Source: Cloacibacillus evryensis DSM 19522
Lineage (GTDB): Bacteria > Synergistota > Synergistia > Synergistales > Synergistaceae
NCBI RefSeq assembly: GCF_000585335.1
Contig: NZ_KK073872.1
Location: 1,293,283 to 1,357,282, forward strand
Reading direction: 5' to 3'
Length of the DNA stretch: 64,000 bases
Shown here: positions 1-64,000 of the stretch, one piece after another
How the letters are laid out: every line of letters begins with the position of its first letter
Position numbering within the stretch: the stretch's first letter is position 1
Notes under the pieces: model-generated
Seen by the model: the letters and a program-made list of their open reading frames with translations, nothing else
The model's database searches: none
What the model was told of the DNA's origin: nothing
Translations under genes and position numbers: made by a program

Positions 1-60
1 CCTCGGAGAGGGAGCCAAAGATCTTTGATAAATCGCTATTTATCTTTTCCCCGCAATCGC

Positions 61-190
61 GTAAATCGGCGTTTAGACGTGCCGGATGCTAAATAACTTT
101 GGGGTCTGCGCCCGGAGCCGTATATTAATACGGCGAGGACCGCAGACCCCGAAGTTATGACGCAGACGGCGCGTATAAACGCCGATTTAC
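61..190. repeat. Large nested palindrome (about 130 nt)
   Basis: Three nested inverted repeats share one centre. The outer arms are 15-nt perfect complements (61-75 with 176-190). The middle arms are 18 nt with one G/U-type mismatch (93-110 with 141-158). The inner arms are 7 nt (117-123 with 128-134) around a 4-nt loop. The segment between outer and middle arms is partly complementary. No T-tract follows, so it is not a simple terminator. It lies upstream of the rimP operon promoter and could be a MITE/REP-like element or a structured RNA. No second copy was noticed in the window. Confidence 0.75.
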
Positions 191-226
191 CGATGCACCT
201 GCCCTGTGGCAAAATACTATTGATGT

Positions 227-254
227 TTGCGTTTTTTCAAAAAAGTGTTACAAT
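227..254 (+). promoter_or_regulatory. Probable sigma70 promoter of the rimP-nusA-infB operon
   Basis: TTGCGT (227-232) and TACAAT (249-254) are separated by 16 bp, upstream of the rimP leader hairpin. This is the only good -10 box between the palindrome and rimP. Predicted by eye only. Confidence 0.5.
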
Positions 255-282
255 TTAAGAGCTAATTCAGGAGAAATGACTG

Positions 283-311
283 GAAGAGTGGGGCGTGCCC
301 ACTCTTCTTTT
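283..311 (+). promoter_or_regulatory. rimP leader hairpin (attenuator-like)
   Basis: A perfect 10-bp stem (283-292 with 298-307), 5-nt loop and four T residues form a compact terminator-like hairpin in the 5' leader, about 20 nt before the rimP start. From memory, similar AAGAGTGGG/CCCACTCTT hairpins precede rimP (ylxS) in many Firmicutes. A role in attenuation, perhaps NusA-dependent feedback, is inference. Confidence 0.65.
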
Positions 312-330
312 GTTACGGGAGGTGCCTTTT

Positions 331-834
331 TTGAATCGGGAAAAATACAGCGAAATACACAATGCCCTCTACCAACGCGCGGAATCGCTTGGATACGAAT
401 GCGCCGGCTTTGAAATCGTCTCGGAGGATGGGATGAATATTTTGCGCCTGTATCTCGAAATGCCGGGAGGTATCGATATAGAGGATTGCGAAAGGGTTTC
501 GCGGGAGGTCAGCGACTACCTTGACACGATAGAGGAGGACCTGCCGGAAGGGTACTTCCTGGAGATAAGTTCTCCCGGCCTTGAGCGGCCTCTCTTTGTC
601 GCCGAGGATTACCGGCGTTTTACGGGCAAAGAGGCTCAAATCTATTTGAAGAAGGGCAGCCGCGCGCTGAAGGGCGTGCTGGCGGGAGTGACGCCGGCCG
701 AGGAGATAGTAATAAGGAACTCCGAGGGAGAACGGCAAGTTCCCCTCGATGATATAAAACGGGCGCATCTCATTTACGTTCCGCAGACGGGACAGAAAAA
801 AACATTTAAAAAGATACCAAAGAAGAAAAAATAA
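331..834 (+). CDS. rimP: Ribosome maturation factor RimP
   Basis: RimP binds the pre-30S particle and is needed for efficient small-subunit assembly. The protein (about 167 aa) carries the family signature EISSPGLERPL near the end of the N-terminal domain, followed by a small SH3-like C-terminal domain and a very basic Lys-rich tail. The TTG at 331 is chosen because GGGAGG at 317-322 sits just upstream. The longer frame from GTG 295 would start inside the leader hairpin. It is the first gene of the operon and nusA follows 32 nt later, the usual bacterial order. Confidence 0.93.
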   Translation: MNREKYSEIHNALYQRAESLGYECAGFEIVSEDGMNILRLYLEMPGGIDIEDCERVSREVSDYLDTIEEDLPEGYFLEISSPGLERPLFVAEDYRRFTGKEAQIYLKKGSRALKGVLAGVTPAEEIVIRNSEGERQVPLDDIKRAHLIYVPQTGQKKTFKKIPKKKK

Positions 835-866
835 ATCGTTACCACGAAGGGAGTCGAAGGGAAAAA

Positions 867-1976
867 ATGCAACTTGGAAAAGATTTCAAAAGAGTTCTCA
901 GGCAGATAGAGGAGGAAAAGGGGCTCTCGGAAGAGACGATAATCTCGAGCCTTGAGGCCGCGATGATCTCCGCCTATAAAAAGTTCAAGGGCGGCAATCA
1001 GCATACCGAGGTCTATATCGATATAGAAAACGGGGAGTTCTCGCTCTACGAGGTCTACGAGATCGTGGAGGACCCGACTAATCCAGACGCGGAGATGACT
1101 CTGGAGGAGGCGGAGCGCCGGGGGTACAAGGAGCTGGAAGTCGGCGACATTATCCGCACCGAGGTGCTGCCGGAGGATTTCGGGCGCATCGCGGCGCAGA
1201 CCGCCCGCCAGGTCATCATACAGAAGCTTAAGGACGCCGAGCGCCAGGTGGTCTACGAGCAGTTCTCGGACAAGATCGGAAATATCGTCACCGGTTCGAT
1301 ATTCAAGGCTGAGGGCGATCAGATACTGGTCCGTCTCAACGACAAGACGGAGGCGATCATGCCGAAGGAGGAGCGTATTCTCGGAGAGAAGTACATTCCC
1401 GGCAGCCGGATGAAGTTTTATCTTCTGGATGTTCGGCAGACGACGCGCGGACCGCGCATCATCGTTTCGCGCACACACCCGGGACTCCTGCGCCGACTGC
1501 TCGAGCTTGAGGTCCCGGAGATACAGGACGGCGTCGTCGAGATACGCAATATCGTCCGTGAGGCGGGTACCCGCGCGAAGATCGCCGTCGCCAGCCTCGA
1601 CGTCAATGTCGAGCCTCTCGGCGCCTGCGTCGGAAAACAGGGCAGCCGCATCAAGTCTATAAGCAGCGAACTCAACGGAGAGAGGATCGATATTATAGTC
1701 TTCAACAACGACCCGCTCAAGTATATAGTGAACGCACTTTCTCCCGCGAAGGTCGTGAGGATAGAGCCGCTTCTCGATCAGGACCGTTCCGTCCTCGCCT
1801 ACGTCCGTTCCGACCAGCTCTCGCTTGCCATCGGCAAGGCGGGGCAGAACGTGCGTCTCGCGGCGCGCCTGACGGGCTGGAAGATAGACATAAAGGTCAA
1901 GGAAGAGGAGAAGCTGCCGACGATGAAGGACCTCTTCATGGATATCTCCGAGATAATCGACGAAGGAAAGAATTAG
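867..1976 (+). CDS. nusA: Transcription termination/antitermination factor NusA
   Basis: NusA binds RNA polymerase and nascent RNA and modulates pausing, termination and antitermination. The 369-aa protein has the N-terminal polymerase-binding domain (about 1-125), an S1 domain (about 135-200) and two KH domains (about 225-365). The KH motifs VGKQGSRIKSI and IGKAGQNVRLA are both intact. It ends after the second KH domain, so the C-terminal acidic repeats of E. coli NusA are absent, as in Firmicutes-type proteins. It lies between rimP and ylxR in the conserved operon. Confidence 0.97.
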   Translation: MQLGKDFKRVLRQIEEEKGLSEETIISSLEAAMISAYKKFKGGNQHTEVYIDIENGEFSLYEVYEIVEDPTNPDAEMTLEEAERRGYKELEVGDIIRTEVLPEDFGRIAAQTARQVIIQKLKDAERQVVYEQFSDKIGNIVTGSIFKAEGDQILVRLNDKTEAIMPKEERILGEKYIPGSRMKFYLLDVRQTTRGPRIIVSRTHPGLLRRLLELEVPEIQDGVVEIRNIVREAGTRAKIAVASLDVNVEPLGACVGKQGSRIKSISSELNGERIDIIVFNNDPLKYIVNALSPAKVVRIEPLLDQDRSVLAYVRSDQLSLAIGKAGQNVRLAARLTGWKIDIKVKEEEKLPTMKDLFMDISEIIDEGKN

Positions 1977-1986
1977 GAGCGTCTCG

Positions 1987-2280
1987 ATGGTGAAGCAGAG
2001 CTCTCAGCCGGTGCTGAAGAAACAGAGGCCGCGGACCTGCGTCGGCTGCGGGGAGGAGTCCCCGAAGCGTACCCTGCTGCGCGTGATAAAAGCGCCGGAC
2101 GGCGAGGTACGCTATGATCCGACCGGGAAGGCAAACGGCCGTGGGGCCTATGTCTGCGCCCGCCGCTCATGCGTGGAGGCTGCGAAGAAGAAAAGATCTT
2201 TCTCCCGGGCGCTGAAGACCGAGGCTCCGGAAGAGCTTTACGCCGTGCTCCTTGAAAAATGCGGCGAAGAGGAGTGCTAA
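1987..2280 (+). CDS. rnpM: YlxR/RnpM family RNA-binding protein (DUF448)
   Basis: A small basic 97-aa protein with the YlxR signature RTCVGCGEESPKRTLLRV near the N-terminus and the conserved GRGAYVC segment. The Bacillus homologue binds RNase P RNA and modulates its activity, so a role in tRNA 5' maturation is likely by family knowledge. It starts 10 nt after nusA and its end abuts the L7Ae-like gene. The position between nusA and infB supports the call. Confidence 0.9.
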   Translation: MVKQSSQPVLKKQRPRTCVGCGEESPKRTLLRVIKAPDGEVRYDPTGKANGRGAYVCARRSCVEAAKKKRSFSRALKTEAPEELYAVLLEKCGEEEC

Positions 2281-2281
2281 A

Positions 2282-2623
2282 ATGGGCGTGGGTGAGCAAA
2301 AGGCGCTCAATATGCTCAGCCTCGCGCGGCGCGCGGGGGATTTGCTGATCGGTCAGGATAATATATTCGACGCGCTGCGCGGCGGAAAGAGGCTCGCGGT
2401 GTTCGCGGCGGAAGACTGTTCCGCTAACGTGCTGCGCAAGCTTCATTCGGCCGGCGAACGCGGGGAATTGGAGATTTTTATATTGAAGAATACGGACAGG
2501 GCGCTTATGGGAAAACATCTGGGGATAGGGTCCGCGCAGGCCGCGGCGCTTCCCCGGGAGAGCGGCTTTGCCGAAAAAATAATTTCATTAATGAATGAAG
2601 ACAGGAGTGATGCCGATGAGTAA
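2282..2623 (+). CDS. L7Ae/YlxQ-family ribosomal protein
   Basis: A 113-aa protein of the L7Ae/L30e/YlxQ fold with the segment ALNMLSLARRAGDLLIG typical of bacterial YlxQ. YlxQ proteins bind kink-turn RNA; their precise cellular role is not settled. The ATG at 2282 is preferred over the upstream in-frame start at 2252, because GAGGAG lies about 8 nt before it and the longer form overlaps ylxR heavily. The gene sits between ylxR and infB, the canonical location, and overlaps the infB start region slightly. Confidence 0.88.
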   Translation: MGVGEQKALNMLSLARRAGDLLIGQDNIFDALRGGKRLAVFAAEDCSANVLRKLHSAGERGELEIFILKNTDRALMGKHLGIGSAQAAALPRESGFAEKIISLMNEDRSDADE

Positions 2624-4667
2624 AATCAGAGTATATGATCTGGCGAAGATGCTCGAAAAAAGCAATACGGAGATGGTAGAGATACTGACCGGGCTCGGAG
2701 TCAAAATCAAATCGCATATGAGTTCAATAGACGAGGAGCTCGTCCCGATGGTCAGGGAGTCTCTCAAAGAGGCTAAGGCGGCCGCCACACAGCAGGCCAT
2801 AGAGGAGATCTCAACATATCCGACGGTGATCGTGGCAGAGGGGGCCTCCGTCTCCGATGTCGCGGCGCGGATCGGTGAAAAGGCCGGCAGCGCGGTCAAA
2901 GCCCTGATGATGGAGGGGCTCATGATGCCGGCGACGACGAAAGCCGATGAAAAGGTGCTGCAGCTTTTAGGCAAAGCCTTCAAGCGGAACTTTGTTTTCG
3001 GCAAGGAGCCGGAAAAGGCGGAACCCGAAGCGGCGCCAGCGGCGGCTGCGGAGATATCCGCCCCGCCCGCGGCGCATACGCCCCGCCCGCAGCAGAGCGT
3101 TAAAAAAGCCAAGGGCAAGGACAAATCAAAGAAAAAACACGGCGGCGGCGAGGCTGAGACGCGCCCGCCGATCATCACCGTCATGGGCCACGTCGACCAC
3201 GGAAAGACGACGCTGCTCGACAATATCAGGAAGACGCACGTTACCGAAAAAGAGGCCGGAGGCATCACTCAGCACATCGGAGCCTCCCGCGTCGACTACA
3301 ACGGCAACACCCTTGTATTCCTGGACACGCCGGGGCACGAGGCGTTTACCTCGATGCGCGCGCGCGGCGCTCAGGTGACGGACATCGCGATCCTAGTGGT
3401 GGCCGCCGACGACGGGATCAAACCGCAGACGATAGAGGCGCTCAACCACGCTAAGGCGGCGGGCGTTCCCATCGTCGTCGCCGTCAACAAGATGGACAAG
3501 CCGGAGGCGAAGCCGGAGAGGGTGCGCCAGCAGCTTTCCGATTACGGCCTCGTTCCCGAAGAGTGGGGCGGCGATACGATAATGGTCGATGTGGCGGCCA
3601 AACAGGGGCTCCACGTCGACGAACTTCTTGAGATGCTGCTTATCGTCGCCGAGATGCAGGAGCTCAAGGCCGATCCCAAGGCCGCGCCGACCGGCACCGT
3701 CATCGAGGCTAACCTTGACAAAGGCAAGGGCCCTGTGGCGACGGTCATCGTCCAGGAGGGCACTCTCCATCGCGGCGACATCATCCACACCGGTACGGCG
3801 TGGGGCAAGATACGCGCGATGATAGACGACAAGGGGAACAACGTGAATTCAGCCGGCCCCAGTATGCCGGTCGAGATACTCGGCCTTGAGAACGTGCCGC
3901 AGCCGGGAGAGAAGTTCACCACGCTCTCTTCGGAGCGGGAGGCGCGCGACCTCATCTCGCAGAGCGAGTTTGAGCGCCGTGAGACGGACCAGAGCAAAAC
4001 CAAGCGTCTGACGCTCGAAGAGCTGTACGAAAAAATGCAGACGGAAGAGATACCGCAGCTCCGCATAGTCCTCAAGACGGACGTGCAGGGCTCGCTGGAA
4101 GCCTTCCACTCTTCGCTGATGAAGATGAGCACCGATGCTGTCTCGGTCAATATCGTGCATGAGGGCGTCGGCCGCATCTCCGAATCCGACGTCATGCTTG
4201 CCTCGGCCTCCAACGCCATCGTGATCGGCTTTAACGTCCGCCCCGACAGCAACGCGAAGAAGATCGCCGAAAACGAGGGAGTCCAGATCCGCCTTTACCA
4301 GGTAATTTACGATATGCTGGACGATGTCAAGGCGGCTATGGAAGGTATGCTCGCGCCCGAACTGCGCGAACATACGCTCGGCACGGCGGAAATACGCGAG
4401 ATATTCCGTGTGCCGAAGATCGGCAGTATCGCGGGCTGCCGCGTTACCGAGGGGCTTCTCCGCAGAAGCGCCAAGGTGCGCCTCATCCGCGACGGCGTAG
4501 TCTTCTGGAACGGAGAACTCTCAAGCCTCAAGCACTTCAAGGACGACGTGCGCGAGATCAAAGCCGGCAACGAGTGCGGGCTAAGTTTTGAGAAGTTCCA
4601 GGACTTCAAGGTCGGCGACGTTATAGAGGCTTACGAGATACTAAAAGAGAAAAAGACTCTGGATTAG
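2616..4667 (+). CDS. infB: Translation initiation factor IF-2
   Basis: IF-2 is the GTPase that places fMet-tRNA on the 30S subunit and promotes subunit joining. The 683-aa protein has an IF2_N-type start ([14 protein letters not shown]), a low-complexity Ala/Pro/Lys linker (about 125-180), then the G domain with GHVDHGKT (about 190), DTPGHEAF and NKMD motifs, followed by domains II, III and the C-terminal tRNA-binding domain. The ATG at 2616 has GGAG 8 nt upstream; the in-frame ATGs at 2595 and 2610 are poorly placed. It is a short-linker IF-2, as in Firmicutes. Confidence 0.97.
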
Positions 4668-4814
4668 TTCGGCACGGCCGGTCGCCGCGTATGCCTGACC
4701 GGCACGGGCTCCGCCATGACCCTTACGGTTTATGACCGGGATATACCGGCGGCGGCCGGCGCGATATACGTTTTAGAACCGCCGGAGTCATGCTGTAATT
4801 GGAGTGAAGACGAT

Positions 4815-5132
4815 ATGTCCTTTTGGATAGCCGCGGCCCGGCTTTCGCTGAGGCTCCCGTTCGCGGGGAGCCTCAAAGACCGCAGACATGTGGTGCGCTC
4901 TCTCACAGACGGGGTGCGCAGCCGTTTTGCCATCTCAGTCTCCGATTTGGGGCCGGACGGATGCCATAACGCCGCCGAGCTTGGATTCGCGGCGGCCGGC
5001 TCCTCTTCCGCGGAGCTGGATGAGAGAATGGGCAACTTGGAAAAGTATCTGTATCAGAGGGAAGAAGAGGGAGAATTCGAGATAAGCGGATTTTCGCTGG
5101 AGGTGTTCAATTATGGCGACCTATCGAATTGA
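4815..5132 (+). CDS. YlxP-like protein (DUF503)
   Basis: A 105-aa DUF503 protein, recognised by the N-terminal pattern of a short beta strand followed by SLKDRRHVVRSL and a later region rich in acidic residues. The start at 4815 is chosen because GGAG is 10 nt upstream and the family begins at this point; the longer frame from 4716 adds unrelated residues. The Bacillus homologue is encoded between infB and rbfA, exactly as here, and is implicated in ribosome assembly. It overlaps the rbfA start by 20 nt. Confidence 0.85.
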   Translation: MSFWIAAARLSLRLPFAGSLKDRRHVVRSLTDGVRSRFAISVSDLGPDGCHNAAELGFAAAGSSSAELDERMGNLEKYLYQREEEGEFEISGFSLEVFNYGDLSN

Positions 5133-5490
5133 CAGGATAAATAAAGAATTTCTGCGTCTCATATCCGAGATGCTGCAGACGCGGATAAAAAGGGCGGAGG
5201 CGGCGGAGGCCGTGCTCACCAGGGTCTCCGTATCGCGCGACCTGAGCTACGCGAAGGTCTTTTACACCCTTATAGATCAGGATGGCCGCGAAAAGGTCCA
5301 GGCCGTGCTTGATTCGGCGGCCGGCCCGCTCCGTTCGATGCTTGGCAAGGAGATGCACCTGCGCACGATACCGGAACTTCATTTCTGCTACGACGATTCG
5401 GAAAACAAAGCGCGGGCGATGGACGAACTGCTTGACAGAGTCGCGGAGCTTGACGCCCGGCAGAAAGCCGAAAGGGACGCGCGGCAGTGA
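5113..5490 (+). CDS. rbfA: 30S ribosome-binding factor RbfA
   Basis: RbfA is a KH-fold protein that assists late 30S maturation and 16S rRNA 5'-end processing. The 125-aa sequence shows the start YRIDRINKEFLRLISEML, the strand VSRDLSYAKVFYTL and the C-terminal RTIPELHFCYDDS that define the family. It is translationally coupled on both sides: its ATG lies inside the DUF503 gene and its stop overlaps the next start. Confidence 0.95.
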   Translation: MATYRIDRINKEFLRLISEMLQTRIKRAEAAEAVLTRVSVSRDLSYAKVFYTLIDQDGREKVQAVLDSAAGPLRSMLGKEMHLRTIPELHFCYDDSENKARAMDELLDRVAELDARQKAERDARQ

Positions 5491-6491
5491 CGGGTGTGAA
5501 CGCCCTCTTCGACGAGGTGCTCGAAAAACTTAAAAAATATGGTTCGTGGGTGATCCTCTGTCACGAAAACCCGGACGGAGACACGCTTGGATGCGCCTTT
5601 GCCCTTTATTCCTTCGGCAAAAGAGAGGGCAAACGGGTCTCTATCGTTTCGAAAGATACGCTGCCGGAAGTGTTCTCGTTCTTCCCGTTTGCGGATGAGC
5701 TGCTCGTGACGAAGAGGCTCGCTCCCGACGAGGTGAAAGAGGCGCTGCTGATATCGGTCGACATCAGCACGGAGAAGCGCGCCCTCGCGAACATGCCGGA
5801 ACTGCTATCCGCCTGCGCGGACTCCGTCAATATAGACCATCACGGCGACAACACGAGATTCGCGAAGACGAATCTCATCGTGCCGGAGGCCTCGGCTACC
5901 GCCGAGGTGATCACGGCGCTGCTTGAGGCGTATGGGAAAGGTATCTCCGAGAGAGAGGCCTCGGCGCTTTACACGGCGCTGGTGACCGACAACGGCAACT
6001 TCCGCTATAACTCGACGTCGATCGAGAGCCATCGGTGCGCCCAGATCCTGCTCAAGTCGGGAGCCAAACCGGCGGAGATAGACGACCGCATCAACGAAAA
6101 CATGACGGATAAGATATTGCGCCTCTGGGGACTCGCGCTGTCCCGCGCGGAGCTCTTCGCCGGAGGAAGGTGCGCCCTGTTCTGGCTCCGCGGTCACGAG
6201 ATCGACGGGGCGGACGCGGACTCGAGCGCCCTCGACGGCCTGGTCAACATGCTGATGCGCGTCAAGGGCGTGAAGATCGCGCTTTTCCTCGCGGAGAAAA
6301 ACGGCGGCTGCAAACTTAGTGTGAGGAGCCGCGCTCCCTACAGCGCCCGCGAACTTGCCGCGGTGTTTGGCGGCGGCGGCCACGTGAACGCTGCCGGCGC
6401 AAAAATACCCGGCGACCTCGATGGAACGCTTGCGTCGGTGAAAAAAGAGGCTGAGAAGTATGTCGCTTTCGGGAATCCTTCCGCTCAATAA
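5487..6491 (+). CDS. nrnA: Bifunctional oligoribonuclease/pAp phosphatase NrnA (DHH family)
   Basis: NrnA degrades short RNA oligonucleotides to mononucleotides and can dephosphorylate pAp. The 334-aa protein has the DHH-family metal motifs (HENPDGDTLG near 26; DHH near 117-119) and the C-terminal DHHA1 motif GGGGHVNAAG near 295. The GTG start overlaps the rbfA stop. The position between rbfA and truB is conserved in Firmicutes and Synergistota-like genomes. Confidence 0.94.
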   Translation: MTGVNALFDEVLEKLKKYGSWVILCHENPDGDTLGCAFALYSFGKREGKRVSIVSKDTLPEVFSFFPFADELLVTKRLAPDEVKEALLISVDISTEKRALANMPELLSACADSVNIDHHGDNTRFAKTNLIVPEASATAEVITALLEAYGKGISEREASALYTALVTDNGNFRYNSTSIESHRCAQILLKSGAKPAEIDDRINENMTDKILRLWGLALSRAELFAGGRCALFWLRGHEIDGADADSSALDGLVNMLMRVKGVKIALFLAEKNGGCKLSVRSRAPYSARELAAVFGGGGHVNAAGAKIPGDLDGTLASVKKEAEKYVAFGNPSAQ

Positions 6492-7398
6492 ACCGGCGGG
6501 ACTCAGAAGTACCTACTGTGTGCAGAAGATACGCGGCATCCTCGGCCGAAGTGTAAAGACCGGGCACGGGGGCACTCTTGATTCTACGGCCTCCGGCCTT
6601 TTGCTGGTGCTTGCCGGACAGGCCACGCGCCTCTCCAACTTCGTCATGGAGCTGCCCAAGCGGTACGAGGCCGAGGTCACCTTCGGCGCCGCCACCTCTA
6701 CGGACGACGCCGAAGGCGAGGTCACGGCGCGCGCGCCCTGGAAGCATATAACCGACGAACTTATCGACACGGAACTCTGCGGTTTCATGGGCTGGCGCAT
6801 GCAGTCCCCTCCGGCTGTCTCCGCCGTCCATATCGACGGCGAGAGGGCGCACGCCCTGGCGCGCGACGGACGGGCCGTCATCCCGGAGGCGAAGCCGGTC
6901 TGTTTTGTGAAGATATCGCGCCTCTCTTCGCTTGACGGGAACGGGCGCGTCACGTTACGCGTGGATTGCCGCAAAGGGACCTATATCCGCAGCTTCGCCC
7001 GGGACCTTGGCGAACGGCTCGGTTCGCTGGCTCACGTAAGCCGTCTTACGAGAATATCCAGCGGTCCGTTCTCCGTCGATAGGGCGAGGGGCGCGGAGGA
7101 GCTGTTTGCGATGCCGCGCGGAGAGATCGAGGCGGAGATGATCCCGATGAGCGGGTTATGCGGGCTGTTTCCCGGCTATGAGGCGGACGAGGGCTCGTAT
7201 GAAAGGCTTCGCAACGGGCAGAGGATCATGCTTAAAGGGCTGGGACGCCGTCCCGCCGCGCAGGGAGTATCATTTTCGGGCAAGCTTATAGTCGCCTCGG
7301 AAAAGATATTTTCCCTCTGCTCGCCATCGCCCTGCCGCGGGACCTTTGAGCTCGCGCCGGAGGTCAACATCATAATCCGGGGAGGCGGCGCCGAATGA
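6460..7398 (+). CDS. truB: tRNA pseudouridine(55) synthase TruB
   Basis: TruB makes pseudouridine 55 in the T-loop of tRNAs. The 312-aa protein has the catalytic Asp at residue 41 in GHGGTLDSTASGLL; the usual motif reads GTLDPxAxG, so the Pro after the Asp is replaced by Ser. The later KGTYIRSFARDLG motif is intact. The start overlaps nrnA by 32 nt, indicating coupling. The C-terminal PUA-like part is diverged. Confidence 0.95.
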   Translation: MSLSGILPLNKPAGLRSTYCVQKIRGILGRSVKTGHGGTLDSTASGLLLVLAGQATRLSNFVMELPKRYEAEVTFGAATSTDDAEGEVTARAPWKHITDELIDTELCGFMGWRMQSPPAVSAVHIDGERAHALARDGRAVIPEAKPVCFVKISRLSSLDGNGRVTLRVDCRKGTYIRSFARDLGERLGSLAHVSRLTRISSGPFSVDRARGAEELFAMPRGEIEAEMIPMSGLCGLFPGYEADEGSYERLRNGQRIMLKGLGRRPAAQGVSFSGKLIVASEKIFSLCSPSPCRGTFELAPEVNIIIRGGGAE

Positions 7399-8318
7399 TA
7401 TACGCGCTTGGAGCCTTTGACGGTTTCCATTTAGGCCATCGACGGCTTCTTGAAAGGGCAAGGAAGGAAGCGGAGCATAGGGGGACCGACTGGGGCGTCA
7501 TCACCTTCGAAGGCCATCCGCGAATGCTTTTAAACCGGGACAAGTTCAAACTGCTCTTCACTCCCCCCGAAAGAGACCTGATCGCCCGCTACCTTGGCAT
7601 ACCGCGCATGGAAAAGATACATTTCACTCATGAATTCGCGGCGCTGGGACCGAGAGAATTTGCGGACTACATCGCTGACAGGTACAGCGTCGAAGGGTTA
7701 GTCATAGGCGAGAATTTCCGTTTCGGCAAAGGCCGTTCCGGAGATTTCGAAGTGCTTGCCGGGCTTGCCGGAGAGCGAGGGTGGTCGCTCGACGTCATTC
7801 CCTCTTACCGTGTCGACGGCCGCGTCGTCAGCAGCACCGAAACGAGAAAGGCCGTTATGGGGGGAGATATGGAGCTGGCATCGACGCTCCTCGGCTATCC
7901 CTTCATCATCAGCGGGACGGTGGTCAGGGGAGAGGCGCGCGGCCGGAGGCTGGGCTATCGCACCGCGAATATATCGGTCAAGGACGGCAAGATATACCCG
8001 CCGCACGGCGTTTACGCGGCTGTTTCATATATTGAGGGGGAGTGGCGCGGCGTCGCGCTCAACATCGGCAGCAACCCGACATTTGGCGCGGAGAGGGCTC
8101 CTCGCTGCGAGGCGCACGTGATAGGCTTCCGGGATGGGCTTTACGACAAACTTCTCGCACTTTTCATCATCGGGCGCATCCGCGGAGAGAAGAAATTTTC
8201 CGGCGCGGACGCGCTTGTCGGTCAGATAGAGGAGGATATCGAGGTCTGCGGCGCCAAATGCGTGAAATATATTGAGGAAAAGAGCGCGGAACTTGGTAAT
8301 TTTGCCGCAGTTCTTTGA
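7395..8318 (+). CDS. ribF: Bifunctional riboflavin kinase/FAD synthetase RibF
   Basis: RibF converts riboflavin to FMN and FMN to FAD. The 307-aa protein carries the adenylyltransferase signature GAFDGFHLGHRRLL at the extreme N-terminus, the SSTETRKAV segment that ends this domain, and the flavokinase domain with GTVVRGEARGRRLGYRTAN and later NIGSNPTFG. It begins directly at the nucleotide-binding motif, slightly shorter at the N-terminus than E. coli RibF. The start overlaps the truB stop by 4 nt. It is the last gene of the operon. Confidence 0.95.
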   Translation: MIYALGAFDGFHLGHRRLLERARKEAEHRGTDWGVITFEGHPRMLLNRDKFKLLFTPPERDLIARYLGIPRMEKIHFTHEFAALGPREFADYIADRYSVEGLVIGENFRFGKGRSGDFEVLAGLAGERGWSLDVIPSYRVDGRVVSSTETRKAVMGGDMELASTLLGYPFIISGTVVRGEARGRRLGYRTANISVKDGKIYPPHGVYAAVSYIEGEWRGVALNIGSNPTFGAERAPRCEAHVIGFRDGLYDKLLALFIIGRIRGEKKFSGADALVGQIEEDIEVCGAKCVKYIEEKSAELGNFAAVL

Positions 8319-8343
8319 CAGTATCAAGCCGCTGTCGTATCAT
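8315..8343 (+). promoter_or_regulatory. Sigma70 promoter for the SurA-like gene
   Basis: A perfect TTGACA (8315-8320) is followed after 17 bp by TATCAT (8338-8343). The -35 box overlaps the end of ribF, so the following gene has its own promoter as well as possible readthrough. Confidence 0.7.
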
Positions 8344-8391
8344 AACTAGGTTATAAATAGAGTGTACGATTTTTGAGGAGGAAGATTTCCC

Positions 8392-9453
8392 TTGCTGAGA
8401 GCTATGCGCAACTACACCAAAATAATAATGATAATAGTAATACTCTTCTTTGTGGCTTCATGCTTCGCGGGATATGGGTTGTATGTACGCGGAAATAAGG
8501 GCGGCGCAGGAGACGGCATACGAGACTATCCGGTGGCCGAGGCCAACGGAAAGAACATCATGCGTTCAGATCTTGAGCGCGGCGCGGCGCGCATCTCCGA
8601 GCAGTACGGCAGCAGCGTCACCTCCGCGGATTCCCCCCAGATCAGACGGGCCGCTCTTGACGGGCTTGTTATCCAGTCGGAGTTGGAAAAGGAGATCGCC
8701 AACAGAAAAATAGACGTATCGGGCGACGAAATAAACGCGGCCTACGCAAAGGCGATGGACAGCTATCCCACGCGCGAGGAGTTCATGGAGTTTTTAAAGC
8801 GCAGCGGGATCACCGAGAAGCAGGTAAAGGAAGACATAAAGAAACAGCTTCAGATGCAGAAGCTCATGGAATCGCTTGAAAACGACGTAAAAGTGGACGA
8901 TAAAGAGGTACGCGCTTTCTATGACACCGCGAAAAACTTCCTCTACAAGCAGCCGGCCGGCGTGATGGTCAATATCGCGACCTTCAAGGATAAGGCGGCA
9001 GCCGAGGCGGCGCGGAAGGCGATCGCCGGAGGCGCGAAATGGGACGCCGAGATGGACAAGTACAAGAAAGATATCGAGATGGCCACCTCCTATGACAAAC
9101 CCATGCTGATGACCGAACAGATGATGCAGCAGAAGGAGCTTGCCGTTCTTAAAGATTACCCGATGGATAAGGTAACTCCCGTCGAGAGCGCCGGAGAGAA
9201 CTACAGCTACATCGCCGTCAAGCGCAGCAAAGCGGTGGAGCGCGTCCTCCCCTTCAATGAGGTAAGCGGGGACGTCGCCGCGACGATAAAGAACCAGAAG
9301 ATGCAGGAGGCCCAGCAGAAATTCTACGGAGAGCTGCTCTCCCGCGCCAACGTGAAGATACTCGACGCCTCGATCTTCCCCGAGGAGAAGAAGCCGGAAG
9401 CGGCCTCTGCCGACCAGACGGAGCCGGCCGCCTCGGAAGATAAGAAGAACTAG
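8392..9453 (+). CDS. Membrane-anchored SurA_N/PpiC-like periplasmic foldase
   Basis: A 353-aa protein with one N-terminal membrane segment (about 10-30, rich in Ile/Val/Phe) and a SurA_N-type helical domain (about 55-180), then a region resembling a parvulin prolyl isomerase core and an acidic tail rich in Glu/Ala/Lys. Such proteins act outside the cytoplasmic membrane as chaperones for secreted or outer-membrane proteins. The TTG start at 8392 is preferred because GAGGAGGA is 8-10 nt upstream; the next ATG (8404) is too far. A terminator follows directly, so it is a single-gene unit. Isomerase activity is uncertain because the core is diverged. Confidence 0.8.
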   Translation: MLRAMRNYTKIIMIIVILFFVASCFAGYGLYVRGNKGGAGDGIRDYPVAEANGKNIMRSDLERGAARISEQYGSSVTSADSPQIRRAALDGLVIQSELEKEIANRKIDVSGDEINAAYAKAMDSYPTREEFMEFLKRSGITEKQVKEDIKKQLQMQKLMESLENDVKVDDKEVRAFYDTAKNFLYKQPAGVMVNIATFKDKAAAEAARKAIAGGAKWDAEMDKYKKDIEMATSYDKPMLMTEQMMQQKELAVLKDYPMDKVTPVESAGENYSYIAVKRSKAVERVLPFNEVSGDVAATIKNQKMQEAQQKFYGELLSRANVKILDASIFPEEKKPEAASADQTEPAASEDKKN

Positions 9454-9479
9454 CGCAAATCTCCCAAGAGATATATAAA

Positions 9480-9513
9480 AAGAAGGACCGGGTGATGATC
9501 CCGGTCTTTTTTT
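9480..9513 (+). terminator. Rho-independent terminator
   Basis: A 7-bp GC-rich stem (9486-9492 with 9500-9506) with a 7-nt loop is followed by seven T residues. It lies 27 nt after the SurA-like gene. Confidence 0.9.
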
Positions 9514-9538
9514 ATATCCTGCCGGAGGTTTTATGCTT

Positions 9539-9565
9539 TTGTCCGGCGTCCGTCCGTGCTATAGT
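9539..9565 (+). promoter_or_regulatory. Possible promoter of the short-chain dehydrogenase gene
   Basis: TTGTCC (9539-9544) and TATAGT (9560-9565) with 15-bp spacing, downstream of the terminator and before the dehydrogenase. The spacing is short, so this is a weak call. Confidence 0.35.
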
Positions 9566-9631
9566 TTTACATGCGGGAGCCGGAGGCGTTTATAGATTGC
9601 CGCCGGAAAATAGGGACAGGAGAGGGGAAAG

Positions 9632-10408
9632 ATGATGGGGACCGGAAAAATTATCGACCTAAGCGGAAAAACGGCTCTAGTCACCGGAGCGGCGGCCGGG
9701 ATAGGGAAGGCCTCGGCAAAGATATTGGCGGAGGCCGGAGCCTCCGTAGCGCTGCTTGATATAAATTACGACGCAGCCTCGCGTTCGGCGGTTGATATCT
9801 CCGCCTCTTGCGGAGTGCCGGCAAAGGCTTACCGCTGCGACGTCCTGTCCGAATCGGATAGCATGGCCGCCGTTGAAGAGGCGGCAAAAGACTTTGGCAC
9901 GATAAACATACTTGTCAACAACACCGGCGGCGGGGGCGGCGGCAGGGAACGCTTCGATGGGCTCACGGGCGAATATATAGATAAAATATTCAGCCTCAAC
10001 GTCTACAGCATATTCAGATTTTCGCGTTTTTGCCTTCCCTACATGAAAAGCTCGGGATATGGCTCCATCGTGAACATCAGCTCAATGGCAAGCGTTATGA
10101 GCAGTGTCAACATGTCCGTCTACAGCGCCTCTAAGGCCGCCGTCAACGCGCTGACACGCCAGATGGCGATAGACGTAGCCCCCGTCAGGGTGAACGCCGT
10201 CGCGCCCGGCGCTATAAAGACCGACGCGCTTGCCACCGTGCTCACCGATGAGATGGAAGAAAAGATGCTCTCCTCAACGCCGCTCAAAAGGCTTGGCGTC
10301 CCGGAAGATATCGCCTCGGCGGTGCTGTTCTTCGCCTCCCCGATGTCCTCCTGGGTCTCCGGCCAAACATTGATCGTATCCGGCGGCGGAACGCAGGTCC
10401 TGGAATAA
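9632..10408 (+). CDS. Short-chain dehydrogenase, 7alpha-hydroxysteroid dehydrogenase-like
   Basis: A 258-aa classical SDR: the NAD(P)-binding glycine motif TGAAAGIG is near residue 17, the NNTGG motif near 91, and the catalytic Tyr and Lys lie in YSASK, with Ser in ISSMAS. The sequence recalls E. coli HdhA (7alpha-hydroxysteroid dehydrogenase) closely at several places: the glycine run after NN, NVYSIFRFSR, PGAIKTDAL, TPLKRLG and the C-terminus ASWVSGQ...VSGGG. HdhA oxidises the 7alpha-hydroxyl of bile acids, which would fit a gut bacterium. Specificity cannot be fixed from sequence; another alcohol/ketone SDR is possible. AGGAGAGGGG precedes the ATG. Confidence 0.85.
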   Translation: MMGTGKIIDLSGKTALVTGAAAGIGKASAKILAEAGASVALLDINYDAASRSAVDISASCGVPAKAYRCDVLSESDSMAAVEEAAKDFGTINILVNNTGGGGGGRERFDGLTGEYIDKIFSLNVYSIFRFSRFCLPYMKSSGYGSIVNISSMASVMSSVNMSVYSASKAAVNALTRQMAIDVAPVRVNAVAPGAIKTDALATVLTDEMEEKMLSSTPLKRLGVPEDIASAVLFFASPMSSWVSGQTLIVSGGGTQVLE

Positions 10409-10437
10409 TATTTCCGGTGCGGGCGGCGCGTAATATT

Positions 10438-11283
10438 ATGGAAATACGGGATGTCCTGCGGCGGTTTGAAGAGCTGCTGTCCTTGGGCCGCGCGGACGAC
10501 GCCGGACGGTATCTGGAGGAGACGGCGGCGGAGAGAGAGGGCGCGGGAGACGGCCCGGCGGCAATATCATGTTGCAACGAGTTGACGGGATTCTGGCGTG
10601 TCCGCGGCCGGAAGGAAAAAAGTTACGCCGCGGCGGAGAGGGCCCTTGCCCTGCTCTCCGGTAACGGCCTTGAAAACAGCGTTGATTACGCCACAGTATT
10701 ATTGAATTATGCCACCGCGAAATCCGCCTTTCGAGAGCTGACGGAGGCGCTGTCGCTCTATCGGCGCGCGGAGGCCGTCTACCGCGAACTGCTCCCCGCC
10801 TCGGACTATCGTTTCGCAAGCCTTTACAACAACATGGCGCAGGCCATGCTGAAGTCGAACGATGTAAAGGGGGCGGCGGATCATTTCGCGAAGTCGCTGT
10901 CTCTGCTGGAAAAGATGACAGATGTGGAGTCGGAGATCGCGACCTGCAATACGAATATGGCGTTCTGCCTGCTCGCGGAAAAAAGGCTTGATGAGGCGCG
11001 CGTACGCCTTGAACGCGCGGAAGCGATCTTTCGAGCTCTCCCGGGGGACGATCCCCACTGCGACAGTACGCTCTCCTGCCGTGGGCAGTTGGAATATTTG
11101 CTGGGGCGCTATGCCGAGTCCGCCGAAGCATACCGGGAGCTCGCCAGCAATATCGAGAGGCGCTTCGGCCGCAGCCCGAACTACGCCGCGGCCTGCCGGA
11201 ACTGCGCGAAAGCCTGCGCCGCCGCGGGCCTTGATCCCGAGGCGGCGCGTTACCGCCGGCTGGCCGAATCCGTCAACAAATAA
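10438..11283 (+). CDS. Tetratricopeptide-repeat protein
   Basis: An all-helical protein of about 281 aa built of TPR-like repeats: alternating Ala/Leu/Tyr-rich helices such as ATVLLNYATAKSAFRELTEA and ASLYNNMAQAMLKSNDVKGA. No signal peptide or membrane segment is seen, so it should be cytoplasmic. The ATG at 10438 is taken as start; an in-frame GTG at 10417 is possible and neither has a strong ribosome-binding site. It is followed at short distance by the DUF4037 and DUF4125 genes, with which it probably forms an operon and perhaps a complex. Confidence 0.8.
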   Translation: MEIRDVLRRFEELLSLGRADDAGRYLEETAAEREGAGDGPAAISCCNELTGFWRVRGRKEKSYAAAERALALLSGNGLENSVDYATVLLNYATAKSAFRELTEALSLYRRAEAVYRELLPASDYRFASLYNNMAQAMLKSNDVKGAADHFAKSLSLLEKMTDVESEIATCNTNMAFCLLAEKRLDEARVRLERAEAIFRALPGDDPHCDSTLSCRGQLEYLLGRYAESAEAYRELASNIERRFGRSPNYAAACRNCAKACAAAGLDPEAARYRRLAESVNK

Positions 11284-11304
11284 CGGGGGTGAGGAAAAAT
11301 AGAA

Positions 11305-12219
11305 ATGCCGGGATTGGAATTATGCCGCCAATTTTACCTACAGTGCGGCGCGCCGCTGATCGAGCGGACTTTTGGCGAAAACGGCAGACGCTTCGCCGCG
11401 GGCCTCGCGGGGGCGGGGTCCGACTGCCTGGGGTTCGACGACGAGCTTTCGCGGGACCATGATTTTGGCCCCGGCTTCTGCCTCTGGCTGACGGACGAAG
11501 ACGACGAAGCCTTCGGGGGAGAGCTGCGCCGGCTGTATTCCGAATTGCCGCGGCAGTTCGGCGGCTGTGTCCGCAACACGACGCCGCAGGGCGCCGACAG
11601 GGTCGGCGTAATGAGGATAGGAGATTTTTACAGACGCTACACCGGCAGCAGGGACATTCCGGAGGGAGACGCCGCTTGGCTGCGTATCCCTGAACACCTG
11701 CTGGCAGCCGCTGTCAGCGGAGAGATCTTTCGCGACGGCCTGGGGGAATTCAGCCGCATAAGATCGGGACTGCTCCCATGCTATCCCGAGGATGTGCGCC
11801 TGAAGAAGCTGGCCGCCAGGCTGTTCACGATGGCGCAGGCGGGACAGTATAATTACGGACGGATAATGAAGCGGCACGACGCCGCGGCCGCGGCGCTGGC
11901 TTTAAGCGAGTTTGCCAGGGCCGCTCTTTCCGCGGTACACCTGCTGAACCGGAGCTATATGCCCTATTATAAATGGGCCTTTCGCAGCGCGCGCCGCCTG
12001 CCTCTGCTTTCTGATGTCGTTACTGAGCTGGACGCGCTGTTTTTGCCGGAGACCGACCGCGAGGCGCTGATAGAAACGATCTGTTCCCGTGTGAGCGAGT
12101 TCCTGAAAAAAGAGGGGCTTTCGTCGGCGCGGGACACGTTTCTGGTCGCGCACGCCGAAGAGGTGACGCTGTGTATAAAGAGCGCCGCGTTAAGGAACAT
12201 GGGAATTATGGTGGGATAA
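11305..12219 (+). CDS. DUF4037 nucleotidyltransferase-like protein
   Basis: A 304-aa DUF4037 protein. The segment GSDCLGFDDELSRDHDFGPGFCLWL (residues about 38-62) resembles the GS...D.D metal-binding motif of the DNA polymerase beta-type nucleotidyltransferases. The remainder is helical. The substrate is unknown. GGGGTGAGG precedes the ATG. It lies between the TPR gene and the DUF4125 gene, an association that recurs in gut Firmicutes as I recall it. Catalytic competence is an inference from the motif only. Confidence 0.82.
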   Translation: MPGLELCRQFYLQCGAPLIERTFGENGRRFAAGLAGAGSDCLGFDDELSRDHDFGPGFCLWLTDEDDEAFGGELRRLYSELPRQFGGCVRNTTPQGADRVGVMRIGDFYRRYTGSRDIPEGDAAWLRIPEHLLAAAVSGEIFRDGLGEFSRIRSGLLPCYPEDVRLKKLAARLFTMAQAGQYNYGRIMKRHDAAAAALALSEFARAALSAVHLLNRSYMPYYKWAFRSARRLPLLSDVVTELDALFLPETDREALIETICSRVSEFLKKEGLSSARDTFLVAHAEEVTLCIKSAALRNMGIMVG

Positions 12220-12222
12220 GAG

Positions 12223-12858
12223 ATGGATAAACTGATCGACAAGATAATCGAACTCGAATGGATGTTTTTCGGCCTCGTGCGGAACGAGGGCGGACGGGCG
12301 TCATGCCAGGATGACTGGGAGACCTTCCGCGTCATGCGCCGCAGTCAGTTTATGGCATGGACGGTTCCCGTGCTCGAAAGCTGGCTGGACGACCTCTTGA
12401 CGGCACGGGCCGAGGGGCGCAACCCGCTGACCGAGAAATATGGCTACATGATGTGTATCGCCGCCCCGCAGGAAAACCGTGAATTATCGGAACGCCTGCC
12501 GGCGGTGCCGGATGAGAAAAAAGTTATCAGCCGGAAGATCATCGACCGGCTTGCGGTCCAGAACGCCGCCTTTGCCGGGCGCTATCCGCTCATCGCCGGA
12601 CAGGCCCGTCCGCTGCGGACGAAAGACGAGCGCGAAGACCGCATGACCTCGATCGAGACCTACCAGACTGGCGAACTGTGGACCTACTCGCAAAGGACGC
12701 TGGAGCTGCTTGACGCACATCTTAAAGACCTGGAAACGGGCGGCGTGAATTATCCCGAACTGGTGATAGGCAACAGCCTGCGTCAAAGAGGTTTTTCCAG
12801 CCTTGAAGAGGCGGAAGATTTCCTGGCGTCCAAAAGGAACGGGGGCGAAAGCCGTTAA
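12223..12858 (+). CDS. DUF4125 family protein
   Basis: A 211-aa protein matching DUF4125 by its N-terminal pattern EWMFFGLVRNEGGRASCQDDWETF followed by MRRSQF. It has no membrane segments and no recognised catalytic motif. It starts 3 nt after the DUF4037 stop, so the two are certainly co-transcribed. Function is unknown; co-occurrence with a nucleotidyltransferase-like protein and a TPR protein suggests a shared process. Confidence 0.82.
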   Translation: MDKLIDKIIELEWMFFGLVRNEGGRASCQDDWETFRVMRRSQFMAWTVPVLESWLDDLLTARAEGRNPLTEKYGYMMCIAAPQENRELSERLPAVPDEKKVISRKIIDRLAVQNAAFAGRYPLIAGQARPLRTKDEREDRMTSIETYQTGELWTYSQRTLELLDAHLKDLETGGVNYPELVIGNSLRQRGFSSLEEAEDFLASKRNGGESR

Positions 12859-13010
12859 GAGAGCGGCCGGAGGCTTCCCTGATTCAGAGCCGGCGCTGAT
12901 GCTGGCGTCGGCAAATCTCCGCCATATACGGGCTCAAAATAAAACGCGGCATAAATCTTGACGCAAGCAATAAACATAAACAGGCGGGAGGGCAGCGTTT
13001 AAAATAGAGC

Positions 13011-13439
13011 TTATTCTTCCCGCGTCCTTAATACATGCTCTTCGCCGTCTGTCATCAGAAAGGCAGCCCAAAGCTCAAACGCCTCTTTTATATTCCTGGG
13101 ATCGTGCCCCGTCAGCACCCTTATCTTTTTGAGCCGGTACTGAAGGCTGTTGCGGTGAAGGTGCATTTTTCCCGCCGTCTTTGAACAGTTAAAAGGCGAT
13201 TCGCAGAAATTCATGAAGGTCTCGCGGAGTGTCTCAAAGTCGTTTCTTTCGGTAAGTTCCGCAAGGATATGCGCAGAGTAGTCTTCTTTAAAGGGCTCAG
13301 GAAGGCCCTTCAGCATTTCAGCTACTCCGGCCTGTTCCGCGTTTTCGGCATTGCCGATGAAATCCAGGCCGTCTATGTGCGTCAGTCTGTAAGCTTCCAA
13401 ACTTTTTTCGTTGACTGCGGCGCTTTCCATCTTCAGCAT
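13011..13439 (-). CDS. Truncated CdaR/PucR-type regulator (C-terminal HTH part)
   Basis: About 142 aa whose last third is the PucR/CdaR C-terminal helix-turn-helix: NCSKTAGKMHLHRNSLQYRLKKI followed by LTGHDPRNIKEAFELWAAF. Full-length sugar-diacid regulators are around 350-400 aa with an N-terminal sensor, so most of the protein is missing. The ATG at 13439 follows the GrdB-like stop by 7 nt with an AAGAAAG-like site; the frame is open further upstream, but that would overlap the neighbouring gene. It may be a functional short regulator or a remnant. Confidence 0.6.
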   Translation of the reverse strand: MLKMESAAVNEKSLEAYRLTHIDGLDFIGNAENAEQAGVAEMLKGLPEPFKEDYSAHILAELTERNDFETLRETFMNFCESPFNCSKTAGKMHLHRNSLQYRLKKIRVLTGHDPRNIKEAFELWAAFLMTDGEEHVLRTREE

Positions 13440-13446
13440 TCTTTCT

Positions 13447-14304
13447 TCAATTGACGATAAGGCAGGCGTCTTCGTCGGGCACTTCTTCAAGAAGCGCGAG
13501 CGCCCTGTCAAATAGCCTTTTGCGCCATTCTGCCTCCTGCTCCGGCGGGATGTCGGGATTCCCGAATACATGGCTTATATTGCTGCCCTTTAGTATCCGG
13601 CTGCATCCGACACCTTCCGATATCTGCGTCAGGTTTGTTACATGCACCACTGGGATACCGGCAATTTCGATCTCGCACGCCATATAGGCGCCGCATCTTG
13701 TGCTAGTGCCGCAGGTTGAAGTAAGTATGACCCCGTCGACTCCGTTATGCCTGAGTGAACACGCGATGCCCTGCCCCATTTCCCGGCTTTTTTCGACAGA
13801 CTGCATTACTCCGGCGGTCGAATAGAACGCCTCCAGCAGCGCGCCTATCCTTCCGCCGGCTTCGGCTGTTCGCGCGGCGTCAAGGGGAACGAGCCTGTTG
13901 GGGTCCTCAAGTACGAATTTATTGTAATACCCCTGGTGGCTCACTTCGTAATCTTCGGGCGACAGGCGCTTTTTCCCTTTGAACCGGTAGAGACGGAACT
14001 TGTCGGCGGCGACTGGGGGCTGGCAGTCGGGATTACCTGCCGGAACAAGCCCGCCGTCCGTAACGAGTGCGATCTTCGCCTCTTTCAGCGCTTTTGAAAG
14101 CTTTGCTACCGGTATTGACTGCGGCGGCGCGATACAAACTTCGCTCTTGAATCCCCGGCCGTGATATTTTGCCAGCAGCATATCGATACCTCTGACGGCC
14201 GCCGGAGTATTGTAATCTATCTCCGCGCCGGTCACGGCGGGCTTTGGAAGCCGACTGTCACGGCAACGCGGAGTCCATATAATATCGGGATATCGTTTAG
14301 GCAT
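13447..14304 (-). CDS. GrdB-family protein, Cys variant lacking the N-terminal third
   Basis: A 285-aa homologue of the selenoprotein subunit of glycine/sarcosine/betaine reductase protein B. It aligns from residue 27 onward with residues from about 175 of the Sec-containing paralogue nearby (shared IALVTDGGLVP.GNPD, DPNRLVP, YSTAGVM, ISHVFG). The position equivalent to Sec350 is Cys198 (TGC, 13711-13713) in TSTCGTSTRCGA. About 152 N-terminal residues of the family are absent and replaced by a short unrelated start. GAGGT precedes the ATG. The C-terminal catalytic region looks intact, so it is probably expressed rather than decayed. Confidence 0.78.
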   Translation of the reverse strand: MPKRYPDIIWTPRCRDSRLPKPAVTGAEIDYNTPAAVRGIDMLLAKYHGRGFKSEVCIAPPQSIPVAKLSKALKEAKIALVTDGGLVPAGNPDCQPPVAADKFRLYRFKGKKRLSPEDYEVSHQGYYNKFVLEDPNRLVPLDAARTAEAGGRIGALLEAFYSTAGVMQSVEKSREMGQGIACSLRHNGVDGVILTSTCGTSTRCGAYMACEIEIAGIPVVHVTNLTQISEGVGCSRILKGSNISHVFGNPDIPPEQEAEWRKRLFDRALALLEEVPDEDACLIVN

Positions 14305-14412
14305 GCTTTTACCTCACAATCTTTGTCCGCCGGCGCTGCGCCGTCCGGCTTACTGCTTTTCTATTATTTTGACCTTTGGCGAAGAACCTCTCCGCTAACT
14401 GTATTCAACCGT

Positions 14413-14970
14413 TCAGGCAGCCTCGAGCGGGAATGCAAGGTTCGCCTTTATCTTTTTGAGCTTTTCAAAATAGATCATATAATTTGCCTGCATCCCCCCG
14501 CGCACCCATTCCATGATCACGCCGACATATGCGTAGGCTTCAAGGCGGCCCAGTATATAGAGTTCGTCTTCGGCAAGCTTGTATCCGACTTGAGTATATA
14601 CGGTAAGGATATGTATCTTCATAAGTTCGAAATAAGATTCCACGAGCGAATCCGAAAGCGAATTCTGCCCGACATAATTAAAGACTTCCATATAAAAATC
14701 GCGGTTCTGAAGCATGTACTTGCAGAGATTAACAAACCCGTCCAGATATCTTTCAGGGTCTGAGAACGTATTTATGACCGGCAGCGTCTCAGAATAGAAT
14801 ATCCAGTGTACCAGGTCATATTTATCGCGGAAATGGTAGTAAAAAACGTTCCTGCTCACTCCGCACTGAGAGGTTATGTCTTTCACTGTTATCTGTCCGA
14901 GCCTTTTCTTCTTCATGAGCTCTTTCAGACATACGCCGAGAGCAGTCTTTGTAATATCAGTTTTCGGCAT
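14413..14970 (-). CDS. TetR-family transcriptional regulator
   Basis: A 185-aa TetR protein. The N-terminal helix-turn-helix (about 24-50) reads QITVKDITSQCGVSRNVFYYHF followed by the usual KYDLV. The C-terminal ligand domain resembles the DhaS/TetR_C_8 type. It lies between the Sec-GrdB gene and the Cys-GrdB-like gene on the same strand, so it is a candidate regulator of both. GGGGAAGGG is placed upstream of the ATG. The ligand is unknown. Confidence 0.88.
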   Translation of the reverse strand: MPKTDITKTALGVCLKELMKKKRLGQITVKDITSQCGVSRNVFYYHFRDKYDLVHWIFYSETLPVINTFSDPERYLDGFVNLCKYMLQNRDFYMEVFNYVGQNSLSDSLVESYFELMKIHILTVYTQVGYKLAEDELYILGRLEAYAYVGVIMEWVRGGMQANYMIYFEKLKKIKANLAFPLEAA

Positions 14971-15005
14971 TTTCCCTTCCCCTCTCAGTATTCTTTTCCT
15001 GTTGT

Positions 15006-15036
15006 GCCGTCCGCCGCATAAGCTGCGGCGGGCGGC
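15006..15036 (-). terminator. Strong hairpin between grdB-like gene and tetR
   Basis: A 12-bp stem with one mismatch (GCCG.CCGCCGCA with its complement) and a 5-nt loop lies in the 96-nt gap. There is no T-tract on the minus strand, so it may be a processing or attenuation structure that separates expression of the reductase genes from tetR. Confidence 0.5.
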
Positions 15037-15066
15037 GTATTATCTTATTACCGCGCTTTCGGAAGG

Positions 15067-16383
15067 CTACTCTTTGATTATTGCGCGTTCCCCTTCCGCG
15101 GGCGTCTCTTCGAGCATATGGAGCGCCATCTCTACGCGCTTTTCTCTGTATGCCTTTTCACTGGGCAGAGGCAGCGTCGGATCTCCGAAAACATGCAGGA
15201 CGCTGTTTCCGCGGAGTATCCTGTTCGAGCCGATGCCCTCCGCGATCTTTGTAAGATTTGTCACTTGGATGATGGGGATTCCTGCGCGCTGTATCTCTTT
15301 TGTGATCATGGACCCGCCACGACTGCTCGTTCCTCAGGTGGAGGTTTCGATCGCGGCGTCGCAGCGGTCGGCGATCAGCTCCTTGGCGATGCCTTCGCCG
15401 AATTCCTTGCATTTTTCCATAGGCGTCATGACGCCTGCCGTTGAGTAGATGACATCGTCGACGCTGCCGATGATCCCCTCATCCGCCAGCTTGCGCAGCG
15501 CGTCTACGGGGACGAGTCTGTTTGGATCCTGAAGCACGAAGGCGTTGTTGTACCCCTGATGGCTGACTTCCCAGTCTTTAGCGTTCAGCGCATCCATGTC
15601 CTTGATCGAATAGCGTTTGTAGGCTCTTGAGTTTGTCGGCACCTGATTGTCCGGATTGCCCAGCGGCACAAGCCCTCCGTCCGTCACAAGCCCTATCCTG
15701 CATTCCGAAAGAGGCTTTTTGAGGACGGGGATCGGTATCTCTTCATGGTTTGGCATAATGACTTCGGTGTGGTAGGCTTTGCCCTCATGTTTTGCCAGAA
15801 GCATATCAATGCCTCTCTGCGCTGCGGGGATCGTATAGTCTATTATCACCGCGGGGCCGCTTCCATGATAGCGCTCCGCTTTTCCATCGCGGATCGCGTC
15901 GCCTGCGATGAGGCGCTTCGCAAAGGCTGCGATCTCGCCGATGACTTTTACCAGGTTTCTTGCGTTGTTGTCGCTCTGCAGGATATAGCACCGATTCTTA
16001 AACAGGTCGGTTCCCGGGTTCTCCGCAAAGAGCGCAGTTACCGCCGGTATCCTCAGCTCTTCCGTAACGGCGGCCGTCGTTGAGCCGCAGCCGAGCCCGT
16101 AACGCCCCGCGTTGAACCCTGGGCCCGCTACAAACAGGTCGGCCCCGGCGCCGCGCACGATATCTATTATTTGCGGGATTATCTCCTCGGGATGCTCCGC
16201 TATCGTATTGTCGCCGCAGACGATAGTCTTTACGATCTCGTAATCCGGTCCCAGCGCTTTTGCCAGCGCCGCTCCGGGACCGGCCGCGCCCTCTTTTACC
16301 GAAAGGCCGACGCTTGCCGTATCTTCGCCGCCCATTCCGGCATAGAACTGGTTAATGTAATGAACTACCTTTTTCTTAGTCAT
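15067..16383 (-). CDS. GrdB-family reductase selenoprotein (in-frame UGA = Sec350)
   Basis: Homologue of the selenocysteine subunit of glycine/sarcosine/betaine reductase component B (438 aa with readthrough). The N-terminus VVHYINQFYAGMGGEDT and the later FNAGRYG, ENPG and LVTDGGLVP.GNPD are family hallmarks. Two open stretches are joined through TGA at 15334-15336 (complement), giving TSTUGTSSRGG; Sec falls at residue 350, the family position. The strand continues without another stop to 15067 and retains family sequence (AGIPIIQVTNLTKIAEGIGSNRI). The two cysteines that normally follow the Sec (U..C..C) are Ser and Gly here. The ATG at 16383 overlaps the GrdE-like gene by 8 nt. GrdA, GrdC and GrdD are not in the window. 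Substrate unassigned. Confidence 0.9.
15334..15336 (-). other. UGA selenocysteine codon
   Basis: The TGA is preceded by codons for IETST and followed by GTSSRGGSMITKEI, matching the Sec position in the GrdB family. A small ACGA/TCGT stem with a GCAG loop begins 3 nt after the codon; a bacterial SECIS must lie just downstream, but its exact fold was not resolved by eye. Confidence 0.87.
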
Positions 16384-17647
16384 TGTTAGTTCCCTCCCTC
16401 GGTATATCGCTGTCCGTCGTAACATAGCAGTCTCCGAGCTGCGACCAGATGCCCTGGTAGCAGAAGTTCGTCGTATGCTTGAACGGCCCCCGCGGGTCCA
16501 GTCCCAGCAGGCACGGGACGTTGGCCTTTTCGCCGACGAGCCGATCGACTTTAGGATGATCGAGGTCCCAGTTCCTGCCGCTGTTGATAACCGCGTCAAC
16601 TTTCGGGTCCGCGATGACGAGCATGTCGCCCGGCTCATAATTGCTGACCGCAGACAAGTTCAGCGCCGCGGTCATGCCTAATTTCTGGCACCAGTTGAAG
16701 GCGAGAGCCGAGTCAAGCTGGCAGTGGCCCATCCCTGATTTATTCAGCATTACGCAGTCGGCTCCGAGCGTATCTTTGCAAAGCGTTGCTGAAATCATGC
16801 TCATAGTGTCTTTTCCGTCGATCTTCATAACGTTATTGTCAAAGACGACGCCGACAAACTCCAGGTCCTTGCCGTGGCGCTTCATCAGCTCTTTGATATA
16901 AACTTCGTTCTGAAGGAAATAATTCGGTTCCCAGTAACGCCATATCATCGCGCCGTCCAGTATCTCCGTAGGCTGGACGACGATGGGGAGGAAATTCAGC
17001 GCGCTCTGGCCGTAGTAGAGGAAATTCCACGTATCGTGGGAGGCCATGTGGGTAACGAGATAGGCGACCTTCGGCAGTTTCTTCTCCGCGGGGACAGGCT
17101 TGCGCTCGAATACTTCCGTTTCGTCGGGCTCAAGGCCTATTGTCAGCTTCGCAAGAAAAACGTTGACCGACAGCGACGCCCGTTTAAGAGCTTCGGCATA
17201 ACTTGCGTCTGAAACGCCTTCTCCCGGCGTCGCGTCTATGCATACGTGGAAATGACGCGAGAAATTGCTGTATTTGGCGCATGGGCCGCCCATATCCATA
17301 TAATATTTAACGTTGCACTTAGCGTAATAAATGTCTGAGACCACGACGCCTTTAAGCGCCACTGTGCGCCCTTCGCCCGCCGGGGCAAGCTTTCCCCAAA
17401 TACCGGGATATGATTCCTCTGGGTGATCGGCTCTGCAGCGCGGCTGCATGACGTCATGGAGCCCGAGGATGCGGCAGTTTTCACCGGGGCGCACCAACTG
17501 TATGTCAAGCGAACCGAAAAGATCGCTTGCGGCCTCTTTGAGCAGGTCTTCCTTGTTTACTGTAAGGACGCCCTTATCAAGCGAAGTTTTTTCTCCGAAT
17601 TTTACATCGCGGACTTTTATATAGTCTATCTGGAGTCTTTTAGTCAT
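16376..17647 (-). CDS. GrdE/GrdG/GrdI-family reductase component B, alpha/beta precursor-like
   Basis: A 423-aa homologue of the precursor subunit of glycine/sarcosine/betaine reductase protein B: VRDVKFGEKTSLDKGVLTVNKEDL at the N-terminus, GRTVALKG near 94, PTEILDGA at 226-233 and LMKRHGKDLEFVGVV near 254-268. In GrdE as I recall it, the segment after DGA contains the Cys at which the proprotein is cleaved to form a pyruvoyl group (SGNCVSACDKN). Here it is replaced by WRYWEPNYFLQNE, with no Cys between 137 and 289. Self-processing is therefore unlikely. It is translationally coupled to the Sec-GrdB gene. Confidence 0.85.
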   Translation of the reverse strand: MTKRLQIDYIKVRDVKFGEKTSLDKGVLTVNKEDLLKEAASDLFGSLDIQLVRPGENCRILGLHDVMQPRCRADHPEESYPGIWGKLAPAGEGRTVALKGVVVSDIYYAKCNVKYYMDMGGPCAKYSNFSRHFHVCIDATPGEGVSDASYAEALKRASLSVNVFLAKLTIGLEPDETEVFERKPVPAEKKLPKVAYLVTHMASHDTWNFLYYGQSALNFLPIVVQPTEILDGAMIWRYWEPNYFLQNEVYIKELMKRHGKDLEFVGVVFDNNVMKIDGKDTMSMISATLCKDTLGADCVMLNKSGMGHCQLDSALAFNWCQKLGMTAALNLSAVSNYEPGDMLVIADPKVDAVINSGRNWDLDHPKVDRLVGEKANVPCLLGLDPRGPFKHTTNFCYQGIWSQLGDCYVTTDSDIPREGTNND

Positions 17648-17665
17648 TTTAACACGCTTCCTTCC

Positions 17666-18916
17666 TTATCCTCTGCACGGAATGCCGTTCTGCTTGTATA
17701 TCTCTCCGTCTTTCATGACAAAGCTGATATTTTCTGTGCTCAGATCGCCCATATCTTTTAACGGATCTCCGTTGATCGCTGTGATATCGGCAAGCTTTCC
17801 CGGTTCAATGGTGCCGAGGCGGTCGTCCCATTTCATAAACTCCGCGCAGTACCGAGTTGCGCCGAGCAGAGTATCTTCGGGCGAGATGCCTGCCTCCGTC
17901 ATGCATTTGAACTCGCCGTGCTGTTTCCCGTGGACCATCAGCGGCGTGCCGGTATCTGTGCCGAAAAGGCAGCGGACTCCGCGCTCATATATTTTCTTGA
18001 TATTCTTGGCATGCTGAGGCGAGAGAAACGCCGCCTTCGCAACCGTGGCGTCGCCCACTCCGCGCTCTTTGCCGTGCGTCATAACGCCGCGGAACGTAAG
18101 CAGCGTTGGCACCGCGCATACGTTGTTTTCAAGCATGTAGTCGATGCATTCGTCGTCGGCCAGCGTGCAGTGTTCGATCGAAGAGATGCCCGCGCGGGCT
18201 GCGTCTTTAATGCCGGAGGTGCCGTGCGCATGGCAGGAGATGACGACGTTGTGCATCTTTGCCACGTCGACGGCCGCTTTTATCTCGTCATAGTCCATAT
18301 TCTGCCCGCCGATATCTCCGCTGTTGCTGTAGACGCCGCCGGTGACCATGATCTTGAGGAAATCGACGCCGAACTTGAGCATCGTTCTGCAGGCCGTCCG
18401 CACTTCGTAAGGCCCGTCGGCCGAATTGACCGGTTTGAAGTTCTGCTGCCCGAAAGAATCCTGGGGATAACTTGTCGACATATGCCCGCCGGTCTGCGTG
18501 ATATACATTCCGCTTGTAAAGATGCGCGGGCCCCATGTTATTCCTTTGTTGACCGCGTCGCGGATGCACTGGCTGCCGCGGACTGAAGTGAAGCCGAGGT
18601 CGCGGACGGTGGTGAATCCGCCCATAAGGTCGTCCTGCACATTTCTAACGGCCTTGACGCAGACCAGCGCCTCCGGTTCGTTGACTTCGCTGATGGAAAG
18701 CCCTCCGCCGAACGCGATATGGACATGGCCGTCGATCAGCCCCGGCATTACAAACTTGTCGGACAGGTCGATCAGTTCTTCGCCCGGAAGCGGCTTGTAA
18801 TCCTCTGCGCTTATCACTTCTGTGATCTTGCTGCCTTCGACGCGGACGACTTTATTCTTTTCCGCATTGCCGTCGCGCGCGCTGAAAAGCTTTCCGCACT
18901 TGATTGCTGCTTTCAT
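17666..18916 (-). CDS. Metal-dependent amidohydrolase
   Basis: A 416-aa amidohydrolase-superfamily enzyme of the imidazolonepropionase/prolidase-like group. Metal and catalytic motifs are visible in order: HVH at 64-66, the Lys in FLKIMVTGG that is usually carboxylated, His in SCHAHGTSG, His in SIEHCT and Asp in FGTDTGTPL. It would hydrolyse a C-N (amide or cyclic amide/imine) bond in the cytoplasm. It is 18 nt upstream of the GrdE-like gene, so it may release or open the substrate of that reductase. GGAGGT precedes the ATG. The exact substrate is unknown. Confidence 0.85.
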   Translation of the reverse strand: MKAAIKCGKLFSARDGNAEKNKVVRVEGSKITEVISAEDYKPLPGEELIDLSDKFVMPGLIDGHVHIAFGGGLSISEVNEPEALVCVKAVRNVQDDLMGGFTTVRDLGFTSVRGSQCIRDAVNKGITWGPRIFTSGMYITQTGGHMSTSYPQDSFGQQNFKPVNSADGPYEVRTACRTMLKFGVDFLKIMVTGGVYSNSGDIGGQNMDYDEIKAAVDVAKMHNVVISCHAHGTSGIKDAARAGISSIEHCTLADDECIDYMLENNVCAVPTLLTFRGVMTHGKERGVGDATVAKAAFLSPQHAKNIKKIYERGVRCLFGTDTGTPLMVHGKQHGEFKCMTEAGISPEDTLLGATRYCAEFMKWDDRLGTIEPGKLADITAINGDPLKDMGDLSTENISFVMKDGEIYKQNGIPCRG

Positions 18917-19068
18917 TGATATTACCTCCTGTTTTGATATTATTTACATTTGAAATCTTTTGTGTATGACTGCATTATATCCGCCTGCTAAATAATGCCT
19001 ATAGACAGATGGGAGCCGGTGCGCAATAACTGGACGATTCCGGCTGAATGCCCAAAAACATAAACGCG

Positions 19069-19161
19069 TCACCTGCCGCAGCTGCACACCAGCGATATTT
19101 CCAGCAGGCCGCTTTTCGCTTCAAGCGGAGGACGGTATACTGTTTCTTCCAGCGTAGTCAT
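19069..19161 (-). CDS. Small 30-residue ORF coupled to the MFS gene, C-terminal CSCGR
   Basis: The ATG (19159-19161) overlaps the MFS stop as ATGA, the classical coupling arrangement. The frame encodes MTTLEETVYRPPLEAKSGLL plus EISLVCSCGR, then TGA. It has no homologue that I recognise. The two closely spaced Cys at the C-terminus after a short leader-like peptide recall small metal-binding or modified peptides, but no maturation enzyme is nearby. Its reality rests on the overlap only. Confidence 0.35.
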   Translation of the reverse strand: MTTLEETVYRPPLEAKSGLLEISLVCSCGR

Positions 19162-20402
19162 TGCTGTCTGCCTCTCTTCAGCGGCAAGCCGTTGGGACAG
19201 AAGCGGCGGCCTGCGCATGCGGCGCGTTTCTCCCCGGGCAGGATGCAGACCAGGATCACGCCGATAAATGAGACGGCGCCTGCGCAGAGGATAGCGGCCG
19301 ATATGCCTGCATTCCTCAGGACAAGCGACGCTCCCAAAGAGCCGGCGGCAAGGCCCGCCATCGTCAGAGATAGGACGGTCCCGACGTTGTCAGTGCCAAA
19401 AGAATCCGCGATCGTCGGGGTAAAGCAGGCCTGTATCCCGCCGTAAGAAAAACTCAGCATACAGAAGCAGAGGATATAAAGCGCGCCGGAAGAGACAGAC
19501 AGTACGACCGCGGCGGCGGTTGAGATAAGGAATCCGATAGTAAAGGCCGTTTTGCGCCCCGTAACATCGCTCAACGCCGGAAGTATGAAACGGCCTGCGA
19601 TCTGGCAGAGCGACGCCAGGCTCACGCCTAACGCGGCCGTGGAAAAGGCAAGGCCCTTTTCTGCCCCAAACGTAACGAACAGGGCGCTGAGAAGCAAATA
19701 TGCGGGCACTGCGCAGAAATAAAGCCCCGTCAATATCCAGAACGTTCTGGAACAAAAAATCTCGTTTATCTTGAGCGCTGCGTTTTTTTGTCCGACATCC
19801 TTTAATTTAACTCCGTCTGCGGGCGGATCTTTCAGCATGAGCAGGCCCACCGCGCCGGCAGCCGCATACACCGGGATCTGGGCAAAGTACGTTCCAGAAA
19901 ATCCATACTTCCTTAACCATATACCCAGTACGGGGCTGAAAATTGCAGCGGACAGCCCCATCATCCCTAAAGTCAGGCCGGAAGCAACCCCTTTTTTATC
20001 GGGGAACCATTTCGGCATGAGCGCAAGCACTGCATTGTAAATGATGCCGTCTCCTATGCCGAATATGACGCCGTATGTAAACGGCATTGCCCAAAAGCAT
20101 TCCGGCGGCAGGAGCGCCGTAAGCGCCAATCCTGCGATCATCAGCCCGTAACCCGCCGCCAGCGTTGCCGGAAGAGAACTTCTGCGCCTTATCATGGCCC
20201 CGGTAAAGTTTCCTATACAAAACGCCGCTATCAGAATCGAAAAAGGAAGCCCCGCCGCCGCTGAATCGACTCTGAAGTACTGCATTACGACCGGCTGTAT
20301 GAGGCTGTAATCATAATAGATCCCCATTACCAGCATACAGGCCATTGCAGAAGCCAACACCGCATATCTGTTCGTATCTCTGCAGAATTTCATTGAACAC
20401 AC
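19158..20402 (-). CDS. MFS transporter, OFA (oxalate/formate antiporter)-like
   Basis: A 414-aa integral membrane protein with about 12 hydrophobic segments and the MFS features GVIFGIGDGIIYN and LMPKWFPDKKGVASGL that are typical of the OFA/monocarboxylate group. It should exchange or import a small organic acid. It stands between the Grd-like cluster and the sugar-acid operon on the same strand, with 120 nt separating it from the lactonase gene, so it may serve either pathway. The substrate cannot be told from sequence. Confidence 0.82.
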   Translation of the reverse strand: MCSMKFCRDTNRYAVLASAMACMLVMGIYYDYSLIQPVVMQYFRVDSAAAGLPFSILIAAFCIGNFTGAMIRRRSSLPATLAAGYGLMIAGLALTALLPPECFWAMPFTYGVIFGIGDGIIYNAVLALMPKWFPDKKGVASGLTLGMMGLSAAIFSPVLGIWLRKYGFSGTYFAQIPVYAAAGAVGLLMLKDPPADGVKLKDVGQKNAALKINEIFCSRTFWILTGLYFCAVPAYLLLSALFVTFGAEKGLAFSTAALGVSLASLCQIAGRFILPALSDVTGRKTAFTIGFLISTAAAVVLSVSSGALYILCFCMLSFSYGGIQACFTPTIADSFGTDNVGTVLSLTMAGLAAGSLGASLVLRNAGISAAILCAGAVSFIGVILVCILPGEKRAACAGRRFCPNGLPLKRGRQQ

Positions 20403-20522
20403 CTCGGTTACAATAAGATCAACAGCTTATGTTCAGAGGTTATCCCAGCTAAAACGTTTTATAAACAAACAATAAGGGGCCGGTGTCCTGTTTTATTACA
20501 TAACTCCAGAGATGCCCATTTT

Positions 20523-21578
20523 TTAAAACTCAGCAAATATAATGCACACCGGGCTTCCGGTGTTTACGGCGTCTCCCCGTTTTTCAAGCGCTCCGTTTTC
20601 TTTGATCTCATATCTTACGATCGTGTCGGAATCCTCGTTGGCCGCGTAAAGAGTGCGGCCGTCCGGGCCCAGCGTTATGAATCTCGGTGTTCTGCCGTAC
20701 GAAGAGATCCATTCCGAGGCAGAGATCATTCCCGTCGCCGGGTCTATTGCGAAATGCGCGATCGAATCATGTATCCTGTTTGACACATACAGATTCATGC
20801 CGTCGCCGGTGATCACTATGCCGCTTGCCTGGCCGTTCCCTGTATATGTATCGGGGAGCACCGGCAGTATCTGTTTTGGCGTAAGCGTGCCTGAGGCGGG
20901 ATCGTAATGATGGAAGCAGACCGTGTTGTCTTTTTCGTTTACAAGATAGCAGTATCCGCCGTTGGGATGGAACGCCATATGCCTTGCCTCCGCGCGGTCG
21001 CGCGTTTTGAGGGTGGTTTTTTCGCGAAAGGACCCGTCTGCAGGGTCGAATTCAAAGACTGTCGTCTTTGATAAACCCGCCTTGCGGCCCTGCGCTGGGA
21101 CGATAAGAAAATTCTCGCCCCTGTCAAAAACAGTCTGGTGCGGGTGCGATATCTCTCCGGGGCCTATGCCCGAAATAAAGGCCTGCCCGACCATATCCGA
21201 TAGGGACCCGTCCGCGTCTTTCCTGAAAGAGACGACGCTTCCCGTCTGGAGGTTTGCGGCGATCAGCCAGCGGTCCGTCTTGTCCGGCGTTATGAATACG
21301 GGGTTCTCGCCGCCGGTGGAGACGGTATTGAGCTTGAACAGGCCGCCGTCGCTCTTATCTACTTTAAATGCCGTCGCTTCGCTGTAGTCTCCGTGCACCG
21401 TATAAAGATGCTCATGGGCCTTATCAAAGCAAAGATAAGAGGGATTGGGAGTTATGGGGAAACCGCCGCATTTTGTCCACTCGCCCGTGATTTCATCAAT
21501 GGTGAATATTTCTATCCCTTTGCCGCGCGCGTTTCTTTTCTGCGTCGTCCGGCATCCAACATAGGCGTAAACAGTCAT
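20523..21578 (-). CDS. 6-phosphogluconolactonase-like beta-propeller lactonase
   Basis: A 351-aa seven-bladed propeller of the YbhE/Pgl lactonase family: YAYVGCRTTQ start, NPSYLCFD, HPHQTVF, AEARHMAFHPNG, GNGQASGIVIT and the terminal GRTPRFI...LYAANEDSDTIV segments mark the blades. Family members hydrolyse sugar lactones. The gene lies in an operon with a dehydratase and dehydrogenases for sugar acids, so a lactone of an aldonate or uronate is the likely substrate rather than the pentose-phosphate intermediate. The MatC-like gene is 18 nt upstream. Confidence 0.85.
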   Translation of the reverse strand: MTVYAYVGCRTTQKRNARGKGIEIFTIDEITGEWTKCGGFPITPNPSYLCFDKAHEHLYTVHGDYSEATAFKVDKSDGGLFKLNTVSTGGENPVFITPDKTDRWLIAANLQTGSVVSFRKDADGSLSDMVGQAFISGIGPGEISHPHQTVFDRGENFLIVPAQGRKAGLSKTTVFEFDPADGSFREKTTLKTRDRAEARHMAFHPNGGYCYLVNEKDNTVCFHHYDPASGTLTPKQILPVLPDTYTGNGQASGIVITGDGMNLYVSNRIHDSIAHFAIDPATGMISASEWISSYGRTPRFITLGPDGRTLYAANEDSDTIVRYEIKENGALEKRGDAVNTGSPVCIIFAEF

Positions 21579-21596
21579 CTTATTTTCCTCCTCGGC

Positions 21597-22862
21597 CTAT
21601 CCGCAGATAGGTTTGAATATGAACGCCGCAATGACAGCGACAAAAGCTACGAAACAGAATGAGAGTATGAAACATCTTGCAAAAAGCTTCTGCTGTTCCT
21701 TAACGTCGCAGCGCGCTTCCTGTGAATATACGGCCAGGATGAGGCTGCCTCCGGTCGAGAGCGGGCTGATCCCCGCAACGGTGGCGGCTCCCACTATGCC
21801 CATCGTCATTTCCATTACGCCCGGCATCCCGCTTCCGAGCTGCTGCGCGATCCGCGGCAGCGTCGGGATTAGCGTCGGGAATACGACTCCGTTTGCGGAG
21901 CTGAACCATGAGAGGATGCCTCCCGTCAGCGCCATCACCGAGGGCGCCGTCGCCTTGTTCATGACGGAGGCAAGCATGTTTGAAAGAAGCGCGATGCCGC
22001 CAAGTTCCTGCGTCACGTTCATCAGTACGGAGACGCCGGAGATGAGGATGAGCACGTTCCACTGGATGAGTTTGAGAGCCTTCTGCTCATTGGCCGCGCC
22101 GAAAAGCACGAGCACAAAACCGAGAGTGAAGGAGACGAGCCCTACGTCCCATTTAAGGAGGACTACGGCGCATACCAGAAACAGCAGCGAGGCAAGCCCC
22201 ATTTTCTGCGAATTATTGAAGGCGGGCAGCGATTCGCTCTTTATAGTGTCATCCGGCGAAAGCCTATAACCTTTGAACCAGATATATGTGACCAGCGCGC
22301 AGAGGAAATTTACCGCCGTTATCCCAAAGAGCAGGATCCACTGCGAGTTCGGAACAGATATATTTTGCGCCGCAAACAGGTCGCTTATAATGATGCCCGT
22401 CAGCGCGATCGGCGATACGGTGCCGCCGACCGCCCCGAGAAACGCCGGCGTGGCGAGAAGCAGCGGGTCCACCTTCATCTGCACCGCGAGCGTGACCGCG
22501 AACAATATGGTGACCGCCTGCGCTGAGATGGCTCCGGGGCCGGCCGCCGAAAGCGCGTAGGCCGTTACGTAGAGAATGATCGGTATCAGAAACGCGTTCT
22601 TCCCGACCGCCGCGATTATCTTCTGCGAGAGAAGTTCAAGCGTCTTATTCTCCTGCAGGAGCGCAAAGAAGAACATCGTGCCAAGCAATGTGATGAACAG
22701 CTTTGTCGGGAATCCTGCGAATATCACTTTAAGCTTCAGGCCGCCGATAAGCGCAAGCAGGAGCACTAGCCCGAAGGCCGCTATCCCTACGTTTATCTTT
22801 TTTATGAATCCTATTGCAATCGCTCCGATAAGGAACCCGAGAGCTATTATCTGCATTGTCAT
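21597..22862 (-). CDS. MatC-like dicarboxylate/organic acid carrier
   Basis: A 421-aa very hydrophobic protein with 10-12 membrane segments, resembling the dicarboxylate carrier MatC/SLC13-like group: an N-terminal INVGIAAFGLVLLLALIGG stretch, GPGAISAQAV and a C-terminal GISPLSTGGSLIL. It probably imports the acid that the operon degrades. It is flanked by the lactonase and the dehydratase in a tight minus-strand operon. It is related to, but not the same as, the TRAP-type DctM subunits. Confidence 0.82.
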   Translation of the reverse strand: MTMQIIALGFLIGAIAIGFIKKINVGIAAFGLVLLLALIGGLKLKVIFAGFPTKLFITLLGTMFFFALLQENKTLELLSQKIIAAVGKNAFLIPIILYVTAYALSAAGPGAISAQAVTILFAVTLAVQMKVDPLLLATPAFLGAVGGTVSPIALTGIIISDLFAAQNISVPNSQWILLFGITAVNFLCALVTYIWFKGYRLSPDDTIKSESLPAFNNSQKMGLASLLFLVCAVVLLKWDVGLVSFTLGFVLVLFGAANEQKALKLIQWNVLILISGVSVLMNVTQELGGIALLSNMLASVMNKATAPSVMALTGGILSWFSSANGVVFPTLIPTLPRIAQQLGSGMPGVMEMTMGIVGAATVAGISPLSTGGSLILAVYSQEARCDVKEQQKLFARCFILSFCFVAFVAVIAAFIFKPICG

Positions 22863-22887
22863 TCAGTCCATCTCCTTTTATGTGTGA

Positions 22888-24525
22888 TCAGAAAAGCCAG
22901 AGCGCGCCTTCATCCGAACCGCTGACGCATTCTCTGTACCGCCTGAGCATGCCTTCGGCTTTATGGTCGGGCCGCGCCGCGCTGCGGAGCCTTTCCCGTA
23001 TCTCTTCGTCGGTCAGCTCGACCTGTATCGTTCCTTCGTCAAGGTCTATGTCAACCATGTCGCCGTTTCTTACCGCCGCGATGGGGCCGCCTTCCCAGGC
23101 TTCAGGAGATATGTGCCCGACACACGGGCCGCGCGTGGCGCCGGAAAAACGCCCGTCCGTTATCATGGCTGCCGACTTGTGCAGCCCCATCCCTACGAGC
23201 ATCGCCGCGGGAATAGACATCTCGCGCATTCCGGGGCCGCCCTTCGGCCCTTCATAACGGATGACCAGCACCGAGCCGGGCTTTACCTGCCCGCCTTCAA
23301 GGTGTTTCAGAACGTCCTCTTCAGATTCGAAGACGACGGCGGGGCCGCGGTGTTTGAACATCGACGCCTCGACGCCGCTTTTTTTAACGACGCAGCCCTT
23401 GGGGGCAAGATTGCCGTAAAGGACCGCAAACGTCCCGTTTTTCAGCAGCGCATTATCTTCTTCACATATCACGGATGCGTCAAAGGGAGGGCGTATTTCG
23501 TCGCGCAGCGTTCCGCCTGTTATTCTTGGCGTGTCGAGGTCGAGATGAGAACGTATTGCCCACATAGTCGCCGGCACTCCGCCTGCGTTATGATAATCGC
23601 TCATGTTGAAGTCCGAGGACGGCTTGAACTTTGCGATAACGGGGACCTCTTTCTGTATCCTGTCGAAGTTCTGAAGCGTAAGAGGTATCCCCAGCGTTTT
23701 TGCGATAGCGAGCACATGCAGCGCCGCGTTTGTCGAGCCGCCCGTTGCGGAGATGTGCTTTATACCGTTTTCAACCGAGCGCCTGTTCATGAAATACGAA
23801 AAGGGCTTGCCTTCATGAACGAGTTCAACTATCCGTTCGCCCATATCACGCGCCTGTTTTGCCTTGGCGGACGAACAGAAGAACTCCGTCGCGGAACCGA
23901 AGGGGCAGACGCCCGCCGCCTCTGCGAAGACGGCCATCGTGTTTGCCGTTCCGTACATTGAACAGGTCCCGCACGAATGGCAGATATTAGCTTTGAAATC
24001 GCGGAACTCATCTTCCGTGACCGTTCCTTTTGAACGGCTTCCTATCGCCTCTTTAAGGTCGGAGGTGATATAGGTCTTTCCTTTGTTTTCATAAGGAACC
24101 ATAGCACCAGCTGTCAAAAATACGGACGGGCGGTCAAGCAGCGCGGCCGCCATCAGCATGCCGGGGACGATCTTGTCGCAGGAGCAGAGGAAGACGAGGC
24201 CGTCGAAGCCGTGGGCGCGCGCCATCGACTCGATCGAAGCGGCGATAAGGTCGCGCTGCGGCAATACATAATTCATGCCGCGTATCTGCGCCATTCCGTC
24301 GCACGGCGCCGGCACGTTGAACTCCGCGGGCGTACCTCCGGCGGCCCATACTCCCTCTTTTACGCGCTCCGCCAGCTCCCGCAGCGGACGGTGTCCGGGG
24401 TTTACCTCGTTCCACGAATTGACGATCCCAATGAGCGGTTTTTCAATGTCTTTGTTGCGGAATCCCGCCGCGTTCATAAGGCCGATATAGTAAGCTTCCT
24501 GAGAGTTCGTGTCTGCTTTGATCAT
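22888..24525 (-). CDS. IlvD/Edd-family dehydratase (probable sugar-acid dehydratase)
   Basis: A 545-aa dehydratase with the family Fe-S cysteines in [17 protein letters not shown] and [16 protein letters not shown], and the C-terminal [21 protein letters not shown]. Members include dihydroxyacid dehydratase (valine/isoleucine synthesis), phosphogluconate dehydratase and aldonate dehydratases. No ilv genes are nearby. The neighbours are a lactonase, a carrier and three dehydrogenase/isomerase genes, so dehydration of an imported sugar acid to a 2-keto-3-deoxy acid is the favoured role. IlvD itself cannot be excluded. Confidence 0.87.
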
Positions 24526-24530
24526 GACGG

Positions 24531-25418
24531 TCAGCCCTTTCTGAATTCCGTTCCCAGAAGTTTTTCAAAAACTTTTATCATAGCGCCTTTTCCGAGCTCT
24601 CCGTAGCCTGAACGAAGCGCCTGCTGGTAGGTCGCCGTGGCTGCGGCGAGCACCGGCATCGGGATCGACTGCGACGCCGATATCTCAGCGGCGCTGACAA
24701 GGTCTTTATATGCGTTCTTCATCGCGTATCCTTCTGAGAAGTTCCCTTCGAGGGCGCGGGGCAGGAAAAATTCCGAGGCGTAACTGCGCCCCGTGCCGCT
24801 GTTTATGACGGACGCCGTCTTTTCCGGATCGAGCCCCATCAGAGCGGCCATAGGAACGACCTCCGCGATCGCGGCGGCGTTGATGTCGAAGAGCAGCTGG
24901 TTGATAAGCTTCGTAAGCTGCCCGGCTCCGTTCTTTCCCATATAAAGGATATTTGTGCCGATCATTTTCAGCAGTGGCTCTATACGGCGGAAGGTTTCTT
25001 CCTTCCCTCCGCACATGACCGTGAGCGTACCGTCTATCGCGCGCGCCTCCATACCGGATATCGGGCAGTCCATGAACTCTATCCCGGTCTCCGCGCAGCC
25101 CTCCGCCACATCCATCGCGGCTTTCCAGCTGATAGTGCTGAGGTCAGCAAGCACAGCGCCCTTTTTCATTTTGGATATAAGCCCGTTTTTGCCGAGCGCG
25201 GTCTTCTTTACGATATCGCCGTTAGGGAGACAGAGAAAGATAACGCCGGCCTCGCAGATATCGTCGGTATTGCCCGTCGTCTTTACATTTTTCAGCCCGC
25301 TGAACTTCGCAAGGTTCGACTCGTTTATATCAAATACCGTCAGTTCATCGCCGCCTTTTGCAAGGTTCATCGCAATCGGCGCTCCCATCTTCCCCAGGCC
25401 TGCGAAAGAAATCTTCAT
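24531..25418 (-). CDS. 3-hydroxyisobutyrate/tartronate-semialdehyde-type dehydrogenase
   Basis: A 295-aa beta-hydroxyacid dehydrogenase: N-terminal Rossmann motif [10 protein letters not shown], the FLCLPN strand, [11 protein letters not shown] substrate loop and the catalytic Lys in GQLTKLINQ. It reduces or oxidises a small hydroxy-aldehyde/acid such as tartronate semialdehyde or 3-hydroxyisobutyrate, using NAD(P). It begins 5 nt before the dehydratase gene in the transcript direction, with a good GGAGGT ahead of its own ATG. Confidence 0.88.
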
Positions 25419-25423
25419 AACTC

Positions 25424-26236
25424 TTACCTCCCCGTTTCTTGTTTGACGTTATTCAGGAAATCGAATGCACGCCGCGCGGCGGTCTCCTGATCCGGTTCCT
25501 GTTTTATTTCTGTTGAGTACCACCCGTCGTATCCGCATGCGGCGATAGTCCCGATGATCTCTCTGCACGGCATCGCGCCGTCTCCGGGCGCAAGGCGCTT
25601 TTCTCCCGAACAGTGCACGAGGCCGAAATCCACCGCGTTTTTAACTATTGAGGCAAATAGAAGCGGTTCGTTGATTTGCGCGTGAAACATATCGAAGATG
25701 AATTTCATATTCTCGATGCCGGCCTCCTTCTTAAAGCGCTGCGCCTGCTCCAGGTCGTTCATATAATTTGAATTTGACGCGCCCTGCGGCTCGACAAGGA
25801 AGGGAATGCCGGCGGTTGTACACTGCTCCGAGATATCCCTAAATGCTTTTTCGGCGTTCAGGAGAGAATCAGCCTCTTCTGAGACGCGGCCGCGGAAACT
25901 GCCGATACAGAACGGCGCGCCGAGCTCGGAGGCAAATCTTATAACTTCCCCGGCTCTTTCAAGCGCGGCTGCGCGGACCTCCGGGTCGGGCGACGAGATA
26001 AAGAGTTTGTCCGCTTTGACCGCCGGAGTGAGGCCCACCGCCGCGATCTTTATTCTGTATTTTCCGCAGAGACGCTTTGTTTCATCCGCAAGTTCCGGCG
26101 CAGGACGGCGCACCATAAGCTCGGCACCCTCGTACCCGATCTTCGCAAGCAGCGCGAAACTTTCTTCGTAAGGCCCGTAAAGCCCCATTATCCTGACGCC
26201 CGCGTCCGGCGTCGTCAGCGGGTAGCAGAGTCTCAT
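25424..26236 (-). CDS. Xylose-isomerase-like TIM-barrel protein (sugar phosphate isomerase/epimerase)
   Basis: A 270-aa AP-endonuclease-2-fold protein of the sugar isomerase/epimerase group, related to hydroxypyruvate isomerase and dehydrogenase-associated isomerases. Metal-ligand candidates are Glu in FLVEPQG, Asp/His in FIFDMFHAQ, His in LVHCSG and Glu in YSTEIKQEP. The ATG at 26236 (MRLCYPLTTP) is preferred, since the longer frame overlaps the previous gene. It sits 1 nt after the Ldh_2 gene. It would interconvert an intermediate of the acid pathway. Confidence 0.83.
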   Translation of the reverse strand: MRLCYPLTTPDAGVRIMGLYGPYEESFALLAKIGYEGAELMVRRPAPELADETKRLCGKYRIKIAAVGLTPAVKADKLFISSPDPEVRAAALERAGEVIRFASELGAPFCIGSFRGRVSEEADSLLNAEKAFRDISEQCTTAGIPFLVEPQGASNSNYMNDLEQAQRFKKEAGIENMKFIFDMFHAQINEPLLFASIVKNAVDFGLVHCSGEKRLAPGDGAMPCREIIGTIAACGYDGWYSTEIKQEPDQETAARRAFDFLNNVKQETGR

Positions 26237-26237
26237 A

Positions 26238-27296
26238 TCAGTCGAACTTGGGGCCGAGAGCAATTTTATAAAGCTCGGCCGTCTGCCTGATATCTTTTAC
26301 GATATTCTCTGAAAGCGGGATGCCGTTTTCCATGCGCGCCTTCGTCTTTTCCGCCTCCGGTTCGCCCGGCATCATGATCCTTTTGCAGCCGTCCGCTTTC
26401 GGCAGGTTTGTCAGCCTGCGGTAGAATTCGTCCATGCGCGCCGCAAGTTCTTCACGCGGGATAAAGAGGTCGGGCTTCATGAAGAAGAAGATATGCCCGA
26501 CGTTCTGCGGAGCGCTGTGGTCGAAGTAGAGGCTCTTGACGTCGCCGCCGTAATTGGCTCCCGTGAACATGCCGCTCAGCAGATCCATCAGCATGGCAAG
26601 CGCCGCGCCTTTTGGGCCGCCGAACGGAAGGCAGACGCCTGCGAATGCCTTCTTTGCGTCGGTCGTCGGCTTGCCGTCGGAATCGAGCGCGAGCCCAAGC
26701 GGGATCTCTTCATTATTCGTTGCGGCGACTCTGATCTTGCCGCGCGCGATAATAGTCATCGCCATGTCGAGTATGTAATCCGGAGAATTTTTGCCGCCCG
26801 GTATGCCTGCCGCCAGCGGGGCCGCGCCGAGAAAGGCGACCTTTGCGCCGACAGGTGCAAGCGCGGGCGAAGAGTTGGTAAACGCCATGCAGACGTATCC
26901 GGCCTCTACCGCCTGCTGGACATAGGACGCTGACATTCCGAAGTGGGTGCTTTTGTGAACGCCGACGACGGCGATGCCCGTCTTTTCCGCAAGGGCGGTC
27001 CCCTCTTCAACGGCGCGGTGCGAGGCGAGGAATCCCATTCCGTCGTCCCCGTCCAACAGGATCGCGGCGGGCGCCGTCTGCGTGCTTTTTATCTCAGGCC
27101 GCGGGTTGACGACACCTCTTCTTATCCTTTCAAGATACATGGGGATCCTTGACACGCCGTGCGAAGTCAGGCCCCGGAGATCCGCCGATACAAGGTCGCG
27201 CGCGACCGTCCCCGCGTCTTCCTTCCTCAGCCCGCCCGCTTCAAAAAGTGAAGCGGCCATGCCGATCAATTCTCTGTGGCTGAACACTCTGTCCAT
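26238..27296 (-). CDS. Ldh_2-family malate/L-lactate/diketogulonate-type dehydrogenase
   Basis: A 352-aa member of the Ldh_2 (malate/L-sulfolactate/ureidoglycolate/2,3-diketogulonate) oxidoreductase family: the DLRGLTSHGVSRIP motif near 38, KSTHFGMS near 115, the GGPKGAALAMLMDLLSGM stretch and a C-terminal PGEPE. It uses NAD(P) to interconvert a 2-oxo acid and hydroxy acid. It is the promoter-proximal gene of the operon, with AAAGGAG ahead of the ATG, and faces the LysR gene across 130 bp. Confidence 0.88.
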   Translation of the reverse strand: MDRVFSHRELIGMAASLFEAGGLRKEDAGTVARDLVSADLRGLTSHGVSRIPMYLERIRRGVVNPRPEIKSTQTAPAAILLDGDDGMGFLASHRAVEEGTALAEKTGIAVVGVHKSTHFGMSASYVQQAVEAGYVCMAFTNSSPALAPVGAKVAFLGAAPLAAGIPGGKNSPDYILDMAMTIIARGKIRVAATNNEEIPLGLALDSDGKPTTDAKKAFAGVCLPFGGPKGAALAMLMDLLSGMFTGANYGGDVKSLYFDHSAPQNVGHIFFFMKPDLFIPREELAARMDEFYRRLTNLPKADGCKRIMMPGEPEAEKTKARMENGIPLSENIVKDIRQTAELYKIALGPKFD

Positions 27297-27345
27297 CAGA
27301 ATTCTCCTTTATTTTTATAATATTTTGTAAAATCTTTATATTGTT

Positions 27346-27373
27346 ATTGTAGCGAGACTAAAAATTCTGTAAA
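27346..27373 (-). promoter_or_regulatory. Promoter of the sugar-acid operon
   Basis: On the minus strand TTTACA (27368-27373) and TACAAT (27346-27351) are 16 bp apart, about 50 nt ahead of the Ldh_2 gene. The AT-rich intergenic region lies between divergent genes, so it probably also binds the LysR-type regulator. Confidence 0.6.
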
Positions 27374-27426
27374 ATTGGATTAGTTCATTCTGACTATGCC
27401 GTTTTGGAATGGCAAAGGAGCCTATG

Positions 27427-28290
27427 ATGAGAGAGATCGACTGGTACATCCTTGATTCTTTGATGCGGACGAAGAACATAACGAAAAGCGCCGAGGCGCT
27501 CTACATGTCTCAGCCTACGATAACAAAACGCATCATGAATATAGAAGAGCATTTCGGAGTCAAGCTCCTGAAGCGCACAAACAAGGGAGTCACGTTCACG
27601 CCTGAGGGAGAGTGCCTCGGACAGCGCGCTGCCGGGCTTGCCGCCTCTTTCAAACAAATAAACGAAGAGATGGAGCGTTTTTCATCTGGAAAATTCGGCG
27701 AGATACGGCTCGTCATGCCTAATTCGTTTGGAAAGTTCAAATTCCCGCACATTATAAGGAACTACAGCGCGCTCTGCCCCGGAGTATCTTTCAGCGTCCA
27801 GACGGCTCTCTCCGATAAAGTTTGCGGCGTCATGGAGGCGGGAGAGGCATCCGTCGGTTTTATCTGCGGTGATTATGCGTTTGCGGGCGAAAAATATGAC
27901 ATTTATGAAGAACAGAGCTTCCTCGCGTACGCGCGGAAGGTAACGCTGGGCGAGATCCCGGCGCTCCCGCGGATAGAATACGTTAAGGGAGTGTTTACCA
28001 AAAAGCTGCTGGACGGCTGGATCGCAGAGAATTTCCCTTCAAAGCTGCGTGTCTCGTTCTCTGTCGATAACGGCGACACAGCGCTTGAGATGGTCCGGAG
28101 CGGGCTCGGATACAGCTTCTTTTCCGCTGAGAAATTTCTCGAAAACGATAAGGCGCTTTTCAGGCTGCCGCTCTATAATAAGGATGGCTCTCCTCTGGTA
28201 AGAAAGACCTGGATGCTATGGTACAAAGACGATTATGAGAGATCGATGATCATAAAAAACTTCGTAGACTTTATGCGTTCAGAACAGTAA
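27427..28290 (+). CDS. LysR-family transcriptional regulator
   Basis: A 287-aa LysR-type regulator. The winged helix-turn-helix occupies about 1-60 (MRTKNITKSAEALYMSQPTI then TKRIMNIEEHFGVKLLKR) and is followed by the periplasmic-binding-fold effector domain. The ATG at 27427 has AAAGGAG 6 nt upstream; the ATGs at 27409 and 27424 are worse. It is divergent from the sugar-acid operon and most likely activates it in response to a pathway compound, as is usual for this family. Confidence 0.9.
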   Translation: MREIDWYILDSLMRTKNITKSAEALYMSQPTITKRIMNIEEHFGVKLLKRTNKGVTFTPEGECLGQRAAGLAASFKQINEEMERFSSGKFGEIRLVMPNSFGKFKFPHIIRNYSALCPGVSFSVQTALSDKVCGVMEAGEASVGFICGDYAFAGEKYDIYEEQSFLAYARKVTLGEIPALPRIEYVKGVFTKKLLDGWIAENFPSKLRVSFSVDNGDTALEMVRSGLGYSFFSAEKFLENDKALFRLPLYNKDGSPLVRKTWMLWYKDDYERSMIIKNFVDFMRSEQ

Positions 28291-28322
28291 GGCGGCGGAT
28301 CGCTTTTCAGTTCTCCGCCGCC
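28291..28322 (+). terminator. Hairpin after the LysR gene
   Basis: A perfect 9-bp stem GGCGGCGGA/TCCGCCGCC with a 14-nt loop starts right after the stop codon. No T-run follows, so terminator function is only probable. Confidence 0.55.
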
Positions 28323-28685
28323 CGTGATCGCTTTATTGCCTGTATTGTTAAAGCTCTTATTCCGCCGGCTTTACGCCTGTTCTTTGGCAGGCGCTAACGT
28401 CTGCCGCCGCTTTTGTCTTTTATTATTACCGGCGTTTTACACAACAGCCCGCGCGAATTCTCTTAACGCCTATCCTTTCAGCAGGGCAAGCAGTTCATAC
28501 GGCCTCATAGCAGGCACCGATAACCCCTTCCTCCCCTGTAACTATTTACATCATAGTGTAAGGACCTTTGATGGCATTTGAGGCAGTCTGCTTTAAAGGC
28601 GTCGATTTGGAAAACTTACAAAAGGCTGGTGCGCGAGGCGGCGACACGGTAAAATGGCTGTGCGGCCGTGCTGTCGTCTTAAGCT
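28323..28685. other. Intergenic region without a recognised gene
   Basis: About 360 bp with no convincing ORF. On the minus strand an 11-residue frame near 28500 (MRPYELLALLKG, then TAG) continues in frame for a few residues and might be a remnant of a decayed gene, but nothing is identifiable. Confidence 0.5.
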
Positions 28686-28715
28686 TTGTTTTGCCGCGGG
28701 ATATACGGGTATAAT
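28686..28715 (+). promoter_or_regulatory. Promoter of the nucleotidyltransferase-like gene
   Basis: TTGTTT (28686-28691) and a perfect TATAAT (28710-28715) with 18-bp spacing, about 57 nt ahead of the start codon. Confidence 0.55.
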
Positions 28716-28771
28716 AGACATGACAGGCGGGGTTTGTTTGATTGGTTCAGCCGCTGCGGATGGGGATTGGG

Positions 28772-29425
28772 ATGACGAATAGTCCAAAAGAAAATAGATC
28801 GAACGAACTGGAACAGATCAAAAACAATCTGTCGCCGGAGATAAACAACAAGCTTATGTTCCTGAAATGGCTCACAGACAGACTGGAGGAAAGACATATC
28901 TTGGGATGCCCGATTCTGGTCGGCGAGTCTGCCGTGCAGGTATATACTTTTGGCAACTACGGGTCAGTAGATCTGGATATACTCACCCATGACATAGACG
29001 CTACCGTAGATATTCTCCGTAATACAGGCTTTAAACTTTTTGGGAGACAATGGTATAGCTCAGAGCTGGATATTACCGTCGATATAGTGAGCGGAGAATT
29101 TCCGGAAAAACTGCAGAAGCTGAATTATCGGGGAACCGATATATTGCTTTCGAGCGTAGAAGATATGATCATCGACAGACTGACCGCCGCCGTATACTGG
29201 GGGGCCAGGCAAAACATACAGGCGAAAGATGATTTCCGATGGGCGGAACTGATGCTGGCGCTGTCCATTTCTTCTGAAAGCGCTTACTCGGCCGATATAG
29301 AGTATCTTAAAAAGCGGGCCGCGGAAGAAGATGTTTCCCCGTGGCTTGAACTCATGCTGGAAAAGCGCCGACAGAAGCAGGCGGCAGAAAAGAGGGACGA
29401 CGATGTCGAATTCCACGAAAGATAG
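28772..29425 (+). CDS. Nucleotidyltransferase-like protein
   Basis: A protein of about 217 aa whose core (ILVGESAVQVYTFGNYGSVD followed by LDILT) matches the G.SA...Y...R/S.D.D.. pattern of AbiEii/DUF6036-type nucleotidyltransferases, with DIT.DIV as the possible third acidic strand. The tail is charged and helical. The ATG at 28772 is chosen, as GGGGA lies closely before it. The base composition is less GC-rich than the surrounding housekeeping genes, which may mean acquisition. The next small gene overlaps its 3' end, so the pair may be a toxin-antitoxin-like module; this is inference. Confidence 0.65.
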   Translation: MTNSPKENRSNELEQIKNNLSPEINNKLMFLKWLTDRLEERHILGCPILVGESAVQVYTFGNYGSVDLDILTHDIDATVDILRNTGFKLFGRQWYSSELDITVDIVSGEFPEKLQKLNYRGTDILLSSVEDMIIDRLTAAVYWGARQNIQAKDDFRWAELMLALSISSESAYSADIEYLKKRAAEEDVSPWLELMLEKRRQKQAAEKRDDDVEFHER

Positions 29426-29714
29426 CGAAAACATTCTTACCGTCGACGAGCTCAAAAAGTCTCTGGAACAGCGCCGCCGGCTTCCTTCCCGCCGCAGACT
29501 GACGCAGCTGCGCGATTGGAGCGACGAGAAGCAGGAGTTCTTTCTCGAGCGTCAGAAACACGTCTGGGAGCTGCTTGAGAAAATCGGCGCGGTCAGAACC
29601 GGCGTGATATACTGCCCGAAAGACGGCTCTGCCCCATATTACGTTTCACAAGACGGCAGGACGCGCGCCGCGGCGGACGAATGCTTCCGGCAGCGCGTCA
29701 AAAAGAACGCCTGA
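29403..29714 (+). CDS. Small charged protein overlapping the nucleotidyltransferase-like gene
   Basis: A 103-aa hypothetical protein, rich in Arg/Lys/Glu, with a helical N-terminal half (TVDELKKSLEQRRRLPSRRR) and a short C-terminal part containing GVIYCPKDGSAPYYVSQDGR. The ATG lies 23 nt inside the preceding gene, so the two are translationally coupled. I do not recognise a family. It could be a partner (antitoxin or adaptor) of the nucleotidyltransferase-like protein. Confidence 0.6.
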   Translation: MSNSTKDSENILTVDELKKSLEQRRRLPSRRRLTQLRDWSDEKQEFFLERQKHVWELLEKIGAVRTGVIYCPKDGSAPYYVSQDGRTRAAADECFRQRVKKNA

Positions 29715-30032
29715 CAGGACGCAGTATCGGGCCCGCATCCTGTGCCTGTCATATGAAGTGTTACGAAAGTGGCCCATGACGGGTCCCTCTTTTTACCTAT
29801 GCTTGGTATTTCACGCCAATAGGCCCACCGTTCCGCACGGTTATTGGAGGTCTCTGCTATGCCGTCCAATGCAAAAGGTCTCAGTGATCTCCTTGCCGGA
29901 ACACTCCAACATGACAAGATTCCTCCCGGGTTAACGGATTACAGGGAAGAGTTTTAATGCTGTGGTTGGGGCGGTATAGGTCCTGGCGAGTTGACGCTTA
30001 CGTTTAATTCGCGCCGCGGAGCCCAAAAGGTA
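29715..30032. other. Intergenic region with hairpin leader and small ORF
   Basis: No long gene is present. The region holds an imperfect hairpin at about 29816-29847 (CCAATA...ACCGT/ACGGT...TATTGG) immediately before a small ORF with an excellent ribosome-binding site. Its character resembles the edge of a decayed mobile element, but no terminal repeats could be matched by eye. Confidence 0.4.
29859..29957 (+). CDS. Small ORF of 32 residues with strong ribosome-binding site
   Basis: The ATG is preceded by TTGGAGG with 8-nt spacing. The product would begin MPSNAKGLSDLLAGTLQHDK and end DYREEF. No family is recognised. It may be the preserved start of a lost larger gene (for example a transposase) or a genuine small protein. 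Confidence 0.35.
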   Translation: MPSNAKGLSDLLAGTLQHDKIPPGLTDYREEF

Positions 30033-30066
30033 CAAAAAATGGGCTTTCGAATTTCTCGAAAACCCA
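30033..30066 (-). terminator. Rho-independent terminator of the tRNA transcript
   Basis: On the minus strand an 11-bp stem (TGGGTTTTCGA with TCGAAAGCCCA, allowing a G/T pair) and 5-nt loop are followed by TTTTTT. It lies 10 nt after the tRNA-Arg gene. Confidence 0.85.
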
Positions 30067-30076
30067 GTGTTTGCAA

Positions 30077-30153
30077 TGGCGCGCCGGACAAGATTTGAAC
30101 TCGTAACCTTCGGATCCGTAGTCCGATGCTCTATCCAGTTGAGCTACCGGCGC
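30077..30153 (-). tRNA. tRNA-Arg (ACG)
   Basis: A 77-nt cloverleaf: acceptor GCGCCGG/CCGGCGC, D-arm with AGCTCAACTGGATAGAGC, anticodon loop CTACGGA giving ACG, T-arm with GTTCAAATC and an encoded CCA end. It is separated by 14 nt from the tRNA-Ser gene and is probably co-transcribed with it. Confidence 0.95.
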
Positions 30154-30167
30154 GTTTGGCGTTTTTA

Positions 30168-30263
30168 TGGCGGTGAGGCAGGGATTTGAACCCTGGAGGG
30201 AGATTTATGTCCCCCTACCCGCTTAGCAGGCGAGCGCCTTCAGCCTAGCTCGGCCACCTCACC
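30168..30263 (-). tRNA. tRNA-Ser (GCT)
   Basis: A 96-nt class II tRNA: acceptor GGTGAGG/CCTCACC, anticodon loop CTGCTAA giving GCT, a long variable arm (GTAGGGGGACATAAATCTCC region), T-loop GTTCAAATC and an encoded CCA end. It is the first gene of the tRNA-Ser/tRNA-Arg unit. Confidence 0.95.
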
Positions 30264-30273
30264 AACGAGAGAT

Positions 30274-30302
30274 ATTCTATTACGCATCCCTATATTTGTC
30301 AA
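30274..30302 (-). promoter_or_regulatory. tRNA operon promoter
   Basis: A perfect TTGACA (30297-30302) and TAGAAT (30274-30279) on the minus strand with 17-bp spacing, about 10 nt upstream of the tRNA-Ser 5' end. Confidence 0.8.
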
Positions 30303-30383
30303 CGCCTTTGCTCTCTCTTTCGTCTTAGAAAGTTATTTACAGTATATTTTAATAATTGAACAATCTCTGTGACCAGGGATCTT

Positions 30384-31616
30384 TTATAGCTTTTCGCCCT
30401 CCGTCTTCGCGATGACGGTCGAGACGCACATGTCTCCCGTGACGTTGACGCAGGTCCTCGCCATGTCGAGCACAGCGTCGATCCCGGCGACGAGCGCCAT
30501 TCCCTCTATCGGCAGTCCGGCGGAGACCAGGACCATCGAGAGCATTATCAGCCCCGCTCCGGGGACTCCCGCGGTACCTATCGAGGCGAGCGTCGCGGTC
30601 ATAAGTATACCGGCCTGAGCGCCGAGGCTGAGGTCTATGCCGAACGCCTGGGCGACGAAGAGCGCGCAAATGCCCTCGTATATCGCGGTGCCGTCCATGT
30701 TGATCGTCGCTCCGAGGGGCAGGACGAAGGAGGAGACGTCTTCACTGACGCCGAGGTTCTTCTATACGTTGTTCATGGAAATGGGAAGTACTCCCGCGCT
30801 AGTCCTTGTGACGAAGGCCGCGAGCATCGCTTCACGCACGCCCTTCAGGAACCAGAGGGGGCTTTTGTGTACGATTCCGGTAATAAGTCCCGAATAGACG
30901 ATTACGACCTGCAGGAAACAGCCAAGATAGACGGCGAAGATGACTTTGGCAAAGGGGGCGAGGACCGCGGGGCCATATTTGGCCGCCGTGACGGCGATGA
31001 GCGCGAAGATACCGAGCGGAGCGGTCTTCATGACGATCGACGTGACTTTGAACATTACCTCGGCGAGTGACGAGTTGAATGCAAGGAACGCCTTGCCTTT
31101 TTCGCCGATTAGCGTAGCCGCGACGCCGAGAAACAACGCGAATACGATGACCTGCAGCATCACGCCGTTGACGAGCGCCTGCAGCGGGTTGGCGGGGAAG
31201 ATGTTGAGGATCACGCTGAAGATGGTTTCAGGTTCTTTGGCCGCCGCCTTGGCTCCCTCGATCGCCATGCCGACTCCGGGCTGGATCACATTGCCGAGGA
31301 TGAGTCCGATGATGATCGCCACGACGGTGGTCCCCAGGTAAAAAGCGACGGTCTTGACGCCGATGCGCCCCAGCACCTTGGGGTCGCCTATCGACGATGC
31401 TCCCATTATCAGGCTGGAGAATACCAGCGGTACGATGAGCATCTTGAGCAGCGCGAGGAAGATGCCGCCGATCAACTGCAGCACCGGAATCACGATATCG
31501 GCGATAAATGGAGAGCCCGTTGCCATCGGTCCTATGATGAATCCGAGGACAAGTCCTATTACGAAGCCTACGCCGATTTTTGCAATGAGAGACATTTTTT
31601 TCTTCTCCTGCATCAT
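30384..31616 (-). pseudogene. DAACS (GltT/DctA-type) sodium:dicarboxylate symporter interrupted by an amber codon
   Basis: The frame encodes a complete symporter of about 410 residues except for one TAG at 30762-30764 (complement). The first part (about 284 aa) contains the N-terminal helices and the serine-rich re-entrant motif RTSAGVLPISMNNV. The part after the stop continues in frame with [20 protein letters not shown], the NMDGTA motif and the final transport helices. In the family this position is usually Glu, so a single GAG to TAG change explains it. The first part alone lacks the substrate-binding helices. It is either a recent pseudogene or a sequencing error. The ATG at 31616 follows AAGGAG. 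Confidence 0.85.
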
Positions 31617-31771
31617 GTTCACTCCTTCAAAGATATAAGTATTATTTTAATAAAACGAAAGAACAAATTGCCGCATGACTATTCTAGCATAATTATTGAT
31701 GGCGTGTTTATTTATGCGGCGTTAGTTTATTATGACGATATATTTTTTATGAAAAAAAAGTGCTCACTCTT

Positions 31772-31780
31772 TGATATAAT
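31772..31780 (+). promoter_or_regulatory. Extended -10 promoter of the NuoL-like gene
   Basis: TGATATAAT is a perfect extended -10 element; no good -35 is visible. The transcript leader would contain a GC-rich hairpin around 31802-31828 before the start at 31860. Confidence 0.5.
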
Positions 31781-31859
31781 TGCTGTTATGGTTTTTCTTG
31801 ACCCCCTGCCGCCGCGGCGGGAGGGGGAGACCATATGTTATAAGAAAATTGGTGAGTCT

Positions 31860-33458
31860 ATGAGTTTTCTGCTTCTGTTTAAATCGATGCCGCTGCCGTT
31901 TCTCACGCTGTTCCTGCCGCTTGCGGGCTCCGGCTGTTACGGTCTGCTCCTCCTATATAATAAATTTTTCTCGAGGCGGCTGGGTCGTACCTTGGTCCTG
32001 CCAAAGGTATGCTATAAGCTTCCTTTTCTCATTCTGCTCGTTGCGGGCACCGTGCTTTCCTGCCTGGTCTGGATGAGCGTGAGCGGCTCCTACAGTCCGC
32101 TCTATGTCTTTACCAGCACCGGCTGGTCCAACGTCCTCACGAGCGAGTCGGTGAAGAACGCGCAGGCGGTGCTTCGTATCGACGCCTTCGGGGCTATTTC
32201 CGCGGCGCTTATGAGCTTTGTGGCGCTGACGGCCGGTATAAGGGCTCTCGCTGACCGTCAGAATCTGATAACGCCGCGTAAGGTGTTCTTTTTGCTGCTT
32301 ACCTGCGCGGGTATTCAGGGAATTTTTTACCTGAACAATCTTGTGCCGTTATTTCTGTTCATGCTGCTTACTCAGATCGGAGTGACGGGCCTTTACAGCA
32401 ATTTCGCTACTAAAAAGAGGGAGGGCGGCGAAAGCGTTTTCTATTATATATCGCGCGTACTGCTGTTGGCGATGTTTTTGGCCGGCGTCATACTGTTGAG
32501 ATTTAAATACGGCACTGACAACATCAACCTCCTCGCCTCCATGATCGCCCCCGCAAACGAGACCCTGTGGGCGTTTATTTTTCTCGTGGTGCCGCTGCTC
32601 TATATTTTTGTAAAGCCTTCGCCCTATCTGCCCGACGCCTCCCGCAACTGTTTTTTCGGGATCAGGACGCAGGCCTCGTTATTCATCGCCTTCCGGGTGA
32701 TCTTCTCGCTTTACGGCCCGATGCAGGGACTTCAAAAGGTCCCCATGCTGCTCATATTGCTGGGCTTCGCGGCGGTGCTGCTCGCGCTTGTCCTGTCCTG
32801 CGGCGCTAAAGATCCCGAGCGGTTTATGAATTCGATGGTCTTCTATATGAAGGGGATGATCCTGATCTCCATCGGTATCGCTATGGACGGCACCTTCAGC
32901 GCGGAACGCGCCGCCCTTTACGGTGTGAGCGCCATTGAGGCGATGATCTCGCTCTGGCTGATGTTCCTTCCCGTCTCCGCCGCCCTTTCGATAATAACGG
33001 TATTTCTCAAACAGAGCTACGAAGGGCGCGAATTATGGCAGGAGGGGGCGCTGCTGAAACGGATACCTTTCACCGCCGTCGCCCTTTTCATCGTCATCGC
33101 GGTACTTGCCGGACTGCCTCCCCTTATCGGATACAGCGGCAAGCAGCTGCTTTTCCGTTCGGCAAACTTTATGAGCCCATTCGTACTTACCTCGCTCTTT
33201 CTGTTTACGGTGACGATGCTGCTCACGGGGCTACGTTTCCTCATCACGCTGACGATCGGCAAGGTCTCCCAAAAAAGGGATTTCAATTTCAGCGGCGAAG
33301 TGACGATCGCCTTTCCGCTGTTCCTGCTGTTGATGCTCTTTATCACGACGACCGTGCTGCCCGGCGAGCTATTCGAGGAGTCGGTGGCGCCTTCCGTCGA
33401 ATCGCTGATCAACCGCACGGCCCCGTCCGACCTGACGCCTGTGGAGGTAAGTAAATAA
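31860..33458 (+). CDS. NuoL/HyfB-type proton-translocating antiporter subunit
   Basis: A 532-aa membrane protein with about 14 hydrophobic helices, of the Proton_antipo_M family (NuoL/NuoM/NuoN, HyfB, MrpA). Recognisable parts include FYLNNLVPLFLFMLLTQIGVTGLYS and GLPPLIGYSGKQLLFRSA near the C-terminus. Such subunits couple electron transfer to proton or sodium movement. ATG 31860 (MSFLLLFKS) is chosen, with GGTGAG ahead; a longer frame includes the promoter. It heads a three-gene unit with a small membrane protein and a NuoH-like gene, but no hydrophilic redox subunits are nearby. Confidence 0.8.
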   Translation: MSFLLLFKSMPLPFLTLFLPLAGSGCYGLLLLYNKFFSRRLGRTLVLPKVCYKLPFLILLVAGTVLSCLVWMSVSGSYSPLYVFTSTGWSNVLTSESVKNAQAVLRIDAFGAISAALMSFVALTAGIRALADRQNLITPRKVFFLLLTCAGIQGIFYLNNLVPLFLFMLLTQIGVTGLYSNFATKKREGGESVFYYISRVLLLAMFLAGVILLRFKYGTDNINLLASMIAPANETLWAFIFLVVPLLYIFVKPSPYLPDASRNCFFGIRTQASLFIAFRVIFSLYGPMQGLQKVPMLLILLGFAAVLLALVLSCGAKDPERFMNSMVFYMKGMILISIGIAMDGTFSAERAALYGVSAIEAMISLWLMFLPVSAALSIITVFLKQSYEGRELWQEGALLKRIPFTAVALFIVIAVLAGLPPLIGYSGKQLLFRSANFMSPFVLTSLFLFTVTMLLTGLRFLITLTIGKVSQKRDFNFSGEVTIAFPLFLLLMLFITTTVLPGELFEESVAPSVESLINRTAPSDLTPVEVSK

Positions 33459-33763
33459 TGATGGCCTTCAGAATTTCAACGGGATTCTTCATCTGGGACG
33501 TGTACCGGTGGCTGCTGGTTTTTCTCCTCTCCGCGCTTGTCGCCTGGTTAGTCGTCAATATTGCCGTGAGGCGCCGCGGCGGCAGGCTCTTTCCCGAGCC
33601 GGCGCACAACATGCAGGAGCACTCCGGCGTCTTGCCGGTGGAGCGCTTCATCGCCGGCTTCAGCCGGATATTTATCGAGCCGTGGGGAGAGCTTCCCTCC
33701 TGCGGCCTCTTCGGGATCGCGGCGCTTTTGATACTGTTTGTGACCGCAATATTTTTAGGGTGA
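33458..33763 (+). CDS. Small membrane protein between NuoL-like and NuoH-like genes
   Basis: A 101-aa protein with two membrane segments (about 17-36 and 82-100) joined by a loop containing RRRGGRLFPEPAHNMQEHSG. It has no family that I recognise. It starts at the NuoL-like stop (1-nt overlap) and ends 6 nt before the NuoH-like gene, so it is probably a small accessory subunit of the same membrane complex. Confidence 0.7.
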   Translation: MMAFRISTGFFIWDVYRWLLVFLLSALVAWLVVNIAVRRRGGRLFPEPAHNMQEHSGVLPVERFIAGFSRIFIEPWGELPSCGLFGIAALLILFVTAIFLG

Positions 33764-33769
33764 TTTACA

Positions 33770-34789
33770 ATGATTGATTTTTTTTCGATGATCTTTAAAT
33801 ATTTCAACGCCTGGCTGCTGATGGGATTTGCGCTCGTCACGGCGATCGCGACGGAAAAGTTTTACCTGCTGTTGCTTTCGATCATGCTGAGGAAGCGGCG
33901 GTTGGAGGACGGCGCGCCCGCTGTGAGAGGGTTGCGCGCCATCTTTCGCCTGGAGATCGGGCTGCCGGAGAGCGCCTCGGTCAATATCGCCCTCTACGCT
34001 CCCGCTTTGGCGGTCGCTTCGCTGATGACGGTCTGCGCGAGCCTGCCGTACTGCACGTTTATTCCCATCATCGACAACGGCTCCGATATTATCCAGCTGG
34101 TGCAGTTCATGCTGCTTTCGGAGATATTCGCGCTTATCTCGCTTTACGCTCTCGGGTCGGGGACCGGCAACGAGATCGCCCGCAGCGAGATGCGCGGCAT
34201 GCTGCGGCTGTTGGTGCCGCTCATGGCCTGCTGCGCCTCGCTGGCCTCGTTCTTCACGAAGAACGGCCTCGACAGCGACCCCTTCAGCCTGAACTCCTTC
34301 TCCATGACCGGACACTTCGCCTCTATGTCGCAATGGGGCATATGCGGCGTCATACTCTTTGTATTCGTGATATTGAGCCAGATCCCTCACAGGAGCATCT
34401 CCGCGGGAAGCGCCCTCTTTATGCACGGTGAATCGCCTGAGTACGCGGGCGCGCCGCGGGGAATGCTGCAAATATGGTCGGTCTTCCGGGCCTTTATCGT
34501 GATCTCTCTTGTAACCTACATACTGTTCCCGTCGGATATGATCGCCACGATAAGCGAAGGGCTCGGCATTTCATGGCGCGGCCAGGCGCTTAACTTCATC
34601 ATCTTCTGGCTCGCGGTCGCAGCCGCGCGCCTCATTTTGGTGCCTGCCTGCTGGATCACGGTACAGTGCGCGGAAAACAGGCTGCCGAAGCCGATAAGGG
34701 GCAGCCTCATCCCCATTTTGACGGTGGCCGCCATGCTGCTGCTCTGGTACGAGGGCATACTTCTCTCACAGGAGGCCGCGTCGTTCTGA
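33770..34789 (+). CDS. NuoH/HyfC-like complex I subunit 1 family protein
   Basis: A 339-aa membrane protein with about eight hydrophobic helices. Its layout and the segment FRLEIGLPESASVN resemble the NuoH/HyfC/EchB family that joins the membrane arm to the redox module in complex I and group 4 hydrogenases. Conservation is limited and the redox subunits are not encoded here, so assignment is by layout plus its NuoL-like neighbour. Its stop overlaps the asparaginase start (TGATG). Confidence 0.65.
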   Translation: MIDFFSMIFKYFNAWLLMGFALVTAIATEKFYLLLLSIMLRKRRLEDGAPAVRGLRAIFRLEIGLPESASVNIALYAPALAVASLMTVCASLPYCTFIPIIDNGSDIIQLVQFMLLSEIFALISLYALGSGTGNEIARSEMRGMLRLLVPLMACCASLASFFTKNGLDSDPFSLNSFSMTGHFASMSQWGICGVILFVFVILSQIPHRSISAGSALFMHGESPEYAGAPRGMLQIWSVFRAFIVISLVTYILFPSDMIATISEGLGISWRGQALNFIIFWLAVAAARLILVPACWITVQCAENRLPKPIRGSLIPILTVAAMLLLWYEGILLSQEAASF

Positions 34790-35751
34790 TGAAAGACGTA
34801 CTGATAATTTCCACAGGGGGCACAATCGTCTCCCTGGACCACGGCAGCGGAGCCGTTCCTGACGCGGAGGCGGCGCTCGGCGTTCTGCGAAAGGCGGGGG
34901 AGTTCCTCCGCGAAAAAGGATATTCTTACAGCGTGGATCTTATTTTCGGAGACGCCGGATGCGACAGCTCAGACATTTCGCCGGCTGAATGGATGCGGCT
35001 TACGGAGAAGATAAACGAAGCCGTATCGCGGGGCGTAACGAAAATCCTCGTGATCCACGGGACCGACACCATGGCCTATACCGCCGCCTGGCTCTCACTG
35101 ACGGCCGACCCGGCCGCCGCCGTGGTGCTTACTGGCAGCCAGCGGACGCCGGAGGCCCCGGACTTTGATGGCGAAGCGAACCTCTGCGGCGCGGCCTCCC
35201 TTCTCTGTGAAACGGACTGCGGCGTATATATCCACTTTGACGGTGTAAACTATGAGGGGCCGTTCGTCCATAAAGAGGACGCCGAAGCGCTTGCCGCCTA
35301 TACGTCGACCGGGCGCGGAGCCGCGCCGCGTAATTACGGCCGCCGGATCTCCATGCCGAAAGATGGCGGCTGGCGCAGAGCCGCCGGAGAGATGGAGCTT
35401 GTCGTTCTGCACCCGGCCGCTTTGCCGCATTTTGAACCACGAAAGATAATCATCCTCGCCGGATATGGCGCCGGAAACATGCCGCAGCGGCTGCACCGCC
35501 TGATGGCTGAAGTATTTCCGGACGACGGGCGCAGGCCGCTTGTCATCGCCGCGAGTTCCTGCGCGCGCGGCAGGAAGAACCCGTCCTTTTACGGCGGCGT
35601 CGGCATCGCGGAGCTCGCGAAAAATAAATTTACCGTTTTTAGCCAGGGAAGCTATTCCCTTGAGTTCCTTATTGCATTATCATATCTCTCATTATTGATA
35701 TCTCCGGAATCTCCGGAGAATATTTTGCATTTATATCTTGAAAAACTTTAA
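34789..35751 (+). CDS. L-asparaginase/glutaminase family protein
   Basis: A 320-aa asparaginase: the first catalytic Thr is in ISTGGTIVS near residue 10, and the second motif is ILVIHGTDTMAYTA near 86, with the Thr-Asp pair intact. LTGSQRTPEAPDFDGEANL follows as in type I/II enzymes. It hydrolyses asparagine (and perhaps glutamine) to the acid and ammonia. No signal peptide is present, so it should be cytoplasmic. The ATG overlaps the NuoH-like stop; GGAGG is 13 nt upstream. It precedes glnS. Confidence 0.88.
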   Translation: MKDVLIISTGGTIVSLDHGSGAVPDAEAALGVLRKAGEFLREKGYSYSVDLIFGDAGCDSSDISPAEWMRLTEKINEAVSRGVTKILVIHGTDTMAYTAAWLSLTADPAAAVVLTGSQRTPEAPDFDGEANLCGAASLLCETDCGVYIHFDGVNYEGPFVHKEDAEALAAYTSTGRGAAPRNYGRRISMPKDGGWRRAAGEMELVVLHPAALPHFEPRKIIILAGYGAGNMPQRLHRLMAEVFPDDGRRPLVIAASSCARGRKNPSFYGGVGIAELAKNKFTVFSQGSYSLEFLIALSYLSLLISPESPENILHLYLEKL

Positions 35752-35772
35752 TAGACAATTGGAGGCGGCCTA

Positions 35773-37449
35773 ATGGCTTCAGAAAACAAAAACCAGAATT
35801 TTATCGAAGAGATAATAACCAAAGACCTCGAAAACGGCACGGTCAAAGGGGTGATCACGAGATTCCCTCCCGAGCCCAACGGTTATCTCCATATCGGGCA
35901 CGCGAAATCCATCTGTCTCAACTTTGGCATGGCGGAACAATTTGGCGGAAAATGCAATCTCCGCTTCGACGACACGAATCCCGCGAAGGAGGAGACGGAG
36001 TATGTCGAGGCGATCATGGCGGACGTCAAATGGCTCGGCTTTGACTGGGCGGAGCTGCGTTATGCCTCCGACTATTTCGAGCAGTTCTATGAGTGGGCGC
36101 TGGAGCTCATCAGGGCCGGAAAAGCTTATGTTGACGATCAGAACGCGGACGAGATCCGCGCGAACCGCGGAACGCTGACGAGGCCCGGCGTCGATTCGCC
36201 CTACAGGAACCGCGGCGTCGAGGAGAATCTCGCGCTTTTCGCGAAGATGACCGCGGGGGAATTTGAAGAGGGCAGCCACGTCCTGCGGGCGAAGATCGAC
36301 ATGGCAAGCAGCAACCTCAACCTGCGCGACCCCGTCATCTACCGCATACTCAAGCGCGAACACCACCGTACCGGCGCCAAATGGTGCGTCTACCCGATGT
36401 ATGATTTCGCGCATGGCTATGAAGACGCCATCGAAGGGGTCACCCATTCGATCTGCACGCTTGAATTTCAAGATCACCGCCCTCTTTACGACTGGTTCAT
36501 CGCCAACGTGGATGTTCCCCATGTGCCGCATCAGTATGAATTCGCGCGCCTCAACCTTACCTATACGGTGATGAGCAAACGCAAACTGCTGGAGCTTGTA
36601 TCGCTCGGCATCGTCGACGGATGGGACGATCCCCGTATGCCGACTATATCCGGCTTTCGCCGCCGCGGCTACACCGCTTCCGCCATCCGCCGCTTCTGCC
36701 GTGAGATCGGCGTCGCGAAGGCCGACAGCATGGTAGAGGTCGAACTTTTGCAGCATTGCCTCCGCGAAGAGCTCAATAAGACGGCGCGGCGCGGTATGGC
36801 CGTGCTCAAGCCGCTTAAAGTGGTGCTCGAAAACTGGCCCGAGGGCTTTGTTGACGAGCTTCCAGCCGAGAACAACCCCGAGGATGCCGGGGCCGGCAGC
36901 CGCACTGTGAAGATAGGCAAAGAGCTCTACATCGAACGGGACGACTTCATGGAAGAACCGGTGAAGGGCTTCTTCCGCCTGTCGCCCGGCAAAGAGGTGC
37001 GCCTCAAGCACGCCTACATCATCAGGTGCAATGAAGCGGTAAAAGACGCCGCCGGCAACGTCACCGAGCTGCGCTGTTCCGTCGATATGGAAAGCCGCGG
37101 CGGAGACGCGCCCGACGGACGCAAGATAAAGGGCACGCTCCACTGGGTCTGGGCCGGGGACGCCGTAAAGGCGAAGGTCAACCTTTATGGGCATCTCTTC
37201 ACCCTCCGCAATATGAACGACATGGAAGAGGGCAAGGACTACAAAGATTATCTCGACCCCCAGTCGCTTGTGGTCGCGGAGGAGGCCCTCGTCGAGCCGT
37301 CGCTCGCGCAGGCCGCGCCGCTAGACAAATTCCAGTTCCTGCGTCACGGCTACTTCTGCGCGGACAACGTCACGACGCCGGAGCGCCCCGTATTCAACCT
37401 GACGGTATCGCTGAAAGATTCCTGGGGCAGGGAGCAGAAAAAGCAGTAA
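35773..37449 (+). CDS. glnS: Glutaminyl-tRNA synthetase
   Basis: A 558-aa class I synthetase of the GlnRS type: [20 protein letters not shown] with the HIGH motif, [14 protein letters not shown], and VMSKRK as the KMSKS motif, followed by the two beta-barrel anticodon-binding domains. It charges tRNA-Gln directly, so the organism need not rely on the Glu-tRNA-Gln amidotransferase route. TTGGAGG is just upstream of the ATG. It lies between asparaginase and a convergent glutaminase gene. Confidence 0.97.
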
Positions 37450-37479
37450 GTTTCAGGAAAATACAAGAATAAGGGAATC

Positions 37480-37517
37480 AAGATGGGAGGCCGCAGGGTA
37501 AAGCGGCCTCCCATCTT
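37480..37517. terminator. Bidirectional hairpin between glnS and glsA
   Basis: A perfect 15-bp stem (37480-37494 with 37503-37517) with an 8-nt loop lies between convergent genes. Only two T residues end the stem and no longer T-tract follows on either strand. Confidence 0.7.
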
Positions 37518-37612
37518 GATATCGTTATCGTGTGAAGATCATCGGCGTATACCTGAGCCCGCCGGCCGTCTGCTCCGCCGAGGCGGCGGTCAAACCGAGC
37601 TTAGGGGATCCA

Positions 37613-38563
37613 TCATCTGTTATGTTTGCCGAAGCCGCGCAGGTCCAGTTTTTCGGAGAGCAGTTCAAGGGCCTTTATCCCCGCGACGGAGTTGCCCTTG
37701 GCGTCGAGCGCCGGTGAAAATACGCCGATGCCAATCCTGCCGGGAACGGCGACCAGAATGCCGCCGGAGACGCCGCTTTTGCCGGGAAGGCCGACGCGGA
37801 CGGCGAATTCCCCCGAACCGTTATATAGTCCGCAGGTACTCATCAGCCCCATGAGGGTAAAGACAGTCTCCTTTTGGATGACGCGTTCCCCCGAATGGAC
37901 CGCGACGCCTCCCGCGGCGATCATCGCGCCGATCTTAGCGAGGTCGCCGCTCGTACAGCGCAGGCTGCACAGAGCGAAATAGAAATCGAGGATGGATTCG
38001 ACGTCTCCGTGGAGAAATCCCATGCTCTTCATGAAGAAGGCCAGCGCCCTGTTCCGGTCGGCGCTGCGTTTTTCCGAGGAAAATACCCGTTCGTCAAAGC
38101 CGTTTTCCCGGCCGGTTACACTCTCCATAAAGGATAAGAGCCTCTCGACGGATTCCTCTTTGTAGGCTTTGTGGATGAGCGAGCAGACAGCGATCGCCCC
38201 CGCGTTCATGAACGGGTTGGAGGGCTTGGATGAAGTCATCTCGATACGCATGAGAGAGTTGAAGGAATCGGCGCTCGCCTCCATGCCGACATGGCGGAAG
38301 ACGTTTTCCCTGCCGAAATTCTCGATCGCGAAGGAGAGGGCGAGTATTTTTGAGATGGACTGCATGGTGAAGAACTGCTCCCTGTCGCCGGTCTCCATTA
38401 GCGAAGAATCGATGCCCTGGCAGCTAAGAGAGAAAAGTTCCGCTGACATTAGCGAGAGTTCCGGGATATAGTCCGCTACTTTTCCGTCGGCGGACATGAC
38501 CCGGGCGATATTCCCGACGCCGTTCAAAAGCTGTTCATTCAATAAATCGCACCTATTCTCCAT
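37613..38563 (-). CDS. glsA: Glutaminase A
   Basis: A 316-aa serine-dependent beta-lactamase-fold glutaminase: the catalytic Ser-x-x-Lys is in FTMQSISKILAL, and the family motifs SSKPSNPFMNAGAI and the C-terminal GKSGVSGGILVAVPG are clear. It hydrolyses glutamine to glutamate and ammonia. The ATG at 38563 with AAAGGAG ahead is chosen; the frame is open further upstream to 38698, but that part has no family similarity. It converges with glnS. Confidence 0.95.
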   Translation of the reverse strand: MENRCDLLNEQLLNGVGNIARVMSADGKVADYIPELSLMSAELFSLSCQGIDSSLMETGDREQFFTMQSISKILALSFAIENFGRENVFRHVGMEASADSFNSLMRIEMTSSKPSNPFMNAGAIAVCSLIHKAYKEESVERLLSFMESVTGRENGFDERVFSSEKRSADRNRALAFFMKSMGFLHGDVESILDFYFALCSLRCTSGDLAKIGAMIAAGGVAVHSGERVIQKETVFTLMGLMSTCGLYNGSGEFAVRVGLPGKSGVSGGILVAVPGRIGIGVFSPALDAKGNSVAGIKALELLSEKLDLRGFGKHNR

Positions 38564-38919
38564 GATCTGCTCCTTTAAACGATTTTTCCCGCGCGGTTTT
38601 GCCTGTGCGGGCCCCGCCTCGTGCCGGTTGTCCGCGGCCGATGCGAAAACATCCGCAAAAAACCCTGCCCGCACCGATGTCGGGCTTCCATACCCCATAC
38701 TACGACTTAAAAAGGATCTCCGCGAACATTATAGCAAAGGCAGCCCGTGGGGAATAGCGTTTGGAATTTATTTTATCCGACGCCATCAGCGCATGTCGGT
38801 GCGCCGCGCGCTTTGCCCCGGTGGTGAAATAATTTGATATAATAGTAAAAATAGGTATTTTAAGTGAAGCTTTTGTTGACCTGCATTGCGTGTATATTTT
38901 CCCGGAGAGGACTTTTGTC
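38564..38919. other. Intergenic region between divergent glsA and the diguanylate cyclase gene
   Basis: About 355 bp. It contains the plus-strand extended -10 element near 38835 and ribosome-binding sites at both edges. No other gene is supported; the open minus frame at 38564-38698 looks like chance extension. Confidence 0.5.
38835..38843 (+). promoter_or_regulatory. Extended -10 promoter of the diguanylate cyclase gene
   Basis: TGATATAAT is a perfect extended -10 box, without a clear -35. It is the same 9-mer as ahead of the NuoL-like gene. Confidence 0.5.
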
Positions 38920-41778
38920 ATGAAAAAAACGAGCGTTCTTATTGCATTTCTTTTTGCCGTTGTCGTCTGTGCCGCCGCGTACGCCGATATGCCGAGGACG
39001 GTGAAGGTGGGGTTCTTTCCTTCGGGGCGTTTCAACGTTTATGACTCAAGCGGGAATATGACCGGTTATAATGTGGATTATCTCGCGCATGTCGCACGCC
39101 GGGCCGGATGGAGGGTGGAGTATGTAAGGGCCGACAACTGGAGCGCGGCGCTGAAGATGTTTGAGGCGGGGAAGACCGATATCCTGGCTCCCGTACAGCT
39201 TAATCCGGAGCGCGGCAAAAGGTACGCCTTCTCGATCTATCCCAGCGGCAATACATACGGCGCGCTGATCACTCTCAGCGGCAATAAGGACATCGTTTAT
39301 GAGGATTTTAAAAAATTCGGCGAGATAAAGATCGGTTGTCTGAAAAACTATGTCCTTCGCGAAGAGTTCAAGAGTTACGCGGCCAGGAACGGCTTCGTCC
39401 CGCGTTTTGTGGATTTTCGGACCCCGCCCGCGATGTTCGCGGCGCTGGCGTCCCGGGAGGTCGACGCCGTGGCGACGAACCTTACGGCGATGACCGGCAG
39501 GCATAAGATGCTGGCGAAATTTTCCCCGGCGCCCTTTTACTATGTCACGCAAAAATACAACTCGGAAGTACTGCGGGAGCTGAATGAGGCTGTGATCGCG
39601 CTCAAGCTTGAGGACCCCGATCTCGAAAACAGGCTCAACCGGCATTACTACGGCTTTCAACAAACATATCCCTATTCGCGCGGCGAGCTTGATTTTATTT
39701 CCGGCGCGCCGACGCTCAATGTGGCGCTGCCGGCCGACAGCGCGCCGCTCTCCTACAAAAACAAAGAGGGCGATATGTGCGGGATAATCCCGGACATTTA
39801 CGCGCTCGTCTCGCGCGAGAGCGGCCTGCGCTTCACCTTTACCGCCATGGGGATGCCGGGAGGAGAGACCGCCGCGATAAAGGCTGGCGGCGTTGATCTC
39901 ATCGGCGCGGCTGTAAATTATAAGGGCAGCGGCGTCGACGGCGAGCTGCGCCAGACCTCTCCCTTCATGACCACTTCGACGATATTCGCCGGCAAACCCG
40001 GGCTGCGTTTCACCTCGGATTCTCGTCTTAAAATCGCCGTTGCCGACGATGTATCCCCGGCGAGCGAAAAAAATATCAGAGCCAGATATCCAAACAGCGA
40101 GATGATAAAATTCCCCTCCCCGGCGATGTGCATGGACGCCGTGAAGAACGGCGTCGCCGACGTTGCCGCCAATAACGTCTGCGTGATCGGCGCGCTCCTT
40201 CAGCGGCCGAAGTACGGCGGCATCGTCACGATCTCCACCACCGCCGCGGAGGAGCAGCTGACGATGGCCGCGGCGGCCGAGAGCGACCCCCGGCTGTTGT
40301 CCATCCTCGACAAGACGATCAAAAATTTTAACGGGCAGGCGGTGGAAAATATAATCAACGCCCACACCATCGCCAGGCCGAACGCGATAACGCTTGAAGA
40401 CCTTTTTTATAAGTATAAGACGACGATCTTTGTAATGCTGTTTTTTCTGGCCGTCTGCCTGGGGCTGCTCTGCGCCGCCTGGGAGGAAAAGAGAAAGAAT
40501 ATGCGCCTTACGGAAGAGAACGCGGCCACGCTGAAGAACATATCCAACAATATCAACGGCGGCGTGATAACGCTCTCCGAAATGGGACGCTTTTGCATAA
40601 CCTACGCCAATGACGGTTTTCTTGGCCTTGTGGGGTATTCGCGCGGGGAGTTCGATCAAAAGGGGCCGGATAAGTGTGTCGCCTACATTCATCCCGACGA
40701 CGCGGAAGAATTTTGCCGGCGCTTCGGGAAAGACAAAGAGGAGGGCGAGTGTATCTCGATGGAGCTGCGGATCATGAACGTCAACGGCAGCTTCGTCTAT
40801 ACGCTGTTCAGGGGCACGGCCGCGAAAAACGCGCACGGGGACACGATCCTTTACTGCGTGATGCTGGATATTACGGAAGAGAAGAAGATAAGCGCCAGGC
40901 TAAAATCTGAAATGGAGAGATATCAACTCGTCGTTGAGCAGTCGAACGACATTATCTTTGATATCAACGTTGAAGACCGCCGTATGCTCTGTTCGACAAA
41001 ATACAGGGAGGTCTTCGGCGGCAAAGAGCGGGACGAATACCCCGGAGATACGTTCGCCGACAGTTTTACCATCCATCCGGACGACATGCCGGTCTACGAA
41101 GAGATGCTGGAAAAACAGCGGCGCGGAGAGGGAACGCTGATCCGCAGGCTGCGTCTTCTGAACAAGAAAGGCGATTTTATCTGGTGCGACGCGCAGATAT
41201 ATTCTGTGATCAAGAACGGCGTGCCGACGCGGATCGTCGGCAAGATAACCGACGTCTCAACGGAGGTCCGCGAGCACGAGCGTCTGAAAAAACTCTCACA
41301 GAGGGACCCGCTGACCGGCCTTTACAATAAGGGCGCTTTCAAGGCGGCGGTGGAGACTGTGCTTGAGAACAGCCGCGACATTGGCGGCGCCGTCTTTTTC
41401 ATGGATTTGGACAATTTCAAGAGATACAACGACACCTTCGGCCATATGGCGGGCGACGACCTGCTCCGCGAAACCGGGCAAAAGCTCAACTCGCTGTTTC
41501 GCAAGGACGACGTGATCGGCAGATTCGGCGGAGACGAATTCTGCGTCTTTATGACCTCGGCGCCTCGGGGCGTTGTGGAAAAGAAGGCTCAGGAGATGCT
41601 GGAGGCGCTTGTCGCCGGGCAAGCGGCCCCCGACGGCAGGGAGATAAAGATTACCGTCAGCATAGGGGCGGCCTTAGTTTCGCGCGACGGCAGGGATTAC
41701 GACCTCCTGATGGAGAAGGCCGACACCGCGCTCTACCGCGCAAAAGAACTGGGTAAGAACAACTACGTGTTGGTCTGA
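38920..41778 (+). CDS. Diguanylate cyclase with two substrate-binding sensor domains and two PAS domains
   Basis: A 952-aa membrane signalling protein that should make cyclic di-GMP. Order: signal/anchor (1-24), two tandem periplasmic solute-binding (SBP_bac_3-type) domains (about 30-245 and 260-490), one membrane helix (about 501-521), two PAS domains (about 545-655 and 665-775), and a GGDEF domain. The active site is intact (RFGGDEF, 867-873), and an inhibitory I-site RKDD lies 5 residues before GGDEF. The sensors resemble amino-acid-binding proteins, so it may report external nutrients. The ATG has GGAGAGGA 9 nt upstream. Confidence 0.92.
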   Translation: MKKTSVLIAFLFAVVVCAAAYADMPRTVKVGFFPSGRFNVYDSSGNMTGYNVDYLAHVARRAGWRVEYVRADNWSAALKMFEAGKTDILAPVQLNPERGKRYAFSIYPSGNTYGALITLSGNKDIVYEDFKKFGEIKIGCLKNYVLREEFKSYAARNGFVPRFVDFRTPPAMFAALASREVDAVATNLTAMTGRHKMLAKFSPAPFYYVTQKYNSEVLRELNEAVIALKLEDPDLENRLNRHYYGFQQTYPYSRGELDFISGAPTLNVALPADSAPLSYKNKEGDMCGIIPDIYALVSRESGLRFTFTAMGMPGGETAAIKAGGVDLIGAAVNYKGSGVDGELRQTSPFMTTSTIFAGKPGLRFTSDSRLKIAVADDVSPASEKNIRARYPNSEMIKFPSPAMCMDAVKNGVADVAANNVCVIGALLQRPKYGGIVTISTTAAEEQLTMAAAAESDPRLLSILDKTIKNFNGQAVENIINAHTIARPNAITLEDLFYKYKTTIFVMLFFLAVCLGLLCAAWEEKRKNMRLTEENAATLKNISNNINGGVITLSEMGRFCITYANDGFLGLVGYSRGEFDQKGPDKCVAYIHPDDAEEFCRRFGKDKEEGECISMELRIMNVNGSFVYTLFRGTAAKNAHGDTILYCVMLDITEEKKISARLKSEMERYQLVVEQSNDIIFDINVEDRRMLCSTKYREVFGGKERDEYPGDTFADSFTIHPDDMPVYEEMLEKQRRGEGTLIRRLRLLNKKGDFIWCDAQIYSVIKNGVPTRIVGKITDVSTEVREHERLKKLSQRDPLTGLYNKGAFKAAVETVLENSRDIGGAVFFMDLDNFKRYNDTFGHMAGDDLLRETGQKLNSLFRKDDVIGRFGGDEFCVFMTSAPRGVVEKKAQEMLEALVAGQAAPDGREIKITVSIGAALVSRDGRDYDLLMEKADTALYRAKELGKNNYVLV

Positions 41779-41817
41779 CCGGGGCGTTCCGCGGGCGCCG
41801 TATGCTGGCGATGATTC

Positions 41818-41852
41818 AGAGGGGCCTCCAAATTCACGGGAGGCCCCTCTTT
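41818..41852 (+). terminator. Terminator hairpin between the diguanylate cyclase gene and gltX
   Basis: A perfect 12-bp stem (41818-41829 with 41839-41850) with a 9-nt loop. Only TT follows. It sits between convergent genes and may serve both strands. Confidence 0.75.
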
Positions 41853-41866
41853 AGATCGTTATAGGA

Positions 41867-43207
41867 TCAAACCAGGCCGTAGAACTCAAGTCTCTTTTTT
41901 GTCTCTTCTTTTCCGAGCTGGCTTGCCACTTCGAATACTCCGGGGCTGACCTTGCGGCCTGTGAGGGCCCAGCGCATCGGCGTCGCGGATTCCTTCATCG
42001 AGCTCTCGTTGGCGGCGAATATCTCCTGCGCCCGCTCGTGGAGGTGTTCCGGCGTGCCGTCGCCCCAGGCGCCGAGAAGCTCGCCGTAAATTTTTCTGAG
42101 CTTCGGGCGCAGCTCTTCTTTGATATCGCCGCCGTCGTAACGTTCCCGCACTTTGGCGAAGTCGAGGAAATAGTCGCTGTATTCGGCGACCTGTATCGTC
42201 GTCTGGCCGCGTCCGCCCATTGTCTTGAGCGAGGCGGCGAGGTAGCCGTCGCCGAATTTATCGACGGGCAGGCCCATCCGTACCCAGAAGGGACGTATCA
42301 CCTCAAGCAGCTTTCCCGGCGCCATGCGCTTCATCTGCTCCTGGTTTATGTGGTTGAGCTTGTCGATGTCGAGCACAGCCGGTTTTCTCGTGACGTTTTT
42401 GATGTCGAAGAGCTCCACCGCCTCTTCGCGGGAGAAGACCTCCTCGCCGCTTCTCGGCGACCAGCCGAGCAGCGCGAGGAAGTTGAATACGCCGTCGGGA
42501 AGGTAGCCCATGTCGTTGTATTCAAAGACGCTTGTCGCCCCCTGGCGTTTAGAGAGTTTTTTCTTGTCTTTGCCGAGGATCATCGGCAGATGCGCGAAGC
42601 CCGGGGCCGCAAAGCCGAGGGCGTCGTAGATGAGGAGCTGCTTAGGCGTGTTGATCACATGATCCTCTCCGCGGATGACCATGTTTATCCCCATCGTGTA
42701 GTCGTCGATGACGACGGCATAGTTGTAGGTCGGCATGCCGTCGCGTTTCATAATGACGATGTCCTTTATCGTGCCGTCCTGGTTGACGGAGGCGTTCTCG
42801 CTTTCTACGTCGATATCTCCGTAGACCTCGTCGTGGAAGTGAATATGCTTGCCGGGCTGTATTTTGAAGAAGACGGCGCCGTCCTGTTCGTAGGCTTTGC
42901 CCTCGTCCAGCAGCCGGTCGGCGTATTTTTTATAGAGGTGCATACGTTCTGACTGGCGGTAGGGGCCGTAGTCGCCGCCCCTGTCCGGCCCTTCGTCCCA
43001 GTCGAGCCCCATCCAGCGCATACCGTCAAGGATGCTCTGCTCGTATTCCTTCGTCGAGCGCTCCATGTCGGTATCCTCGATACGAAGGACGAAGGTCCCG
43101 CCGGTGCGGCGCGCGAGCAGCCAGTTGAAGAGCGCGGTATGCGCTCCGCCGATGTGGAGCGATCCTGTCGGGCTCGGCGCGAATCTTACTCTTACCTTAT
43201 CGGTCAT
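41867..43207 (-). CDS. gltX: Glutamyl-tRNA synthetase
   Basis: A 446-aa class I synthetase with FAPSPTGSLHIGGAHTALFNW (HIGH-type motif at the N-terminus), RIEDTD, and KKLSKRQGA (KMSKS-type motif), then the helical anticodon-binding domain. It charges tRNA-Glu. GGGGAGG is upstream of the ATG. It is divergent from polA. With glnS also present in the window, glutamate and glutamine charging enzymes lie within 8 kb. Confidence 0.96.
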   Translation of the reverse strand: MTDKVRVRFAPSPTGSLHIGGAHTALFNWLLARRTGGTFVLRIEDTDMERSTKEYEQSILDGMRWMGLDWDEGPDRGGDYGPYRQSERMHLYKKYADRLLDEGKAYEQDGAVFFKIQPGKHIHFHDEVYGDIDVESENASVNQDGTIKDIVIMKRDGMPTYNYAVVIDDYTMGINMVIRGEDHVINTPKQLLIYDALGFAAPGFAHLPMILGKDKKKLSKRQGATSVFEYNDMGYLPDGVFNFLALLGWSPRSGEEVFSREEAVELFDIKNVTRKPAVLDIDKLNHINQEQMKRMAPGKLLEVIRPFWVRMGLPVDKFGDGYLAASLKTMGGRGQTTIQVAEYSDYFLDFAKVRERYDGGDIKEELRPKLRKIYGELLGAWGDGTPEHLHERAQEIFAANESSMKESATPMRWALTGRKVSPGVFEVASQLGKEETKKRLEFYGLV

Positions 43208-43368
43208 TTATTTTTCCTCCCCAGAATTTTTACATATTTTATGCGGCGGCAACAAGAACAATTCCTTTAAAATGGTCTTTGGAGTATTATAGACGAACCG
43301 CCGGAGCGGCGTACAGACTTATTGCCACAGCTAACTATTATATCCTAAAGACAGCGAGGATGGGCTAC

Positions 43369-45918
43369 ATGAAAAAACAGATGTTATTGATAGACGGACA
43401 CGGGCTTGCGTTCAGGGGGTTCTACGCGCTGCCGGAGAATCTTGCGGCCGCAGACGGCACGCCGACGAACGCCGTTCTCGGGTTTATGAATATGCTGATG
43501 AAGGCGCTTGAGGAATGGCCCTCGGAGGGGCTGGGGATATTCTTTGATGTAAAGGGACCCACCAAGCGGCATGAACTTTTTGAGAATTATAAAGAGGGAC
43601 GCAAGCCGACGCCGGAGTCTTTCAAGGTGCAGCTGCCGCTCATCGTCGAGCTGTGCCGGCTGATGGGGATGCCGGTCTTTATGCGCGAGGGGGTGGAGGC
43701 CGACGACTGCATCGTCTCCACCGCGGCCGCCGGCGCGCGCGGCGGCTGGGGAGTGAGGATACTGTCCGCGGACAAGGACCTCTTTCAGGTGATAAACGGC
43801 GATATCGAAGTTATCCGCCCCTCGCGCGGCGTCACCGATTTCAGCCTTTACGACGAGGAAAATTTTAAAGAGAAATACGGCTTTGAGCCGCCGCTGATGG
43901 CCGACTACCTCGCGCTTGTGGGCGACGCGGTGGACAACATTCCCGGCGTTCCCGGCATCGGCGACAAGACGGCGAAGGAGCTGGTCGGCAGATACGGTTC
44001 GCTGGAAAAGATTTATGAAAACCTTGACACGGTCGCCAAAGCGCGCCGCGGCAAGCTTGAAGAGAACCGCGAGCTCGCCTTTCGCAGCCGTGAGCTGATC
44101 GTCCCGCAGCCGACCGAGGCGGTCCCCTTTGACGAACTTACGGTGCGGGAGCCGGATCTGGAAGAATTGCTGAAACTCTGCCGCCGGCTCGGGCTCAAAA
44201 AACTGACGGAGCGCTTCTCCGGCGATGCAGGGCAGGCCGCGGCCGGCTCGGCCATGGGCGTCCTTGATGGTGAGATAGAGGCGTCCGACGTTTCGCTTGA
44301 CGAACTGCTCGCCTCGGATGAGCTTGCGGCCGCGCCGGCGGCGCTCATGCTGGGCGGCTTCGCTCTCGCCGACCGGAGGGGCCGGTGCGCGAACCTTGAC
44401 CTGTCCTCCGCCGAAGAAGTCGAAAAATTCCGCGGCTGGACGGAGCGCGGAACGCTCACTCTGTACGGCTGCCGGACGCTGATGTCGCTTTATCCAGAGC
44501 TGCCGCTGCCGCCGTTTGAGAGGATACATGACCTGGAAGTCGCCAATTACCTGCTTCACCCCGACCGCGGCGGCGCGAAAGGCATCGCCCGCGCGATCGG
44601 CGGCCCGCTGCCGGAGGATCAGGAGCTGGCGCTGCGCCTTTTCGATCTCTACGCCCTCTTTGAGCCCGACTTAAAAAAATACGGGCTTGAGAAGGTGATG
44701 TTGGGGATAGATCTGCCTCTTTCCAAAACCCTCGCGAAGATGTACCGCACGGGGATACACGCGGACGCGGGGATGCTCGCCGCCGTTGAGGGAGAACTGT
44801 CCCGGAACATCGCCGCGGCGGAGGCGGATATCGAGAGCTATGTCGGTGAAAAGATAAACCTCTCGTCGCCAAAGCAGGTGAGCCAACTGCTGTTTGAACG
44901 GCTGATGCTGCCGCCGATAAAGAAAAACCATAGAGGCTATTCGACGGACGCCTACGTGCTCGAAGAACTCTCAAAACTGCCGGAGCCGCTCTGCGTCGTA
45001 CCGCGGAAGATAATAAACTACCGCGAAGAGTCAAAGGTACAGACAGGCTTCGTGCAGCCCTTCCTGAAGTTGAGCCGCGAGGGCGGCGGCTTGATCCATT
45101 CGACCTTCGACCACCTTTCCACCGGCACCGGACGCCTGGCGAGCAAAGACCCCAACGTGCAGAACATGCCGGTATTCGGCGAGTGGGCGGACCGCTTCCG
45201 CGCCTGCTTCACCCCGCGCGGCGTTGATTCCGTCTTTGTCGCGGCGGACTATTCGCAGATAGAGCTGCGCGTCCTCGCTGACCTTACGGGGGAGGAAAAG
45301 CTGATACAGGCCTTCCGCGACGGGCAGGACATACACCTTGAGACGGCCTCATGGGTCTTTGGGCTGCCCTCGGAGGATATCACGCCGGAGCAGCGCCGCT
45401 TCGCCAAAGTGGTAAATTTCGGCCTCATATACGGTATGAGCGCCTTCGGCCTTGCGCAGCGCCTGGGGATCCCGCGCCCCGAGGCCGCCCGCATGGTGGA
45501 GAGGTATTTCAGCGTGCTGCCGAAGGTACAGAAGTATATGAGCGACAGCGTTGCGGAGGCTAAGGAGCGCGGCTATACGATCTCGCACTTCGGGAGGATA
45601 CGCCCGCTTGCCGAGGTTAGCACCATCGAGGGACGCGGCAACAACCCGCTCAACCGCGTCGCGGTCAACTCCCCGCTGCAGAGCACGGCGGCCGATATCG
45701 CAAAGGTCGCCCTCTTCCGTTTCGACGACGCTCTGGAAAAGGAATTCCCCGCCGCGAAGACGGTGCTTCAGATACACGACTCCATCGTCTGCGAATGCCG
45801 CGAGGAGGAGGCGGCTGCGGTGGAGAAGCTGCTGGTCAAAACGATGGAGGCGGTGGACGTCCTCAAGGTGCCGCTCAAGGCCGAGCCGAAGCGCGGACGG
45901 TCGCTGAAAGAGGTATAG
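43369..45918 (+). CDS. polA: DNA polymerase I
   Basis: An 849-aa Pol I: 5' nuclease domain (about 1-290; LLIDGHGLAFRGFYAL, GVEADDCI, GDAVDNIPGVPGIGDKTA), a degenerate 3'-5' exonuclease region (about 310-470) without the DxE metal motif, and the polymerase domain (DYSQIELRVLA; RRFAKVVNFGLIYGMS). The final metal motif is IHDSIV instead of the usual HDE. Proofreading should be absent, as in Taq and Bacillus Pol I. ATG 43369 (MKKQMLLIDG) has GAGGA 8 nt upstream; the longer frame from 43279 is not credible. Confidence 0.96.
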   Translation: MKKQMLLIDGHGLAFRGFYALPENLAAADGTPTNAVLGFMNMLMKALEEWPSEGLGIFFDVKGPTKRHELFENYKEGRKPTPESFKVQLPLIVELCRLMGMPVFMREGVEADDCIVSTAAAGARGGWGVRILSADKDLFQVINGDIEVIRPSRGVTDFSLYDEENFKEKYGFEPPLMADYLALVGDAVDNIPGVPGIGDKTAKELVGRYGSLEKIYENLDTVAKARRGKLEENRELAFRSRELIVPQPTEAVPFDELTVREPDLEELLKLCRRLGLKKLTERFSGDAGQAAAGSAMGVLDGEIEASDVSLDELLASDELAAAPAALMLGGFALADRRGRCANLDLSSAEEVEKFRGWTERGTLTLYGCRTLMSLYPELPLPPFERIHDLEVANYLLHPDRGGAKGIARAIGGPLPEDQELALRLFDLYALFEPDLKKYGLEKVMLGIDLPLSKTLAKMYRTGIHADAGMLAAVEGELSRNIAAAEADIESYVGEKINLSSPKQVSQLLFERLMLPPIKKNHRGYSTDAYVLEELSKLPEPLCVVPRKIINYREESKVQTGFVQPFLKLSREGGGLIHSTFDHLSTGTGRLASKDPNVQNMPVFGEWADRFRACFTPRGVDSVFVAADYSQIELRVLADLTGEEKLIQAFRDGQDIHLETASWVFGLPSEDITPEQRRFAKVVNFGLIYGMSAFGLAQRLGIPRPEAARMVERYFSVLPKVQKYMSDSVAEAKERGYTISHFGRIRPLAEVSTIEGRGNNPLNRVAVNSPLQSTAADIAKVALFRFDDALEKEFPAAKTVLQIHDSIVCECREEEAAAVEKLLVKTMEAVDVLKVPLKAEPKRGRSLKEV

Positions 45919-45993
45919 CCGCGGCTGGATTTCAGTGGTTTGCCCTGCCGGCCGGATAGACTACTTTATTGACGAAAGAGGGAATTGAGAGAT

Positions 45994-46320
45994 ATGTTTG
46001 TACTGGACAGTCAGATCGCGTCGGAGGAACTTGGCAGCGGCGCCATAAGAAAGATCAAGGGGTATATCGACGACCTGATGCTCGTCGAACTTACATGGAA
46101 GGCTGGGCAGGAGGGGGTACTGCACCACCACCCGCACCGCCAGTGCGATTATGTGGTGAAAGGGAGCTTCGAGGTTACCCTTGGAGACGAGAAGAAGATA
46201 CTCGGCCCCGGCGACTGCTTTTATGTGAAGGCCGACGTTCCGCACGGAGTCAAGGCGCTCGAGGACGGCGGCATACTGCTTGATATATTCACGCCGATGC
46301 GTGAGGACTTTATAAAGTAA
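45994..46320 (+). CDS. Cupin-domain protein
   Basis: A 108-aa single-domain cupin: motif 1 GVLHHHPHRQCDYVVKG supplies several His metal-ligand candidates, with Cys/Asp in place of the usual Glu, and motif 2 GDCFYVKADVPHGV supplies the last His. Such small cupins bind a metal and act as isomerases, dioxygenases or sensors; the function here is unknown. ATG 45994 is preferred over TTG 45985 from the GAGGG spacing. It is 18 nt upstream of the alcohol dehydrogenase gene. Confidence 0.85.
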   Translation: MFVLDSQIASEELGSGAIRKIKGYIDDLMLVELTWKAGQEGVLHHHPHRQCDYVVKGSFEVTLGDEKKILGPGDCFYVKADVPHGVKALEDGGILLDIFTPMREDFIK

Positions 46321-46338
46321 GGATAGAGGTTTTGTCAG

Positions 46339-47517
46339 ATGCAGAATTTTGTCTACTACGCGCCGACGAAAGTCGTATTTGGAAGAGATGCGGAAAAAAA
46401 GGCGGGGGCTCTTATCCGCGAACAGGGATGCAAAAAGGCGATGGTCGTTTACGGAGGCGGCAGCGTCAAGCGAAGCGGGCTGCTTGACCGTGTGCTCGCC
46501 TCGCTGGACGAAAGCGGCGTCTCCCATATCGAGCTGGGAGGCGTGGTCCCCAATCCGCGCCTTTCAAAGGTCCGCGAAGGGATCGGGCTCGTCCGCCGCG
46601 AGAAAGCCGACTTCCTGCTCTCGGTGGGCGGCGGCAGCGTCATCGACACGGCGAAGGCGATCGGTTACGGCGTACCCTACGAGGGGGACGTCTGGGATTT
46701 CTACACCGGCAAAGCCACGGCCCAGGCCAGCCTGCCTATGGGCTGCGTGCTGACGATCGCCGCCGCCGGAAGCGAGATGAGCAACTCCAGCGTCATCACG
46801 AACGAGGATGGCGGCCTCAAACGCGGATGTAAGAACGACCTCTCGCGCCAGCGTTTCGCGGTGCTGAACCCAGAGCTGACCTACTCGCTGCCGCCCTATC
46901 AGACGGCGAACGGCGCCGTCGATATCATGATGCATACGATGGAGCGCTACTTCACCACGGAAAAGGACCTTCTGCTCACAGACGCGCTGGCAGAGGGGCT
47001 TATGCGCACGGTCATGGAGTGCGCGCACACGCTGCGCGGCGACCCGGAAAACTACGCCGCCCGCGCCAATATGATGTGGGCCTCCAGCCTTTCGCATAAC
47101 GGCCTGATGGGCTGCGGCACGGTCGAGGACTGGGCCTCCCATCAGATCGAGCACGAGCTCAGCGGCATGTTCGACTGTTCGCATGGCGCCGGGCTGGCGG
47201 CGATCTGGGCCTCCTGGGCACGCTATGTCATGGACGCGGACTGCGCGCGTTTTGCCCGGTTCGCCGTGAATGTGATGGGCGTGCCCCGCGGCGCGGACGA
47301 CAGGGCGACGGCGGAGAGGGGCATAGCCGCCGCGGAGGATTTCTACCGCTCGATAGAGATGCCGACGAACATCAGGGAGCTCGGCTATGAGCTCAGCGGC
47401 GAACAGATCAACGAGCTTGCCGAAAAGTGCACCTACTATGGAACGCGCACGATCGGAAGCTTCAAAAAACTGGGCCGCGAGGACATCGTGAAGATTTACG
47501 AGATGGCGCGCGGCTAG
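46339..47517 (+). CDS. Iron-dependent alcohol dehydrogenase (butanol dehydrogenase/YqhD-like)
   Basis: A 392-aa group III alcohol dehydrogenase: cofactor motif GGGSVIDTAKAIGYG near residue 94, and metal ligands in AVDIMMHTMERYF, DWASHQIEHEL and CSHGAGLAAI. It resembles NADPH-dependent butanol dehydrogenases and YqhD, which reduce aldehydes in fermentation or detoxification. It follows the cupin gene closely and probably forms a two-gene unit. Confidence 0.92.
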   Translation: MQNFVYYAPTKVVFGRDAEKKAGALIREQGCKKAMVVYGGGSVKRSGLLDRVLASLDESGVSHIELGGVVPNPRLSKVREGIGLVRREKADFLLSVGGGSVIDTAKAIGYGVPYEGDVWDFYTGKATAQASLPMGCVLTIAAAGSEMSNSSVITNEDGGLKRGCKNDLSRQRFAVLNPELTYSLPPYQTANGAVDIMMHTMERYFTTEKDLLLTDALAEGLMRTVMECAHTLRGDPENYAARANMMWASSLSHNGLMGCGTVEDWASHQIEHELSGMFDCSHGAGLAAIWASWARYVMDADCARFARFAVNVMGVPRGADDRATAERGIAAAEDFYRSIEMPTNIRELGYELSGEQINELAEKCTYYGTRTIGSFKKLGREDIVKIYEMARG

Positions 47518-47577
47518 AGACGGAAAAAGTTTTGCGCCGGACTTATCGATCGGACGGGAAAAATAAACAACAATAAC

Positions 47578-47606
47578 TTGCGTCAGCCGCCGATCTGGCA
47601 TATAAT
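47578..47606 (+). promoter_or_regulatory. Promoter of rpmE
   Basis: TTGCGT (47578-47583) and a perfect TATAAT (47601-47606) with 17-bp spacing, 46 nt ahead of rpmE. Confidence 0.75.
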
Positions 47607-47652
47607 ACATTGCTGTATGTTAGACGTACTTGAACATCTGGAGGTGCAATAA

Positions 47653-47889
47653 ATGAAGAAGGACATCCACCCGAAATACGAAGTTTGTAAGGTGACCTGC
47701 GCCTGTGGCAATACATTTGAGACGAAGTCCACAGTGGGCGACATGAGAGTTTCTGTCTGCAGCGCGTGCCATCCTTTCTACACAGGCAAGAAGGGCCGCG
47801 TCATCGAAGCGGGACGCCTTGAAAAGTTCCGTCAGAAGTATGCCGGTGTGAACTACGGACAGAAGAACGTAAGCGAGACCGCCGAATAG
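47653..47889 (+). CDS. rpmE: Ribosomal protein L31 (zinc-binding form)
   Basis: A 78-aa L31 with the zinc ligands C16, C18, C36 and C39 (CACGNTF and [12 protein letters not shown]). It is therefore the C+ form that needs zinc. Ribosome-binding site GGAGGTG precedes the ATG. It has its own promoter and a terminator 11 nt downstream. Confidence 0.97.
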
Positions 47890-47900
47890 CTTTTCGATTT

Positions 47901-47935
47901 AAGAGGGGTCGCCTGCGCGAACCCCTCTTTTGTTT
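47901..47935 (+). terminator. Rho-independent terminator of rpmE
   Basis: AAGAGGGGT.CGC pairs with GCG.AACCCCTCTT around a 4-nt loop, followed by a T-rich stretch. Confidence 0.8.
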
Positions 47936-48033
47936 TCTTGTCTCAAAATACGAACAGCTCCTCTCCCCGTGGGAGGTTGACGATAAAGTAAGATCAGCAT
48001 TGACAGCTGACGACAGATAGGAGTGATGCCGGA

Positions 48034-48723
48034 ATGAGCGTTTTTGTGAAACTTATCGCCGCGACGCCGGAGGCGGACAGGGTCGTCGCCGCCGCGGCGA
48101 AAATATGCTACAGCCCGTCGGGGGCGGCCGAAATACTTGACGGCCTCGACCCGGCAAAGACCGCTTCGTTTTTGAAAATGCTGCGCGAGGCGGGGCATCT
48201 CTCCCCTTTTGAACACGCCTCTTTCACCTTTGCCGTCGAGGGCGTGAGCCGCGTTGCGACGCACCAGCTCGTGCGCCACAGGATGGCCAGCTACTCCCAG
48301 CAGAGTCAGCGTTATGTAGGAATGACCGGCAACGAGTGTGTCGTGCCGCCCTCGGTAGAGGCTGACGCGCGCGCGCTCGCCGTTTTCAAGGAGCAGATCG
48401 AATCCGCGCAGCGCGCCTACGATGAGCTGGTCTCTCTCGGGATTCCGAAGGAAGACGCGCGTTTCATCCTGCCGCACGGAGCGGAGACGCGCATCGTGGT
48501 CACGATGAACGCGCGCGAGCTGCATCACTTCTTTGCGCTTCGTCTCTGCCGCCGGGCCCAGTGGGAGATACGCGCGCTGGCGCGCGAAATGCTGCGCGCG
48601 GTGCGCGAAGCCGCGCCCGTGCTTTTTGTCACTGCCGGCCCCTCCTGCGTTACCGAGGGAGCCTGTCGTGAGGCGCATTCCTGCGGGCAGCCGTACAAAG
48701 ATATGGAAGACATGCTCTCATAA
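48034..48723 (+). CDS. thyX: FAD-dependent thymidylate synthase ThyX
   Basis: A 229-aa flavin-dependent thymidylate synthase with the ThyX signature RHRMASYSQQSQRY near residue 80 and the supporting LPHGAETRIVVTMNARELHHF. It methylates dUMP using methylene-tetrahydrofolate and FAD, unlike ThyA. Its stop overlaps the next start. Neighbours rpmE, DUF1385 and prfA form a conserved group. Confidence 0.96.
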   Translation: MSVFVKLIAATPEADRVVAAAAKICYSPSGAAEILDGLDPAKTASFLKMLREAGHLSPFEHASFTFAVEGVSRVATHQLVRHRMASYSQQSQRYVGMTGNECVVPPSVEADARALAVFKEQIESAQRAYDELVSLGIPKEDARFILPHGAETRIVVTMNARELHHFFALRLCRRAQWEIRALAREMLRAVREAAPVLFVTAGPSCVTEGACREAHSCGQPYKDMEDMLS

Positions 48724-49682
48724 TGAGGATATCCGCGCTGCTTCATGTGATGTTTTCGGCGGTCATGGACCTGCCTCCTAAAAGGATACCGGTGGGCGGG
48801 CAGGCCGTCATTGAAGGTGTGCTCATGAAGGGACCGGAGCATTGGGGGCTTGCCGTCCGGGAGCCGAACGGGACGATCTGCCTGAAATCATGGCTCGGTT
48901 CCGAGTGGCTGAAGGGCGGCCTCTGGAAATGGCCCGTCGTCCGCGGCTTCGCCACGATGGTGGAGATGATGAGGATCGGGATGAAGGCGCTCTCCCTCTC
49001 CGCCGATATCAGCCTTGGCGAAGAGGAGAAGATATCCCCCTTTGAGATGGTGCTTTCCGTGGGGGCCGCGCTGCTCGGCGTCGTCGGGATATTCCTCGCG
49101 CTGCCGATGTTCGTTTCGGAATATCTCACGGGGCATTTCGCCCTCTCTCACTTCGGCAAAAACATCGTCGAGGGAATCCTGCGCGGCGTGATCTTTGTCG
49201 GCTACGTGGCGGCCATCTCCATGTGGAAGGATATCGCCCGCGTCTTTGAATATCACGGCGCGGAGCACAAGACGATAAACGCCTACGAGCACGGCGCTCC
49301 GTTAACGCCCGAGAGCGTGGCGCATTATTCACGCATCCACCGGCGCTGCGGGACCTCCTTCCTTTTAGTCGTAATAGTCGTGAGCATTATCGTATTTTCC
49401 CTGATCGGCGGCGGTTCCGTGCTTTGGCGCGTGGGCAGCCGGGTGGTGCTGCTGCCGCTCGTGATCGGGCTCTCCTACGAATTTATCCGCGGTGCTTCCA
49501 ATTCCGACACCTGGGGTAAATACTGTATAATGCCCGCGCTTTCGCTTCAATATATAACTACGCGCGAACCCTCCGCCGATCAGCTGGAGGTCGCGATCGC
49601 CGCGCTTGACGTGGCGCTTGATCCTGACAAAGAAAATAAAGATACTACATCGGGTGGTGCAGAGGATGGAACTGATAGATAA
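48723..49682 (+). CDS. DUF1385 (YqhQ-like) membrane protein
   Basis: A 319-aa DUF1385 protein: [15 protein letters not shown] near the N-terminus, about four membrane segments, and [17 protein letters not shown] containing conserved His/Glu. The YqhQ family has no settled function; the gene is commonly located beside prfA and rpmE. It begins at the thyX stop and overlaps the prfA start by 17 nt, so it is part of one transcription unit. Confidence 0.9.
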
Positions 49683-50739
49683 ACTTAAAGAGATAGAGGC
49701 CAGTTACCGCGAGCTGGAGCTGAAAATGGCCGATCCCGCGGTGGCGAACGACCCCCAGGAGATGCAGACGCTCGGCAAGAAGCATGTCGACCTTACTCCG
49801 ATCGTCGACGCGTTCTCCCAGTATGAGGCCGTGCTTCAGGGCATCGCCGACGCGAAAGAGATGATCAACGGCGACGACGAAGAGATGCGCGAGCTTGCCA
49901 AGGAAGAGCTCGCCGCGCTCGAGGAGCGCGTGCCGGAGCTTGAAAAGGATATCCGCGTACTGCTGCTGCCGAAGGATATCAACGACGACAAGAGCGTCAT
50001 CATCGAAATACGCGGCGGCGCAGGCGGCGAGGAGGCGGCGCTCTTCTCCGCGAACCTCTTCCGCATGTACACGCGCTTTGCCGAACGCCAGCGTTGGAAG
50101 ACGGAGGTCATCTCCGGCAGCGAAACCGGGATCGGCGGATTCAAGGAGATAGTCTTCCGCGTCGACGGTACCGGAGCTTTCAGCATGCTCAAGTTCGAGA
50201 GCGGCGTCCACCGTGTCCAGCGCGTCCCCGAGACGGAGGCGAGCGGACGCATCCACACCTCTACGGCGACCGTCGCGGTATTGCCCGAAGCGGCCGACGT
50301 CGACGTCGAGATCCGCTCGGAAGACCTTAAGATAGACACCTACCGCTCCAGCGGCGCCGGCGGACAGCACGTCAACATGACGGACTCGGCGGTGCGCATT
50401 ACCCACCTTCCCTCCGGGATCGTGGTCACCTGCCAGGACGAACGTTCGCAGATAAAAAACCGCGCGAAGGCGATGCAGTTCCTGCGCACGAAGCTCTACG
50501 ACGCCGAACTTCAGCGGCAGAACGCCGAAATGGCGGCGGAGCGCAAGGGGCAGGTGGGGACCGGCGACCGTGCCGAACGCATCCGTACCTATAATTTCCC
50601 GCAGAACCGCCTTTCAGACCACCGTATAAACCTGACGCTCTATAAACTCGACCAGATACTCGACGGGGACCTCTACGAGCTTATCAGTATGCTCTCCGAG
50701 GCCGACCAGGCCGAGAAGATGAAATACCTTTCGGTATAG
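49666..50739 (+). CDS. prfA: Peptide chain release factor 1
   Basis: A 357-aa class I release factor. The stop-codon recognition tripeptide is PET in [14 protein letters not shown], the PxT type that marks RF1 (UAA/UAG). The catalytic GGQ is in [19 protein letters not shown] 49666 is preferred because GGGTGG lies 8 nt upstream and the family begins MELIDKL. prmC follows 2 nt later. Confidence 0.97.
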
Positions 50740-50741
50740 GC

Positions 50742-51590
50742 ATGCGGCTGCGGGAGCTCCGCCGCCGCTGCCGCGAGACGCTGGTTCTCGCGGGGGCGGC
50801 CAGACCGGAATATTCGGCGGACCTCATAATATCCCGGCGGCTTGGCATCGGCCGGGCCGAGCTTTTATACAAAGACGACGAGATCCCCGCGCAGAGCTGT
50901 GAGGGGATTTTTGCTGCGGCCGCCAGACGCGCGCAGGGAGTCCCTCTCGCCTACGTGCTTCACGAGGCGGAATTCTACGGCTATCGTTTCAAGGTCGGAC
51001 GCGGCGTCCTTATACCGCGGCCGGAGACCGAGCTGCTCGTGGAGGCGGCCCTTGAATATTTCCCGCGGGGGCGCGGCGCGCGCTTCGCCGACTGGTGCAC
51101 CGGCAGCGGCTGCATCGCGCTCTCCCTGCTGCTGGAAAACGGGGCGCTTACGGGGTTGGGGATCGACAAGAGCCCGCAGGCGCTCCGCTGGGCCGCGATC
51201 AACAGGAAATTCCATCACCTTGAAGACCGCCTCGCCCTGCTTCGCAACGCCGAGCCCTCGGAGGCCGCCATTGACGGTGAAAGCCTCGATTTTATAATCT
51301 CCAACCCTCCGTATATCCCGGAGGGGGAGATGGCGGGGCTGATGCCCGAAGTCCGCGACTATGAACCGCACATGGCGCTGAACGGCGGAGCGGGCGGGCT
51401 CGCGCTCTATAAGAAATTTTTTCGTTCCTTCCCGGGGTTTCTGAAGCCAGGCGGACTGCTTTTGCTGGAAACGGCCGGCAGCTCCCAGATTTGTGCGCTT
51501 GAGGGGCTTGTTTCAAGTGAATTTGTTCTCATGAATAAAATTTTGGATTATAACGGAATAATTCGCCATATTATATGGCGCAAAAGATAA
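50742..51590 (+). CDS. prmC: Release factor glutamine methyltransferase PrmC
   Basis: A 282-aa SAM-dependent methyltransferase that methylates the Gln of the GGQ motif of release factors. It has the N-terminal helical substrate domain, the YGYRFKVGRGVLIPRPETELLVE linker, the SAM motif DWCTGSGCIALSLLL and the catalytic NPPYIP. It is directly downstream of its substrate gene prfA. Confidence 0.96.
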   Translation: MRLRELRRRCRETLVLAGAARPEYSADLIISRRLGIGRAELLYKDDEIPAQSCEGIFAAAARRAQGVPLAYVLHEAEFYGYRFKVGRGVLIPRPETELLVEAALEYFPRGRGARFADWCTGSGCIALSLLLENGALTGLGIDKSPQALRWAAINRKFHHLEDRLALLRNAEPSEAAIDGESLDFIISNPPYIPEGEMAGLMPEVRDYEPHMALNGGAGGLALYKKFFRSFPGFLKPGGLLLLETAGSSQICALEGLVSSEFVLMNKILDYNGIIRHIIWRKR

Positions 51591-51658
51591 AATTTAATAT
51601 AATGATAGCTATAAGAAAATTTATCAAGAATAATATTCTTTGAGGAAGGATGTTAATC

Positions 51659-52855
51659 ATGGAAAAGAGAGAACTCGTAATAATCGGAGCCGGCCCGGCC
51701 GGACTCGCGGCCGCGGTATACGGACGCCGCGCGGGGCTTGACACGCTTATCCTGGAAAAGGGTATCCCCGGAGGTCAGATCAACATCACAGATGAAATCG
51801 AAAACTGGCCCGGTACCATCCATTCAACAGGTTCCGAGCTCGGAGAGACCTTCCGCAAGCACGCCGAACACTTCAAGGCTGAATTCAGAGACTGCACGGT
51901 GCAGAAGATAGATCTCAGAGACGGAGGCAAATTCGTCGTCACCGACAAAGGCGAGATCGAGGCCGAGGCGATCATCCTCGCGACCGGCGCGAGCTTCAGG
52001 AAGCTCGGCTGCCCCGGCGAAGCCGAATTCACCGGCGCCGGCGTCAGCTACTGCGCGGTCTGCGACGCGGCCTTCTTTGAGGGCGAGACGATCGCCGTCG
52101 TCGGCGGCGGCAACGTCGCGGTCGAAGAGGCCGGCTACCTTACGCGCTTTGCCGATAAAGTATACATCATCCACCGCCGTGACGAATGGCGGGCCGACCG
52201 TCTGGCGATAGAGCAGGCGCTTGCCAACCCGAAGATCGTCCCCGTCTGGAATTCGGTCGTGGAGTCGATCGAGGGCGAGGGCGTCGTTGAGAAGCTCGTA
52301 CTTAAAAACGTCAAGACCGGCGAAGTATCCGACCTTCCCGTGGCGGGCTGCTTCGTTTTTGTCGGCACCGAGCCTAACGTAGCCTACCTCCAGCCCGAGA
52401 ACTCGGTCGTCAAGCAGACCAGAGGCGGCTGGATCGATACCAACGATAAAATGGAGACCTCCGTCGAAGGCGTCTTCGCCGCGGGCGACATCCGCGACAA
52501 ATACCTGCGTCAGGTCGTGACCGCGGCCGGCGACGGCGCGGTAGCCGCGATGGCCGCCTACGCCTACATCACGGAGCAGCTCCACCTTCGTTCAGTGCTC
52601 ATCGACCCGGAAGAGGTGGTCGCGCTCTTCACCTCCAGCATAGATCAGGGACAGGTCCAGCTCCAGGTCGCGGCGGAGAAGTTCGCGAAGGAGAGCGGCA
52701 AAAAGATCGCCTTCATCGACGGCTACAGGAACGGCAAGATGGTCGAGAAGCTCGGCATCGCGAAGCTCCCGACGATCGTCGAAATGAGGAAGGGCGCGAT
52801 GGTCCGCTCCGCCGAACCCACAACGATCGAGGAGATCAAAAACTTCCTCGCGTAG
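51659..52855 (+). CDS. trxB: Thioredoxin reductase fused to a cysteine-less thioredoxin-like domain
   Basis: A 398-aa protein. Residues about 1-305 are a complete low-Mr thioredoxin reductase: FAD motif GAGPAGLAAAVYG, redox-active CAVC in SYCAVCDAAF, NAD(P)H motif GGGNVAVEEA and the final AAGDIRDKYLRQV. The last 85 residues resemble a thioredoxin fold (VVALFT...KKIAFIDGY..., LGIAKLPTIVEMRKGAMV with the cis-Pro), but the CGPC position reads SSIDQG. ATG 51659 is spaced correctly from GAGGAAGG; ATG 51650 is too close. The reductase should reduce a separate thioredoxin or another partner. Confidence 0.93.
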   Translation: MEKRELVIIGAGPAGLAAAVYGRRAGLDTLILEKGIPGGQINITDEIENWPGTIHSTGSELGETFRKHAEHFKAEFRDCTVQKIDLRDGGKFVVTDKGEIEAEAIILATGASFRKLGCPGEAEFTGAGVSYCAVCDAAFFEGETIAVVGGGNVAVEEAGYLTRFADKVYIIHRRDEWRADRLAIEQALANPKIVPVWNSVVESIEGEGVVEKLVLKNVKTGEVSDLPVAGCFVFVGTEPNVAYLQPENSVVKQTRGGWIDTNDKMETSVEGVFAAGDIRDKYLRQVVTAAGDGAVAAMAAYAYITEQLHLRSVLIDPEEVVALFTSSIDQGQVQLQVAAEKFAKESGKKIAFIDGYRNGKMVEKLGIAKLPTIVEMRKGAMVRSAEPTTIEEIKNFLA

Positions 52856-52879
52856 AGATCGCGGTAATTTAAGACATAA

Positions 52880-52922
52880 AGGGCGGGAGGCGTTTTCAGC
52901 GTTCTCCCGCCCTCTCTTTTTC
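52880..52922 (+). terminator. Rho-independent terminator of trxB
   Basis: A perfect 10-bp stem (52880-52889 with 52904-52913), 14-nt loop and CTCTTTTT tail, 25 nt after the stop codon. Confidence 0.85.
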
Positions 52923-52981
52923 GGTATAATAATAGAGAACGCTTTCGCAGCGAAATGTTTGCCGAAAGGGAGGGCTGAGCG

Positions 52982-54097
52982 ATGATGAAAAAGACGGCGC
53001 TGTTTGCAGCGGCGCTTATGATGTTCTTTCTGCCCGCGGGCTGCGCATGCGCGGCCGCCTCGCCGGAGCCGAGTGAGAAAACGATCAAGCGCGAGTTAAA
53101 GATCGGGCGCAAGGGGGCGGAGGCGATCGAGAAGCAGGTGCCGCGCGTCCTTGACCCGGCGGCGGAGGCCAGGTTGGCGATGATAGCGGCGAAGCTAACG
53201 CCGTATCTTCAGCGCGACCTTGAATACAGCGTGCGCATCCTTGATATGAAAGAACCCAACGCCTTCGCGCTGCCGGGGGGAAGGACATATTTTACGACCG
53301 GCATGCTCGAATTCTTGAAGAGCGAGGATGAGATCGCGGCGGTCATGTGCCATGAGTTCATCCACGCGGACCGCGCGCACGGCATCGTGCAGGCGAAACG
53401 CAACAACCGGCTCACTCTGCTGACTATCGCGGGGCTCGTCGCCGCGACTCAAGCGGGAGGGGACTCGGGCGCGGGGATCGCGGCGATGGCGAACGGCCTT
53501 CAGACGGCGCTGATGAACAGTTACAGCATCGAGCTGGAAAAGGAGGCGGACGCCAGAGGTATAGACGTCCTTTATAAGGCGGGTTACAACCCGGCGGCGA
53601 TGCTGACGATGATGGAGCGCATGAAGGTGGAGAAGCTCAAGCGCGCCCAATACCAGATGGGGATATTCCAGACCCACCCGGAGGAGGAGGAGCGTGTCGA
53701 CGCGGCGCTTAAATATCTGCGCGACAAGGGTATCGAGATACAGCGCAAGGATGTCGTGCAGTCGCTGAAGATAAAGACCGACACTGTCTCCGGCGACGCG
53801 CGTCTCTATGTGGACGACGCCGTATTGCTCTCCGTCCCGGCGACCGAAGCCTCGCGGAAACTCTTCTCCGAGCTTGGCGAGCGCCTTGACAGCACTCTCG
53901 AACTGGAGCTGGCCCCATATGACATAAAGATACTCGGAGAGAAGGGGAGCCAGTCCCTCGTGATAAGGCGCAAGACGATATTGACCGAGGAAGAGCTGCT
54001 GCCGGGGATGCCGCCGCTTGCCGAGCTGCGCGACCGGATAAACGATGCGCTTAACAGGTCGCGCCGCGGAAATATGCTGACGGATTATTTCGATTAG
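52982..54097 (+). CDS. Secreted M48-family zinc metalloprotease
   Basis: A 371-aa protein with an N-terminal signal sequence (about 1-26; possible but non-ideal lipobox LPAGC) and an M48 peptidase domain. The zinc motif is HEFIH (CHEFIHADRAHG) and the third ligand Glu is in ELEKEADARGID. Such periplasmic proteases degrade or refold envelope proteins (BepA-like role). A TATAAT box at 52925-52930 just after the trxB terminator may drive it. GGGAGGG precedes the ATG. Confidence 0.9.
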   Translation: MMKKTALFAAALMMFFLPAGCACAAASPEPSEKTIKRELKIGRKGAEAIEKQVPRVLDPAAEARLAMIAAKLTPYLQRDLEYSVRILDMKEPNAFALPGGRTYFTTGMLEFLKSEDEIAAVMCHEFIHADRAHGIVQAKRNNRLTLLTIAGLVAATQAGGDSGAGIAAMANGLQTALMNSYSIELEKEADARGIDVLYKAGYNPAAMLTMMERMKVEKLKRAQYQMGIFQTHPEEEERVDAALKYLRDKGIEIQRKDVVQSLKIKTDTVSGDARLYVDDAVLLSVPATEASRKLFSELGERLDSTLELELAPYDIKILGEKGSQSLVIRRKTILTEEELLPGMPPLAELRDRINDALNRSRRGNMLTDYFD

Positions 54098-54154
54098 GAG
54101 CAAAGAGCGGGTTTTTCCTGTAGAATGTGTAAGGATTAATCGAGGAGGGGTATG

Positions 54155-55984
54155 ATGTATATTTCACTATACCGCAGATACAGGCCCCAGACATTTTCCG
54201 ACATGGTCGGGCAGAGCGCGGCTGTCGGCGTGTTGCTGGAATCTCTGCGGGAAGGCTCTCTTGGGCATGCCTATCTTTTTTCGGGGCCGCGCGGATGCGG
54301 CAAGACCTCTGCCGCGCGCCTCGTCGCGAAGTCGCTTGACTGCCTTAACCGGAGCGCGGACTGCGAACCGTGCGGCGAATGTGAGAACTGCCGCGCCATC
54401 GCCGCCGGCGAACATCTTGACGTTATCGAGATAGACGGGGCCTCCAACCGCGGGATCGGAGAGATCCGCGACCTTAAGAGCCATGTGAGCCTGAAGGCGC
54501 TCTCCGCCTCCTATAAGGTTTATATAATAGACGAGGTCCACATGCTGACGGACGCCGCTTTCAACGCGCTGCTGAAGACGCTGGAGGAGCCGCCGGCGAA
54601 TGTCGTATTCCTGCTGGCGACGACGGAGCCGCACAAGGTCCCCGTGACGATACGCTCGCGCTGTCAGCACATACCATTTCACAGGATAACGATCGCCGAT
54701 ACCGTGAGCCGCCTCCAGCATGTCTGTTCGCGGGAGAATATAGAGGCCGACGAGGAGGCCGTCTGGGAGATCGCCCGCCAGGCGGACGGGGCGCTGCGCG
54801 ACGCGCTGTCGCTCACGGAACAGGCCGTCGCCCTCGGTCGCGGCAAGCTCTCTCTGGAGAGCGTGCGCGAACTTACGGGGGGCAGCAGCCGCACCGAGCT
54901 GGAAAAGTGGGTGACGATGCTGCGCACGGACCCGCAGGGTGCGGCCTGCGCGCTTCATTCGATCATGGCGCGGGGGATATCTTCGGAGCGGCTCTGTGAG
55001 GCGCTCTTCGTGCTCTTCCGCGACCTTTGGCTCTACTGCCTGTGGAACGAACGGGCTCTTGAAGCTCTTGAAACGTCGAGCGCGGAACGCGATTACCTGG
55101 CCGCGGAGGCGCGGCATTGGGACCGGGATAAGCTGCAGGCGGCCTGTATGCTCTGCAGCCGCCTGCTGCCGCGCACGCATTATGGGATGAAGGGCGACAT
55201 CTTCAGCGGCCTCGTCTTTATGGAGCTGCAAAACATACTGAACGGAAACGCCCAGCCGCCGCAGCCTTTACAGAAGAGGGAGCCTTCGCCGCCGCCCATC
55301 CTCCGGCAGCCTGCGCCGGACGCGCAGCCGCCGCGCGTAGAGCCTGCCGCCGCTCCGGCCCCGGTACGGCAGGAAGCTCCGTCCTTCGAGCAGCTCCCGC
55401 CGGCTGAAGATTTCTGGATACCGCCCGAGGAGGAATTCTCCTTGCCGTCTCAAGAACGCCCTTCCCGGAAAAAAACGCCGGAAGCCGCGCCGCCTTTCGC
55501 GGGGCAGCCCGACATGCTTTTCGCTAAAGAAGCTCCTGCCTTTGACGTCGCGGGGCTTTGCGCCAAACTCGGAGACAATGAATTTTCACGGCTTATCGGC
55601 AATCTCTCCTCCGACTGGCTCGCGATCGCGGCCGCGCTGCTGCGCGCGGAGCTTTCGCGCCGCGACGGCGCGCTTGAGGTGAAGTTTGAGCGGCAGATGC
55701 CGGCAAAGAACTTTCTCTCCATACAGCATAACCGCAGGGCGCTCGTCTGCGCCGCCGCGAAGCTGTGGGGCGTCGCGTCCGGCGAGGCTCCTCAGCAGCC
55801 GCAGCATACGGCGGAGCCGGACGAACCGGCTCCGGAAAAATCTCCCGCCGAGCCTGAGAGCGAAGAAAACGAACAGGCCGCGGAGCGGTCGCTTACCTCT
55901 CATGTGCTGCGACTGGCGGGGGCGGAGGTGCTCTATGTGAAGAGCCTCCACGCAAATGAAGATGAATCTGAGGGAAATGAATAA
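54155..55984 (+). CDS. dnaX: DNA polymerase III subunit gamma/tau
   Basis: A 609-aa clamp-loader ATPase: Walker A GPRGCGKTSAA, zinc-binding Cys4 region (CLNRSADCEPCGECENC), Walker B YIIDEVHML and the SRC sensor motif in TIRSRCQHI. A long Pro/Glu-rich linker (about 360-450) leads to a tau-specific C-terminal domain. An A7 run at 55469-55475 could by slippage give a shorter gamma form (see findings). ATG 54155 fits GAGGAGGGG better than ATG 54152. dnaE follows after 2 nt. Confidence 0.96.
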   Translation: MYISLYRRYRPQTFSDMVGQSAAVGVLLESLREGSLGHAYLFSGPRGCGKTSAARLVAKSLDCLNRSADCEPCGECENCRAIAAGEHLDVIEIDGASNRGIGEIRDLKSHVSLKALSASYKVYIIDEVHMLTDAAFNALLKTLEEPPANVVFLLATTEPHKVPVTIRSRCQHIPFHRITIADTVSRLQHVCSRENIEADEEAVWEIARQADGALRDALSLTEQAVALGRGKLSLESVRELTGGSSRTELEKWVTMLRTDPQGAACALHSIMARGISSERLCEALFVLFRDLWLYCLWNERALEALETSSAERDYLAAEARHWDRDKLQAACMLCSRLLPRTHYGMKGDIFSGLVFMELQNILNGNAQPPQPLQKREPSPPPILRQPAPDAQPPRVEPAAAPAPVRQEAPSFEQLPPAEDFWIPPEEEFSLPSQERPSRKKTPEAAPPFAGQPDMLFAKEAPAFDVAGLCAKLGDNEFSRLIGNLSSDWLAIAAALLRAELSRRDGALEVKFERQMPAKNFLSIQHNRRALVCAAAKLWGVASGEAPQQPQHTAEPDEPAPEKSPAEPESEENEQAAERSLTSHVLRLAGAEVLYVKSLHANEDESEGNE

Positions 55985-55986
55985 AT

Positions 55987-58900
55987 ATGGATAAACCTTT
56001 CGTACACCTCCACGTACATAGCGAATACAGCCTGCTCGACGGGGCCAACAAGTGTTCAGCCCTTGCCGCGACGACGCGCGACATGGGGATGAACGCCGTC
56101 GCGCTGACAGACCACGGAGTCATGTTCGGCTGCGTGGAATTTTACAATAAGTGCAACGAGGCCGGAGTTAAGCCGATACTCGGCTGCGAGGTCTACGTGG
56201 ACCCGAACGGGCATACCTGCCGCGAGGGAAAGAGCCAGAACCACCTGATACTGCTCGCCGAGAACGAAGAGGGGTACTATAACCTCACAAAGCTGGTCTC
56301 GATCGCCAACACAGACGGTTTCTATTACAAACCGAGAATAGACCATGAACTGCTCGCGCGTTACAGCAAGGGGCTGATTTGCTCCTCCGCCTGCCTCGGC
56401 GGCGAGATACCGCAGTTTATAATACAGAATAACATCGAAGCGGCCTACGACCGCGCGAGGCTCTACAGCGACATAATGGGCAAGGATAATTTCTTCCTGG
56501 AAATACAGTCCAACATTATTCCCGAACAGGCCCTTGTGAACAAGACGCTGGTCGAGATGTCCAAGAAGCTTGACCTTCCGTTGATCGCCACCAATGACGC
56601 GCATTACTTGAAACGCAGCGACGCCGAGTGGCATGACATCCTGCTCTGCGTGCAGACGGGGAGCATCGTCACCGACGAGAAGCGTTACCGCTTCACGGGC
56701 AGCGATTATTACTTCCGTTCGCCGGAGGAGATGTGGAACATCTTCGGCGGCGAACTGCCGGATTCGTTGACCAACACGCAGCTGATCGCCGACCGCTGCG
56801 AGGTAAAGCTGAAGACGGGCCATTATTACCTGCCGGAATTTCCGCTGCCGCCCGGCGAGACGCTTTCGACGCACCTGCGCAGGCTGGCCGCCGAGGGGCT
56901 TCGCCGCCGGCTCAAGACGGAAGAGCCGCCGCAGGAGTACCTTGACCGCCTCGAATATGAGCTGGGGATAATCGAACAGATGGAGTTCCCCGGCTATTTC
57001 TGCATCGTTTCGGACATCATCATGGCGGCCAAGGCCCGCGACATCCCGATCGGCCCCGGACGAGGCTCGGCGGCAGGCTCCCTCGTCGCCTATTCGCTTG
57101 GAATAACCGACCTGGACCCGATAAAGTATAACCTGCTCTTCGAGCGCTTTCTCAACCCTGAACGCATAAGCATGCCCGATATCGACACAGACGTATCCGA
57201 CAAAGGGCGCGAAGAGCTGATTGCCTACATAGTCGAAAAATACGGCACCGATCACGTCTCGCAGATAATAACCTTCGGGCGTATGAAGAGCCGCGGCGCG
57301 ATCAAGGACGTGGGCCGCGCGCTGAATATACCGATCGCCGAGGTGAACGCGATCGCGAAGCTGATCCCCGCGATGCCGACGCCGGAAATAAAGGACATCA
57401 AGGGAGCCCTCGAACATGTGCCGGACCTCAAGGCCGCCTACGACGGCAAACCGGAGATAAAGAAGCTCGTCGATACTGCCATGAATATCGAAGGGCTGGC
57501 GCGCCACTGTTCGCAGCATGCGGCCGGCGTCGTCATAACGCCGAAACCGACGAGCGACATGGTGCCGGTGCGTAAATTCGGAGAGAATCAGGTCGCGACG
57601 CAGTATTCGATGGAACCGGTCGAAAAGCTGGGACTTGTAAAGATGGACTTCCTCGGCCTGCGCACCCTTTCGGTCCTTGACGGAGCGGTGAAAAACATCG
57701 AATCCAACGGCAAGGGGAAGATAGACCTTAACGAGATCCCTATAGACGACGCAAAGACCTATGAGATGCTGCAGCGGGGGGACACGCTCGGAGTGTTCCA
57801 GCTTGAATCCTCCGGCATGACGGCGCTGGTGCGCCGGCTGCGCCCCGACTGCTTTGAGGATATGATCGCGCTCGTCGCGCTCTACCGCCCGGGGCCGCTG
57901 GAAAGCGGCATGGTCGACACATATGTGAAATGCAAACACGGCGAAGATACGGTGCGCTACCTCCATCCGAAGCTTGAGCCATACATGAAGGACACCTACG
58001 GGGTCATCCTCTATCAGGAGCAGGTCATGCAGAGCGCGCAGGCGCTGGCCGGCTACACGCTCGGAGAGGCGGACCTTTTGCGGCGCGCGATGGGGAAGAA
58101 GAAGAAAGAGGTCATGGAGAAGGAGCGCGTGAAGTTTGTCGAGGGCGCCGTCAAGAACGGCGTCGACGCGGCGAACGCGGGAAATATCTTCGACATTATC
58201 GAAAAGTTCGCCGGCTACGGCTTCAACAAATCGCACAGCGCCGCCTACGGGCTTATCGCCTACTGGACGGCCTGGCTGAAGGCCAACTATGGGCCGGAGT
58301 ACCTCGCGTCGTACCTTTCCAGCCTCATCGGTTCCAAGATGGAGGTCCTCGGGCAGTACATCCGCAGCGTAAGGGACGCCGGCTATCCGGTCCTTCCGCC
58401 GGATATAAACGAATCGCGGGAAGATTTTACCGTCGTAGGCGAAGTCATCAGGCTCGGCCTTTCGGCGATCGCGAAGGTGGGAGACGCGGCGGTCGCGAAT
58501 ATCATCGAAAGCCGTGAAAAAGCCGGGAGGTTCACCTCGTTCTGGGATTTCCTCACAAAAATAGACACAAGGCAGGTCAACAAAGGGGTCATAGAAAACC
58601 TCATCAAGTCCGGTGCCTTTGACGGCCTCGATCCAAACCGCGCGCGGCTTCTCGCCGCGGTGCCGCAGTTCGTCGATCAGGCCTCGCGGCAGGCGCAGAA
58701 TACCAACCAGGCATCGCTCTTCGGCGACGAGGACGAAGAGTATCTCATGCCGGAGATGCCCGAAGTCGAGGACTTCAGCGAGCGTCAGAAACTTGACCTT
58801 GAGAAGGAAAGCATGGGGCTCTACATCTCGGGGCACCCCTTCGACCATTACGAGGAACAGGTCTCGCCCTATATCACCTGTCCGATAAGCGAGCTCGGGC

Positions 58901-59403
58901 GCTGGCAGTCGCACCAGCCGGCGGTGACGGCTGGGCTCCTCTCAAGCGTCGCGGAAAAATTCAGCAAGACCTCCGGCAACCCTTACGGCACCGCCGTATT
59001 CGAGGACAACAGCGGCACCGTCGACGTGATGATCTTCGGCAGCCGCTGGACGCAGTTCAAACCGATACTGCAGGCCGGCTCGCTGTACTTCCTGAAGGGC
59101 AAACCGCGCGAGGACCGCGGAATATCGATAATGGCCGATGACATCTTTACGGAAGAGGAGTATAAATCCAAGCTGGAACGCCGCGCGATAGTGACCGTGG
59201 AATGCGAGGGGCTCTCTGATAAATTCTACGAGGAAATGTTCAGGCTGCTGACAAAACATCCCGGTAAGAGCGAGATAATCCTCAAGCTTGTTGGCGCCGA
59301 AGAGACGACCGTGTCGCTCATAAAGAGGATAAAGATAAATGTGACGGAGGAGCTTAAAAAAGAGCTCGTAGAGTATTCAAACGGATTGGCAAGCTGTATT
59401 TAG
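55987..59403 (+). CDS. dnaE: DNA polymerase III subunit alpha
   Basis: A 1138-aa replicative polymerase of the DnaE type: N-terminal PHP domain (HLHVHSEYSLLDGANK), palm-domain acidic motif MPDIDTDVSDKGRE, GPGRGSAAGSLVAYSLGITDLDP, and a C-terminal OB-fold (about 955-1060). It synthesises DNA as part of the holoenzyme. It is directly downstream of dnaX, so two holoenzyme subunits are co-expressed. Confidence 0.97.
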   Translation: MDKPFVHLHVHSEYSLLDGANKCSALAATTRDMGMNAVALTDHGVMFGCVEFYNKCNEAGVKPILGCEVYVDPNGHTCREGKSQNHLILLAENEEGYYNLTKLVSIANTDGFYYKPRIDHELLARYSKGLICSSACLGGEIPQFIIQNNIEAAYDRARLYSDIMGKDNFFLEIQSNIIPEQALVNKTLVEMSKKLDLPLIATNDAHYLKRSDAEWHDILLCVQTGSIVTDEKRYRFTGSDYYFRSPEEMWNIFGGELPDSLTNTQLIADRCEVKLKTGHYYLPEFPLPPGETLSTHLRRLAAEGLRRRLKTEEPPQEYLDRLEYELGIIEQMEFPGYFCIVSDIIMAAKARDIPIGPGRGSAAGSLVAYSLGITDLDPIKYNLLFERFLNPERISMPDIDTDVSDKGREELIAYIVEKYGTDHVSQIITFGRMKSRGAIKDVGRALNIPIAEVNAIAKLIPAMPTPEIKDIKGALEHVPDLKAAYDGKPEIKKLVDTAMNIEGLARHCSQHAAGVVITPKPTSDMVPVRKFGENQVATQYSMEPVEKLGLVKMDFLGLRTLSVLDGAVKNIESNGKGKIDLNEIPIDDAKTYEMLQRGDTLGVFQLESSGMTALVRRLRPDCFEDMIALVALYRPGPLESGMVDTYVKCKHGEDTVRYLHPKLEPYMKDTYGVILYQEQVMQSAQALAGYTLGEADLLRRAMGKKKKEVMEKERVKFVEGAVKNGVDAANAGNIFDIIEKFAGYGFNKSHSAAYGLIAYWTAWLKANYGPEYLASYLSSLIGSKMEVLGQYIRSVRDAGYPVLPPDINESREDFTVVGEVIRLGLSAIAKVGDAAVANIIESREKAGRFTSFWDFLTKIDTRQVNKGVIENLIKSGAFDGLDPNRARLLAAVPQFVDQASRQAQNTNQASLFGDEDEEYLMPEMPEVEDFSERQKLDLEKESMGLYISGHPFDHYEEQVSPYITCPISELGRWQSHQPAVTAGLLSSVAEKFSKTSGNPYGTAVFEDNSGTVDVMIFGSRWTQFKPILQAGSLYFLKGKPREDRGISIMADDIFTEEEYKSKLERRAIVTVECEGLSDKFYEEMFRLLTKHPGKSEIILKLVGAEETTVSLIKRIKINVTEELKKELVEYSNGLASCI

Positions 59404-59425
59404 ACAACAAAAAGGAGACGGCGAG

Positions 59426-59659
59426 ATGGCGGAAAACGGACAGCCTGTCGGGGAATATATTGCCGTGAAGGCCCTGGAAAACGGGGTCACTGTCACGGGT
59501 GTGACGCGCGGCGCGGAAAATAAATTTCTTCACACGGAGAAGCTTGAGGAGGGCGAAGTTTGGATCGCCCAGTTCACCGAACATATCTCCGCGATGAAGA
59601 TACGGGGCCGCGCCAGGGTGATAACCGCGCACGGAGAGATCGAGAGCGGAAAGAACTGA
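59426..59659 (+). CDS. mtrB: Tryptophan RNA-binding attenuator protein (TRAP) homologue
   Basis: A 77-aa protein matching B. subtilis TRAP (75 aa) along nearly its whole length: VTRGAENKF, HTEKLEEGEV, IAQFTEHISAMKIRG and VITAHGE. The RNA-contact Lys-x-Arg pair (MKIRG) and the Lys of TEKL are conserved, as are the tryptophan-pocket residues around TRG and AQFTEH.S. TRAP is an 11-mer that, when tryptophan-loaded, wraps (G/U)AG-repeat RNA to terminate or block trp genes. No trp genes or evident GAG/UAG repeat array occur in the window. GGAG lies 8 nt before the ATG. It sits between dnaE and pyk. Confidence 0.93.
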   Translation: MAENGQPVGEYIAVKALENGVTVTGVTRGAENKFLHTEKLEEGEVWIAQFTEHISAMKIRGRARVITAHGEIESGKN

Positions 59660-59673
59660 GAAAGGTAAGACAA

Positions 59674-61431
59674 ATGGATAAGATGAAACGCAAGGTGAAG
59701 ATAGTCTGTACGATCGGCCCCGCTTGTTGGGAATATGACACCCTCTTCAAAGTGGCGGAGGCCGGCATGAATGTCGCGCGCCTGAACTTCAGCCACGGCG
59801 ATTACGCTTCCCACGAGCGGACTCTGAACAACGTCAGGGCCGTGGAACAGGAGCGGCAGATGCCGATCGCGGTGCTGCTCGACACCAAGGGACCGGAGAT
59901 ACGCACGGGAGAGCTTCCCGGCCACGGCAAGATCACATTGAAGGCTGACAGCCTCTTCACCCTCTTTTTTGATAAACGTGAGGGGGACGAACACGGCGTT
60001 TACATCGATTATCCGCCTCTTGCGAACGAAGTGAAGAGGGGACAGTCGATCTTCATCGACGACGGGGCGATAAACCTCGAGGTCGAAGAGGCGACGCCGG
60101 AAGGAGTCGTCTGCCGTGTGATCGTGGGCGGCGAGCTCGGGGAGCGCAAGGGCATCAACGTCCCGGGAGCGGACCTCTCCGTTCCGACGCTTACGGAAAA
60201 GGACGTCGCGGACCTTCTCTGGGGCGCGGCCCATGACGTGGACTACGTCGCGGTATCCTTCGTCCGCAACAGGGAGGACATTATCGAGGTGCGCCGCATC
60301 CTGGAAGGAGCCGGCGCGAAGGCGAAAATAATCGCGAAGATGGAGACGCGCCAGTCCGTGGAAAATATCGACGAAATCTTGTCTGTCGTCGACGGGATGA
60401 TGGTGGCGCGGGGCGACCTTGGCGTCGAGATGAATACGGAGGACGTGCCGATGGTCCAGAAGGAGATCATCGAAAAATGCCGTATGCAGGGCAAACCGGT
60501 GATAGTCGCGACCCAGATGCTCGATTCGATGATACGCAACCCGAGGCCGACGCGCGCCGAGGCAAACGACGTGGCTAACGCGGTGATCGACGGGGCCGAC
60601 GCCGTCATGCTCTCCGGCGAGACGGCGGGAGGCAAATACCCGGTAGAGGCCGTTGAAACGATGCAGCGGATAATCATACGCACCGAAAAAGATACGGAGC
60701 TGTGGCGCAGGAAGCCGCGCACGACGCCGCCGGTATGCGAGACGGCCGACGCCGTGAGCCACGCGGCGCGCGACGTCGCGAAGGAGGTCGGGGCGGCGGC
60801 GATAGTTTCGCTCACTTCGAGCGGCGGGACCGCGCGTATGGTCAGCAAATACCGCCCGCCCTGCCCGATACTCGCGATGACGCCGGCGCTCTCCACCTGG
60901 CGGCAGCTCTCGCTGGTCTGGGGCGTGATGCCCTGCATATGCCCGATCACGGCGGAACTGGAAAAATCGGTGGCCAACGCGATCTCGCTGATAAAGCGTG
61001 AGAACCTCGTCGAAAACGGCGATAACATCGTCATCACATCGGGAGTCCCTCTTGGCGAACCGGGAAGCACGAACATGCTGAACGTTCTGAGGATCGGCAG
61101 CATCATCGGCAAGGGAATGTCGCTTGTCCGCAAGCGGCTTACGGCGCCGGTCTGCCGGGCGGAGACGCCGGAAAAGGCGATCGCGGAGATCAGCGGGGAC
61201 AAGATACTGGTGATAAAGAAGAGCACGAAGGAATATATTCCCGCGCTTGAAAAGGCCGGGGCGATAATCACCGAGGAAAACGGCCTCACCTCCCACGCCG
61301 GCGTCATCTCCCTCAACAGGGGCGTGCCGTGCGTCACCGGCGTGGCGGGGATCATGGACGAAGTGGAGGACGGCATGGTCATAACGGTGGACGGAATACC
61401 GGGACTGGTCTACGCTGGAAGGGCATACTGA
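59674..61431 (+). CDS. pyk: Pyruvate kinase with C-terminal PEP-utiliser domain
   Basis: A 585-aa pyruvate kinase: KVKIVCTIGPAC at the N-terminus, NFSHGD, the catalytic IIAKMETRQSVENIDEIL, MVARGDLGVEM and ATQMLDSMIRNPRPTRAEAND. Beyond the usual length of about 470 residues it carries an extra C-terminal domain with GLTSHAGVISLNRGVPCVTG, the phosphohistidine-type PEP-utiliser module known from Geobacillus pyruvate kinase. It converts PEP and ADP to pyruvate and ATP. ATG 59674 follows AAAGG. nfo overlaps its stop. Confidence 0.96.
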   Translation: MDKMKRKVKIVCTIGPACWEYDTLFKVAEAGMNVARLNFSHGDYASHERTLNNVRAVEQERQMPIAVLLDTKGPEIRTGELPGHGKITLKADSLFTLFFDKREGDEHGVYIDYPPLANEVKRGQSIFIDDGAINLEVEEATPEGVVCRVIVGGELGERKGINVPGADLSVPTLTEKDVADLLWGAAHDVDYVAVSFVRNREDIIEVRRILEGAGAKAKIIAKMETRQSVENIDEILSVVDGMMVARGDLGVEMNTEDVPMVQKEIIEKCRMQGKPVIVATQMLDSMIRNPRPTRAEANDVANAVIDGADAVMLSGETAGGKYPVEAVETMQRIIIRTEKDTELWRRKPRTTPPVCETADAVSHAARDVAKEVGAAAIVSLTSSGGTARMVSKYRPPCPILAMTPALSTWRQLSLVWGVMPCICPITAELEKSVANAISLIKRENLVENGDNIVITSGVPLGEPGSTNMLNVLRIGSIIGKGMSLVRKRLTAPVCRAETPEKAIAEISGDKILVIKKSTKEYIPALEKAGAIITEENGLTSHAGVISLNRGVPCVTGVAGIMDEVEDGMVITVDGIPGLVYAGRAY

Positions 61432-62276
61432 TGGCCCGTATCGGGACTCACGTCTCGGTAGCCGGCGGCCTGGACAAGGCCTTTGCGCGCGCGGACGCCC
61501 TCGGGTGTGAATCGATGCAGATATTCACGCGCAGCCAGCGCCAGTGGCAAAGCAAACCCGTTTCACTGCAGGAGGCGGAGGATTTTTACCGCGCCTGGCA
61601 AAGATCGTCGGTGGAGACGGTCGTCTCCCACGCCTCGTATCTGATAAACATCGGCTCCTCGGACGCGGAGATGCTCGTGAAAAGCCGGCGGGCCCTCCGT
61701 GAGGAGGCCGAACGGTGCCACCAACTGGGGATAACGGACATCGTGCTCCACCCTGGATTTGCGAAAGAGGCGACGGCGGACGAGGCGATAGAGAACATCG
61801 CCGCCTCCCTCCGTCAGCTTTTTGAGGATACGCCGGACTTCCGGGCGCGCGTGCTGCTGGAGACGATGGCGGGGCAGGGCACGGTGATCGGCGCCGATTT
61901 TGCCCACTTCTCACAGATAGGCGAGCTGCTGGACTGGCATCCGCGCCTCGCCTTCTGTGTAGACACCTGCCATGTGTTCGCCGCCGGTTACGACCTCCGT
62001 TCCGCGGAGGCCTACGAGCGGTTCATCTCGCTTATCGACAGGCACGTCGGGACGGACAACGTCCTCTGCTGGCACCTCAACGACAGCAAGGCCGCGAGGG
62101 GGAGCCGCCTTGACCGCCACGCCCACCTGGGCGAGGGGGAGATCGGGCTGCATCCGTTCGCGCTGCTGATGAACGACGTCCGTTTTGAAAATATCCCGAC
62201 GATCCTCGAGACGCCCAAAGAGGGCGTCGGCGACGAAGGGAACCTTTCCTTCCTGCGAAAGGTACGCGGCGGATGA
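61431..62276 (+). CDS. nfo: Deoxyribonuclease IV (AP endonuclease)
   Basis: A 281-aa zinc TIM-barrel AP endonuclease that nicks abasic sites: IGTHVSVAGGLDKA at the start, VVSHASYLINIGS, VLHPGF, LLETMAGQG, CVDTCHVFAAGYD, HLNDSK and the final ILETPKEG supply the metal ligands in family order. The ATG shares one base with the pyk stop. The longer frame from 61329 overlaps pyk and lacks similarity. Confidence 0.95.
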   Translation: MARIGTHVSVAGGLDKAFARADALGCESMQIFTRSQRQWQSKPVSLQEAEDFYRAWQRSSVETVVSHASYLINIGSSDAEMLVKSRRALREEAERCHQLGITDIVLHPGFAKEATADEAIENIAASLRQLFEDTPDFRARVLLETMAGQGTVIGADFAHFSQIGELLDWHPRLAFCVDTCHVFAAGYDLRSAEAYERFISLIDRHVGTDNVLCWHLNDSKAARGSRLDRHAHLGEGEIGLHPFALLMNDVRFENIPTILETPKEGVGDEGNLSFLRKVRGG

Positions 62277-62354
62277 TGCGCCTCTGATCGGCGGGACGCC
62301 ATTGTGGATTTTGCGCTATAATCTATAAACAGATAAACGAAAAGGGGTGGGCCC

Positions 62355-63182
62355 TTGGCTTTTTTTGACCTGCGTTGGCAGGACTTTCTTGATATCCTGA
62401 TAGTCGCTTTTTTGATATACAGGGTCCTTATGTTGCTTGTCGGCACGCGCGCGATGCAGCTTTTGCGCGGCGTGCTTATCATCGGCTTCATCGGGGCGGT
62501 CGCGAACATCCTTGAACTGCGCAGCCTCTCCTGGATCATCGGCAAGATGCTCGGCGCCTTTATCATCGTCGTTCCGGTGCTCTTCCAGCCCGAACTGCGC
62601 CACATGCTGGAGGAGCTCGGCAAGGGCCATCTCTGGAAGGTGGGCCGTAATGAAGAGGACATCGACCTGCGCGCGGATCAGCTCTCCAAGGCGCTGACCT
62701 ACTGCCAGTCGCAGCGCATCGGCGCGCTCTGCGTGCTCCAGCGCGACACGAGCCTTAAAGAGGTATGGCGTACCGCCGTCATGCTCAAGGCAGATATCAC
62801 CGAAGAGCTTCTCATCTCCATCTTCTGGCCCGGCACGCCGCTCCACGACGGGGCGGTGGTCATGGACCAGCAGAGCATCGTCGCCGCCGGCTGCTACCTG
62901 CCGCTGACGGAAAAGACCGATATTTCCCGCTGGTACGGAACGCGCCACCGCGCGGCGCTCGGCGTCACCGAAATGTCCGACGCGATCGCCCTCGTCGTAT
63001 CGGAGGAGCGCGGAGAGATAACCGCCGCCGTCGGGGGACATTTTTCAAAGCCGCTCAGCGAAGCGCAGCTGAAGAAAATATGCAGCCACTATTTCAGTTT
63101 TGAGAGCAAAGAGACCAACTTCATGGACCGCCTCAGGGAAGAGATCCAGCAGCAATGGGCGGGAGGCGATAAAAATGTCTGA
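62355..63182 (+). CDS. cdaA: Diadenylate cyclase CdaA
   Basis: A 275-aa membrane-bound DAC enzyme that makes cyclic di-AMP from ATP: three N-terminal membrane segments (about 10-80), then the DAC domain with GTPLHDGAVV and GTRHRAALG, both catalytic motifs intact. The TTG start is preceded by AAGGGGTGG at suitable distance. It overlaps the YbbR-domain gene by 8 nt. cdaA-ybbR(-glmM) is the conserved order linking c-di-AMP to cell-wall and osmotic control. Confidence 0.96.
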   Translation: MAFFDLRWQDFLDILIVAFLIYRVLMLLVGTRAMQLLRGVLIIGFIGAVANILELRSLSWIIGKMLGAFIIVVPVLFQPELRHMLEELGKGHLWKVGRNEEDIDLRADQLSKALTYCQSQRIGALCVLQRDTSLKEVWRTAVMLKADITEELLISIFWPGTPLHDGAVVMDQQSIVAAGCYLPLTEKTDISRWYGTRHRAALGVTEMSDAIALVVSEERGEITAAVGGHFSKPLSEAQLKKICSHYFSFESKETNFMDRLREEIQQQWAGGDKNV

Positions 63183-64000
63183 TAACAGAAAGCGGATCGA
63201 GGCTTACATAATAAAAAAACTGCAGGCCGTCAACGGACGCATCGTCGGCCTGAGCAATAAACTTAATTACAAGGGAGATTCCGTATTCCAGTCAAAGGTA
63301 TTCCTCGTCGGCGTCTCCGTCTTCATCTCGGTCCTCTTATGGGCCTTCGTCGCCCTTGACGGGAACTCCGACGCGGCGCGTACCGTGAGCGCCGATATCA
63401 AATACATAAACCTTCCGCGCGGATTTTCCATCTACGCTCCGGCGAAAAAGGCGGAGCTTAAGCTCGTCGGCAAGATAAACATGCTCTCAAGCGTGCTGCC
63501 TTCGGACATCGTTGCCGAAGTCGATCTCGCCAATCTGCAGCCCGGGAAATACAACCTGCCGATCAGGCTCGAAGCGCCGTCGTTCGCGCGCATCCGCAGC
63601 TGGCAGCCGTCGGTCGCCGAAGTGGAAATATACCGTCATGTCGAACGCACGCTTACGATCACTCCCAAGACGGAGGGCACGGCCCCGGAGGGGATGGTCG
63701 TAAGCTCGGTAAAGCTCGACCCAGACAGCGCCGTCATCAGCGGCCCGGAAAACGACGTGCTGGCCGTGCAGGGACTTGAGGCGGCGGTGCAGCTCGACAA
63801 GCTCGACGCCGACGGCAAAATGAAGGCGCAGGTCATCATCAGGACGGCTGCCGAAACACAGCTTGCGGGTCCGTCTCAAAACAGCAGGCTATCCGTCTCT
63901 CCGACGGAGACGAACGCCGCCATCGCCTTTGAAAACGAGATCGTGGGCGAAAGGATTCCCGTCAAGGTCTCCGTGGTAGGGCAGCCGCAGGAGGGACTGC
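63175..64000 (+). CDS. cdaR: YbbR-domain protein (CdaA regulator), partial at window end
   Basis: An open frame runs from ATG 63175 to the window edge without a stop (275 codons). It has a basic cytoplasmic N-terminus (about 1-40), one membrane helix (VFLVGVSVFISVLLWAFVAL, about 43-62) and repeated extracytoplasmic YbbR-type beta domains (PRGFSIYAPAKKAELKLVG; PEGMVVSSVKLDPDSAVISG). The Firmicutes homologue regulates CdaA. The start overlaps cdaA, showing co-translation. The 3' end lies outside. Confidence 0.92.
   Translation, partial: MSDNRKRIEAYIIKKLQAVNGRIVGLSNKLNYKGDSVFQSKVFLVGVSVFISVLLWAFVALDGNSDAARTVSADIKYINLPRGFSIYAPAKKAELKLVGKINMLSSVLPSDIVAEVDLANLQPGKYNLPIRLEAPSFARIRSWQPSVAEVEIYRHVERTLTITPKTEGTAPEGMVVSSVKLDPDSAVISGPENDVLAVQGLEAAVQLDKLDADGKMKAQVIIRTAAETQLAGPSQNSRLSVSPTETNAAIAFENEIVGERIPVKVSVVGQPQEGL

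What the first reader, a model, noticed from the sequence alone, without database searches (positions are those of the whole stretch)
13011..18916. Candidate undescribed Grd-like reductase system with amidohydrolase and two regulators
Amidohydrolase, GrdE-like, Sec-GrdB-like, TetR, Cys-GrdB-like and a CdaR-type fragment are collinear and partly overlapping. Protein A (GrdA) and protein C (GrdC/GrdD), needed for acetyl phosphate formation in glycine reductase, are absent. The amidohydrolase suggests that the reducible substrate is liberated from an amide or ring compound. Together with the two altered motifs, this points to reductive cleavage of an unknown compound.
Basis: inference. Interest (0 to 1): 0.75.

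Follow-up and report, generated by a model that had tools for sequence, protein, structure and literature searches.

The report
Fluoroacetate reductase (far) gene cluster
This gut-type bacterium carries the already described gene set that strips fluorine from the poison fluoroacetate using a selenium enzyme borrowed from glycine metabolism; the part not described before is a half-sized copy of that enzyme paired with a gene switch, which probably acts as the system's chemical sensor.

Summary
The genes are real, but the system is not undescribed. The GrdE-like gene matches NCBIfam NF053623 'fluoroacetate reductase subunit FarE' at 912 bits (cutoff 675). Proteins A and C are absent only locally; grdA, grdC and grdD lie elsewhere on the same chromosome, and all FarEB genomes tested (21) carry a selenocysteine GrdA.

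The amidohydrolase is not a conserved part. It has no close homologue in 185 Synergistota genomes and sits where the radical-SAM gene farC stands in the sister species; 30 codons of farC remain. The C-terminal CdaR piece is a local fragment.

One thing here appears new. The 'Cys-GrdB' is not a broken gene. It is an ancient half-length FarB paralogue under purifying selection, adjacent to the DhaS-like TetR gene at 20 of 27 FarEB loci and fused to it once. I propose it is the regulator's ligand sensor. FarEB loci also occur in Lachnospiraceae and other Clostridia, with carboxylate transporters and varied hydrolases, so the everyday substrate may not be fluoroacetate.

The parts
19158..20393 (-). 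farA: MFS transporter of the oxalate/formate and monocarboxylate type
   Evidence: PF07690; TIGR00890 143 bits, NF049980 L-lactate MFS transporter 176 bits, both below cutoff; 50-54% identical to farA-position genes beside farE in L025, L026, L034, L036, L051
19069..19161 (-). remnant of farC (radical SAM): first 30 codons then a stop, ATGA overlap with the end of farA
   Evidence: reads MTTLEETVYRPPLEAKSGLLEISLVCSCGR* against L025 farC MATLEETVYRPPLENESALLEISLGCSYGRCTFCRY; L025 farC is PF04055 Radical_SAM
17666..18916 (-). amidohydrolase (COG1228/Xaa-Pro dipeptidase-like, PF01979), probable late arrival in the farC slot
   Evidence: metal-ligand motifs intact (GHVH, K188, CHAH, EH, GTD); no homologue above 37% identity in 185 Synergistota genomes
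16376..17647 (-). farE: fluoroacetate reductase subunit, GrdE family, pyruvoyl-forming site replaced by WRYWEPNY
   Evidence: NF053623 912 bits, cutoff 675; site comparison
15067..16383 (-). farB: selenoprotein, GrdB family, TGA (Sec) at 15336-15334, motif STUGTSSRGGSM
   Evidence: PF07355 406 bits; Sec codon conserved in every FarB locus examined; SelA in the genome
14413..14970 (-). TetR-family regulator of the DhaS type
   Evidence: PF00440 and PF14278; TIGR02366 96 bits (cutoff 129); best PDB sequence hits 4mk6 and 2iu5 (DhaS)
13447..14304 (-). half-length GrdB-like protein with Cys in place of Sec; ancient FarB paralogue, proposed ligand sensor for the TetR
   Evidence: covers PF07355 positions 180-347 only; conserved in 20 loci, tree, dN/dS about 0.1, fused to TetR in L026
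13011..13439 (-). C-terminal fragment of a CdaR/PucR-type regulator, probably a remnant and not part of the system
   Evidence: only PF13556 HTH_30 matched; not present at the sister genome's locus

Best explanation
This is the fluoroacetate reductase (far) operon of a Synergistota bacterium in the same genus as a 3.6-Mb complete genome that fits Cloacibacillus porcorum; by its missing farC and hutI-like gene it most likely is C. evryensis (species name inferred). FarA imports the haloacetate anion, perhaps in exchange for fluoride. The FarE-FarB complex binds it, and the selenolate of FarB (Sec at codon TGA 15336-15334) displaces fluoride directly. Because a C-F carbon needs no Schiff base, FarE has dispensed with the pyruvoyl cysteine of GrdE. 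The carboxymethyl group then passes to the shared selenoprotein GrdA and is released by GrdC/GrdD as acetyl phosphate, giving acetate and ATP, with thioredoxin re-reducing GrdA. These shared parts are encoded elsewhere on the chromosome. The TetR and the half-length Cys-GrdB together are proposed to sense the substrate, as DhaS and DhaQ do for dihydroxyacetone. Shown here: family identity, motif losses, presence of Sec machinery and proteins A/C, synteny. Shown in the literature for relatives: fluoride release and strong induction by fluoroacetate. Inferred: carboxymethyl transfer, sensor role.
For: FarE equivalog match 912 bits against cutoff 675. PMC10838667 describes farACEB with the same gene kinds, the same two motif losses, a C. 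evryensis far operon without the rSAM gene, and hutI and acrR genes in the cluster maps. Pyruvoyl site replaced by [WF]RYWE in all FarE homologues in which it was read, canonical SGNCVSACDK kept in two own-genome GrdEs. Sec codon kept in every FarB read. GrdA with one in-frame TGA in all FarEB genomes tested, 22 records of which G187 and G116 appear to be the same genome. In Clostridiaceae BL-3 (L049) trxA-grdA-grdC-grdD sit directly before farE-farB. Own grdC, grdD and selA found.
Against: No biochemistry on this genome. Fluoroacetate specificity rests on growth, transcript and fluoride data from three Synergistota species; no mutant or purified enzyme is reported in the parts of the paper that I read. 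FarEB homologues at 60-85% identity live in gut and oral Clostridia with no known fluoroacetate exposure, so fluoroacetate may be a side substrate. Leong et al. themselves suggest that an amine-containing compound may be preferred.
Confidence: 0.85

Rival explanations
1. FarEB is a general reductase of 2-substituted short carboxylates whose everyday substrate is an unidentified compound released from an amide or ester conjugate; fluoroacetate is reduced by chance similarity.
For: FarEB in many Clostridia and one Olsenella MAG. Lactate/glycolate-type permease LctP in 11 loci, MFS in 6, TRAP plus lactate-racemase-like protein in L030: all carboxylate handlers. Hydrolases of several families beside farEB: M20, alpha/beta hydrolases, PRK09237-type, and Amidohydro_1 here; 13 of 74 near against at most 5 of 75 far genes, p 0.047.
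Against: The enrichment is not corrected for shared ancestry and is marginal. No single hydrolase family is universal. The window's amidohydrolase is unique to it in the phylum. The operon is reported to be induced thousands-fold by fluoroacetate and not highly by glycine (PMC10838667).
Confidence: 0.3
2. The system is an undescribed reductase that acts on a compound set free from an amide or ring by the amidohydrolase.
For: The amidohydrolase is codirectional, 18 bp from farE and has intact metal ligands.
Against: It is absent from the other FarEB loci examined; it replaces farC, of which a remnant remains; the farE/farB pair belongs to a named family.
Confidence: 0.05
3. The half-length Cys-GrdB is a decaying fragment of farB with no function.
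For: It lacks the N-terminal half and Sec, and evolves faster than farB.
Against: Intact at 20 loci; its clade with FarB excludes all other GrdBs and the split is old; dN 0.25 against dS 2.5 to the sister genome; the 54 invariant positions include the active-site Cys; the AlphaFold model folds well (pLDDT 82, pTM 0.78).
Confidence: 0.05
4. The half-length Cys-GrdB is an enzyme subunit (PrdB-like) that takes part in catalysis.
For: PrdB also covers only the C-terminal half of GrdB; the Cys in the catalytic position is invariant in 20 loci.
Against: It travels with the TetR gene rather than with farEB: same strand as TetR in almost all loci even where TetR points away from farEB (L031, L034, L051), and fused to TetR in L026. 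FarEB loci without it exist (L030, L047, L048, L049, L052).
Confidence: 0.3

Closest known systems
farACEB fluoroacetate reductase of Cloacibacillus porcorum MFA1, C. evryensis and Pyramidobacter piscolens (PMC10838667; NCBIfam NF053623)
   Same: farA, farE and Sec-farB order and motifs; loss of pyruvoyl cysteines and CxxC; C. evryensis reported to lack farC; hutI and acrR genes named in the cluster maps
   Different: a 30-codon farC remnant remains here; the conserved half-length Cys-GrdB is not discussed in the main text that I read (supplements and figures not read)
Glycine/sarcosine/betaine reductase protein B (GrdE/GrdB, GrdG/GrdF, GrdI/GrdH)
   Same: same two-subunit selenoprotein architecture feeding shared GrdA, GrdC and GrdD
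   Different: below the equivalog cutoffs; no pyruvoyl-forming Cys, no CxxC next to Sec
DhaS/DhaQ regulator pair of the dihydroxyacetone kinase operon
   Same: TetR of the DhaS type next to a paralogue of the substrate-binding enzyme subunit that is thought not to catalyse
   Different: TetR scores under the DhaS equivalog cutoff (96 against 129); the paralogue is a half GrdB, not a DhaK; interaction not shown
D-proline reductase PrdB
   Same: a GrdB relative covering only the C-terminal half
   Different: scores far under the PrdB cutoff (74 against 300); Cys instead of Sec; linked to TetR and farEB

Membership tests
Fluoroacetate reductase (far) | FarE equivalog score above the curated cutoff | tested here: met
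   912.4 against 675 bits
Fluoroacetate reductase (far) | FarE without the pyruvoyl-forming cysteines | tested here: met
   DGAMIWRYWEPNYF in place of DGAIVSGNCVSACDK
Fluoroacetate reductase (far) | FarB with Sec but without CxxC | tested here: met
   STUGTSSRGGSM against STUGTCTRCGATM
Fluoroacetate reductase (far) | farA MFS antiporter in the operon | tested here: met
   MFS at 19158-20393; homologues at farE in five other loci
Fluoroacetate reductase (far) | farC radical SAM gene | tested here: not met
   only a 30-codon remnant; the paper reports the gene missing in C. evryensis, which still degrades fluoroacetate, and missing with farA in P. piscolens, so it is not essential to membership
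Fluoroacetate reductase (far) | shared proteins A and C in the genome | tested here: met
   grdA, grdC, grdD
Fluoroacetate reductase (far) | fluoride release from fluoroacetate | not testable with these tools
   needs culture or enzyme
Glycine/sarcosine/betaine reductase protein B | equivalog score of either subunit | tested here: not met
   GrdG 195/780; GrdF 400/800, GrdH 367/775, GrdB 350/602 bits
D-proline reductase | PrdA/PrdB equivalog scores | tested here: not met
   PrdA 19/700; PrdB 88/300 and 74/300 bits
DhaS/DhaQ-type regulator | TetR of the DhaS family | tested here: inconclusive
   TIGR02366 95.7 against 129; nearest PDB sequences 4mk6 and 2iu5
DhaS/DhaQ-type regulator | adjacent paralogue of the substrate-binding enzyme | tested here: met
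   half-length FarB paralogue next to TetR at 20 loci, fused once
DhaS/DhaQ-type regulator | ligand-dependent complex that controls the operon | not testable with these tools
   needs binding and reporter assays

The most novel reading that the evidence does not exclude
The half-length Cys-GrdB is an enzyme-derived sensor: a duplicated substrate-binding half of FarB that lost selenium, binds the operon's substrate and works as the co-regulator of the adjacent DhaS-like TetR, with which it is fused in one Pyramidobacter-related genome. As far as I know it would be the first regulator made from a glycine-reductase component, and its ligand would report the true substrate of FarEB in gut bacteria.
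Probability: 0.5. Interest if true: 0.55.

Novelty: already known. Interest (0 to 1): 0.4.

Why it matters
The core is a known but little studied anaerobic route for cutting a C-F bond, relevant to livestock poisoning and defluorination. The sensor protein offers a direct way to find the natural ligand.

Tried and rejected
Undescribed reductase: rejected by the FarE match and the paper. Half-GrdB as pseudogene: rejected by conservation, tree and dN/dS. Amidohydrolase as a defining part: rejected by neighbourhoods. SECIS: RNA folds downstream of the TGA were not better than shuffles and Rfam gave nothing, so Sec rests on the conserved in-frame TGA, family alignment and SelA. Shared operator: TTTTTG(T/C)GCA recurs upstream of several far loci but not upstream of farA or TetR in the window; inconclusive. 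Foldseek of the half-GrdB model against the PDB: nothing significant. The mixed TetR/half-GrdB alignment misaligned the TetR rows, so the fused protein was not folded.

Full report
What is there. On the minus strand the window reads farA (19158-20393), a 30-codon remnant of farC (19069-19161), an amidohydrolase (17666-18916), farE (16376-17647), farB with an in-frame TGA at 15336-15334 (15067-16383), a TetR regulator (14413-14970), a half-length Cys-containing GrdB-like gene (13447-14304) and a C-terminal fragment of a CdaR/PucR-type regulator.

Identity. The GrdE-like protein scores 912 bits against NCBIfam NF053623, fluoroacetate reductase subunit FarE (cutoff 675), whereas the scores to GrdG and PrdA lie far under their cutoffs. 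Leong et al. (PMC10838667) describe the farACEB operon of Cloacibacillus porcorum MFA1: an oxalate/formate-type MFS antiporter, a radical SAM protein, a GrdE-like and a Sec-GrdB-like protein. They report up-regulation of the operon by fluoroacetate of 5,000-fold on average, no strong up-regulation by glycine, fluoride release by three Synergistota species, loss of the pyruvoyl cysteines in FarE and of CxxC in FarB, a C. evryensis operon without the radical SAM gene, and hutI and acrR genes in the cluster maps.

Proteins A and C. The genome is one contig of 3,488,464 bases with 7 GrdE-like and 8 GrdB-like hits. It has one GrdA with an in-frame TGA, a GrdC, a GrdD beside it (44% identical to the GrdD of L049) and SelA. 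GrdA was found in all 14 named FarEB genomes and all 8 Synergistota FarEB genomes (one genome, Pyramidobacter C12-8, appears in both lists). In Clostridiaceae BL-3 (L049) thioredoxin, grdA, grdC and grdD stand directly before farE and farB. This supports FarEB feeding the common acetyl-phosphate route, as Leong et al. proposed; the transfer itself is inferred.

Spread. FarE relatives at 60% identity or more occur in 8 of 185 Synergistota genomes and, in named records, in Lachnospiraceae and other Clostridia and one Olsenella MAG. They are rare: 3 of 397 genomes in the family of G189. In every homologue in which the site was read, the SGNC pyruvoyl site of GrdE is replaced by [WF]RYWE, and the FarB Sec codon is kept. 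FarB has two forms, STUGTSSRGGSM (with MFS farA in most cases) and STUGTSSRCGAVM (mostly with an LctP-type permease).

The amidohydrolase. Among 185 Synergistota genomes only the window has it; the next hits are 34-37% identical. In the sister genome (L025) farC stands between farA and farE; here the first 30 codons of farC remain, then a stop, then the amidohydrolase. The simplest reading is that the amidohydrolase came in where farC was lost. It is intact and related to Xaa-Pro/Xaa-Arg dipeptidases and ochratoxinase in the PDB. Hydrolases of other families do recur beside farEB in other lineages: M20 directly after farB in six Lachnospiraceae-type loci, a PRK09237-type hydrolase after farB in L048 and L049, alpha/beta hydrolases in others. 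Within 3.6 kb, 13 of 74 genes are such hydrolases against at most 5 of 75 farther out (Fisher p 0.047). The five 'far' cases include one M20 that I assigned by eye, and the test ignores shared ancestry, so it is a lead only.

The half-length GrdB and the TetR. This pair is the part I did not find described in the text I read. Of 27 FarEB loci, 20 have both genes, one has TetR only (L047) and six have neither in the DNA fetched. In Synergistota the half-length form occurs only in FarE genomes; in 397 genomes of the family of G189 the same three carry FarE and the half-length gene, each about 2 kb before a Sec-FarB. All 20 copies have Cys, never Sec. In a tree of C-terminal halves, the half-length proteins and FarB form one group apart from all other GrdBs (100/100), and one origin of the half-length form is not rejected. 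Against the sister genome dN is 0.25 and dS 2.5 (saturated), so the gene is under purifying selection. The model is confident over the core. In L026 TetR and half-GrdB are one 525-codon reading frame, a single case from one assembly. The TetR is of the DhaS type by C-terminal domain (PF14278), TIGR02366 score (under cutoff) and nearest PDB sequences. From general knowledge, DhaS works with DhaQ, a paralogue of the kinase subunit DhaK, as co-activator; papers in the library name DhaQ a co-activator. By analogy the half-GrdB is proposed to bind the substrate and control the TetR. That is inference; no interaction or ligand was shown. An enzyme role as in PrdB is the main rival.

Verdict. A correct observation of a known system, with the amidohydrolase over-read and the half-GrdB under-read. 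The species name of the window is inferred, not shown.

Noticed in passing
L026:5409-6986 (-): TetR and half-length GrdB fused in one open reading frame in a Pyramidobacter-related genome (G117), which also holds a second FarEB locus of the other FarB form.
   Followed up: partly
L030:5346-9245: TRAP transporter genes, an alpha/beta hydrolase and a lactate-racemase-like (LarA) protein directly before farE-farB; hints at 2-hydroxy acids or other small carboxylates.
   Followed up: partly
L026, L034, L046, L047, L052: A DSBA-like thioredoxin-fold protein (PF01323) recurs close to farEB; role unknown.
   Followed up: no
window 20523-27296 (-): Upstream of farA a separate run of genes: lactonase-like, MatC/CitMHS-type transporter, and by sequence resemblance an IlvD/EDD-type dehydratase and dehydrogenases; looks like a sugar-acid operon and is not at the sister genome's far locus.
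   Followed up: no
G000:C1:2648279-2650654: A further GrdE/GrdB pair with an unusual site (DGQITNQGGLYGEGYCTYTY) and a long branch in the tree; substrate unknown.
   Followed up: no

What the first reader, a model, noticed from the sequence alone, without database searches (positions are those of the whole stretch)
15067..16383. GrdB-family selenoprotein encoded through an in-frame UGA
Two minus-strand frames are parts of one GrdB homologue separated only by TGA at 15334-15336. Readthrough restores the family sequence and puts Sec at residue 350 in TST-U-GTSS. A standard gene caller would report two truncated genes. The organism must therefore have selA/selB/selC/selD.
Basis: partly seen in the sequence, partly recalled or inferred. 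Interest (0 to 1): 0.75.

Follow-up and report, generated by a model that had tools for sequence, protein, structure and literature searches.

The report
Fluoroacetate reductase selenoprotein FarB, plus sensor candidate
The in-frame stop codon really encodes selenocysteine in FarB, the already described subunit of a bacterial enzyme that breaks down the plant poison fluoroacetate; next to it sits a conserved pair of genes, not discussed in the text of the papers found, that looks like the switch that senses the substrate.

Summary
Observation confirmed. The minus-strand GrdB-family gene at 15067-16383 is open except for one UGA at 15334-15336 (residue 350). The UGA codes for selenocysteine: it is conserved in 26 of 26 relatives covering the site, the sequence beyond it is under strong purifying selection, a hairpin just after it shows compensatory base changes, and the genome has selA, selB, selD and tRNA-Sec.

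The gene is more specific than 'GrdB homologue'. Its partner at 16376-17647 scores 912 bits against NCBI's fluoroacetate reductase FarE model (cut-off 675). The gene is therefore farB of the far locus described by Leong et al. (PMC10838667), including the loss of the CxxC of GrdB's UxxCxxC motif. The selenoprotein itself is known.

What appears undescribed is the pair downstream: a DhaS-like TetR regulator (14413-14970) and a short GrdB paralogue with Cys in place of Sec (13447-14304). The short gene occurs in 21 of 28 FarE loci across phyla, was seen nowhere else in the genomes searched (Synergistota hit list truncated), branches with FarB, and is fused to the TetR in one genome. Best reading: an enzyme paralogue turned substrate-sensing co-regulator, as DhaQ is for DhaS. 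That role is inferred, not shown.

The parts
15067..16383 (-). farB: GrdB-family selenoprotein, 438 aa, Sec350
   Evidence: FarB clade 100/99 support
15334..15336 (-). UGA codon for selenocysteine 350
   Evidence: UGA in 26 of 26 FarB loci that cover the site; context STUGTS
15305..15323 (-). bSECIS-like hairpin, stem beginning 11-12 nt after the UGA
   Evidence: compensatory CG/UA and UA/GC pairs; hairpin lost in the Cys paralogues
16376..17647 (-). farE: fluoroacetate reductase subunit, no pyruvoyl site
   Evidence: NF053623 912 bits, cut-off 675; region aligned to the NCVSAC/HCTVC motif of the genome's other GrdE-type genes is absent
17666..18916 (-). amidohydrolase (PF01979; weak imidazolonepropionase hit), lies where C. 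porcorum-type loci have radical-SAM farC
   Evidence: hutI is named in the Fig. 3d legend of PMC10838667
19158..20402 (-). farA-like MFS transporter (oxalate/formate and lactate family)
   Evidence: 54% identical to the G134 transporter
14413..14970 (-). TetR-family regulator, DhaS type
   Evidence: TIGR02366 95.7 bits (below the 129 cut-off); nearest solved structures 4mk6 and 2iu5 DhaS by sequence and by fold
13447..14304 (-). short GrdB paralogue (C-terminal half only, 285 aa) with Cys at the Sec site; candidate substrate sensor
13711..13713 (-). TGC codon (Cys198) at the position of FarB Sec350
   Evidence: Cys in all short paralogues

Best explanation
15067-16383 is farB, the selenocysteine subunit of the substrate-specific protein B of fluoroacetate reductase, a branch of the glycine reductase family. 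SHOWN by sequence: the UGA is conserved with a downstream bSECIS-like hairpin, the Sec machinery is present, FarE and FarB are neighbours, FarE has no pyruvoyl site, and FarB has lost the CxxC. INFERRED from PMC10838667 and glycine reductase chemistry: the FarB selenolate attacks the fluoroacetate carbon and releases fluoride; the carboxymethyl-selenoether passes to the single GrdA selenoprotein and then to protein C, giving acetyl phosphate. INFERRED here, with lower confidence (about 0.55): the neighbouring TetR and short Cys-GrdB form the switch of the locus, the short paralogue binding the substrate and acting through the TetR, as DhaQ does for DhaS. The confidence given below is for the FarB selenoprotein identity.
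For: Sec. FarEB identity: FarE model 912 bits against a 675 cut-off; 7 of 185 Synergistota genomes exceed the cut-off; operon as in PMC10838667. No pyruvoyl site in FarE. One GrdA gene with a TGA in the genome. Sensor pair: the short paralogue is in 21 of 28 non-redundant FarE loci and a related TetR in 22; all seven GrdB-half hits without an in-frame stop listed in 183 Synergistota genomes lie beside FarE, as do all eleven in 16 genomes reached through other loci, mostly Bacillota; natural TetR-GrdB fusion of 525 aa; TetR and short-GrdB distances correlate at r = 0.874, against 0.585 and 0.601 with FarE; short and FarB form one clade, 100/99, apart from 29 other GrdB; TGCACAAA enriched in the promoters of 9 of 18 loci.
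Against: No Sec incorporation, substrate or regulation was measured here. FarE-type genes occur in organisms with no obvious exposure to fluoroacetate (for example Catonella morbi and Faecalimonas umbilicata), so the substrate of the wider family may differ. The TetR is below the curated DhaS cut-off. Five FarE loci lack the short paralogue in the stretch examined (L048, L058, L069, L070, L073), and L068 has the TetR but no short paralogue. The operator-like word is absent from this window.
Confidence: 0.9

Rival explanations
1. FarEB here reduces another, more common non-amine carboxylate, and fluoroacetate is a fortuitous substrate. (This competes with the substrate part of the best explanation, not with the Sec part.)
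For: FarE relatives at 74-85% identity occur in human oral and gut Bacillota, Olsenella and a Deltaproteobacteria MAG. Neighbours include lactate permease, M20 and alpha/beta hydrolases and, in this window only, an amidohydrolase. PMC10838667 itself suggests another preferred substrate.
Against: The operon is induced several thousand-fold by fluoroacetate but not highly by glycine in C. porcorum MFA1, and Cloacibacillus and Pyramidobacter strains release fluoride from it.
Confidence: 0.4
2. The UGA is a true stop or a sequencing error and farB is a pseudogene in two pieces.
For: A standard gene caller splits it.
Against: UGA at the same codon in 26 of 26 loci from several phyla, hairpin with compensatory changes, third-position-biased change downstream.
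Confidence: 0.01
3. The short Cys-GrdB is a working accessory enzyme subunit (a Cys form of protein B, as short as PrdB), not a regulator.
For: It keeps the active-site motifs DGGLVP, HQGY and CGTS-RCG; in L065 it lies directly after farB.
Against: Fused to a TetR in L047; evolves with the TetR rather than with FarE and diverges faster than FarE; lacks the N-terminal half.
Confidence: 0.25
4. The short Cys-GrdB is a decaying duplicate of farB with no function.
For: Faster divergence than FarE; a truncated PucR-like fragment lies beside it in the window.
Against: Open frame over the whole domain in all copies examined, invariant Cys, third-position-biased change, constant association with the TetR.
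Confidence: 0.05

Closest known systems
farACEB operon of Cloacibacillus porcorum MFA1 (Leong et al., PMC10838667)
   Same: FarE and FarB with Sec, CxxC lost in FarB, no pyruvoyl site in FarE, MFS transporter upstream; G134 of the same genus has the same order with a radical-SAM gene
   Different: Here an amidohydrolase stands where farC stands; the TetR and short Cys-GrdB are not discussed in the text (the legend of Fig. 3d names hutI and acrR; the figure itself could not be seen)
GrdB, GrdF and GrdH selenoproteins of glycine, sarcosine and betaine reductase
   Same: PF07355 and TIGR01918 matched, STUG context, paired with a GrdE-type subunit
   Different: UxxCxxC motif not kept; far below the curated cut-offs of the three specific models
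DhaS and DhaQ, regulators of the dihydroxyacetone kinase operon
   Same: DhaS-type TetR paired with a paralogue of the enzyme the operon encodes (that DhaQ is a DhaK paralogue is recalled; DhaQ is called a coactivator in PMC7911632)
   Different: The paralogue here belongs to the GrdB family, keeps a Cys nucleophile and is unrelated to DhaK
PrdB of D-proline reductase
   Same: Short, C-terminal half of the GrdB architecture
   Different: PrdB carries Sec in some bacteria (PMC13188914); the short paralogue always has Cys and matches GrdB/GrdF models much better

Membership tests
Bacterial selenoprotein | In-frame UGA conserved across relatives, with constrained sequence after it | tested here: met
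   26 of 26 loci; codon-position bias downstream
Bacterial selenoprotein | bSECIS hairpin just after the UGA | tested here: met
   94.6% of cells paired, 16 cells with double changes, 0 of 500 shuffles as high; Cys paralogues lack it. Function not shown.
Bacterial selenoprotein | selA, selB, selC, selD in the genome | tested here: met
Bacterial selenoprotein | Selenium in the protein | not testable with these tools
   needs 75Se labelling or mass spectrometry
Fluoroacetate reductase (FarEB) | FarE above the curated model cut-off, FarB adjacent | tested here: met
   912 bits against 675; FarB overlaps farE by 8 nt
Fluoroacetate reductase (FarEB) | FarB without CxxC, FarE without the pyruvoyl cysteines | tested here: met
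   UGTSSRGG; alignment with six GrdE-type paralogues. Relatives in a second FarB subclade keep one of the two Cys.
Fluoroacetate reductase (FarEB) | Release of fluoride from fluoroacetate | not testable with these tools
   shown for cultures of related strains in PMC10838667, not for this protein
Classic GrdB (UxxCxxC) | UxxCxxC motif | tested here: not met
   U-GTSSRGG; both Cys absent
GrdB, GrdF, GrdH specific models | Curated model cut-offs (602, 800, 775 bits) | tested here: not met
   349.7, 402.7, 366.8 bits
DhaS regulator (TetR at 14413-14970) | TIGR02366 cut-off of 129 bits | tested here: not met
   95.7 bits
DhaS regulator (TetR at 14413-14970) | Fold and sequence nearest to DhaS among solved structures | tested here: met
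DhaS/DhaQ-type pair | Enzyme paralogue binds ligand and acts through the TetR | not testable with these tools
   only genetic linkage, co-divergence and one fusion are shown

The most novel reading that the evidence does not exclude
The DhaS-like TetR and the short GrdB paralogue form a two-part sensor dedicated to the far operon: the paralogue of the enzyme, with Cys where the enzyme has its catalytic Sec and without the N-terminal half, binds or is carboxymethylated by the substrate and switches the TetR, which in several relatives may act at TTTGTGCA sites. This would be a second, unrelated instance of the DhaS/DhaQ principle and would account for the several-thousand-fold induction by fluoroacetate.
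Probability: 0.55. Interest if true: 0.65.

Novelty: new member of a known kind. Interest (0 to 1): 0.45.

Why it matters
The selenoprotein itself fits a published anaerobic route for breaking a carbon-fluorine bond and extends its gene set across Bacillota, Actinomycetota and a Deltaproteobacteria MAG. The neighbouring pair makes an open question testable: how the cell detects a small haloacid well enough to induce the operon several thousand-fold. If the sensor reading holds, it is also a Cys relative of a Sec enzyme that serves as regulator, with no SECIS hairpin at the corresponding spot.

Tried and rejected
Pseudogene or sequencing error at the UGA: rejected by conservation. Search for solved relatives of FarB: none at E 0.01. 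Fold search with the short GrdB model: no Foldseek hit at E 0.001 and only middling Z-scores to Rossmann-like folds, not interpreted. Operator search in the window itself: nothing; the TTTGTGCA word is seen only in relatives. Two first attempts at the GrdE alignment gave no usable output and were replaced. Direct evidence for DhaQ as a DhaK paralogue was not found in the library; that part is from memory.

Full report
OBSERVATION. Reading TGA as a residue gives one 438-aa protein at 15067-16383 on the minus strand, with a single U at residue 350. Pfam GRDB covers residues 3-349 and NCBIfam TIGR01918 residues 5-425, across the UGA. The start codon overlaps the end of the upstream gene, which fits a translationally coupled pair.

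SELENOCYSTEINE. Four lines agree. (a) The genome G000 has tRNA-Sec (76.2 bits), selB, selA directly beside selB and a selD that itself holds an in-frame TGA. (b) In 26 FarB loci that cover the site, from Synergistota, Bacillota, Actinomycetota and a Deltaproteobacteria MAG, the codon is always UGA. (c) Downstream codons change mostly at the third position: 8/2/44 over 88 codons against the same-genus copy. (d) A seven-pair hairpin starting 14 nt from the U of the UGA is kept in 94.6% of cells, with 16 double changes and no shuffle of 500 as high. Pairs 18-28 (CG/UA) and 19-27 (UA/GC) switch together between the two FarB subclades, so the change from RCG to RGG in this window's subclade is matched on the other arm. 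In the window itself the innermost pair is not formed. The Cys paralogues form 2-6 of the eight pairs counted at the same place, a useful negative control, although shuffles do not correct for relatedness.

IDENTITY. The neighbour at 16376-17647 scores 912 bits against NCBI's FarE model (cut-off 675). Leong et al. (PMC10838667) described farACEB in C. porcorum MFA1, with farB split over two annotated genes, a SECIS element, the lost CxxC, the missing FarE cysteines and induction by fluoroacetate of about 5,000-fold. Two of these features were checked here: the motif is UGTSSRGG, and the region holding NCVSAC or HCTVC in several GrdE-type paralogues of this genome is absent from FarE, which fits a substrate that cannot form a Schiff base. 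In this window an amidohydrolase stands where G134 has a radical-SAM gene. The paper says the C. evryensis operon lacks the radical-SAM gene and its Fig. 3d legend names hutI; the window may therefore come from C. evryensis or a near relative, which is an inference.

THE PAIR DOWNSTREAM. Immediately after farB come a TetR regulator and a 285-aa gene that matches only the C-terminal half of GrdB, with TGC (Cys198) at the Sec position. Its open frame, invariant Cys and third-position-biased change argue against decay. It is in 21 of 28 non-redundant FarE loci. In 183 Synergistota genomes the seven listed GrdB-half hits without an in-frame stop all lie beside FarE, the list being cut at E about 1e-46. 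In 16 genomes reached through other loci, mostly Bacillota, all eleven such hits do too, and every other listed GrdB has one TGA. In the tree, short paralogues and FarB form one clade (100/99) apart from 29 other GrdB genes; FarB alone is also one clade; the short group is not resolved as a single clade (midpoint root).

WHY A SENSOR. The TetR's nearest solved relatives are the Listeria DHAK regulator 4mk6 and L. lactis DhaS 2iu5, by sequence and by fold, though it is below the curated DhaS cut-off (95.7 against 129 bits). DhaS works with DhaQ, a paralogue of the enzyme it controls (from memory; DhaQ is called a coactivator in PMC7911632). Here too the TetR is paired with a paralogue of the enzyme. 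In L047 the two are one open frame of 525 aa. Their distances over 20 loci correlate at 0.874, against 0.585 and 0.601 with FarE, none of 2,000 permutations as high for any pair; shared descent alone would give some correlation. The word TGCACAAA occurs in the promoter stretches of 9 of 18 loci, against at most 6 for any such 8-mer with three or more G/C in 200 shuffles; the stretches were chosen after the word had been noticed in part of them, and some loci are close relatives. L065 holds TTTGTGCAT-N10-ATGCACAAA perfectly twice and once with one mismatch. The word is not in this window. These are indications of function, not a demonstration.

VERDICT. The handed finding is right and, as a predicted selenoprotein, already published. 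The added value is the specific identity, a stronger case for the SECIS hairpin, and a conserved regulator pair whose role can be tested directly. Literature coverage was limited to open-licence full texts; figures and supplements could not be read, so 'undescribed' means not found in the texts searched.

Noticed in passing
L047:5409-6986 (-): Natural fusion of a DhaS-like TetR with the short Cys-GrdB in one 525-aa open frame.
   Followed up: yes
L065:9667-9798: Three inverted repeats TTTGTGCAT-N10-ATGCACAAA (two perfect, one with one mismatch) between the divergent TetR and farE; a candidate operator.
   Followed up: partly
window 13011-13571 (-): PucR-type HTH_30 domain alone, overlapping the end of the short GrdB frame; looks like the C-terminal remnant of a larger regulator.
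   Followed up: no
window 17666-18916 (-): Amidohydrolase inside the far gene run, not found in any other far locus examined; substrate unknown.
   Followed up: partly
L069:11276-12328 (+): FarB frame broken by a TAA after 138 codons in a Clostridium MAG; assembly error or pseudogene not settled.
   Followed up: no
L052 (G000:C1:1728349-1729275): selD of this genome has an in-frame TGA, so SelD is probably itself a selenoprotein.
   Followed up: no
L061:6108-7826 (-) and relatives: Lactate permease genes recur beside far loci of Pyramidobacter and Bacillota, hinting at a small monocarboxylate substrate.
   Followed up: partly

What the first reader, a model, noticed from the sequence alone, without database searches (positions are those of the whole stretch)
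16376..17647. GrdE-family partner without the pyruvoyl-forming Cys segment
In GrdE-type proproteins the segment after PTE(V/I).DGA contains the Cys at which the chain is cleaved to make the pyruvoyl (carbonyl) group that binds the amine substrate. Here PTEILDGA is kept, but the following residues are WRYWEPNYFLQNE, and there is no Cys between residues 137 and 289. The remainder aligns well. A protein B that keeps Sec but cannot form the carbonyl cofactor suggests a substrate that is not bound as a Schiff base.
Basis: partly seen in the sequence, partly recalled or inferred. Interest (0 to 1): 0.78.

Follow-up and report, generated by a model that had tools for sequence, protein, structure and literature searches.

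The report
Fluoroacetate reductase subunit FarE
This gene encodes FarE, the already described partner of a selenium enzyme that lets certain gut bacteria break down the poison fluoroacetate, and it has lost the chemical group its relatives use to hold amine substrates; beside it sits an undescribed gene pair that may be its poison sensor.

Summary
In detail: the GrdE homologue at 16376-17647 (-) has no cleavable Cys. The Asn-Cys loop of GrdE is deleted and replaced by [WFY]RYW[ED]. This is no accident. All 31 related loci share the loop, which forms one clade (100/100) in a tree built without the loop columns. It is not new: the protein matches NCBIfam fluoroAc_FarE at 912 bits (cutoff 675), and the paper on farACEB (PMC10838667) already states that FarE lacks the pyruvoyl cysteines. 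Fluoroacetate has no amine, and the only other lost-Cys loop that could be assigned to a substrate is that of betaine (no Schiff base possible), while glycine and sarcosine types keep Asn-Cys. New here: a short GrdB half-protein with Cys in place of Sec (13447-14304), which I found in no description of far. All 18 copies found lie within 4.4 kb of a farE, nearly always beside a DhaS-like TetR gene and once fused to it. It keeps FarB's diagnostic residues. I propose it is the fluoroacetate sensor. Also new: a 30-codon remnant of radical-SAM farC.

The parts
16376..17647 (-). farE: GrdE-family subunit of fluoroacetate reductase, 423 aa, no pyruvoyl-forming Cys
   Evidence: NCBIfam NF053623 fluoroAc_FarE 912.4 bits, cutoff 675; PF09338 252.9 bits; 86% identical to the copy in the other genome of the same genus, G137
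16907..16972 (-). Replaced cleavage loop of FarE (residues 226-247, PTEILDGAMIWRYWEPNYFLQN); R237-Y238-W239 (16931-16939) in all 31 far loci
15067..16383 (-). farB: GrdB-family selenoprotein partner, 438 aa; Sec codon UGA at 15334-15336; CxxC replaced by SSRG; start overlaps the end of farE by 8 bases
14413..14970 (-). TetR-family regulator of the DhaS kind, linked to far loci; proposed far regulator
   Evidence: TIGR02366 95.7 bits (below its cutoff of 129), PF14278 and PF00440; neighbourhoods
13447..14304 (-). Short GrdB-like protein (285 aa, C-terminal half only), Cys198 (13711-13713) in place of Sec; proposed fluoroacetate sensor subunit (called cGrdB here)
19158..20402 (-). farA: MFS transporter of the oxalate/formate antiporter or lactate type
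   Evidence: NCBIfam SfMCT 175.8 and 2A0111 143.4 bits, both below cutoff; same position as farA in the C. porcorum-type locus L069
19069..19161 (-). Remnant of farC (radical SAM): first 30 codons only, then a stop; no full farC elsewhere in this genome
   Evidence: 80% identity over 30 aa, E 1e-9; genome search
17666..18916 (-). Amidohydrolase (PF01979) between the farC remnant and farE, in this far locus only; probably the 'hutI' of the published map
   Evidence: PMC10838667 Fig. 3 legend

Best explanation
This is FarE, the non-selenium subunit of fluoroacetate reductase. FarE and the selenoprotein FarB form a protein-B complex of the glycine reductase kind. Fluoroacetate is bound without a covalent link to FarE. 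The selenolate of FarB attacks the CH2F carbon and expels fluoride. The resulting Se-carboxymethyl group passes to the shared glycine reductase proteins A and C, which make acetyl phosphate. Because the substrate has no amine there is nothing for a pyruvoyl group to hold, and the Asn-Cys self-cleavage loop has been deleted and replaced by an invariant Arg-Tyr-Trp loop, which I infer (not shown) helps seat the carboxylate and the fluorine. Shown here: identity, loss of the cleavage site, clade-wide conservation, Sec-coding partner, one grdA gene in the genome. Published: the operon is induced about 5,000-fold by fluoroacetate, and three species with it release fluoride. Inferred: role of the loop, absence of cleavage, and the catalytic steps. 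As an extension, the adjacent Cys-containing half-GrdB and DhaS-like TetR are proposed to be the fluoroacetate sensor of the operon.
For: NCBIfam equivalog FarE 912 bits against cutoff 675, while three paralogues of the same genome score 162-179. Loop identical in kind in 31 of 31 far loci; one clade 100/100 with the loop columns removed. Sharp gap in the phylum between 61-86% relatives and 35% paralogues. Partner FarB with in-frame UGA; grdA with one UGA elsewhere in the genome. Gene order MFS, farC remnant, farE, farB as in farACEB. Loop type follows substrate chemistry: glycine and sarcosine Asn-Cys, betaine SGSFM, fluoroacetate RYW. Pyruvoyl at the Cys of C. difficile GrdE (peptide 242-266) was shown by mass spectrometry in PMC9908766. 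Operon induction, fluoride release and the missing FarE cysteines are in PMC10838667.
Against: No assay of purified FarEB is reported in what I could read; the published link rests on expression and whole-cell fluoride release. The authors themselves suggested the preferred substrate may be another, amine-containing, compound. No fluoride riboswitch lies in ten far loci or in the window, which mildly argues against fluoride stress being the norm. The far clade has spread to many gut Firmicutes, where fluoroacetate supply is doubtful. Folding of the stretch after the farB UGA gave no SECIS support (z 0.11).
Confidence: 0.93

Rival explanations
1. FarEB in this clade evolved for another small carboxylate that cannot or need not form a Schiff base (for example another haloacetate or an X-CH2-COO- compound), and fluoroacetate is a fortuitous substrate.
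For: Far loci are common in gut Firmicutes and carry lactate-permease, M20 peptidase or alpha/beta-hydrolase genes; no fluoride riboswitch; the authors also doubted fluoroacetate as the preferred substrate.
Against: About 5,000-fold induction by fluoroacetate and little by glycine in C. porcorum (PMC10838667). No alternative substrate has been shown.
Confidence: 0.35
2. The carbonyl needed for catalysis is made elsewhere, for instance by radical-SAM FarC converting a residue of FarB, so a Schiff-base route remains.
For: Suggested as a possibility in PMC10838667; radical-SAM genes lie in or near six of the listed far loci, two of them the same locus.
Against: In this genome farC survives only as a 30-codon remnant and no other copy exists, as published for C. 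evryensis, which still degrades fluoroacetate (reduced by 40%). Most far loci lack farC within the flanks. Fluoroacetate cannot form a Schiff base.
Confidence: 0.04
3. FarE is a degenerate, non-functional GrdE relic.
For: It lacks the cleavage residue.
Against: Open frame, 61-86% identity over full length in distant genomes, invariant loop, start of farB overlapping its end.
Confidence: 0.01
4. The short Cys-GrdB beside far is not a sensor but a Cys-based alternative catalytic subunit or a repair partner for oxidised FarB.
For: PrdB of D-proline reductase is likewise short and catalytic (TIGR04483 match); the Cys at the Sec position is invariant and the RCG Cys is kept.
Against: Nearly always beside, and once fused to, a TetR regulator; FarEB occurs without it in several loci, with TetR still present in L060 and L062.
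Confidence: 0.3

Closest known systems
FarE / farACEB fluoroacetate reductase of Cloacibacillus porcorum MFA1 (PMC10838667; NCBIfam NF053623)
   Same: Equivalog-level sequence match, same loop loss, Sec partner lacking CxxC, MFS neighbour, published in what is most likely the same genus
   Different: In this genome farC is reduced to a 30-codon remnant and an amidohydrolase stands in its place
GrdE (glycine) and GrdG (sarcosine) of protein B
   Same: Family PF09338, full-length homology (about 30% identity), pairing with a GrdB-type selenoprotein
   Different: They keep the Asn-Cys loop that self-cleaves to the pyruvoyl group; FarE has it deleted
GrdI (betaine)
   Same: No Asn-Cys at the site (SGSFM loop; partners pass the GrdH cutoff); substrate cannot form a Schiff base
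   Different: Separate clade; loop is substituted, not deleted
PrdA of D-proline reductase
   Same: Distant homologue with pyruvoyl site
   Different: FarE matches TIGR04480 at only 19 bits (cutoff 700)
DhaS-DhaQ of Lactococcus lactis (recalled, not retrieved)
   Same: TetR-type activator paired with a paralogue of the enzyme's own substrate-binding subunit
   Different: Different enzyme; here the proposed sensor is a Cys half-copy of a selenoprotein, function untested

Membership tests
FarE, fluoroacetate reductase (NF053623) | Score above curated equivalog cutoff of 675 bits | tested here: met
   912.4 bits, residues 1-416 of 423
FarE, fluoroacetate reductase (NF053623) | Lacks the cysteines of the pyruvoyl site | tested here: met
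FarE, fluoroacetate reductase (NF053623) | Followed by farB with Sec codon and without CxxC | tested here: met
   TSTUGTSSRGG
FarE, fluoroacetate reductase (NF053623) | Operon with farA and farC | tested here: inconclusive
   MFS farA present; farC only as 30-codon remnant; the published C. evryensis operon also lacks farC
FarE, fluoroacetate reductase (NF053623) | Releases fluoride from fluoroacetate with FarB | not testable with these tools
   Shown for whole cells of related strains in PMC10838667
GrdE-type pyruvoyl proprotein | PF09338 homology | tested here: met
   252.9 bits
GrdE-type pyruvoyl proprotein | Asn-Cys cleavage site after DGA | tested here: not met
   Segment deleted
GrdE-type pyruvoyl proprotein | Self-cleavage and N-terminal carbonyl | not testable with these tools
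   Needs mass spectrometry
PrdA | TIGR04480 cutoff 700 bits | tested here: not met
   19 bits
GrdB selenoprotein (for the short protein 13447-14304) | Sec codon at the active site | tested here: not met
   Cys198 in STCGTSTRCG; no in-frame UGA
DhaS-type regulator (for 14413-14970) | TIGR02366 cutoff 129 bits | tested here: not met
   95.7 bits: related, not an equivalog

The most novel reading that the evidence does not exclude
The far locus carries its own substrate sensor made from a copy of the enzyme: a half-length FarB paralogue with Sec changed to Cys binds (or is carboxymethylated by) fluoroacetate and switches a DhaS-like TetR regulator, which explains the strong induction by fluoroacetate. 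In one Pyramidobacter-group genome the two are a single TetR-GrdB protein.
Probability: 0.45. Interest if true: 0.62.

Novelty: already known. Interest (0 to 1): 0.38.

Why it matters
Anaerobic cleavage of a C-F bond by a selenoenzyme complex is rare and useful, and this shows which part of the amine-reductase scaffold had to change: the amine-binding carbonyl loop was deleted. The link between loop type and substrate gives a quick way to read substrate class from sequence for the other unassigned protein-B clades. If the sensor idea holds, it is a direct handle on how these bacteria detect a livestock poison, and a ready biosensor part.

Tried and rejected
Another Cys at the cleavage site: rejected by alignment and predicted secondary structure. 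Solved homologue: none by sequence. Foldseek on the AF2 model gave no match at E 0.001 or better, and VIA-align 2 gave only middling matches of the C-terminal Rossmann-like part (best Z 8.5), which say nothing of function. Fluoride riboswitch near far genes: none. Viral contigs: no relatives. A shared operator palindrome for the TetR: none found across loci; TAAAACGTTTTA upstream of farA occurs only in the window. Reading the short GrdB as a pseudogene fragment: rejected by conservation at 18 genomic places. The amidohydrolase as a general far component: rejected, only in this locus. Folding after the farB UGA was not better than shuffles. A search for papers on DhaS-DhaQ found nothing usable, so that analogy is from memory.

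Full report
Identity. The ORF at 16376-17647 (-) encodes 423 aa. It matches NCBIfam NF053623, fluoroacetate reductase subunit FarE, over residues 1-416 at 912 bits against a cutoff of 675, while three paralogues of the same genome score 162-179 bits. The published system is farACEB of Cloacibacillus porcorum MFA1, also found in C. evryensis and Pyramidobacter piscolens (PMC10838667). That paper states that FarE lacks the two cysteines for autocatalytic pyruvoyl formation and is not a proprotein, and that FarB lacks CxxC. The window is most likely from C. evryensis or a very close species: same genus as a 3,585,187-base genome whose far locus has the full farA-farC-farE-farB order (L069), no complete farC here, and an amidohydrolase that fits the 'hutI' of the published cluster map. 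The species name is inference.

Observation. Cys positions are 58, 71, 111, 123, 136, then 290 onward. In an alignment of 88 family members the SGNCVSACDK segment faces a gap in FarE, and DGA is followed by a short [WFY]RYW[ED] loop. Cys290 and Cys298 align downstream, and in the AF2 model (pLDDT 91.3, pTM 0.92) lie in a helix and at a strand start. In the canonical paralogue L002 the Asn-Cys lies in a predicted loop. Neither a Cys nor a Ser is available in the FarE loop for pyruvoyl formation.

Clade. All 31 far loci have the loop. They come from Synergistota (three families), Lachnospiraceae, Oscillospiraceae, Clostridiaceae, Atopobiaceae and a Deltaproteobacterium MAG. With the loop columns removed, the 23 representatives form one clade at 100/100, and every loop type in the set needs only one change except Asn-Cys, with two. 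Midpoint rooting is for drawing only.

Loop and substrate. GrdB partners of SGNCVSACDK proteins pass the glycine cutoff (L009, partner of L001; and the partner in L077). Partners of SGNCVAPCDK proteins pass the sarcosine cutoff (L094, L089). Three of four tested Firmicute partners of SGSFM proteins pass the betaine cutoff; the fourth scores 757 against 775, and the window genome's own scores 684. Thus the amine substrates that can form a Schiff base go with Asn-Cys, and betaine and fluoroacetate, which cannot, go without. Mass spectrometry of C. difficile GrdE places the pyruvoyl at the start of peptide 242-266 (PMC9908766). Other altered loops exist with unknown substrates: GLxGQ (L006, L137-L139), HCGGFRC (L026, L036, L148; grouped with FarE at 100/99 on long branches, root unknown), and SHNTVC/AHCTVC (L004, L005, L146, L147).

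Mechanism. Supported by sequence and literature: non-covalent binding of fluoroacetate, attack by the FarB selenolate, transfer to GrdA. One grdA with an in-frame UGA is in the genome. The invariant Arg-Tyr-Trp as carboxylate and halide site is my inference; a second block is also rewritten (EEGxGNPD to NKSGMGHxQLD). No step has been shown with purified protein in what I could read.

What is new around it. First, downstream of farB lie a DhaS-like TetR gene (14413-14970) and a short GrdB (13447-14304), C-terminal half only, with Cys198 at the Sec position. A search of 188 Synergistota genomes listed about 150 GrdB matches. Apart from seven, every listed match has an in-frame UGA; these seven all lie near a farE. 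In 15 other far genomes, 11 more such genes lie within 4.4 kb of farE. All 18 distances are 0.9-4.4 kb. The only other UGA-free matches there were weak PrdB-like proteins (about 50 bits) in two Clostridiaceae and a short fragment in G193. The short gene and the TetR gene are adjacent and co-oriented, often overlapping, in most loci; divergent in L048, flanking farEB in L058, and fused in one 525-aa frame in L070. In a tree, FarB and the short proteins form one group apart from all other GrdB (100/99). The short proteins share FarB's diagnostic residues rather than those of GrdB: TDGGLVP against TSGGIVP, HQG against HGG, GVM against GTG, GTS against GTC. I therefore propose a sensor made from a copy of the enzyme with a weaker nucleophile, working through the TetR regulator, by analogy with DhaS-DhaQ (from memory). 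It would account for the published 300- to 5,000-fold induction by fluoroacetate. The paper's main text that I read does not describe it, though its map shows regulators and it counts eight grdB genes as selenoproteins; its supplements were not read. Second, window 19069-19161 is the first 30 codons of farC (80% identity, E 1e-9), overlapping the end of farA, followed by a stop; no other farC exists in the genome. This agrees with the published statement that the C. evryensis operon lacks the radical-SAM gene and still works at reduced rate.

Verdict. The finding is real and the interpretation correct, but both are published; novelty lies in the companion sensor candidate, the farC remnant, the wider spread and the loop-to-substrate rule.

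Noticed in passing
13447-14304 and 14413-14970 (-): Short Cys-form GrdB paralogue of FarB beside a DhaS-like TetR; all 18 copies found lie within 4.4 kb of a farE; fused with TetR in L070 4209-5786. Candidate fluoroacetate sensor.
   Followed up: yes
19069-19161 (-): 30-codon remnant of radical-SAM farC overlapping the end of farA; no complete copy in the genome.
   Followed up: yes
17666-18916 (-): Amidohydrolase inside the far locus, absent from the other far loci examined; could release a haloacetate or other acid from an amide, untested.
   Followed up: partly
L026, L036, L148 (GrdE-type, loop HCGGFRC; GrdB partner of L148 has STUGTSTRCG): A distinct protein-B type without Asn-Cys that groups with FarE in the tree; substrate unknown.
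   Followed up: partly
L006, L137, L138, L139 (loop GLxGQ) and L004, L005, L146, L147 (loop AHCTVC/SHNTVC, L005 beside a proline-racemase-like gene): Further protein-B clades with altered cleavage loops and no assigned substrate.
   Followed up: partly
L047-L060, L067, L068, L071-L073: Far loci in Lachnospiraceae and Pyramidobacter often carry an L-lactate permease, an M20 peptidase, alpha/beta hydrolases or a DSBA-like protein, hinting at the natural substrate's source or uptake.
   Followed up: partly
13011-13571 (-): ORF with only the C-terminal helix-turn-helix of a PucR/CdaR-type regulator; looks truncated.
   Followed up: no
20523-26263 (-): Lactonase, MatC/CitMHS-like transporter, dihydroxy-acid dehydratase and 3-hydroxyisobutyrate-dehydrogenase-like genes in a row, likely a sugar-acid catabolic cluster.
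   Followed up: no
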